Virus record (IMG/VR): IMGVR_UViG_3300044530_001486
Location: 1 to 23,342 of that record
Source of the DNA: a virus
Length of the DNA: 23,342 nt
Reading direction: 5' to 3' (one strand)
Notes under the pieces: generated by a model
What the model was told of the DNA's origin: nothing
Database searches by the model: none
The model's input: the letters and a program-made list of their open reading frames with translations, nothing else
Shown here: piece by piece, positions 1 to 23,342 of the stretch
Layout: each line of letters opens with the position of its first letter
Numbering within the stretch: the stretch's first letter is position 1
Position numbers and translations under genes: made by a program

Positions 1-1944
1 GTTTAGTCCTGTGATTCCAGCCTTTTCGTTTCCAAAAATTCTTGCGCCAATTTGCGTTTCTGAACGGTTATAGCGCATTCTCATTCGCGCCTGTGCAAGT
101 CTTCCAGGCGTATAACCAGGTGTTAATGGACCGACAGCTGGACCCATTAAGTTTCGCGGAGTTCCTGTTGCGCCACCGTAGTACGCAGCGTGAGTTGTTG
201 GCAGAGTGCTACCCATCCCCGTTCCGGTTGGTACTGGTCCTCCGGTGCGCCCACTTGAAAATCCAGGCGCTCTAGGTCCGCCAACGCCAGGACCAGCAAT
301 GGTCACGTTCGTTGCATTTACATTCATTGTGCTTAGATTGCTTGGAAGAAATCCGCCCTTATTTTGAGACATTTTTTTCCCACCAACAAACATGGCCATC
401 AGAGGCAACAGAGAGCCAAACATCCCAGCACCGGCAAACTTCGTCATACCACCAGCAAGAAGGTCGAACATTTCTTTAACGCCCTTAACAACATCATTAA
501 TCAATGGCAAAACGTCAAAAAATGCTGCTTTAAGTTTCATTGCGAAATTAGAAACCGAACGTATAAGCTCACCAGCTCTTTCACCAAATTCTAGAACTTG
601 GGTTCGGTTCTCTTGTAGGAGGTCATTAAATTGCGTGAAGTTTTGTGCGCCAGCTTTTATCGCGCTCCAGATTGGTGAGAAGGCTTCTTCTAAAACCTTT
701 GCACCTTCAAGGAATGGTCGCATCGAGTCAACCATTTGCTTCCAGCCGTATTTAAAACCATCCCACCAATCCCCGATTCGACCAAAAAACCCCTCAGCTC
801 TTGGTAGCCATTTTTCTACAAGATTAACCATCCAGGTGCTTGTTTTGTCGACAGCGGAAACCAGTCCATCCATCAGGGTCCCAGTACCAAATGCCGAAAC
901 AGCTCCCATCATTCTTTTTAAATCACGAGATATTATTCTAAAAATTTTCTGCATTGCAACTTTTGCTGGCTCAAGAAATTGCCCACCGAAATCAGCAAAC
1001 TGACCACGCACTAAATTGAAAAAGGTTTTTATTTGTCCGATAAGAGTTTGATTGACAGCATCAAACTGGCCAGCAACTCCACCAAGCTTTGCGAGTTCTC
1101 CAGACATAATTAACTGCTTGAGTTGGTCTTTTGTTTTTACATTGGCTTTTTTCAATGCTTCAGACATTTCTGGACCGATTGCTGTTGCTGCGGCCTTTAC
1201 GTCACCTAGGCTTTTCTTTGAGTCAGAAAGGGCCGCAATCATTACTGCGACTTTTTCTGCTGCCGCACCAGGGTCTTGGCCTGCAGCACCAAAGTCCATT
1301 AGCGATTTGAACAACCCAGTTGAAGCATTTATCTGTGGTGTTGTCATAGTTTTCGACATTGATGCATATGCTTTATTTAGGTTTGCCACACCAAGACCAG
1401 CCAGGCTCGCGTCCATCTGGAGCGCACGCATAGCAACTTGCGCTTGATTGAGGCCTGAACCAAACTCGCCTGCACCTTTACCCCTGTAGGCAAACATTGC
1501 GGCCTGTTGCTCTCGTATTGCCGCTGCGGCAGTAGCAATCGTCACGGCAGCAGCGGCAGCACCACCGGCTATGACCTGCATAGCTCCAGCGTAGGCTTTG
1601 GCGAGAAATTTGCCAGCAATAAACAAACCGTGGATACCAATCATTGCAGCGCCCATTAAGGCCATTTCAAGGATTACACCCTTTAGGGCCATCGTTACGA
1701 ATTTAGTTAATACTCCGCCGAAAGCTTTAACTCCTTTGTCAAGGAAGTCAAAATGCCTTTTAAGTTGATTGGTGCTTTTTGTCAGCCCATTGTCCATTTT
1801 GTTCAGATAGGTGTTTACGTCGCTGCGTCCTGATGAAAACTTTCCAGACTCACGCTTTAGGCGTTTAATTGCCTGCGTAGTTTTTTCAATCGAGGTAGTC
1901 CTTGCGTCTACATCAATTTTTATGACGATTTTTTCGTCTGCCAT
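1..1944 (-). CDS. Tail tape measure protein, N-terminal part (runs off left edge)
   Basis: The frame is open for 648 codons from ATG at 1944 to the window edge, so the C-terminus is missing. The role is inferred: it sets tail length inside the tube and takes part in DNA ejection. The first 70 residues are charged and helical. Residues of about 76-143 form a long hydrophobic, alanine/glycine-rich stretch, followed by mixed helical sequence typical of tape measures, and then a glycine/proline-rich, low-complexity part near the left edge. It lies directly after the frameshifted chaperone pair, which is the standard position. The Shine-Dalgarno is GGAG/AAAGG just upstream. FSSGR motifs occur at residues 36-40 and 562-566; they resemble the repeats in the protease polyprotein at the other end of the window. 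Family assignment rests on composition, size and position rather than on a catalytic motif. Confidence 0.85.
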   Translation of the reverse strand, partial: MADEKIVIKIDVDARTTSIEKTTQAIKRLKRESGKFSSGRSDVNTYLNKMDNGLTKSTNQLKRHFDFLDKGVKAFGGVLTKFVTMALKGVILEMALMGAAMIGIHGLFIAGKFLAKAYAGAMQVIAGGAAAAAVTIATAAAAIREQQAAMFAYRGKGAGEFGSGLNQAQVAMRALQMDASLAGLGVANLNKAYASMSKTMTTPQINASTGLFKSLMDFGAAGQDPGAAAEKVAVMIAALSDSKKSLGDVKAAATAIGPEMSEALKKANVKTKDQLKQLIMSGELAKLGGVAGQFDAVNQTLIGQIKTFFNLVRGQFADFGGQFLEPAKVAMQKIFRIISRDLKRMMGAVSAFGTGTLMDGLVSAVDKTSTWMVNLVEKWLPRAEGFFGRIGDWWDGFKYGWKQMVDSMRPFLEGAKVLEEAFSPIWSAIKAGAQNFTQFNDLLQENRTQVLEFGERAGELIRSVSNFAMKLKAAFFDVLPLINDVVKGVKEMFDLLAGGMTKFAGAGMFGSLLPLMAMFVGGKKMSQNKGGFLPSNLSTMNVNATNVTIAGPGVGGPRAPGFSSGRTGGPVPTGTGMGSTLPTTHAAYYGGATGTPRNLMGPAVGPLTPGYTPGRLAQARMRMRYNRSETQIGARIFGNEKAGITGLN

Positions 1945-2016
1945 ACCTTTACTGCTCCATGTGAGTTTTTAAGTCACGTGAGTGTAAAAGCGGCCGAGCT
2001 ATGCAGTTTGGGCCTG

Positions 2017-2726
2017 CTAAGTCTTCGACTTTCGCTCTTGCTCTTCGCGGTCGTTGGATATAACTTTAGCACAGGCAAGCCTTATCATCCAGTCAATGTC
2101 GTCTGATTGAAGGATTTTTAGGGGGTCTGTCCCGAACAGTTCTCCAAGTCGAGCAGCTGTTTTAATTTCTGCTGAATCGACTAGTTCGTCGAAGACCCCT
2201 TCGAGGGGTCCACGGCATCAACCGTATCTGAGTACCCAGATGCATCAAGAATTGCTAATGCAGCGGCTTCAACGTGTGGGTCGACACCAAAGAATGCTCT
2301 AACGCAATCCGGAAGTGGGCGTGACGTTTCTGTCATCTCAAGGAGAAGTGGGGAAGCAAATGTGATTTCGTTTCCATTATCGTCAAATACTTCTTCTCCA
2401 TCGATTTCGATTCCGACGGTTGTATGACCGATAACCATGCATGCAAATTTCGTTGCATCAAGGCCATTTCGCGAATCTTCACCAGATGCTTTACGCCAGT
2501 TACGCATTTGATTCTGGGTGATGTTCGGACTAATGCGAACATGAACACCAGGGCGTTCTGGTACTTCAAGCAAAACCACCGTGCGTTCTACCTTCTTGGT
2601 AATAACTTCACGAAGTCGGTCTAACGCAGTATCGCCCTTTGGGGCGGCCTCTGCTTTGGCCTGCTTTGCTTTTGCTGGTGAAACTGGAATTTCTACTTCT
2701 GTGCTGTAAAGGCTGTTGTCGCTCAT
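2017..2726 (-). CDS. Tail assembly chaperone, frameshifted long form (G-T type)
   Basis: After the stop of the short form at 2181, a second coding frame in the -1 register continues to a TAG at 2017-2019. It gives about 59 residues with a natural composition (…AARLGELFGTDPLKIL…DWMIRLACAKVI…) and has no start codon of its own before a late internal ATG. Re-phasing by -1 on either the CCC codon (GAC CCC TCG) or the GGG codon (AAG GGG TCT) gives a fusion of about 236 residues. Both codons sit in runs of four identical bases where the P-site tRNA can re-pair perfectly. The two runs are the arms of a 7-bp stem (GACCCCT/AGGGGTC, 3-nt loop). Known biology: most long-tailed phages make a G and a GT form by -1 slippage between the tube and tape-measure genes. 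The exact slip codon is not resolved. Confidence 0.78.
2181..2726 (-). CDS. Tail assembly chaperone, short form (G type)
   Basis: This is a 181-residue acidic protein between tail tube and tape measure, the position of lambda gpG-like and P2 gpE-like chaperones, which bind and guide the tape measure during tail assembly. The N-terminal 35 residues are Ala/Lys-rich and probably disordered. The middle part (RTVVLLEVPERPGVHVRI onward, about residues 48-70) looks beta-rich, and the C-terminal third is helical. ATG at 2726 is the only start after an in-frame upstream stop. There is no good Shine-Dalgarno, and the start codon lies in one arm of a possible 6-bp hairpin (ATGTGG/CCACAT). The C-terminal codons hold the frameshift signal described for the long form. 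Sequence similarity to a named family was not recognised by eye; the call is from position plus the frameshift. Confidence 0.75.
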   Translation of the reverse strand: MSDNSLYSTEVEIPVSPAKAKQAKAEAAPKGDTALDRLREVITKKVERTVVLLEVPERPGVHVRISPNITQNQMRNWRKASGEDSRNGLDATKFACMVIGHTTVGIEIDGEEVFDDNGNEITFASPLLLEMTETSRPLPDCVRAFFGVDPHVEAAALAILDASGYSDTVDAVDPSKGSSTN

Positions 2727-2792
2727 GTGGCAAAAACTACCACATAGACAGCGTGGTCCAGTGCAACTACTTTTTGTCTAGTTTTAAAGAAA

Positions 2793-3266
2793 CTAGGCTG
2801 TTGGAGATTCAACGTCCTGGATTGCGAATGTCAAAGCAAATGTTGCTGGTGCACCAGAAGATGAGTCACCATCTGGCTCAGTGATTCCAACAAGAAGGGC
2901 CTTGTAGTAGACGCGGTCAGTTCCAGGAACTGCAAGGTCGCAGTCGAAAACCTGTACTGTTACGTCGTACTCTGCACGACCAACGAGTGGGCGGAGACGG
3001 GCAATCTTCTCTGCGATTCCGGTTCCAAGCTCTGATGCAACTCTATCTGAGTCGTAGTGAGCGGTCAATGTGATGTCACCTATTTCAGATGGTGCACAAA
3101 GAACTGTTGGGCGAAGCTTTCCGCCTTCGTAGATTTTTTCAACGGAAGCGGTTATCTCACCACCAGACACCTGAGCAAACTTGAAGCTTGTCCACTTTGG
3201 GTGTGTCTGATTTGTTGGCACAATACTTCCAAGTACTTGCCTTTGTGAAACTTTGGTATTTGGCAT
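2793..3266 (-). CDS. Tail tube protein
   Basis: A 157-residue protein directly after the sheath gene (14-nt gap), which is where the contractile-tail tube gene sits. It would polymerise into the inner tube through which DNA passes. The start …SFKFAQVSGGEITASVEKIYEGG is the beta-rich opening typical of T4 gp19-like tube proteins, followed by alternating beta strands (ITLTAHYDSD, YDVTVQVFDCD, YYKALLVGITEPDGD) and a C-terminal strand (TFALTFAIQDVES). ATG at 3266 has AGGAATAAAGC upstream as Shine-Dalgarno. A serine-rich loop (SSSGAP) lies near the C-terminus. It is probably co-transcribed with the sheath gene. Confidence 0.85.
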   Translation of the reverse strand: MPNTKVSQRQVLGSIVPTNQTHPKWTSFKFAQVSGGEITASVEKIYEGGKLRPTVLCAPSEIGDITLTAHYDSDRVASELGTGIAEKIARLRPLVGRAEYDVTVQVFDCDLAVPGTDRVYYKALLVGITEPDGDSSSGAPATFALTFAIQDVESPTA

Positions 3267-3280
3267 GCTTTATTCCTCCG

Positions 3281-4741
3281 TTAGACGACTGACGCCGTAA
3301 GGTTTGACTTGATAATGTCGACTTCGATTTTGTCGCCGATGCTGCTGACGCGAAGGCCAACTTTTGCCTTGACAGTGCCACCGGCAAGCTGTGAGACTGG
3401 GTTGAGCTTTGCGTCGCATCGGACAGTGAAACCTGAGTCAATCTTTCGTCCGTTTGCATCGTAGGCCTCAAACAAGGCTCCAATGTCGCGAAGCGGGGAA
3501 AGAATTGCGATAAGGCGTGACTCGATTGCGCTGAAGATTGTGTTTCTTCCGTCAATCGTGCTGAAGACAAGGTCTTCAAGGCTTCTGCCAGCTTCAATAA
3601 CAACGTGATTCACGGTGTCTTGTGCTGTTATGTATCTGAAGTTCTCATCATCGGATGACAATGAACGTGCTCCATAGATTCGGACAGAGTTCTGAATGAT
3701 TCTAATTGCATTGACACAGCTGTCGTCGAGTGAGTCACCGTTCGTCTTGTCGATGTCTGTCTTTACGCCAGTAACAAAACGTGATGCTGAGAGCAAGCCT
3801 GCGGCTGGAACGTGAGAGCCAGTCTGGTTGTGAGCGGTTGCTCTTTTTGCTGCGACATAACCAACTGGTGGAATGAATCGGCTTACACCATTCACTGTAG
3901 TTGGAACCTCAATCCACGGGAAGTACAACGCTGCATGTTCTGCATTGTCCCCACCTTGCAGCGCAACTGCTGTAGCTTTCACCTCAGCAATGGTTGCACT
4001 CTCTACATCGTGCAAGATTGCAATTCTGCTGTTTGTGTTTGCATGTGCAATTAATGCATCATGCATCGTCGAGTTCGATATTTCAGGACAAGCAACAGCA
4101 CCAGAACCAAGTGCTCCGTTGAACAGGTCGAGAGAGAAAACATAATTTCCAACGACGATTGTTGAACCATCAAGTCCTGTTGAAAGTGCTGTTGCTGCAA
4201 TTGCTACTGGAAGAGTTGTTGCACCTTCTGTGGCTGCTGCGCTGACGTACTGAGTCGCTATTGCGCTGAGGTTGATTCGTCCAGCTGCTTGCGCTGCCGA
4301 GGTAACTGTTCCCGTTGAGTAAACAAGAGCATCGTCGTAGTACAGGTTGACCTTGAATGACGTTCCGGCAACCACTGAAACCACTTCGGCATCTACGTCG
4401 GCGCTCCACGTTCCAGGACCATTCGCCGTAAGTGTAATGACAGGCGCTCCAGCGGAGTTGTCAAGCTCGAGCGTTCCAGATGTTGCTGATGCTCCTATGG
4501 TGCGAGCGACGTAGCACTGTGTGCCACCTTCTTCAAAAAAAGTTTCAACAGTTGGGTGCAAGTAAGAGCTTGAAAGGTATCCACCGAACTTTGATTCAAA
4601 GTCAGCGATGCTCTCGATGAGTACCGCTTCGTCTACCGGTCCACGCTCCGCCTTACCAACCACGAAGAGTTGCGAAGATTCGCGAACCGTTGTTGCTGAT
4701 GGACCTGTTCTTACTGCTGTCGAAATGACTACACCGGGCAT
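3281..4741 (-). CDS. Contractile tail sheath protein
   Basis: A 486-residue protein that would form the contractile outer sheath around the tail tube. The N-terminus (MPGVVISTAVRTGPS…, RGPVDEAVLIESIADFESKFGG, then …HPTVETFFEEGGTQCYVAR) is the characteristic start of phage sheath proteins, including the 'F..GGxxCYVxR' signature near residue 70. The middle domain is variable and beta-rich. The C-terminal third (VNAIRIIQNSVRIYGARSLS…, FRYITAQDTVNHVVIEAGRSLEDLVF, then …GFTVRCDAKLNP) is the conserved sheath C-terminal domain that makes the contacts between rings. ATG at 4741 has a good AGGAG seven bases upstream. A promoter-like motif lies about 50-80 bp upstream of the start, so this gene may open a late transcript with the tube and chaperone genes. 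It shows the phage is a myovirus. Confidence 0.95.
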   Translation of the reverse strand: MPGVVISTAVRTGPSATTVRESSQLFVVGKAERGPVDEAVLIESIADFESKFGGYLSSSYLHPTVETFFEEGGTQCYVARTIGASATSGTLELDNSAGAPVITLTANGPGTWSADVDAEVVSVVAGTSFKVNLYYDDALVYSTGTVTSAAQAAGRINLSAIATQYVSAAATEGATTLPVAIAATALSTGLDGSTIVVGNYVFSLDLFNGALGSGAVACPEISNSTMHDALIAHANTNSRIAILHDVESATIAEVKATAVALQGGDNAEHAALYFPWIEVPTTVNGVSRFIPPVGYVAAKRATAHNQTGSHVPAAGLLSASRFVTGVKTDIDKTNGDSLDDSCVNAIRIIQNSVRIYGARSLSSDDENFRYITAQDTVNHVVIEAGRSLEDLVFSTIDGRNTIFSAIESRLIAILSPLRDIGALFEAYDANGRKIDSGFTVRCDAKLNPVSQLAGGTVKAKVGLRVSSIGDKIEVDIIKSNLTASVV

Positions 4742-4793
4742 TGGACACTCCTGTTGCTCGTTTTAGGATTTTGAATCCCGCCTATTGGTTTCA

Positions 4794-4822
4794 ATTGTAC
4801 AGATGCAAAACGTTTTTCTAAT
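4794..4822 (-). promoter_or_regulatory. Candidate late promoter upstream of tail sheath
   Basis: On the minus strand ATTAGA, 17 bases, then TACAATTG. The -10 hexamer matches the sigma-70 consensus at five of six positions. The -35 does not match TTGACA but is almost the same as the -35 of the other candidate at 6675-6703, with an identical 17-base spacer and the same TACAATTG. Confidence 0.45.
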
Positions 4823-4882
4823 GCAACTGTTAAAAAGATTTGATGTAAACGGTTTTATGTTTTAAACCTTTTTTATTGTACT

Positions 4883-5515
4883 TCAGATGGGCTCAAATGT
4901 CGGTAGCTCTTTTATTTCGTTGGTGTCTGGGTCCAATTGGACGCCAGTTTGAGTAACTTCGAGGTCAATCTCGTTAAGAGTGCCGATTGGCTCTCGGGAA
5001 ACAATTTCATCGATTTGCAGAGTGTACGAAATGTAGGAGCCCGCAAGGAATCTGTCACCCTTCAATAGGGTTAAATCAGAGAATTCTTCACGAAGGGTCG
5101 ATTCGTCAATCATTGCACGAAAAGAATTCCTATCGTCGTACGCCTTGAGGCATGGATAGTCGAGGATAGCGGCTCTGAGAACAGTCGTTAGGCGGTCTCG
5201 CATGGTGGTCGCGGCTTCTGCTCCGTCCGACCTAGCCCAAACATAAGTACGCATTGAGTAGTCAACCCTATAGAGGGGGTCTGGTCCGTCATAGCCAATT
5301 CTTTCAAATTTGCTTGTGGAAATCGCAGCGGTGATTATCGTCGGCCATGTATCCATTGCAATTGGCTCGTGGATGAAGAAATCCACCGGGGTCGGAAGTG
5401 TGATGTCGTCGACACTCCAACCGTTCCTATAGCTGATTATTCTAACGGGAATATCAAATTTTAGATATTCATTGACATAGGACTTGGCAAACTGTGGCCC
5501 ATGCATCAAGCTCAT
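4883..5515 (-). CDS. Probable tail terminator / tail completion protein
   Basis: A 210-residue protein between the virion morphogenesis protein and the sheath. In contractile-tail phages this slot holds the protein that caps the tail and joins it to the neck. Visible sequence: a tyrosine/isoleucine-rich N-terminal part, a central alpha/beta portion (TRVDYSMRTYVWARS-like strand, then a helix TTMRDRLTTVLRAAIL) and an acidic C-terminal tail. This helix plus strands layout suits tail terminator folds, but no diagnostic motif was recognised, so the call is mainly positional. ATG at 5515 overlaps the upstream stop as ATGA, showing translational coupling. About 140 bp without a gene follows before the sheath start. 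Confidence 0.5.
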   Translation of the reverse strand: MSLMHGPQFAKSYVNEYLKFDIPVRIISYRNGWSVDDITLPTPVDFFIHEPIAMDTWPTIITAAISTSKFERIGYDGPDPLYRVDYSMRTYVWARSDGAEAATTMRDRLTTVLRAAILDYPCLKAYDDRNSFRAMIDESTLREEFSDLTLLKGDRFLAGSYISYTLQIDEIVSREPIGTLNEIDLEVTQTGVQLDPDTNEIKELPTFEPI

Positions 5516-5997
5516 ACGATTCCGTCCTCACCAAGAGTCATGTATTTGACCATTGCAATCCCTAGCTCTCGTGGGAATTCTCTTGGGGTGAATACTATTT
5601 TTCTTGCAGGCATCTTGGTGGTTCCGTATTGGTGGAATTTTGCGTATTCGACAGAAGTGCCAAATGTCGCCGTATCTTTTGAAATCACATTTACCGCGGA
5701 GTCGTTCATATTGACAAGGCTTCTGAAAAGATTTCCAGTCTGAACCATCGTTCCCGTACCGGGAAAGCGTGCTGACTTCCATGTTCCATAGTCTTTGTCC
5801 AGGGGTGCCCATGGCCTTCCAGTCGGGAGACCGTTAGCCATGAAGTTTGCTGCATTGGCTAGTTCAAGCTGCCCCTTCGCCCATCTAAAAACAGGCCGCA
5901 TATCATTTGCTCTGTCTTTCATGTTTTCCAGAAGGTCAAGGACGTCGTCTGCCTTGACGTCAACCTCAATCGTTATTCTGCCAGTTGTCCTAGCCAT
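5512..5997 (-). CDS. Virion morphogenesis / HK97 gp10-like neck protein
   Basis: A 161-residue protein. The C-terminal half holds the family signature: TGNLFRSL, then ATFGTSVEYAKFHQYGTT and KMPARKIVF. The 'GT…YAxxHQxGtt…PaR.f' pattern is shared by P2 gpS, Mu gpG and HK97 gp10-like tail-completion proteins. It would act at the head-tail joint during tail maturation. ATG at 5997 overlaps the upstream stop codon by one base (TAATG), and its own stop overlaps the next start (ATGA), so these neck genes are translationally coupled. Known family length is about 140-180 residues, which agrees. Confidence 0.85.
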   Translation of the reverse strand: MARTTGRITIEVDVKADDVLDLLENMKDRANDMRPVFRWAKGQLELANAANFMANGLPTGRPWAPLDKDYGTWKSARFPGTGTMVQTGNLFRSLVNMNDSAVNVISKDTATFGTSVEYAKFHQYGTTKMPARKIVFTPREFPRELGIAMVKYMTLGEDGIV

Positions 5998-6641
5998 TAC
6001 GCAACTCTTACTCTTCTGTACTTCCTGACAGAGGCGAGCTCGCGGTCGGTAAACCCTGTTTCCAGCGGCGCAACGTTTCTTGTGTTGAGGTCTTTTACGC
6101 CAACAACATCGTCGTGCATGTTTTGCATTTCACGAGTTGCCGCACGAAGAATCATCAGCTTGAACATCTTTATGTTTGCACCGTCGAGGCCAGCCGTATA
6201 GTTAACTGTCACGATGTCGTTTGAGAATCCAAAGAAATAGTCAATTCCGTATCGTCTGACTACATAGTCGCTTTCCTCGGTGAGCACTCGTTCATCGCCA
6301 AACTGCGGCTTTACCGTAACCTCGATAACCGAGACAACAGGGGAGTTGCGTAGGTAAATGGTCTGAGGAGGTTCTGTGTAGACCGTATTCTCTACAGGAC
6401 TAGTTGTGCTGAACGAGTCGCCGACGGGTCGGTTGACTGAAAGAAAGCTCCCCATAGGAACTCCCAGGTGGCCTGAGTCGAGAACGTATTCTTCGGTAAA
6501 TTCTGTTGGCTCAACAGGTCTCCTCAGATAAGCTTCCAACTCGCTCTGGAGGCCAGCAAGAACCATGTCTGCGGCATCCTGCTGACGCAGAGTCAACGAG
6601 ATGTCCATATATGTGAGCAAGTTTGGGACTGTTACGAGCAT
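5997..6641 (-). CDS. Head-tail connector protein (gp6/gp15-like)
   Basis: A 214-residue protein. The N-terminus (a helical stretch with DAADMVLAGLQSELEAYLRRPVEP) and the later beta section (TIYLRNSPVVSVIEVTV, DYVVRRYGIDYFF, DIVTVNYTAGLDG) are the typical pattern of connector proteins that bind the portal ring, followed by the C-terminal helical part (LMILRAATREMQNMHDDVVGVKDLN). The domain order agrees with HK97 gp6 and SPP1 gp15 families. It is the first gene of the neck-tail transcript. A promoter-like motif shared with the sheath gene lies 34-62 bp upstream of ATG 6641; the Shine-Dalgarno GAGGTAAT precedes the start. Confidence 0.75.
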   Translation of the reverse strand: MLVTVPNLLTYMDISLTLRQQDAADMVLAGLQSELEAYLRRPVEPTEFTEEYVLDSGHLGVPMGSFLSVNRPVGDSFSTTSPVENTVYTEPPQTIYLRNSPVVSVIEVTVKPQFGDERVLTEESDYVVRRYGIDYFFGFSNDIVTVNYTAGLDGANIKMFKLMILRAATREMQNMHDDVVGVKDLNTRNVAPLETGFTDRELASVRKYRRVRVA

Positions 6642-6674
6642 AGATTACCTCTGAGGTTGCAACTTTTCAGTCCA

Positions 6675-6703
6675 ATTGTAGCACTTTAAAGAAAAGCACT
6701 AAT
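6675..6703 (-). promoter_or_regulatory. Candidate late promoter upstream of connector gene
   Basis: On the minus strand ATTAGT, 17 bases, then TACAATTG, matching the candidate in front of the sheath gene in both boxes and in spacing. It lies between the H1-like gene and the connector gene. A 17-bp palindrome is centred about 19 bp upstream of the -35 box and could be a regulator site. Confidence 0.45.
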
Positions 6704-6710
6704 TATTTAT

Positions 6711-6727
6711 AACTCAATAATTGAGTT
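6711..6727. repeat. 17-bp palindrome, possible operator
   Basis: AACTCAATAATTGAGTT is a perfect palindrome with 8-bp arms and one central base. It abuts the stop codon of the H1-like gene and lies 7 bp upstream of the -35 box of the connector promoter candidate. It has no following U-tract on the minus strand, so a terminator is less likely than a protein-binding dyad. Confidence 0.45.
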
Positions 6728-7198
6728 CTAGCGACGCTTGTTTGCAGCCTTCTTGGCTGGTGCCGCCTTCTTTGCAGCCTTCTTCGCTGGCCTGGCTGTT
6801 TTCTTTGCAGCTTTCTTGGCTGTGGCGGCTCGTTTCTTGGCGGTCTTTTTAGCTGCTTTCACCTTTGCGGCCTTTTTGGCTACTACTGCCTGCTTTTTGG
6901 CTGCTGAAGCTCTTGCTCTTTTGGCAATTCTTCCAGACTCATTAAAAAGGGCGTTCCGTCTCCGTGTGGATGGAGCGCCTCTTGCTCCAGTTCCATATTT
7001 GGCAATTTCTTTAGCTATTGCCCGTTGTCTTGCCAAATCTGCCTTGCTGGCTCCGGCCTGCCTTGCTGTCGCCTCAAGCTTTTTAAGCTCTGCTGCTCCA
7101 CGACCAGAAACCCTTCCCCTGCTTCTAATTTCTTTTTCTCTGCGCGCAACATTTGTTGCTACGTCGGCAAGAGTTGGTCCTTGAATTGGCTGTGGCAT
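6728..7198 (-). CDS. Histone H1-like lysine/alanine-rich DNA-binding protein
   Basis: A 156-residue, very basic protein. Residues 1-90 are a helical, charged part (ELKKLEATARQAGASKADLARQRAIAKE) without a recognised fold. Residues of about 91-156 are an almost pure K/A/P/R tail with repeated AKKA and PAKKA units, like the tail of histone H1 and of actinobacterial HU-type proteins. Such tails bind and condense DNA without sequence specificity, so a role in compacting phage or host DNA is likely; a structural role in the capsid is the alternative. The HU fold itself is not visible. The gene stands alone between two operons, with a consensus extended -10 promoter 39-47 bp upstream of ATG 7198 and TGAGGAA as Shine-Dalgarno. 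Confidence is high for the gene and moderate for the function. Confidence 0.8.
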   Translation of the reverse strand: MPQPIQGPTLADVATNVARREKEIRSRGRVSGRGAAELKKLEATARQAGASKADLARQRAIAKEIAKYGTGARGAPSTRRRNALFNESGRIAKRARASAAKKQAVVAKKAAKVKAAKKTAKKRAATAKKAAKKTARPAKKAAKKAAPAKKAANKRR

Positions 7199-7236
7199 AT
7201 TGATTATTCCTCATTTTTGGACGGATTAATAAATTC

Positions 7237-7245
7237 ATTATATCA
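7237..7245 (-). promoter_or_regulatory. Extended -10 promoter for H1-like gene
   Basis: The minus strand reads TGATATAAT, a perfect TGnTATAAT extended -10 element, about 39-47 bp before the start codon. No good -35 is seen at 16-18 bases upstream, which is usual for extended -10 promoters. It lies at the very end of and just beyond the upstream ParB-like gene. Confidence 0.55.
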
Positions 7246-7248
7246 TCG

Positions 7249-7806
7249 TCATCTATCTGAATTTGGTGGTCTTTCAACAAGAGGGCTATTGTCAACCGTG
7301 CCCGCTGGAGCCTCGATTGGAACCCACGCACGGGAGTATGTGTGTTCAGATATTTTTCTTGTCTTGATGATTGACGCCTCAAGCATAACCTCTAGCTCAT
7401 CTGTCTTCATGCATAAAAGGGTATCAAAATCATGGCGGTCATACTTCCCTGACTGCTTTAACTTCCGAACAATATTCGAAATCTTTTTTGCAACCAGAGT
7501 CCCACGACCCCGATTGAAGCGTAGGTGCATCATCATTGCTGTGAGCCCATCGCAATCATGCTCAATGACTGGAATCATGTCTCCGTGCGCATCGGCAATT
7601 CTGGAAACATTTAAAAATAGAAGGAGTCTTTCGCTGCCATCGATTACTTCTTTGGTCGAGGCACGAACGTGGATTGGTTCAATGAACCCAAACTCCATGA
7701 GTGAAGCGGACAGAACAAGCAGGTCCGGGCGAAGTATGTATGTTGCCTTCCATTCCGGAATCTTCAAGTCGCTGGCTTTGACGTAGTTAATATTCAATTG
7801 TTTCAT
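7249..7806 (-). CDS. ParB-like (IbrB-like) protein
   Basis: A 185-residue protein with a short N-terminal ParB/Srx-fold domain. After an ILRPDLLVLSASLMEFGFIEPIHVR helix-strand section (residues about 24-48) comes VIDGSERLLLF (residues 54-64), the ParB box that binds nucleotide. The C-terminal half is helical and not recognised. Its start overlaps the end of the PP-loop ATPase gene by 20 nt, with AGAGGA as Shine-Dalgarno, so the two are coupled. This pairing of a PAPS-reductase-like protein with a small ParB-like protein matches the IbrA/IbrB pair known from Escherichia coli. The biochemical activity of IbrB is not established, so no reaction is claimed. Confidence 0.75.
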   Translation of the reverse strand: MKQLNINYVKASDLKIPEWKATYILRPDLLVLSASLMEFGFIEPIHVRASTKEVIDGSERLLLFLNVSRIADAHGDMIPVIEHDCDGLTAMMMHLRFNRGRGTLVAKKISNIVRKLKQSGKYDRHDFDTLLCMKTDELEVMLEASIIKTRKISEHTYSRAWVPIEAPAGTVDNSPLVERPPNSDR

Positions 7807-8932
7807 TTTGTTCCTCTGTTATTTCAATCATTCTTACGGCATGAGCCTTTGTCTTTGGACCAACTGGTGTTGGGGAGTTCGAGTCAAACTGATTGAGCAG
7901 TAGCGTTCTTATTAAGTAGTTGAGTGGATAGCCGCTTGGGTCTATTGCGCGCTTCTGCCTAAACTTTGAGACGAATGTTCTTGCCGAACGTGCTGCTTCT
8001 TCTCCAAGAATGAAATCGTTAATAAAGTTTGATGCGCCTTCAAACCCGTCGTCTGCGTATCTTGAAATCAACTTTTCAACATCGAAGTCTTTCCATATTC
8101 TTCGCTGAGCATCAATATGGGGGAAGCATTCAACAAGTCTGTCGTAGAACTCTGGTTCTGTTGCCACAACGTCCCCAATTCTTCTGATTGCAATTGAGTG
8201 GAGTGGGATGCCGACTCTTGTATTACTACCAGTCAATGCTGCAAGGTCGTAGTACTCGCAATATTCAGAACCATGTTCTTCGACTATAAACTTGAAAACA
8301 TCATCTGTGTTCCAGTCGTAAATAACCTTTGCAAACTTAAGCGGTATTCCTCTTTTGAGTTTGTATGGAGTAACGATGTAGTTCTCATGTAGTTTCTGAA
8401 CAATGGACCGATAGCGAACCATTGACTCACTGGCACGAACGCCAGTAATGAACGCGACGTTGCCAACCTTGCCCTGCATTGTGTAGTAGTCGGTTTGCTC
8501 TGGAAGCGACATAGACGGATTAAGCCCAAAGGTCTGGGCGCTTATTGCCCATGGTGGCATGTCTCTCACCCATTTTCCCTCGCTGCCACGGACACCTCCC
8601 CACAGAAGGATTCTTTCACGCCTTCCGAGAACCCACACCTCGGCGATGAATGGAAGGCAATACCACTCCATATCCACCCAGTCGTAGTTTCTTACCCGCT
8701 CAACATATTCAATGGTCTTTGGACTGACCATCTCTTCGTCTCTAAAGATAACCTTTACTGGTCCAAGCCCGCGCTCTTCGTGAACTTCCTTTGCCAGCAA
8801 GAGAGCAGCAGTTGAGTCTTTCCCACCAGAGAACTGTACGCATACCGTATCGAACTGGTCATAAACGTGTCTAATTCTTTGGCGCGCAGCATCTACACAC
8901 GAGATGTTCAAAAACATTCTTTGTCGGGTCAT
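7787..8932 (-). CDS. IbrA-like PP-loop ATPase (PAPS reductase family)
   Basis: A 381-residue protein with the PP-loop SGGKDS at residues 35-40 in a CVQFSGGKDSTAALLLA context, followed by VKVIFRDEEMVSPKTIEYVE and KWVRDMPPW. This layout is that of the IbrA branch of the PAPS reductase/adenine-nucleotide alpha-hydrolase superfamily: ATP is used to activate a substrate by adenylylation. The ECGLH motif of true PAPS reductase (CysH) is absent, so a simple sulfate-assimilation role is unlikely. A conserved FITGVRASES section (about residue 160) and a long C-terminal region follow. The start overlaps the upstream ParB-like gene by ATGA, and the stop lies 20 nt inside the next ParB-like gene, giving a ParB-IbrA-ParB run. 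Substrate unknown. Confidence 0.85.
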   Translation of the reverse strand: MTRQRMFLNISCVDAARQRIRHVYDQFDTVCVQFSGGKDSTAALLLAKEVHEERGLGPVKVIFRDEEMVSPKTIEYVERVRNYDWVDMEWYCLPFIAEVWVLGRRERILLWGGVRGSEGKWVRDMPPWAISAQTFGLNPSMSLPEQTDYYTMQGKVGNVAFITGVRASESMVRYRSIVQKLHENYIVTPYKLKRGIPLKFAKVIYDWNTDDVFKFIVEEHGSEYCEYYDLAALTGSNTRVGIPLHSIAIRRIGDVVATEPEFYDRLVECFPHIDAQRRIWKDFDVEKLISRYADDGFEGASNFINDFILGEEAARSARTFVSKFRQKRAIDPSGYPLNYLIRTLLLNQFDSNSPTPVGPKTKAHAVRMIEITEEQNETIEY

Positions 8933-9723
8933 GGCATGTGTGGGTCAATAAAGTTGATTAACTTTTCTGCCGTTGTGTCGCCATCTACGGCCGGGTCGGA
9001 GCGAAGCCACTTTATGAATTTATACCACTGTGCTTGCTGGTCTGCGTTGTCAAAAACAATTGTGTACTGAACGGCTGCTTGCGGTGCGGAGCCAGGAACG
9101 GCAATGGTTGAGCCACGAGTAGCAATATCAGAATGGTCGAGGTTTGAGTTGGCAACTATTCTATTTTCGCCAGAATCATCTCTTTGAACCATTCCCTTTA
9201 TTGAGTCAACAGCATCGTCAAAAACCTTTTGCTCCGCGGCCTCTTCCTTGGTCTGTGGAATCTCTTCGTTTCCATTGTCAGCTCTCGCCTGCTCAATTAT
9301 CATGTCGCTCTCCATCGACGCGAGCTCAAACTCATCCCATCCCAATCCATCAAGCAGGTCTGGGTAATATTCGCTAATTTCAAGAAGCATGTCTGTTAGC
9401 AATTCTGGCTCGGTATAGCCAAGCTCCATAGTCCTGTTATCGGCAAGCGCAAAAGCAATTGCTTTCTTGTCGTCAGCCTCTAGGAATATAACTGCAATCT
9501 GTTCCCACCCAAGATTGACCGCTGCTTCAAGTTGGTGGTTTCCTGCAATAACAGTCGCAGTTCCATCTTCATTTTTCTTAGCGACGATTGGCTTTACCTG
9601 ACCAAACTCCGTATATGAAGCCATAATCGCTTCAACATTCCCTATTCGCGGATTCCCCTCAAGGTAGTCAAGCGTGTCTATGTCAACAGCAAGCGATTTC
9701 AAAGAAGGATGTATCCCGCTCAT
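8929..9723 (-). CDS. ParB-like nuclease-domain protein (larger)
   Basis: A 264-residue protein. The N-terminal 100 residues are a clear ParB/Srx domain: LDYLEGNPRIGNVEAI, FGQVKPIVAKK, then VIAGNHQLEAAVNLGW (residues 58-73) and AFALADNRTMELG (90-102). This version is common in phages beside DNA methyltransferases or packaging genes. The middle section is acidic and probably disordered (EEIPQTKEEAAEQ), and the C-terminal 60 residues form a small alpha/beta part (QYTIVFDNADQQAQWYKFIK) seen in related phage ParB proteins. ATGA overlaps on both sides couple it to the coiled-coil gene and the IbrA-like gene. Binding or nuclease activity cannot be read from the sequence. Confidence 0.85.
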   Translation of the reverse strand: MSGIHPSLKSLAVDIDTLDYLEGNPRIGNVEAIMASYTEFGQVKPIVAKKNEDGTATVIAGNHQLEAAVNLGWEQIAVIFLEADDKKAIAFALADNRTMELGYTEPELLTDMLLEISEYYPDLLDGLGWDEFELASMESDMIIEQARADNGNEEIPQTKEEAAEQKVFDDAVDSIKGMVQRDDSGENRIVANSNLDHSDIATRGSTIAVPGSAPQAAVQYTIVFDNADQQAQWYKFIKWLRSDPAVDGDTTAEKLINFIDPHMP

Positions 9724-10055
9724 ACCTGTGCTCGCACGTTTGCATTAAGTGTCCGCATCGCATCGATTGATGTTCGCAAAGACAACAGTGCTTCTCTTTT
9801 GGTTTTAACAAGAGCCTCTGCAATCTTGTATTCGTAATTGACGTCATCAAGTTTGTAGTCAGCCCAAGCCTCACGCTCTTTAATTGAGCCAGAACGAGCA
9901 AGATATTCCTTTGCCCAGTTCGACTTGTATCTCGCTTCTTTCTTTGCCGCCTCAACGGCGAGGACCTCAAATGCTTCAGTTTCTTTTTCTAACTCTCCAA
10001 GGAGTCGAAGCATTTCTTGTTCGATTTCGATTTGGCTAATAGGTGCGCTTCTCAT
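9720..10055 (-). CDS. Small coiled-coil phage protein, function unknown
   Basis: A 111-residue protein, starting at ATG 10055. A longer reading frame begins at 10124, but 10055 is preferred: it forms an ATGA overlap with the RuvC stop and has AAAGGA upstream. The sequence is almost entirely helical and charged, with heptad-like stretches (EMLRLLGELEKETEAFEVLAVEAAKKEARY; KIAEALVKTKREALLSLRTSIDAMRTLNANVRAQV), so a coiled coil is expected. Ends of the type LRT…R.L.A..RA occur in small phage proteins found near recombination genes in actinophages, as far as I recall. No catalytic residues are visible. Its place between the resolvase and the ParB-like gene suggests DNA metabolism. Confidence 0.75.
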   Translation of the reverse strand: MRSAPISQIEIEQEMLRLLGELEKETEAFEVLAVEAAKKEARYKSNWAKEYLARSGSIKEREAWADYKLDDVNYEYKIAEALVKTKREALLSLRTSIDAMRTLNANVRAQV

Positions 10056-10582
10056 GTTTTTCCTTTCGCTTGTAGTGCGCTCCAATCTACTTTGTCCAGA
10101 GCGGACATATTCGTTGCTGGCCAAGAAAATCTAGGTTTTCCTGTAAAGGCAAGAGCCATCTCTTCAAGAATCCATGCGTCACATTTGTCATCCGCCCCCG
10201 GGTTCCCCCATGTGATTCCGGTCTTGGCGGAAATAGCAGAGATAACTTCGTTTTTTGATGCATTACCTTTGCCGGTGGCAAACTTGGCCCTGCACGTTGG
10301 GGGTATCTCTACGAACGGCACGCCCAATTCAAACAGACAGAGCCGTACGACTCCACCAAGCTCGCCAATGGAGAAAGCCTGTCCGCTACGGGAAGCAAAG
10401 GAGTAACCCTCTACGATGACAACATCTATATCATTTTCCAAAACTATTTTTTTAATTGTTTCAGAAATTGTTTTAAGCCTCTGAACTCCCCGTTCACTAG
10501 TTGATATAACACCTGTATTTCCGTCGTGAGAATACCCAGTGGACGTCAGGGAAAGGTCAAGCCCAAGCAGATTGATATTCAC
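10052..10582 (-). CDS. RuvC-like Holliday junction resolvase
   Basis: A 176-residue protein with an RNase H fold. The first strand LLGLDLSLTSTGY carries catalytic D9; VVIVEGYSF carries E58; and NPGADDKCDAWILEEMA carries D132 and D135. These four acidic residues are the RuvC active site. It would cut branched DNA made during recombination or before packaging. The start is GTG at 10582, as an in-frame stop lies shortly upstream and no ATG is available; the Shine-Dalgarno is poor. A strong minus-strand terminator ends 27 bp upstream, so expression of this operon may depend on reading through it. It is the first gene of the operon down to 7249. Confidence 0.9.
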   Translation of the reverse strand: MNINLLGLDLSLTSTGYSHDGNTGVISTSERGVQRLKTISETIKKIVLENDIDVVIVEGYSFASRSGQAFSIGELGGVVRLCLFELGVPFVEIPPTCRAKFATGKGNASKNEVISAISAKTGITWGNPGADDKCDAWILEEMALAFTGKPRFSWPATNMSALDKVDWSALQAKGKT

Positions 10583-10599
10583 GGACAGATACTAATCCA

Positions 10600-10740
10600 T
10601 AAAAGCAAAAACCCGCCGAACACCTAGCCGGTTCAGCGGGTTTGTCGAGCGACACAGGTGGCGTGCAGTCGAGTCTTCGATTTGCCGTAGCTTTCGCCAC
10701 TAGACCTTTTGACCACCTGCCCTTCTTCCACTCGGAGGAG
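10600..10740 (-). ncRNA. Candidate structured RNA with intrinsic terminator (RNA-B)
   Basis: No credible gene is seen here. On the minus strand an 8-bp helix (10713-10720 with 10654-10661, CAGGTGG/CCACCTG plus a GU pair) encloses a GNRA-capped hairpin (10687-10700, GTGGC-GAAA-GCTAC) and a small hairpin (10669-10680). A strong terminator stem follows (10609-10643), then TTTTTGCTTTT. The GU pairs in three of the helices are possible only on the minus strand; the plus strand would give A-C clashes. This fixes the direction. It is either a small RNA or a leader that controls RuvC. It does not fit a tRNA: the would-be T arm does not pair. No known family was recognised. Confidence 0.5.
10601..10643 (-). 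terminator. Intrinsic terminator between RNA-B and RuvC gene
   Basis: Minus-strand stem of 13 pairs with one GU: AAACCCGCTGAAC with GTTCGGCGGGTTT, a 9-nt loop, then T-rich sequence TTTTTGCTTTT. It lies 27 bp before the GTG of the resolvase gene. Confidence 0.75.
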
Positions 10741-10765
10741 ATGTTGGCTAGATGAAAAAAGAGTA

Positions 10766-10825
10766 ACACTATTTATTAAAGCTAAATAGTAAAGCATTTA
10801 TTATTAAAAATTAAGTAGATAGTGT
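10766..10825. repeat. AT-rich nested inverted repeats
   Basis: ACTATTTA and TAAATAGT (10768-10775 and 10783-10790) form an 8-bp inverted repeat with 7-nt loop, and ACACTAT/ATAGTGT (10766-10772 and 10819-10825) a wider one. The segment is almost all A and T and separates the two candidate RNAs. It could be a regulator site, a promoter region for RNA-B or an unwinding element; nothing decides between these. Confidence 0.35.
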
Positions 10826-10831
10826 CGAACA

Positions 10832-10918
10832 TGCAAAAGCCGAGTGAGTCTCCCCACCCGACTTTCGCACCTATAACGGTCCTAAGGATTACAACAATAC
10901 ACGGGCGATAAATACTGA
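10832..10918 (-). ncRNA. Candidate small RNA with 17-nt antisense to 23S rRNA (RNA-A)
   Basis: On the minus strand a hairpin of 11 pairs (AAAGTCGGGTG at 10865-10855 with CACTCGGCTTT at 10846-10836, two GU pairs) ends in a short TTTT. Upstream of it the minus strand carries the exact complement of CTATAACGGTCCTAAGG (10871-10887). That 17-mer is the core of the I-CeuI recognition site, a highly conserved 23S rRNA segment around helix 69-71. The GU pairs are possible only on the minus strand. A weak promoter (AAATAA-N17-TACAAT) lies near 10925-10955. The rRNA-like part is not predicted to fold on itself, so it could be free to pair. Existence and target are inference. Confidence 0.4.
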
Positions 10919-10952
10919 AAGTGTTAATTGTAAACAAATTTTTTTATAGTTA

Positions 10953-10981
10953 TTTAAAAATGAAATTTGGCGATGTATACT
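10953..10981 (+). promoter_or_regulatory. Candidate promoter for the plus-strand gene at 11014
   Basis: TTTAAA, 17 bases, then TATACT (10976-10981). The -10 has five of six consensus bases and is directly preceded by TG. The start would be near 10988, leaving a leader of about 25 nt with AGGAG at 11004-11008. Confidence 0.5.
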
Positions 10982-11013
10982 TTTTTCGTACCCAATTCAA
11001 TACAGGAGAAAAA

Positions 11014-11370
11014 ATGTCAACAGCATCACTCGCCCCAACAACCATCACAATGAACATTGCTGGTGGACTCTCAACATCCAGCATCGTTACAATGGCTATG
11101 CCGTTTGCTGGTTCTGTCACCGGCGCTTACGTAGCCGTAACCACAGCCCCAGTTGGTTCCGCTCTTACAGCAGACCTGAAGATTGGCTCTAACGTCGCAG
11201 CAGCGTTCTCGATTGCTGCCGCTGGAACTTCAGATGAAGGAACACTTTCGGCTCAAGCATCAAACCTTTACTTCACAAAAGGTGCTCTCGTTAGTCTTGA
11301 TGTGTCGGCCGTCGGTTCAAGCACTGCTGGCTCGAACATGACAGTTGCTTTCACTGTAGTTGAAGGCTAA
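11014..11370 (+). CDS. Small beta-rich virion protein candidate (decoration or fibre type)
   Basis: A 118-residue protein rich in Ala, Ser, Thr, Gly and Val with almost no charge. Alternating strands (TITMNIAGGL, SIVTMAMPFAGSVTGAYVAV, LTADLKIGSNVAAAFSIAA, ALVSLDVSAVGSSTAGSNMTVAFTVVEG) suggest a beta sandwich. Proteins with the pattern 'G.V.GAYv.v..AP.GS.LTaD' followed by 'vGSstaGs.lTV' are common in phage structural regions, probably as decoration or fibre proteins; this is from memory and not a firm family. ATG 11014 is chosen over 10921 because AGGAG lies 5 bases before it and the promoter lies between the two. The gene stands alone in reverse to its neighbours with its own promoter and terminator, so high independent expression is likely. 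Confidence 0.75.
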   Translation: MSTASLAPTTITMNIAGGLSTSSIVTMAMPFAGSVTGAYVAVTTAPVGSALTADLKIGSNVAAAFSIAAAGTSDEGTLSAQASNLYFTKGALVSLDVSAVGSSTAGSNMTVAFTVVEG

Positions 11371-11391
11371 TTAGACTTTCTAGTAAATAAG

Positions 11392-11425
11392 GCACCCCAT
11401 TCATTCTGGATGGGGTGCTTTTTTT
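11392..11425 (+). terminator. Strong intrinsic terminator after the 11014 gene
   Basis: GCACCCCATTC pairs with GGATGGGGTGC over 11 pairs (one GU), with a 5-nt loop, followed by seven T. It separates this plus-strand gene from the converging minus-strand HNH gene that ends at 11436. Confidence 0.9.
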
Positions 11426-11435
11426 ATGTCAAAAA

Positions 11436-11792
11436 TCAACGTTCCCAGCTGTGTTTTGCTAAACCCAAATCAAAAGCAAGTTGTGGATAGTTGCCAATCC
11501 TGGTGTGACATGGTCTGCAGACTGCGAGAACATTTTCTTCGTCAAGTATCGAGCCACCCTGTGAGCGACGAATTATTTCGTGGACGTCCATGCTGTTGTT
11601 TTGGATAAAAGTCACCTTCTCGTCATGCTGTGCAAAAACTTTACAAGCCTGACAGAACGGTCTCTCATTAAGAATCTTTTCTACAAATGGACGCCGTAGT
11701 TCATAAAGCCCAGATTGCTTTTCGCTTCTTTTTTTTATTGGGCCACCGCGCTTGGGCGGCTTGCCTCTTTTGATTGGCTTTCTAGGCTTCAC
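11436..11792 (-). CDS. HNH endonuclease
   Basis: A 118-residue protein. The N-terminal 25 residues are strongly basic (KPRKPIKRGKPPKRGG…KKR), typical of small phage HNH proteins. A zinc site is formed by C47 and C50 (FCQAC) and C92 and C95 (CRPCH), and the catalytic HNH core is seen as MDVHEIIRRSQGG (D69, H71, E72), N87 and H96. It would nick or cut DNA; related small HNH proteins act in genome packaging beside terminase, or as homing enzymes. The start is GTG at 11792, five bases after the upstream stop, with only a weak Shine-Dalgarno (CAGG). As last gene of the minus operon led by terminase, a packaging or recombination role fits best. Confidence 0.88.
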   Translation of the reverse strand: MKPRKPIKRGKPPKRGGPIKKRSEKQSGLYELRRPFVEKILNERPFCQACKVFAQHDEKVTFIQNNSMDVHEIIRRSQGGSILDEENVLAVCRPCHTRIGNYPQLAFDLGLAKHSWER

Positions 11793-11797
11793 CTGAA

Positions 11798-12307
11798 CTA
11801 GAGATTCTCAACATCAATCTGGTCAAACTCCCACTTGCTTTCAAGGGTTGCCCAGAGAGCCCTGTCGATTGATGTTTCTTCAAGGTCGTAGTCCCTCAAC
11901 ATCGCACGATGGGTAGCTATTGCCCTCTTGTAAAAATCGACCTGCTCCCACCCGTCTGAGGATATTTCATCACCAGTTTCAATCATCGCTGCCACTTCGT
12001 CGAGACGTTTATCAACGTGAAATTTAAACCTGCTGACCTTTTTTAGCTTTGAGTCATACGCTGCTCTTGCCTCGATTGCCAGCCTATTTCCGTCTCTTCC
12101 GAGTGCGGTATATCTAGCGTCATCGGCTTGGGCATCATAGTCTATTTCGTCAATTTGTTCTTTAAGATTTTCAGAAAGGAATAAAAGTGCGTCTTTCCAT
12201 CTATCCCAGTTTTCTTTATCCATTAATTGTTTTTTGTGAAGCGGAGAAAGTTTGTTTTTTACTTCCTCAGCAACCATCCGCGCAAATGCGTCATCGTTGA
12301 GCATCAT
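11798..12307 (-). CDS. Conserved-type phage protein of unknown function
   Basis: A 169-residue acidic helical protein with no recognised domain. ATG 12307 is chosen: it overlaps the stop of the Cas4-like gene as TAATG and has GGAG six to nine bases upstream. A longer frame from 12328 lacks a Shine-Dalgarno. The sequence starts MMLNDDAFARMVAEEVKNKLSP; it has several amphipathic helices (WKDALLFLSENLKEQIDEIDYDAQ; DKRLDEVAAMIETGDEIS) and C-terminal acidic helix. Helices rich in Arg/Glu/Asp pairs suggest protein-protein contacts. Its position between a RecB-like nuclease and an HNH enzyme suggests DNA metabolism, but no function is claimed. Confidence 0.8.
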   Translation of the reverse strand: MMLNDDAFARMVAEEVKNKLSPLHKKQLMDKENWDRWKDALLFLSENLKEQIDEIDYDAQADDARYTALGRDGNRLAIEARAAYDSKLKKVSRFKFHVDKRLDEVAAMIETGDEISSDGWEQVDFYKRAIATHRAMLRDYDLEETSIDRALWATLESKWEFDQIDVENL

Positions 12308-13113
12308 TATCTTCTCCATGCTGGGCATATACGTTTATAACTACAAAAATTGCATAGAAATGATGTCTTTGGCTCAAACTCACCAGTTCTACATTTTTCA
12401 TCTATCTGCGATTTTGTTTCTTGAATCATTTCTTCAAGTTTTACTATTTCGGAATGAGTAACTTCTCGTGTTAGCTTCACTCCCTCCTTGAGGTACAAAA
12501 GTTCAACCTTGTCGACATCACCGACTCCGAGATTGATGAGAAGTTTTGCATAGATTAGGAGTTGAGAAAACTTTTCATCCAGGTCATACTTTGGTGTCTT
12601 GCCTGTTTTATAGTCGCTTACGGTTAGTGACATTTTGCCGTCAGTCTGACTGTATCTATCTATAAAGCCGCGAAGTCTCACGCCCGCTATCTCACCGTTT
12701 AGTTCGTATTCAAGGCCTGTCGGCTCAAGTTTCTGTGGGTCTTCTAGGTTCCATAAATTCTCAACACAAAACCAGGCAGCCCAACGAAATTTGTTTAACG
12801 CCTCAGAATCACTTGATGAAGTTATTTTGTAAGTAACCTTAAATCCGTCAACAACTTTAAGTGCTTCTTCTTCCCACTTATCGTCCCATATCTGTTTTGC
12901 CAGTGGACGACAGTTTGCGATAGTTCGCAATTCTGCTGGAAGTTTGTACATCTCTTCGAGAATGTCGTGAACAAAATTGCCCAATACCGCCCAATGGTTT
13001 GACGGGTCGGGTATTAGGTCAATCTTGTTGAACTTAAACTTCTGCGGGCACTGTTTAAATGTGCCAATTGAAGATGGCGACAGGTAGTCAGGAGCCTTCA
13101 GCTCACTCGGCAT
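12307..13113 (-). CDS. Cas4/RecB-like PD-(D/E)XK exonuclease with Fe-S cysteines
   Basis: A 268-residue protein. It starts with LSPSSIGTFKQCPQKFKFNKI (C22), the usual RecB/Cas4 opening, then FVHDILEEMY, RGFIDRYSQ…, and the nuclease core VSDYKTGK (D and K of the PD-(D/E)XK site near residue 170). Three cysteines at the end, C254, C257 and C263 (LCNFCSYKRIC), together with C22 give the four ligands of the Cas4-type 4Fe-4S cluster. It would resect DNA ends to make single strands for the annealing protein encoded just upstream at 13103. This exonuclease-plus-annealase pair is a common phage recombination system. The start overlaps the upstream gene by 11 nt. Confidence 0.9.
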   Translation of the reverse strand: MPSELKAPDYLSPSSIGTFKQCPQKFKFNKIDLIPDPSNHWAVLGNFVHDILEEMYKLPAELRTIANCRPLAKQIWDDKWEEEALKVVDGFKVTYKITSSSDSEALNKFRWAAWFCVENLWNLEDPQKLEPTGLEYELNGEIAGVRLRGFIDRYSQTDGKMSLTVSDYKTGKTPKYDLDEKFSQLLIYAKLLINLGVGDVDKVELLYLKEGVKLTREVTHSEIVKLEEMIQETKSQIDEKCRTGEFEPKTSFLCNFCSYKRICPAWRR

Positions 13114-13771
13114 CTACAACCACATACTCCCCACCGAATGAAAGCCTTGTAGCTTCTGCGATGAGCTTGTCTAGGGCATCTTCGCCAACAGTCTCCCGCT
13201 TTGGTTTTGGCTGTCCGTTGCTATACATGCTCCAGTATTCGTTGAGCTTTTCTCTTTTTTCTGAAGAGAGATTTTTTGCGATTCCCATGAAAGAATCCCA
13301 TTTTGTTGAAACTTCAGGTGTCACTCGCGCCTCTGCTTCCATCTCGCTGTCCATGGCTTGTTCTATCTCGATTGCATCTTCGCTCCGTGCGAGATATAGA
13401 CCAACACCAAGTGTTTGGACTGCCTTCTTAAGTGCATCAGAGACTGCGCCTTTTACTTCATCGCCAATGTCTACAGGTTCGCCCTGCTTGTTGATTTTAA
13501 TTTTCTGTCCACCAACACCATCTCGGTGAACGGTTTCACCGTTAATCTTTGCTTGAAGCTGAATATGAGCAACAATCGACGTTCCGAGTTGTTGCCAACT
13601 ATGAACCGTGAAAGACCAGTTCTCAACGCCAAGAACTTTGTTCATTCGGTTGATTACCTCGCTGACCGGAATATAAATAAGGTTGGCTCCACCCTTATTA
13701 AGTCGTTTTTCCATCTCTGCTGGAAATGGCTCTGACAGGGATTGATAGGTGTTATTGATTGTCATTTGCAT
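13103..13771 (-). CDS. Rad52/Sak-like single-strand annealing protein
   Basis: A 222-residue protein. The core LIYIPVSEVINRMNKVLGVENWSFTV, then HIQLQAKINGETVHRDGVGG and the signature GDEVKGAVSDALKKAVQTLGVGLYL (residues about 97-122) are those of the Rad52/22 family of recombination mediators; the 'KgAvsDALKkA…LG.gLYL' part is diagnostic. The C-terminal 90 residues are acidic and variable. It would bind single-stranded DNA and anneal strands, working with the Cas4-like exonuclease. Either ATG 13771 or the second ATG at 13765 could be the start; GGG in AAAGGGC is better spaced for 13765. It overlaps the upstream gene by 20 nt. Confidence 0.88.
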   Translation of the reverse strand: MQMTINNTYQSLSEPFPAEMEKRLNKGGANLIYIPVSEVINRMNKVLGVENWSFTVHSWQQLGTSIVAHIQLQAKINGETVHRDGVGGQKIKINKQGEPVDIGDEVKGAVSDALKKAVQTLGVGLYLARSEDAIEIEQAMDSEMEAEARVTPEVSTKWDSFMGIAKNLSSEKREKLNEYWSMYSNGQPKPKRETVGEDALDKLIAEATRLSFGGEYVVVDAE

Positions 13772-14258
13772 TGCCCTTTCTGACGATAATGCTTGTTTTT
13801 AATATACCAGTTTCGCAGTAGTTGTCCACGTTAATTCCAAGGCTAGAGAGTTCTTTGACCCTCCAGTATGAAGGTTGGACGTAGTCAAGAACCTGCATCG
13901 CTATTTCTTCAGGCGATTTGATGATTTCCCCCGTGTCGATGTCAACGGACATTCTCACCAGCTTCTGTGCTACGACGCTCGCAAGGTCCTTGTGTTGCCA
14001 CGCCCGACGCTCATATGAAACTTTTTTCTCAATGACGCCACCGTTGTTCAGTTGAACATCTTTCCCATCGGTGATGAGTTGGCCGACAGATACGGAGAAG
14101 GAGTCGTAGATAGTTGAAACATCCCGCTTGACCATATTCAGCTCGTACAGAATGTCGCAAGCAGAATTTGTTTCTGGGTTTGAGTTAATGTAATCGTCAA
14201 GCTCCCGACTAAGGGCAAGGAGGTATTGACGGACTTCAAGCATTCTTTCTGGTGTCAT
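13752..14258 (-). CDS. Conserved phage protein of unknown function
   Basis: A 168-residue protein without recognised catalytic motifs. The N-terminal 60 residues are helical (RMLEVRQYLLALSRELDDYINSN). Then follow GGVIEKKVSYERRAWQHKDLASVVAQKL, DIDTGEIIKSPEEIAMQVLDY and PSYWRVKELSSLGINVDNYCE. I recall similar stretches ('RkaWdH.dL…tGEi…PsYWRvk.Lk.LGId.deYCe') in hypothetical proteins of actinophages encoded beside recombination genes. A Shine-Dalgarno AAGGAC lies upstream of ATG 14258. It lies between the terminase gene and the annealing-protein gene in one operon, which suggests a DNA-related role. Confidence 0.82.
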   Translation of the reverse strand: MTPERMLEVRQYLLALSRELDDYINSNPETNSACDILYELNMVKRDVSTIYDSFSVSVGQLITDGKDVQLNNGGVIEKKVSYERRAWQHKDLASVVAQKLVRMSVDIDTGEIIKSPEEIAMQVLDYVQPSYWRVKELSSLGINVDNYCETGILKTSIIVRKGNANDNQ

Positions 14259-14293
14259 TTTAGTAGTGTCCTTATTGGGTTTGTGTAGTTATC

Positions 14294-15601
14294 TCACACG
14301 ACTATAGCGATTCTTCCTCGCTGTGGCAACCCAAGACCAGTTAAATGTGTAAAAGCTCCGACCGCGGAGTCCACTTGGTCATCGTGGTCGCAGGCCTCCG
14401 GGAATGAGGAAAACTCATCCAACCAATCCGACAGCCAGGTTCCACGGACCACTCTCACATTGCCGTTGGCGGTCGCGGCAGCAAACGGTCTAGCTCTTGT
14501 GACCTTGTCTCCCGTTGAGCGGATAGCGGCAAAGTCGTACCCCGGCAAAACATATCTGGCATATTGGTCCATTAGGGCCTTGCCTGACGAGCCAGGCTCC
14601 TGCTCCATACGAATCGGGATTCCCTTGCCGTCCTCATAAGCAGTTCTGGCTATCAGTTCTTCGACCTTTTCGCCCCTGACACGAGCCTTCTTGACGTCCA
14701 GCACATAGGCAATACCTTGGTCAAAGAGCATGAGGGTTCCAACCGTATAGTCTGGGTTTGGATTTGAATGACTCGGCTCGGTTGCCGCAAGGTCCCAGAA
14801 CCTGACGACTCTGGCGGATGATGATATTTGAGGGATTTCGCTGTCATCGACAATAACCATCGAGGTTCTGTCAAAAAGGGTGCCCAGAGTCGTGCTCCAC
14901 CAGTCTCCCTCTTCCAGCCTGCGCCGCTCTATCGGGTCGAGAGCCTGAAGGGCTTGGCGGTACGAAACGGCGTCAATTCCCGGGTTGTCCGTCAGTTTTG
15001 AAGGGACGAAGATTCTGCCCTCAGTCTTGCCTTCTACGATAAAACGCTGTCTAACCCAATTGGGGGCAGGGTTTGAGGCCGAGCGCATACGCAGGGGGAC
15101 CGACGAAAGGGGTCCAGATGCTGGGCGACGCAGACGGGAGAACATGTACCTATAGTCGCTTTCGCGGATTTCGGTGACTTCGTCCATACCAATAAACTGA
15201 AACTCTGAGCCTTTATAACGCAGGTAGTCGCCAGTGTTGTTTAGGTAGCCGAATGAGATTCTTGCTCCGGAAGGGAAAGTCGCTTGGAAGCTGTTGTTGT
15301 TCCAATGGATGTCATCATAAAGAGCAGCCCAAGACTTAAAACGGTCCATTAGGGCGCCAGGAAGCGACAAGTCAGCGAATGTTCGACGGAAGAGAATTGC
15401 AGAGTAATTAGGAACGTCCACGTATTGCAAGGCGGACATGAGCAACGCAGAAGATTTACCTCCGCCAGCAGCGCCGCCAAAAAGTGCCTCTATTGAATTG
15501 GTCCGTAAAAAAACTTTCTGATTTATTGACGGCTCTTCAGGGCAGAACGGCGGCATCTTTGGTTGGAGATACTCCAGTACCTGATTCCAGTTTGTTGTCA
15601 T
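14294..15601 (-). CDS. terL: Terminase large subunit
   Basis: A 435-residue protein. It has the ATPase Walker A GGAAGGGKS (42-50) and Walker B FQFIGMDE (D140, E141), with the coupling region after it. The nuclease part begins at RVVRFWDLAATEP (first catalytic Asp) and ends with the DHDDQVDSAVGAF motif that carries the C-terminal Asp residues. It would drive DNA packaging through the portal and cut the concatemer. At 435 residues it is complete but short within the family. ATG 15601 has AGAGG upstream. Unusually, it is on the minus strand and divergent from the portal, with only 53 bp between it and the membrane-protein start. No separate small terminase subunit was recognised. Confidence 0.95.
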   Translation of the reverse strand: MTTNWNQVLEYLQPKMPPFCPEEPSINQKVFLRTNSIEALFGGAAGGGKSSALLMSALQYVDVPNYSAILFRRTFADLSLPGALMDRFKSWAALYDDIHWNNNSFQATFPSGARISFGYLNNTGDYLRYKGSEFQFIGMDEVTEIRESDYRYMFSRLRRPASGPLSSVPLRMRSASNPAPNWVRQRFIVEGKTEGRIFVPSKLTDNPGIDAVSYRQALQALDPIERRRLEEGDWWSTTLGTLFDRTSMVIVDDSEIPQISSSARVVRFWDLAATEPSHSNPNPDYTVGTLMLFDQGIAYVLDVKKARVRGEKVEELIARTAYEDGKGIPIRMEQEPGSSGKALMDQYARYVLPGYDFAAIRSTGDKVTRARPFAAATANGNVRVVRGTWLSDWLDEFSSFPEACDHDDQVDSAVGAFTHLTGLGLPQRGRIAIVV

Positions 15602-15654
15602 GTTTAATTTGCCTCTTGTTACAGTTAAGCACGGAATGCGCTACTGTAGGTGAT

Positions 15655-15855
15655 ATGTCAAAACTACTGTTAAGGATTAAGACCATACGACTCCGCATCA
15701 AATCCTCATTTAAAAGAGCTATGTTCGCCAACTTGCTCATGATTTCATTTATACTGTTTACCAGTATTGGTGCGGCACTTATTTTCTTACCTGCCGGATT
15801 GATAGTGGCAGGCATAGCGTGTGGTTTTTTCGGCTTCCTATTAGGTCTTGAGTAA
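15655..15855 (+). CDS. Small membrane protein before the portal gene
   Basis: A 66-residue protein with a basic N-terminus (LLLRIKTIRLRIKSSFKRA) followed by two hydrophobic segments (about residues 25-44 and 47-65, the latter AGLIVAGIACGFFGFLLG) ending in LE. The layout, inside-positive then two transmembrane helices, suggests a small inner-membrane protein. ATG 15655 has AGGTGAT upstream and the stop is two bases from the portal start, so it is probably co-transcribed. Small membrane proteins are frequent directly upstream of portal genes in actinophages; a holin-like role is possible but there is no lysis gene next to it. Confidence 0.78.
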   Translation: MSKLLLRIKTIRLRIKSSFKRAMFANLLMISFILFTSIGAALIFLPAGLIVAGIACGFFGFLLGLE

Positions 15856-15857
15856 AT

Positions 15858-17918
15858 ATGGCATGGAATCAATCGAGCAATAAATCGCTCGCAAACGCAC
15901 AATCCAAGGAGCTTGGACCTGGCGCGCCCGTAGCGCAGAACCCAAGCTACGCAGGCCGCCCATACAGGGACTCGTGGGATGTCGAACGTGCTTACCGAGA
16001 GGGGATGCAGAAGGTTACTTGGGTTGCAAGATGTATCGACGCAATCGCAGGGAATCAAGCGCGACTCCCAATTATTCTGCGCAAAGACAACTCTCCAGAT
16101 GGGGAGATTCTTGTTGGCAATAAGGCAAAAAATAATTCGTTGCTTGAGGTCTTGAATACCAAATCGAACGTCGGTGAAAACTCTTTCATTTTTAGATACA
16201 GAATGTCCGCCCAACTTCTGCTTGGTACGCGTGGCGTATTTATCGAAAAGGTCCGCGGCAGGGATGGAAGAATAATCGGTCTAAACCTCTTGCCGCCCCA
16301 GTCAACAGCCCCAATACCGGACGCAAAAAAGTTTGTTTCTGGCTATGAGGTGCAGATGCCCCACGGGCAAAAAATCATAATGAAGCCAGAGGATGTTTGC
16401 TGGATTAGACGGCCTCACCCGCTTGACCCATATCTGTCACTAACCCCACTTGAGTCGGCTGGCGTTGCGATAGAGATTGAGAACTTGGCAAAGCTTTACA
16501 ACAGAAACTATCTACTCAACGACGGAAGACCTGGCGGTCTGCTTGTTTTGCGTGGAGAAATCGAAGATGACGACAAGGAAGAATTAAAGAGCAGATTCCG
16601 TGGAAACATCGGACGAGCTGGACATACAACGGTTATTTCTGCTGATGACGGTGTTGATTACGTAGACACTTCTGCCTCGCCAAGAGATGTTGCGTATGCG
16701 CAAATGAGGCAGATTACAAAAGAAGAAATCCTTGCATCATTTGGTGTGCCGGAGTCGGTCATTGGTAATGCCGCTGGACGAACATTTAGTAATGCAAGCG
16801 AAGAAATACGTGTTTTCTGGATGGAGACGATGCTTCCGCACCTTGAGCCACTAGCGCGCTCACTTGATGAATTAGATGACGAGTACTACATCGACTTTGA
16901 CACCAGCGAGGTTCCAATTCTTCAGCTCTACAAGCAAGAGCGAGAAAGATACCTGATGCAGGAATTCCAAACTGGGCTCATCAGTAACAACGAGTACAGA
17001 ATAGGTTCCGGAAGAAAAGAAGTTGAAGCAGACCTTGCCGACTCCCTGCTCATGAATCCAAACCTAATCCCAATCGCGAATACAAAGAAAAAAATGGAGA
17101 CCGCTCCGTCCGCAGAGATGGGTGGTGCACCAATGCCGGGAGCACCTATGCCTGGTGCCCCAATGCCGCCAGCGCCAATGCCCGGAATGGAGGGGCAGCC
17201 TCCGCTTGACCCGAATACCATGCAGGGGGCCTTGGCACAGACCGAAGCTCCGGCCCCAGACCAGTTGGCGCAAAGCACGATTCCCCCAGAGGCCCTTGCT
17301 GCCGTTGCGACAACCGCAGAGCCGGTACCTGGTGGTGCAGCATCTGCAGAGCAATCACAGATGATGTACAAATCCATGGAAGATGACCTTCAAGAGAAGA
17401 GCATAGGGGCGCTGAACAGGTGGAACGAGATACTCAGCAGAAGCATAGAGCGAGTCATCGAGAGACAGCAACGAGTTGTTCTTGAGAAATCAAGCGGCGC
17501 AAAAGCTAAGAAGTCATTGTTCGCTGGCACTCTGGAAATAGATTCGATTCTTTCCCCAGAGGTTTGGGATAAGCAAATGGACGAGGACATACGACCAGTC
17601 ATCTCGGCGATTATTCAAGACTCATTCAATATGCACAATGAGGGATATGGGCAAAAGTCTGAAAAAAGTATAAATAAATCAGACCTTGACGCACAAATAG
17701 ATTCTCAAATGGCTCGCATAAAGAGCATTAACATAGAAAACTTTAACCAGCTCTCCTCGATGATGTTCAACTCACTCTCTGTCATGGGCGAAGAAGAGAG
17801 GGCGGCATCCTTCCGTGGAGCCCTTGTGAGCATGTACACGAATCTGGTTGGAAAACAAAACATTGAGATTGCAGAAGACGAATCACGCAGAGCGTGGAAG
17901 TTCGGACAGTTCATCTAG
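15858..17918 (+). CDS. Portal protein (HK97-type) with extended C-terminus
   Basis: A 686-residue protein. The portal signatures are visible: W-x-R-C-I-D-A-I-A near residue 55, the LLGTRGVFIEKVRGRDG strand pair, LLPPQSTAPIPD, LSLTPLESAGVAIE and the C-terminal crown region ILASFGVPESVIGNAAGRTFSNASEE (about 295-320), typical of HK97 portals. It forms the ring at the capsid vertex for DNA entry. Most portals of this type are about 400-500 residues; here a proline/methionine-rich linker with GAPMP repeats (about 415-445) is followed by about 170 more residues, helical and charged (MEDDLQEKSIGALNRWNEILSRSIERVIERQQR…). Start ATG 15858 lies just after the small membrane gene; the Shine-Dalgarno is weak. 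Plus-strand late gene. Confidence 0.92.
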   Translation: MAWNQSSNKSLANAQSKELGPGAPVAQNPSYAGRPYRDSWDVERAYREGMQKVTWVARCIDAIAGNQARLPIILRKDNSPDGEILVGNKAKNNSLLEVLNTKSNVGENSFIFRYRMSAQLLLGTRGVFIEKVRGRDGRIIGLNLLPPQSTAPIPDAKKFVSGYEVQMPHGQKIIMKPEDVCWIRRPHPLDPYLSLTPLESAGVAIEIENLAKLYNRNYLLNDGRPGGLLVLRGEIEDDDKEELKSRFRGNIGRAGHTTVISADDGVDYVDTSASPRDVAYAQMRQITKEEILASFGVPESVIGNAAGRTFSNASEEIRVFWMETMLPHLEPLARSLDELDDEYYIDFDTSEVPILQLYKQERERYLMQEFQTGLISNNEYRIGSGRKEVEADLADSLLMNPNLIPIANTKKKMETAPSAEMGGAPMPGAPMPGAPMPPAPMPGMEGQPPLDPNTMQGALAQTEAPAPDQLAQSTIPPEALAAVATTAEPVPGGAASAEQSQMMYKSMEDDLQEKSIGALNRWNEILSRSIERVIERQQRVVLEKSSGAKAKKSLFAGTLEIDSILSPEVWDKQMDEDIRPVISAIIQDSFNMHNEGYGQKSEKSINKSDLDAQIDSQMARIKSINIENFNQLSSMMFNSLSVMGEEERAASFRGALVSMYTNLVGKQNIEIAEDESRRAWKFGQFI

Positions 17919-17922
17919 CGAC

Positions 17923-17961
17923 TTTCAGTAAAACAACAGATTTCCAATTCATTTACTGAAA
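17923..17961. repeat. 10-bp perfect inverted repeat after the portal gene
   Basis: TTTCAGTAAA and TTTACTGAAA (17952-17961) are perfect inverted repeats 19 bp apart. CTATTTTGTTTT follows, so a weak plus-strand terminator is possible, but the long AT-rich loop also fits a protein-binding dyad. Confidence 0.4.
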
Positions 17962-18001
17962 CTATTTTGTTTTATACCAATACTTGCTGTGGGCGCACTT
18001 G

Positions 18002-18029
18002 TTGGTCCTCTAATATCGTTTAGAACCAA
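18002..18029 (+). promoter_or_regulatory. Hairpin next to the protease ribosome-binding site
   Basis: TTGGT-(CC bulge)-TCTAA pairs with TTAGA-ACCAA around a 6-nt loop (10 pairs). The 3' arm reaches the first A's of the AAGGAG Shine-Dalgarno at 18028-18033, so it could control access of ribosomes to the polyprotein start. Confidence 0.35.
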
Positions 18030-18037
18030 GGAGCGCT

Positions 18038-21000
18038 ATGCCAAACTCTAATTTCGGAAACATTCAATACAAGGCGTCCAATGGCCTCATCAACCTTGAT
18101 GAAGCACAGGGAATTGTTGAGTGTTTTGTTTCTGGAATTGGCAACAAGGATTCAGTAGGCGACATCTGCGCCACTGGTGCATTCGCTAAGAGCCTTCAGC
18201 GCCGCAAGCCGCGTGTCGTATGGGGTCACAACTGGAACGACCCAATCGGCAAGGTTCTAGAAATATACGAAGTTCCAGCATCAGACCAGAGACTTCCAAT
18301 GAAGATGAAGATGGCTGGCATCGGTGGATTGTACGCAAAGGTGCAGTTCAATCTTCAGTCAGAAAAAGGCAAAGAAGCATTTGCTAACGTAGCCTTCTTT
18401 GGCGAAGAGCAAGAGTGGTCAATCGGTTACAAAACCCTCAGAGCACAATACGACGACAACCTTCAGGCGAATGTTCTTTACGAAGTAGAGTTGTACGAAG
18501 TTTCCCCAGTCCTCCATGGAGCCAACCAATTGACAGGAACAATCTCTGTCAAGAGCGACGAAGAGAAGATGCACGGAATGATGCCGATGGTTATTGGTTC
18601 CCCTGCACCACAGGGTCCCCGAAGGGACGGACTTTTCGACGAGGGTGTTTCGCAAAGAATAAGCGGACCCCAGTTGGCTGGCGTTGTTGCGGAGCTTTCG
18701 CGCCGTGCGGCAGGTCCAGTAATGGTTGTTGAGGCTACAGAAAATTCTATTGTTTTTGTTAAGCCAGGAAAAGGAAAGTTTAGAATTGGATACCACTTCA
18801 CAGGAAGTGAGTACATGTTTGGCAAGCCAGAACTGATTCAGGCCGAGCAACCAAAACCAGCAGTTCAATCTGGTCCTTCGCCAATCCCAGGTGTTGTTGC
18901 AAAACCCAGCAAGCCATCAACAAACAATCCAGGAATGGCAATGCCTGTCGCAATGAAGCCAGTCAATGGCGGAATGGTTATGGTTCCGTTGGCGCCTGTC
19001 GAATACGAAGGCTCTGACAAGAATAAGAAGCCGGAGCTTGGCGCAGAAGAGAGCGAGCTTGCTGAGTCGCTTGTTCGTATTGCCAGCAAGTACGGAAAGT
19101 TTGATGAAGACGGTGATGGCATTTGGGCCGGATACTATCCTCCAGCAGAAAACAAAGTAAAGGACATTGGCGTCAAGTGCTCAAACTGCGTCCTTTACCA
19201 AGGTGAAGGTAAGTGCAAGATTCTTGACTTCAAGGTCGAAGATGAAGCCAAGTGCAGATTCGCAATTATTCCAGATGGCGTTGTAGTCGGCTTTGGCAAA
19301 AAACAATACAATGACATCCTTGATGATGATGAAATCAAGATGGTCGAAGACATCGAAGCCAAGTACCCAGGCGAGTTTATTCTTGGTGCTTTGCGCAACA
19401 CGGTTAAGAAGCGTCGCAAGAAGCGTCGCTCCTACAAGACGCTCGAAGAGTGGGGCACAGAAGAGAGAGAGCTCGAGGAGAAGGGTCTTGACTCATTTTT
19501 GGCGCAAGACCAGTCATACGTAATTCCTGTCAATCTTGAGGACGCATTTTATTTTAAGTCGGTAATCGACCCAGTTCTTGAGTACCACAGAATAGATACC
19601 ACCGTCAACGAGTACGGAATTGTAATCAATTCACCGCTCGACCAGGAATCAAAAGACGCAATCAGCGCAGCAACGAACTCGGCTTACGCTCTTTTAAAAA
19701 AAAAAATAGCTTCTAGCAGTATTGAAGAAAAAGCGCTCGGCCGCAGAATAGCTAGCCGCGCGATAGATAGACCGAACATCGGCGGCAAGAAGCGCCGTGG
19801 CGGACGCGGCATGGGAGTCCCCAGTGGAGACCTTGACCCAAGGACTCGTCGTGACAGCAACCTAGATGGAACGCTGTTTGACAACGTCCCAGGCTGGGAA
19901 CAGCCAGACCCAACACCAGACGGCCCTGGTTCAATAAACAACCCCAAGCCATCCAGGCGTCAGCTAGTTGATACGGCAAAACCAGATGGTAAAGAAAAAC
20001 TCTCTAGCGGAACAAGGAACCTTCGTCGACACGCCGACCGCTCCGAGGACATGGAAAAGCAATTTCCTAACGCCGAAGAAAATCAGAAGCGTATAGACCA
20101 CGAGGCAATTGCAAAAGCGTGGGAAGAGCAGGGTCTTGGTTGGCAAGAAGTTCCACGCTATAACTCTGACAGCAATTTTAGCTCAGACTATTTGCGTGGT
20201 CGTGAAATTGGCGTAAACCAATCACGAGTTATGTGGAATGGCGACTCCGTAAGGAAGCGCCCTGCAAAGTTTAACGAAAAGGCAAAAGCATCAATAGAAT
20301 ATAGCGACTGGTTTTCAAGCTACATAAGGTCTGTTGGCGCCTACATTGATGCACATAGCAAAGATGATTCCGACAATTGGGATGGAATCGAGTCCGCCAT
20401 CAAGGATGATGTTAAGGCAAAGTATCCAGATGTACGGGAGCGAAGCAAAGAGTACATTGCCAACCTTAATCAAAGCCTAAATAGCCTTGGTCTTTTGGAC
20501 GCAGGAGACAAGAAAAAGAAATTAAAGAAGGTGAAAAAAGGTGAAGATTCACAGGGTGGACCTGACCTTCAAGAACTTCGCAAACTCAATTCAGAGGGCA
20601 AACTTTCTTCAGGTAAGGAAGATAGCGAAGTTGACGCTGAATTTCTAAAAGCAAAAATAAAAGAGACAGAGGACAGGCTTAACGATTTGGGGGACAACCC
20701 GCTATTGCGTGATGAGCGTAGGGCGTTACAGGCCAGAATTAAATATGCAAAAGAACTTTTAAAAGAAAAAAATTCACAAAAACGGAAACCATCTGGCCCA
20801 TCCCTTTCTTCGGGCGGGCTAGCCGAACGCCTTAAAGAAATTGATGGACTTTCTGCAGAAGAAACGTTTATACCTTACAGGCGAGGCGTGCTTGCAAGAG
20901 GGCCGCAACCTAGCGACCTTCAGCGCGAAATGTACGAGGAATTTGCAAGGTACGGTAACCAAAACGATGTTTGGGACTATCTGAACACTAGATACAGTGT

Positions 21001-23342
21001 TGAAAAATCTGACTACGAATACCGCCCTGGCGACGACGGATACTTCAGTGAAAGTGAACCTAACTACAACCTTAATGACGCAATAAAAGACTCCATGTCT
21101 GAAGAGGACATGCGGAATTTTTTGAAAGCCACAGCAGAACACGAGGCCAGCCCAGACTACGACGCATACAAAAAGGGAGGCCCACTATACGACGAGTTGA
21201 ACAAAGATGGAAAGCTTTCTTCTGGACGCACTGCGGGTAGTGGCAGGTTCGTAGCAGACCTTGAAAAGCAAATGGCAAAAGACACCGAACCGCTGGATAT
21301 CTCCGCTTACGGTGCAGGCCAATATGAGATGTTTAATAGGAGTAGGGACAACAATCCCGAACTCGACTTTGACGTCGAGGTGCAAGATGAATTAATGTCC
21401 CACCAAGATGGGGCAGAGCTCGTCGGACACACGGTAAAACTTACCGATGGTCGTAGGGGCGTAGTTGTGTCTGGGACAGGACCAGAATATGAGCTGCTAG
21501 AAAGAGATGAATTCGTCCGCGGGAATGTGGCTCGAATGTATTCTGGCGATATTGCTGTTCTAATAACAACAGACAAAGATGGAAATACGCTCGATAAATT
21601 TATTGAGCAAGATTTTGATTTCAACCTAGAGAGCAATTCTCGCGTCATCGACCCAACGATGGATTGGGATAAAGAAATTGAAGAATCTAAGACCGACGGT
21701 ACTGTCGGTGCGTTGGTGGAAAAAAATCGCATCACAGACAGTCTCTTGGAGCAGGTCTCCAAATCAGAGAGAATGTCCTCTGGTAAAAAAGATTCATCGC
21801 GTCTATCTTCGGGAGGCACACCAGATTCCGATACGCAAAAAAGACTCATAGATTCTGCCGAATCTGCCGCTAAAAAGAAATCTGATGGGACGGAAAGCTT
21901 TGCCGCAAGCGTTGCTCGCCAGTACCGCAAGGGTGGAAAATTATCAGAAAAACAATGGGCAGCATTGGACAAAATGTTTGGTGGCTCCAAACCGAAGAGT
22001 GCCCCAGAGGCATCTCGCCAAGACTCACCTAGCATTCCGTTCTCCAACAAAAAAAGAGCTATCACGGAACTTGAATCTATTCCGGAATATGACTATCCAA
22101 AAGTTGCAGCAAACAGAAAGCCAACAGTAGAACAGGCTCGCGCAATAGACGCGATGATGACTGGCGAAGACGTAAAGATATCGGCATTGGCTGCAACCGG
22201 AAAAACAACCACTGTAATCAACTTTGCGGAAAGACTAAAAGATGTAGACCCATCCGCAAGAGTCCTGTATTTGGTCTTCAACAAAAACGCCAAAGACGAT
22301 GTCGCTAAAAGAGGGATGCCAGACAATGTCAACGTTATGACGATGGATGGTGTTTCGTATAACGCGATGCGCTCAATAAACCCTCAGATGACCACAAAGA
22401 GTTTTGACCAAGCACCAGGTCATATCAAGCCAATAAAAACATTTGGAGACCGAGCGTCATATCTTGGCGTAAAGTCAATGGTCGATGAGGGGCAAGAGCT
22501 ATCGGCAACAGACGTTTACAAGAGGGTGTCTAAGGCGGTGGATGCCTTTGCTATTAGTAGCGATTCAGAAATAGGCGAGCAGCATTTTACTGGAGCATAC
22601 AACGGGAACATGGCAGTAGATAATCCAGAAATTATCGCTGAACTCATCCCGTTTGCAAAAAAAATGTGGGCCGACATGAATACGCCGCGAGTAGCCCCAA
22701 AGGGCAGCGGCAAGGGTGAGGGCATGCTCCCAATGACGAACACTCACATCACGAAAATGTGGGCCCTGACCAATCCGGATATAGGAAATTCAGAAATGGT
22801 CAACGTTGCGATGGTCGATGAAGCACAGGATATGAATCCAGTGTTCGCTGGCATCCTAAAGGGCTCAAACGGTATTCAGAGAGTTTATATTGGCGACACA
22901 AACCAGGCAATCAATGCCTGGCGCGGCGCTGATGGCAAAACGCTAAATGACGCTTACGCCAAGTACGACATGCCGATAACCGACTCGTTCCGATTTGGCA
23001 AAGAGATTGCTGGAATGGGAAATCGTTTCTTGTCTCTACTTGGAAGAAAAGAGCGCATGACTGGTAAAAAGACGGACCAATCTGGTTCGGCTGTGGATGG
23101 AATAATCGGACAAATAAATAATCCGACGATGATTCTCACCAGGTCAAACGGTGGGGCAATAGCAGCGACCCTAGACAGTTTCAAAAAGGGACTCACTGTT
23201 TTCGGTAGCAAGAATTTTAAAAATGACCTTGGTTCGTTTATCGACAACATCGAATACATGACCACAAAAGAAAATGGAACTGGATATTTTACCGACAGCA
23301 AGGGTGGAAAAATATTCGGCAAACCGAAAGAGAGCCAAGACC
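18038..23342 (+). CDS. Giant prohead protease-helicase polyprotein (runs off right edge)
   Basis: The frame is open from ATG 18038 (AAGGAG upstream) to the window end, at least 1,768 residues. Residues of about 1-165 are an S78-type prohead protease: WGHNW gives His64, EEQEWSIGYKT gives Ser128, and VSPVLHGANQ follows. Further along are DEDGDGIWAGYYPP (EF-hand-like loop), four cysteines C381/C384/C393/C406 (metal-site pattern CxxC…C…C), and a basic KKRRKKRR tract (457-464). The middle (about 560-1340) is low-complexity, acidic and repeat-bearing: [LM]SSG at 655, 856, 923, 1060, 1246 and 1256. Residues from about 1365 form a UvrD/FBH1-like SF1 helicase: Walker A AATGKTTT (1385-1392), DEAQD (1594-1598), GDTNQAINAWRGA. 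An 11-A run lies at codons 553-557. It resembles the 'polyvalent proteins' carried into host cells by phages. The capsid gene is expected downstream. Confidence 0.9.
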   Translation, partial: MPNSNFGNIQYKASNGLINLDEAQGIVECFVSGIGNKDSVGDICATGAFAKSLQRRKPRVVWGHNWNDPIGKVLEIYEVPASDQRLPMKMKMAGIGGLYAKVQFNLQSEKGKEAFANVAFFGEEQEWSIGYKTLRAQYDDNLQANVLYEVELYEVSPVLHGANQLTGTISVKSDEEKMHGMMPMVIGSPAPQGPRRDGLFDEGVSQRISGPQLAGVVAELSRRAAGPVMVVEATENSIVFVKPGKGKFRIGYHFTGSEYMFGKPELIQAEQPKPAVQSGPSPIPGVVAKPSKPSTNNPGMAMPVAMKPVNGGMVMVPLAPVEYEGSDKNKKPELGAEESELAESLVRIASKYGKFDEDGDGIWAGYYPPAENKVKDIGVKCSNCVLYQGEGKCKILDFKVEDEAKCRFAIIPDGVVVGFGKKQYNDILDDDEIKMVEDIEAKYPGEFILGALRNTVKKRRKKRRSYKTLEEWGTEERELEEKGLDSFLAQDQSYVIPVNLEDAFYFKSVIDPVLEYHRIDTTVNEYGIVINSPLDQESKDAISAATNSAYALLKKKIASSSIEEKALGRRIASRAIDRPNIGGKKRRGGRGMGVPSGDLDPRTRRDSNLDGTLFDNVPGWEQPDPTPDGPGSINNPKPSRRQLVDTAKPDGKEKLSSGTRNLRRHADRSEDMEKQFPNAEENQKRIDHEAIAKAWEEQGLGWQEVPRYNSDSNFSSDYLRGREIGVNQSRVMWNGDSVRKRPAKFNEKAKASIEYSDWFSSYIRSVGAYIDAHSKDDSDNWDGIESAIKDDVKAKYPDVRERSKEYIANLNQSLNSLGLLDAGDKKKKLKKVKKGEDSQGGPDLQELRKLNSEGKLSSGKEDSEVDAEFLKAKIKETEDRLNDLGDNPLLRDERRALQARIKYAKELLKEKNSQKRKPSGPSLSSGGLAERLKEIDGLSAEETFIPYRRGVLARGPQPSDLQREMYEEFARYGNQNDVWDYLNTRYSVEKSDYEYRPGDDGYFSESEPNYNLNDAIKDSMSEEDMRNFLKATAEHEASPDYDAYKKGGPLYDELNKDGKLSSGRTAGSGRFVADLEKQMAKDTEPLDISAYGAGQYEMFNRSRDNNPELDFDVEVQDELMSHQDGAELVGHTVKLTDGRRGVVVSGTGPEYELLERDEFVRGNVARMYSGDIAVLITTDKDGNTLDKFIEQDFDFNLESNSRVIDPTMDWDKEIEESKTDGTVGALVEKNRITDSLLEQVSKSERMSSGKKDSSRLSSGGTPDSDTQKRLIDSAESAAKKKSDGTESFAASVARQYRKGGKLSEKQWAALDKMFGGSKPKSAPEASRQDSPSIPFSNKKRAITELESIPEYDYPKVAANRKPTVEQARAIDAMMTGEDVKISALAATGKTTTVINFAERLKDVDPSARVLYLVFNKNAKDDVAKRGMPDNVNVMTMDGVSYNAMRSINPQMTTKSFDQAPGHIKPIKTFGDRASYLGVKSMVDEGQELSATDVYKRVSKAVDAFAISSDSEIGEQHFTGAYNGNMAVDNPEIIAELIPFAKKMWADMNTPRVAPKGSGKGEGMLPMTNTHITKMWALTNPDIGNSEMVNVAMVDEAQDMNPVFAGILKGSNGIQRVYIGDTNQAINAWRGADGKTLNDAYAKYDMPITDSFRFGKEIAGMGNRFLSLLGRKERMTGKKTDQSGSAVDGIIGQINNPTMILTRSNGGAIAATLDSFKKGLTVFGSKNFKNDLGSFIDNIEYMTTKENGTGYFTDSKGGKIFGKPKESQD

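Follow-up and report, generated by a model that had tools for sequence, protein, structure and literature searches.

A putative phage small RNA that carries a 17-nucleotide antisense sequence to helix 69 of 23S rRNA

Why would a phage keep, in the gap between two genes, 17 nucleotides that match 23S rRNA perfectly, and which of the two strands would be read? The locus lies in a 23,342-nucleotide stretch of viral DNA (IMG/VR record IMGVR_UViG_3300044530_001486), the whole of which we call the window. A preliminary description had reported the match in a non-coding stretch, and we indeed find it at 10871-10887, between the RuvC gene at 10052-10582 on the minus strand and an ORF at 11014 on the plus strand. 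The plus-strand 17-mer, CTATAACGGTCCTAAGG, is the sense sequence of 23S rRNA nucleotides 1914-1930 (identical in E. coli, whose numbering is used here as fixed by the pseudouridines 1911, 1915 and 1917), that is, the 3' half of the loop of helix 69 (H69), the 3' strand of H69 and the linker to H70/71. The target that 23S rRNA itself carries is CUAUAACGGUCCUAAGG, and the 17-mer is likewise present in 23S loci L092, L222-L224 and L276. The 17-mer occurs once in the window with 0 copies expected from shuffles, which, together with its presence in 117 IMG/VR stretches, places the match far beyond chance, as an earlier estimate of about 1 in 4,000 had indicated. The features of the locus are as follows:

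10922-10927, minus strand: conserved box TTAACA, which reads TTGACA in some relatives, located 22 nt upstream of the -10 element
10894-10899, minus strand: predicted -10 element TATTGT (TAnnnT), at -12 to -7 from the 17-mer
10871-10887, minus strand: 17-nt antisense stretch CCUUAGGACCGUUAUAG, complementary to 23S rRNA 1914-1930
10832-10869, minus strand: covarying 15-bp hairpin with a loop of 8 nt and an inner UUUU in its 3' arm, separated by one base from the 3' end of the antisense stretch
10806-10810, minus strand: run of five U downstream of the hairpin, a possible 3' end of the RNA

The hairpin next to the 17-mer settles the question of the strand. In line with the earlier remark that it pairs well only on the minus strand, its folding energy is -38.7 kcal/mol there (z -3.7) and -20.7 kcal/mol on the plus strand (z 0.0). 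Because structure is confined to the minus strand, the RNA, if there is one, reads CCUUAGGACCGUUAUAG, antisense to 23S 1914-1930. Across 31 distinct relatives, all 465 stem cells are paired (367 Watson-Crick and 98 G-U) and several stem pairs have changed on both sides; the G-U pairs would be A-C mismatches if read on the other strand. The median hairpin energy is -30.0 kcal/mol on the RNA strand compared to -18.8 kcal/mol on its complement, with the RNA strand lower in 54 of 55 cases. We reject a sense-strand rRNA mimic, since both the structure and the promoter lie on the opposite, antisense strand. The window scan returned neither an Rfam match nor a tRNA in the interval of the element, and in none of the families scanned did the element match a described RNA family above the gathering threshold (Rfam 15, 4227 models). 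The window, in which the gene strand is the antisense one, has no match to LSU rRNA (RF02541), and LSU rRNA was found in L092 alone among the loci scanned.

Sequences upstream of the antisense stretch point to a promoter of its own. Of 56 distinct upstream sequences, 43 have the TAnnnT box at -12 and 9 have it at -13; at neighboring registers its frequency is near 0. The start of the RNA is predicted at ~10886-10889, the first bases of the antisense stretch; with its start so fixed by the -10 box, the RNA would begin (NN)CCUUAGGACCGUUAUAG and continue into the 15-bp covarying hairpin. The element would therefore have the own promoter of a trans-acting antisense small RNA, as judged by consensus (register in 52/56), the basis on which we assigned both promoter and terminator. 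About 22 nt upstream of the -10 element, a TTRACA-CTTTCAGTATTT block is conserved in many relatives; its spacing is wrong for a sigma-70 -35 element, and it may be a site for a phage activator. At the other end, 41 of 63 distinct elements are followed by a terminator-like hairpin with a U-run on the antisense strand and 6 by one on the sense strand, against a background of 133/630 (21%). A hairpin or terminator 3' of the seed, as in trans-acting antisense small RNAs, is thus present, with the qualification that some members of the subfamily to which the window belongs lack a U-run directly after the hairpin. The class of L034 is built differently: a small GGCAGCGAAAGCU hairpin lies ~7 nt after a TATACT box and precedes the same antisense.

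Using the neighboring RuvC-like protein as bait, we collected 80 relatives with protein identities down to 62%. The element is kept in 73 of the 80, on the same strand and 78-314 nt upstream of ruvC, so that the conservation called for by the preliminary description is borne out. Among 37 distinct copies, position 1 of the antisense stretch varies (C, T or A), and positions 2-17 are invariant except for A8>G in 5 copies and A16>G in one, both of which retain the pairing to rRNA as G-U. The stem and flanks vary where the antisense stays constant. The element hence shows the conserved single-stranded seed and the pairing-preserving substitutions of a trans-acting antisense small RNA. No match was found in seven relatives (L165, L207, L210, L213, L214, L220 and the truncated L152), which indicates that the element is dispensable. 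Between the element and ruvC lies a second structured RNA, which we call RNA-B (10595-10730, minus strand; GGCAGGUGGUCAAAAGGUCUAGU..ACCCGC..GGCGGGUUUUU). RNA-B recurs in many relatives (such as L142, L159, L166 and L209), is also present in L165 and L207, both of which lack the antisense, and has no Rfam match.

The exact 17-mer recurs in 117 IMG/VR stretches, and in ~105 of them a strong hairpin stands directly 3' of the antisense. One of the 117 is a true 23S (L092), and three are organelle-like contigs with many tRNAs (L001, L005 and L024), which we set aside; L006, L287, L294 and L319, which show no clear structure, were left out of family membership. Most of the stretches belong to the window's group, and classes with other hairpins comprise L034/L013/L060, L066/L107 and L022/L048/L094. 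The chance background is ~0.5 matches per 17-mer in this collection, versus more than 100 observed, and the 15 alternatives with the two central bases altered gave 7 scattered matches in IMG/VR. A 17-mer variant fitted to the actinomycete CCAUCC was found nowhere in IMG/VR, an antisense counterpart to archaeal H69 gave 0 matches, and antisense 17-mers to the sarcin-ricin loop and the peptidyl transferase center occurred 0 times and once, respectively, in the phage collection. By these counts, antisense to rRNA is not general in phages; the predicted antisense to H69 is the one carried.

Allowing G-U-compatible changes at positions 5, 8 and 10 brought in further families, the number of which is approximate and drawn from the matches listed. 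Most of these, among the matches listed, have terminator-like hairpins of their own: L284/L289/L293/L310 share common flanks and a U-rich hairpin at the end, and the others are L286/L292/L302/L303/L313 with L291, L304/L306, and L296. Contiguous complementarity ranges from 17 to 30 nt across families (1914-1941 in L060, 1914-1936 in L066, 1911-1930 in L022 and 1905-1934 in L291, where 2 of the 30 contiguous pairs are G-U), and every one contains the core 1914-1930. The substitutions seen in the other families (A5>G, A8>G and C10>U) are neutral to pairing. In cultured Vibrio phages (PWH3a-P1, vB_VibM_10AMN and others), a gap that is free of annotation contains CCTTgGGACCGTTATAGTTAtGG, and TTAGGACtGTTATAGTTACG occurs in a faecal phage; all three changes in these sequences are G-U compatible, and the matches taken alone are non-significant by BLAST (E 0.6 and 2). 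In PWH3a-P1, a phage of Vibrio natriegens (HQ634156), the antisense lies near 80887-80909 and the predicted RNA would contain CCUUGGGACCGUUAUAGUUAUGG. Outside the core, similarity is confined to members of a family, plus a short upstream stretch common to L034 and L291. Lacking detectable similarity in their flanks, the phage groups, ~8 by our approximate count, are independent or very old. This pattern suggests that many unrelated phages carry a tiny RNA gene with near-perfect antisense to H69, which may have evolved repeatedly against the host ribosome.

Two variations on this arrangement stand out. In L282 (near 7746-7763, minus strand), L314 and L136, a second antisense piece, (U)CGCUACC, lies within ~100 nt of the H69 antisense, as though the two flanks of the site were separate targets. 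In Staphylococcus phage SpP (L139, 2501-2517), near the terminase genes, and in an IMG/VR contig (L283, 3691-3708), GACCGTTATAGTTACGG, which is antisense to almost all of H69, precedes a GGGTGTGCGGAACGCACCC-type hairpin.

Does the host of the window's phage carry the target? WhiB, a marker of Actinomycetota (PMC10202952), is encoded by all 7 of the long contigs that belong to the group of the window. The preliminary description had cautioned that actinobacteria differ at this site. This is correct for the five Actinomycetes, which read CCAUCC, leaving two central mismatches and a duplex of -20.5 kcal/mol compared to -30.4 kcal/mol for the host class matched by tRNA; it does not apply to that likely host class, where the site is canonical. 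Among 296 genomes of the phylum, reached via a CCAUCC genome among the distant relatives of another genome, the site variants are GGUCC, CCAUCC and CCGUCC. A tRNA with a CAU anticodon on a 160-kb contig of the group has its best matches in G378, G409, G248, G334 and G398 (91-93%, 105-113 bits), all of one class (103-113 bits), and reaches at most 87 bits against genomes seen with CCAUCC. In this tRNA-matched class, 11 of 11 readable genomes (G302, G452, G420, G199, G280, G324, G356, G334, G398, G184 and G367) have the canonical GGUCC, and it was read again in 23S loci L276 and L278. The many genomes of ~1 Mb there suggest that the class is Acidimicrobiia, including Actinomarinales. By WhiB the host is an actinobacterium, and the canonical site in 11/11 indicates that it very probably carries a perfect target, its class being assigned from WhiB and one tRNA, and the match to the host 23S on which the earlier proposal hinged is thus present in the class so indicated. 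In G248, of the same class, 23S locus L277 has GGUGC for GGUCC in the 3' strand of H69 and a changed 5' strand. None of the 296 genomes of the class matched by tRNA had the element itself, in host MAGs and prophages alike.

The earlier idea of a minus-strand RNA antisense to 23S rRNA is strengthened by its conservation in 73/80 relatives, the match in the host class, the structure on the minus strand only, the predicted promoter whose start falls on the antisense, the G-U-compatible changes and the recurrence in unrelated phages. We propose that the locus encodes a phage small RNA of ~60-80 nt, whose unstructured 5' end would serve as a built-in antisense probe for host 23S nucleotides 1914-1930 and whose stable hairpin would protect or terminate the 3' end. 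This RNA would pair with H69 and the adjacent linker when they are exposed, in free or assembling 50S subunits, and H69 (~-6 kcal/mol) would be opened and replaced by a 17-bp duplex (~-30 kcal/mol); the computed energies are -6.4 kcal/mol for H69 itself and -30.4 kcal/mol for the duplex with 23S of the host class. A 50S subunit bound in this way would probably be unable to join the 30S, so that host translation would be reduced or put on hold at some point during infection. Such a block of joining is likely because H69 forms the intersubunit bridge B2a and touches tRNA. Since the phage needs ribosomes, a general block would have to be incomplete or confined to a particular time. Speaking against the proposal, H69 is folded, pseudouridylated and buried in the 70S. 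That pairing with 23S rRNA is the function of the element we regard as highly probable, the consequence for translation as less so, and the complete proposal, in which the small RNA pairs with H69 in 50S subunits that are free or still assembling and so prevents subunit joining, as reasonably probable. Transcription, binding to the 50S and lowered translation are what we infer from the sequence, and we place the block of subunit joining first among host shut-off, ribosome parking, altered assembly and rRNA shielding. We also lean slightly toward the broader view that these are widespread, repeatedly evolved phage (perhaps also myxobacterial) RNAs, natural antisense inhibitors of the ribosome that invade H69 and share the core 1914-1930.

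The same antisense evidence would serve an RNA that pairs mainly with nascent pre-23S and disturbs or alters 50S assembly or rRNA modification, not subunit joining. H69 and the linker are accessible only before the 70S has formed or outside it, H69 has three pseudouridines, and the target includes U1915 and U1917, which are modified in most bacteria. No anatomical feature separates this reading from a block of subunit joining, but the core always reaches 1930, past the modified loop, and we consider it rather unlikely. The RNA could also shield the rRNA segment or anchor a phage factor on the large subunit, for instance against a defense ribonuclease near H69-H71. A single target in many unrelated phages is what would be expected if their hosts shared one ribosome-directed defense, and toxins that cut 23S rRNA nearby are known (MazF-mt3); however, we saw no such defense and the known MazF-mt3 cut site, at ~1939, falls outside the core 1914-1930, which makes this improbable.

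Two further readings do without pairing to rRNA. An ordinary phage terminator, its rRNA match due to chance or to descent from an rRNA fragment, would account for the terminator-like hairpin of many copies (with a U-run in 41/63, background 21%). Yet a terminator has no need of 17 invariant nucleotides in front of it, a promoter lies immediately upstream, and more than 100 matches stand against the ~0.5 expected by chance per 17-mer, so that we hold this very improbable. Scarcely credible, finally, is a double-stranded DNA site of rDNA sequence, either an integrase attachment site or a target of an I-CeuI-like homing endonuclease, even though the 17-mer at 10871-10887 is the core of the I-CeuI site. 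The fixed strand, the covarying hairpin with G-U pairs, the fixed distance to the -10 element and the G-U-compatible changes are meaningless for DNA, and register and length differ between families. Instead of the rDNA identity free of strand preference and RNA structure that marks such sites, we observed both.

How does the element compare with known systems? Phage takeover of translation is known to proceed via proteins and tRNAs. RNA-based anti-CRISPRs and CRISPR-like guide RNAs also place a hairpin beside a 17-nt unpaired stretch, but the 17 nt of the phage element are constant across phages and match rRNA, and beside the element we recognized neither a repeat array nor an effector gene in the window; among its ten proteins scanned (PHROGs alone), none is a CRISPR/OMEGA effector nuclease. 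The box C/D and H/ACA guides of archaea and eukaryotes are likewise small and base-pair with conserved stretches of rRNA. By contrast, the element, from a phage of bacteria, lacks boxes and guide architecture, consists of a single hairpin with a 5' tail, has no Rfam match, and has no partner enzyme that we could see. To our knowledge, no such RNA has been described as a natural product of bacteria or phages. Closer in build are the trans-acting phage small RNAs, such as 24B_1 and the phi-KZ non-coding RNAs (reviewed in PMC12197685), which are also short, stand-alone genes with a single-stranded pairing region and a hairpin; those described have mRNA targets or targets unknown, whereas the phage element would target rRNA. 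That a phage RNA pairing with 23S would be new, as had been supposed, agrees with the open-access literature, in which searches for the 17-mer or for phage RNAs on 23S returned titles on primers, cloning and rRNA work and none on phage RNAs, and with a 2025 review of phage small RNAs that does not mention rRNA (PMC12197685). A synthetic PNA against H69 of E. coli 23S inhibits growth of E. coli (Kulik et al. 2017, as cited in PMC7038079), which sets a precedent for the effect that we propose. As cited there, this PNA resembles the phage element in being antisense to H69 and differs in being man-made and delivered from outside; the phage element would be an encoded RNA with promoter, hairpin and the core 1914-1930. 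If our proposal is true, an encoded RNA that pairs with the most conserved intersubunit bridge would be a new mode of translation control, sequence-universal across most bacteria, and the phages would offer evolution-tested antisense sequences for H69, already a PNA target of chemists. As the target is one rRNA helix, matched mutations would provide a direct test.

Ten matches in cellular genomes lie apart from the usual 23S context. Of these, L128 and L129 are real 23S, five are likely chance matches (L126, L127, L130, L133 and L135), and three are loci of Myxococcota type. The latter, in Myxococcus (L131, 2492-2509, and L134, 2995-3012) and a Deltaproteobacteria MAG (L132, 4150-4167), are chromosomal antisense copies, (TC)GCUACCUUAGGACCGUUAUAG, with 21-23 nt of complementarity, which lie outside rRNA between possible hairpins and could possibly represent a cellular version of the antisense RNA. 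The copy in L131 is located between an ORF and a YceI-like gene.

Follow-up and report, generated by a model that had tools for sequence, protein, structure and literature searches.

Lineage-specific repeated motifs at domain borders of giant prohead-protease polyproteins in uncultured phages: candidate processing sites

Related systems and the locus

Polyvalent proteins of phages and plasmids combine disparate domains in one chain, including ArdC-N, MPTase-PolyVal and helicase domains (Iyer et al. 2017, PMC5512222), and they are the nearest known concept for the locus described here. Processing of such proteins by embedded peptidases has been proposed, with RNA-virus polyproteins as the analogy and zincins as the likely processors (PMC5512222). 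An assemblin-like (prohead protease) peptidase, where one is present, invariably sits at the C-terminus in that work, and the text searched describes no repeated cleavage word (0 occurrences of LSSG or S78), whereas in our locus the protease is N-terminal, at residues 25-176, and a lineage-specific word recurs at domain borders. Our literature search returned no relevant paper joining LSSG with phage, and the motif code was not found in it.

The proteases of T4 and phiKZ cut after a glutamate motif. In T4, phiKZ and SPN3US (gp21, gp175, gp245) a single phage enzyme processes a number of head and ejected proteins at a common short motif. The likeness to T4 and phiKZ drawn in the earlier note holds in logic only: cleavage there is C-terminal to a glutamate motif (for SPN3US, PMC10052503) and the words found here contain no Glu, and those proteases mainly remove N-terminal propeptides of separate genes while here the word lies between domains of giant fusions. 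RNA-virus polyproteins, such as those with picornavirus 3C sites, share the principle of one protease and one repeated short site per domain border, though by analogy only, as the protease is unrelated and the phages here are dsDNA tailed phages. The HK97-type prohead proteases (Peptidase_S78) are similar in their Pfam and PHROG matches, the adjoining portal gene and a downstream HK97-fold capsid gene with a conserved delta-domain border, but here the protease is fused to thousands of residues of cargo. We know of no repeated site word described for the Peptidase_S78 family.

The window analysed is 23,342 nt of viral DNA (IMG/VR record IMGVR_UViG_3300044530_001486, positions 1 to 23,342) and includes a giant ORF whose translation is stop-free up to the contig end (Table 1). 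The earlier note had placed a protease at the N-terminus of this chain, and the domain found there indeed matches Peptidase_S78 in Pfam (PF04586, E 8.4e-10, 39.5 bits, exceeding the gathering score of 21) and the head maturation protease family in PHROG (phrog_80, E 2.4e-26). Among 22 aligned sequences, His64 and Ser128 in two core blocks of the domain are invariant and are candidate catalytic residues, a role we take from knowledge of the Peptidase_S78 family. The gene order runs from portal through protease to the capsid module, with an HK97-type capsid gene downstream in complete relatives. Disparate activities share the chain: protease and helicase in the window, and additionally ArdC-N, MPTase-PolyVal and WYL-like domains in a relative (L003) whose protease domain is 100% identical to that of the window and whose complete protein is 3539 aa.

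Table 1. Coordinates of features in the window
Feature	Position	Strand	Detail
Portal protein, directly upstream of polyprotein	15858..17918	+	PF04860 E 3.8e-49
Giant polyprotein ORF	18038..23341	+	1768 aa read, truncated by contig end
Peptidase_S78 (caudovirus prohead serine protease) domain	18110..18565	+	polyprotein residues 25-176
Motif 1	20000..20011	+	EKLSSGTR, residue 655
Motif 2	20603..20614	+	GKLSSGKE, residue 856
Motif 3	20804..20815	+	PSLSSGGL, residue 923
Motif 4	21215..21226	+	GKLSSGRT, residue 1060
Motif 5	21773..21784	+	ERMSSGKK, residue 1246
Motif 6	21803..21814	+	SRLSSGGT, residue 1256
UvrD-like helicase region (truncated)	22046..23269	+	residues 1337-1744; phrog_1967 E 1.2e-42; PF00580
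GFSSGR copy, tape-measure-like ORF (complement 1..1944)	250..261	-	residue 562
KFSSGR copy, tape-measure-like ORF (complement 1..1944)	1828..1839	-	residue 36

Several features of the region stand apart from the repeat. An eleven-A run at 19696-19706 within the polyprotein coding sequence (LLKKKIASSS) is a possible slippage site. A helical unit of ~50 aa, FAxSVxxQxxxxGxLSxxQWxxL, seems to be present twice in one polyprotein, at 21875-22000 of the window and at the C-terminus of the L003 polyprotein. The ~485 aa gene that follows the polyprotein was considered as the major capsid protein and rejected, being acidic and PepSY-containing with no capsid similarity in alignment; the capsid gene is located further downstream. 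Acidic proteins of ~450-570 aa with a PepSY domain (L082:10884-12338 and homologues) have a conserved C-terminal DGSYPI...AIQAFGRAKDK unit, found likewise at the end of the GMA6 and DalanDe proteases (Gordonia phages); these acidic proteins are possibly scaffolds.

A protease-domain scan of IMG/VR gave 542 related stretches, 80 of which were kept. The gene for WhiB was present in all 12 relative genomes tested (G001-G007, G010, G011, G014-G016), and the hosts are therefore probably actinobacteria. Identity of the capsid protein to its counterparts in Gordonia and Brevibacterium phages is 46-49%. No cultured phage is more than 60% identical in protease or capsid protein, no cultured isolate matches polyprotein segment 640-874, and the five isolate proteases tested have no such repeated word. 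Genome contigs searched for named hosts yielded three MAG contigs only, probably phage contigs. The protease was seen in MAG contigs labelled Gammaproteobacteria and Phycisphaerae (L187, L188 and L189), which are probably misbinned phage contigs; L188 carries a GLxSRR-like word.

The [LM]SSG repeat and its placement

The six [LM]SSG copies that the earlier note had read between 20000 and 21814 are exact on the translation of 18038..23341, and its estimate that chance would give about one or fewer was generous, as composition predicts 0.09 copies. In shuffled sequences no tetrapeptide exceeded 3 copies, while the window polyprotein has 5 LSSG. The six copies are six different 12-base strings, placing the repeat at the amino-acid and not the DNA level; likewise all 14 copies of L003 and 19 of the 20 of G006 are distinct 12-mers, and a DNA-level repeat is ruled out by the differing codons.

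The repeat continues beyond residue 1256, as seen in L003, where 13 [LM]SSG copies (655, 856, 923, 1060, 1246, 1256, 1904, 2084, 2405, 2605, 2747, 3054 and 3452) are joined by one FSSG. Some relatives accept F as the first residue, and L or F precedes SSG in all 14 instances in the G001 polyprotein. The word extends to [K/G/R]-[L/F/M]-S-S-G-[R/K/A]-[R/K], with no information further out (237 distinct contexts); these contexts were selected by the core, and the two flanks were not used in selection. Outside the giant proteins [LMF]SSG is near background (observed versus expected: 5 vs 2.8 in G001, 2 vs 1.1 in G006, 2 vs 1.1 in G005), the small excess being partly due to the tape-measure protein. 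Complete relatives sharing the protease domain have proteins of 2.5-4.7 kaa with 5-20 motif copies, and the check proposed in the earlier note, conservation of the repeat across homologues with changing spacers, came out strongly positive. The earlier description of the copies as always lying between divergent segments fits the later segments but fails for 655-856, which is well conserved among relatives.

Relative to recognised domains, the placement of the repeat is at the borders, in support of the processing suggested in the earlier note. None of 70 motifs in seven proteins falls inside a Pfam domain, compared with a mean of 21, and never zero, in 20,000 rotations; as in viral polyproteins, the site word thus recurs at domain borders and outside folded domains. 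Motif copies bracket UvrD helicase, ArdC antirestriction, WYL/HTH, KTSC and exonuclease domains, and UvrD, ArdC-MPTase and RNase_T units are flanked by motifs within 7-130 aa in independent architectures. ArdC-N begins 7-13 aa past a motif in five proteins (L003, G006, L032, L067, G005), and the distance from the end of the UvrD C-terminal domain to the next motif is 22-36 aa in five (22 aa in L003, motif 1904). RNase_T of G006 lies between motifs 3136 and 3418. The same holds for other words: in G010 the exonuclease domain (736-965) sits between ISGRM at 694 and 978, with DnaJ and zeta-toxin-like domains between ISGRM motifs 2630, 2884 and 3319, and in G014 the ArdC-MPTase unit (1065-1321) is between GFxS motifs 992 and 1519. 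In an AlphaFold2 model of residues 640-1345 all six window motifs have pLDDT < 50, which lends weak support to this placement because 63% of that model is itself < 50; confidence is low overall (mean pLDDT 46 for 640-1345 and 53 for the N-terminal 670 aa).

Lineage-specific words in unrelated proteins

Relatives with short polyproteins have no LSSG. The earlier note had set homologues lacking the repeat against its own proposal; such homologues exist, but most bear a substitute repeated word. A search for enriched gapped four-residue patterns assigned GL[ARS]S[ST]T to G004, LRSSG to G007, GARSxS to L064, GFASRG to G014, RGMASR to G018, GLAS to G015, ISGRM to G010 and G011, and I[ST]GKM to G013. 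Word scores were 13-32 with the giants of a genome pooled, and 8 for L064, against at most 6 in single-protein shuffles. The same search gave no clear word for G016, G017, L068 and L070, and in G010, G011 and G013 the S78 protein itself is without a copy of its genome's word.

The table of genomes against words is nearly diagonal: G007 has 19 LRS[SG]G and 1 GLxS[ST][TS], and G004 has 22 GLxS[ST][TS] and 0 LRS[SG]G. Between these two genomes, five homologous protein pairs each carry the word of their own genome. At one exactly aligned site in the polyprotein the flanks are kept and the word is changed (GLASSSKSPRTEIT / LRSSGKSPRTEIT), and the same is seen in another giant (GLSSSTSSLKPKPS / LRSSGSSLKPKPS). 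Similarly, G015 and G018 have GLAS and GMASR, respectively, at aligned sites in four proteins. Alignment programs may be drawn to similar words, making the p-values for aligned sites optimistic. More weight rests on the conserved flanks, and a large number of the sites in these protein pairs fail to align.

Within a genome the word of the polyprotein recurs in other giant late proteins, among them a MuF-like head protein and a tape-measure protein, at some homologous positions in relatives. In G005, GLSSG copies (M variants included for the polyprotein) number 14 in the polyprotein, 6 in a second giant, 4 in a separate ArdC protein and 3 in a fourth giant, and the C-terminus of the second giant, directly after a GLSSG, matches a head-morphogenesis family. 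Second giants of 2.2-2.6 kaa with the word were also observed at L089:4261-11274 (minus strand) and as cluster-2 homologues in G001, G003, G006 and G009. Tape-measure proteins of six genomes hold 10 copies of their own genome's word versus 0.44 expected. Two of these copies are in the window (Table 1), in an ORF whose homologue in G006 matches the tape measure family phrog_167. A head protease would not be expected to have its word in a tail protein. G004 also encodes an orphan giant of 3150 aa (L197:12451-20000 continuing in L198; 81451-90900), far from structural genes, with five GLxS[ST]T and no domain recognised over its first 2516 aa.

Candidate processing and the alternatives

A word that is shared across proteins of one genome and differs between lineages makes recognition in trans, by a factor that itself differs between lineages, hard to avoid. 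On the present sequence comparisons the word is best explained as a site of proteolytic processing, with the N-terminal S78 prohead protease as the likeliest enzyme, and we assign this explanation a probability of roughly 0.55. The self-processing sites suggested in the earlier note would be right in kind but too narrow, as the word is common to other giants and each lineage has its own. The ORF would then be a polyvalent-type cargo polyprotein of an actinobacteriophage, in which the N-terminal S78 prohead protease is followed by cargo units, namely the helicase and, in complete relatives, also ArdC antirestriction, HTH, WYL and exonuclease units. Flexible linkers between the units would each present [K/R/G]-[L/F/M]-S-S-G-[K/R] as a protease site. 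During assembly the S78 domain would cut this motif in cis and in trans, freeing each unit, and would also cut the identical word in other giant late proteins, with the protease of each lineage preferring its own word. What the sequences show is the motif, its copy number, its domain-border placement, its presence in several proteins and its joint replacement from one lineage to another; from these we infer cleavage, the protease responsible, the scissile bond and the packaging of products. Gene position and domains suggest that the polyprotein may be delivered into the host with the DNA.

For the scissile bond, hydrophobic-x|Ser (LS|SG, LA|SST, LR|SSG, FA|SRG, MA|SR) is a guess of moderate weight. 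It is drawn from the aligned words, from the capsid-protein border, which reads x-[ST]-[ILV]-G in all lineages and would be cut as x|[S/T]-[I/L/V]-G, and from a Ser at P1' in SPN3US and P1: the SPN3US protease prefers P1' Ser (PMC10052503), and the mature P1 capsid protein begins with Ser (PMC9024508). ISGRM fits only loosely (IS|G). In the LSSG clade the capsid protein carries QL[ST]S[RHS]E five residues ahead of the conserved [ST]IG border, a feature lacking in the other clades (L083:3609-4982 and 80 capsid loci). The capsid border was set aside as no more than partial proof of protease specificity, since the non-LSSG clades do not follow their word.

In this analysis S78 alone among proteases was recognised in every one of these genomes. 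The main difficulty is that lineages differing in their words have an S78 domain that is nearly invariant around the conserved His and Ser, so that the expected co-variation of protease and word is not visible. Also counting against processing by S78 are the capsid borders that depart from the word in some lineages, the word in the tail-located tape-measure protein, and the S78 proteins of G010, G011 and G013 that lack a copy. The change of specificity may lie in a few residues, in another part of the protein or in another factor, and a docking partner and a different protease remain live rivals.

It is possible, though rather unlikely, that nothing is cut and that the word is a docking or encapsidation tag, a short linear motif bound by a rapidly evolving protein of the phage (scaffold, capsid or tail chaperone), so that each cargo unit is caught during assembly. 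Any trans recognition would account for lineage-specific words common to several proteins, and docking would further account for the unchanged S78 domain and for the word in the tape-measure protein, a location hard to reconcile with a protease confined to the head. In phage P1 a short N-terminal signal directs DarB to the head (PMC9024508), but the signals of P1 and T4 are N-terminal and one or two tags per protein would be enough; 14-20 copies that mark almost all domain borders and flank domains on either side are more readily explained by cutting than by docking.

Less likely still is cleavage by a different protease, be it a zincin of the ArdC type, a phage enzyme that escaped recognition here or a host enzyme with a specificity that depends on the host, in which last case the word would follow the host. 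Such an enzyme would explain why the word changes while the S78 domain barely does and why it occurs in both tail and head proteins, and processing of polyvalent proteins by zincins has been proposed (Iyer et al. 2017, PMC5512222). However, the zincin domain MPTase-PolyVal is absent from five genomes that all have words (G004, G007, G009, G010 and G011, with G007 and G009 possibly partial), disfavouring it as a universal processor, and among the probably actinobacterial hosts this analysis identified no host protease with such a site. That the word is an ordinary flexible linker, or a DNA junction spread as a linker cassette by recombination and domain shuffling, is very improbable: the linkers that hold the motifs are indeed rich in Ser, Gly and Lys, and relatives show shuffled domains, but the 12-mers differ between copies, the word is swapped at homologous sites with flanks retained, and Ser/Gly composition is ruled out by same-composition shuffles that never come near the observed score and by the L/F-only position ahead of SSG.

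Returning to processing, we consider it about an even bet that these phages have a lineage-specific cleavage code. Under such a code, an assembly protease particular to the lineage would read that lineage's own word wherever it marks a domain border in several unrelated giant virion proteins (protease polyprotein, MuF-like head protein, ArdC protein and tape measure), and the ~15-30 sites of a genome would all be rewritten together when the code changes.

Were the word a site of processing, cut sites and products could be predicted by the dozen from sequence alone for a large group of uncultured actinobacterial phages. A site preference would also be gained for the S78-family prohead proteases, for which it is to our knowledge otherwise poorly defined. 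Tailed phages would then load anti-restriction and replication enzymes by means of a polyprotein strategy like that of RNA viruses. The 15-30 sites that change together across several proteins offer a natural experiment in the co-evolution of a protease, or a docking partner, with its set of substrates.
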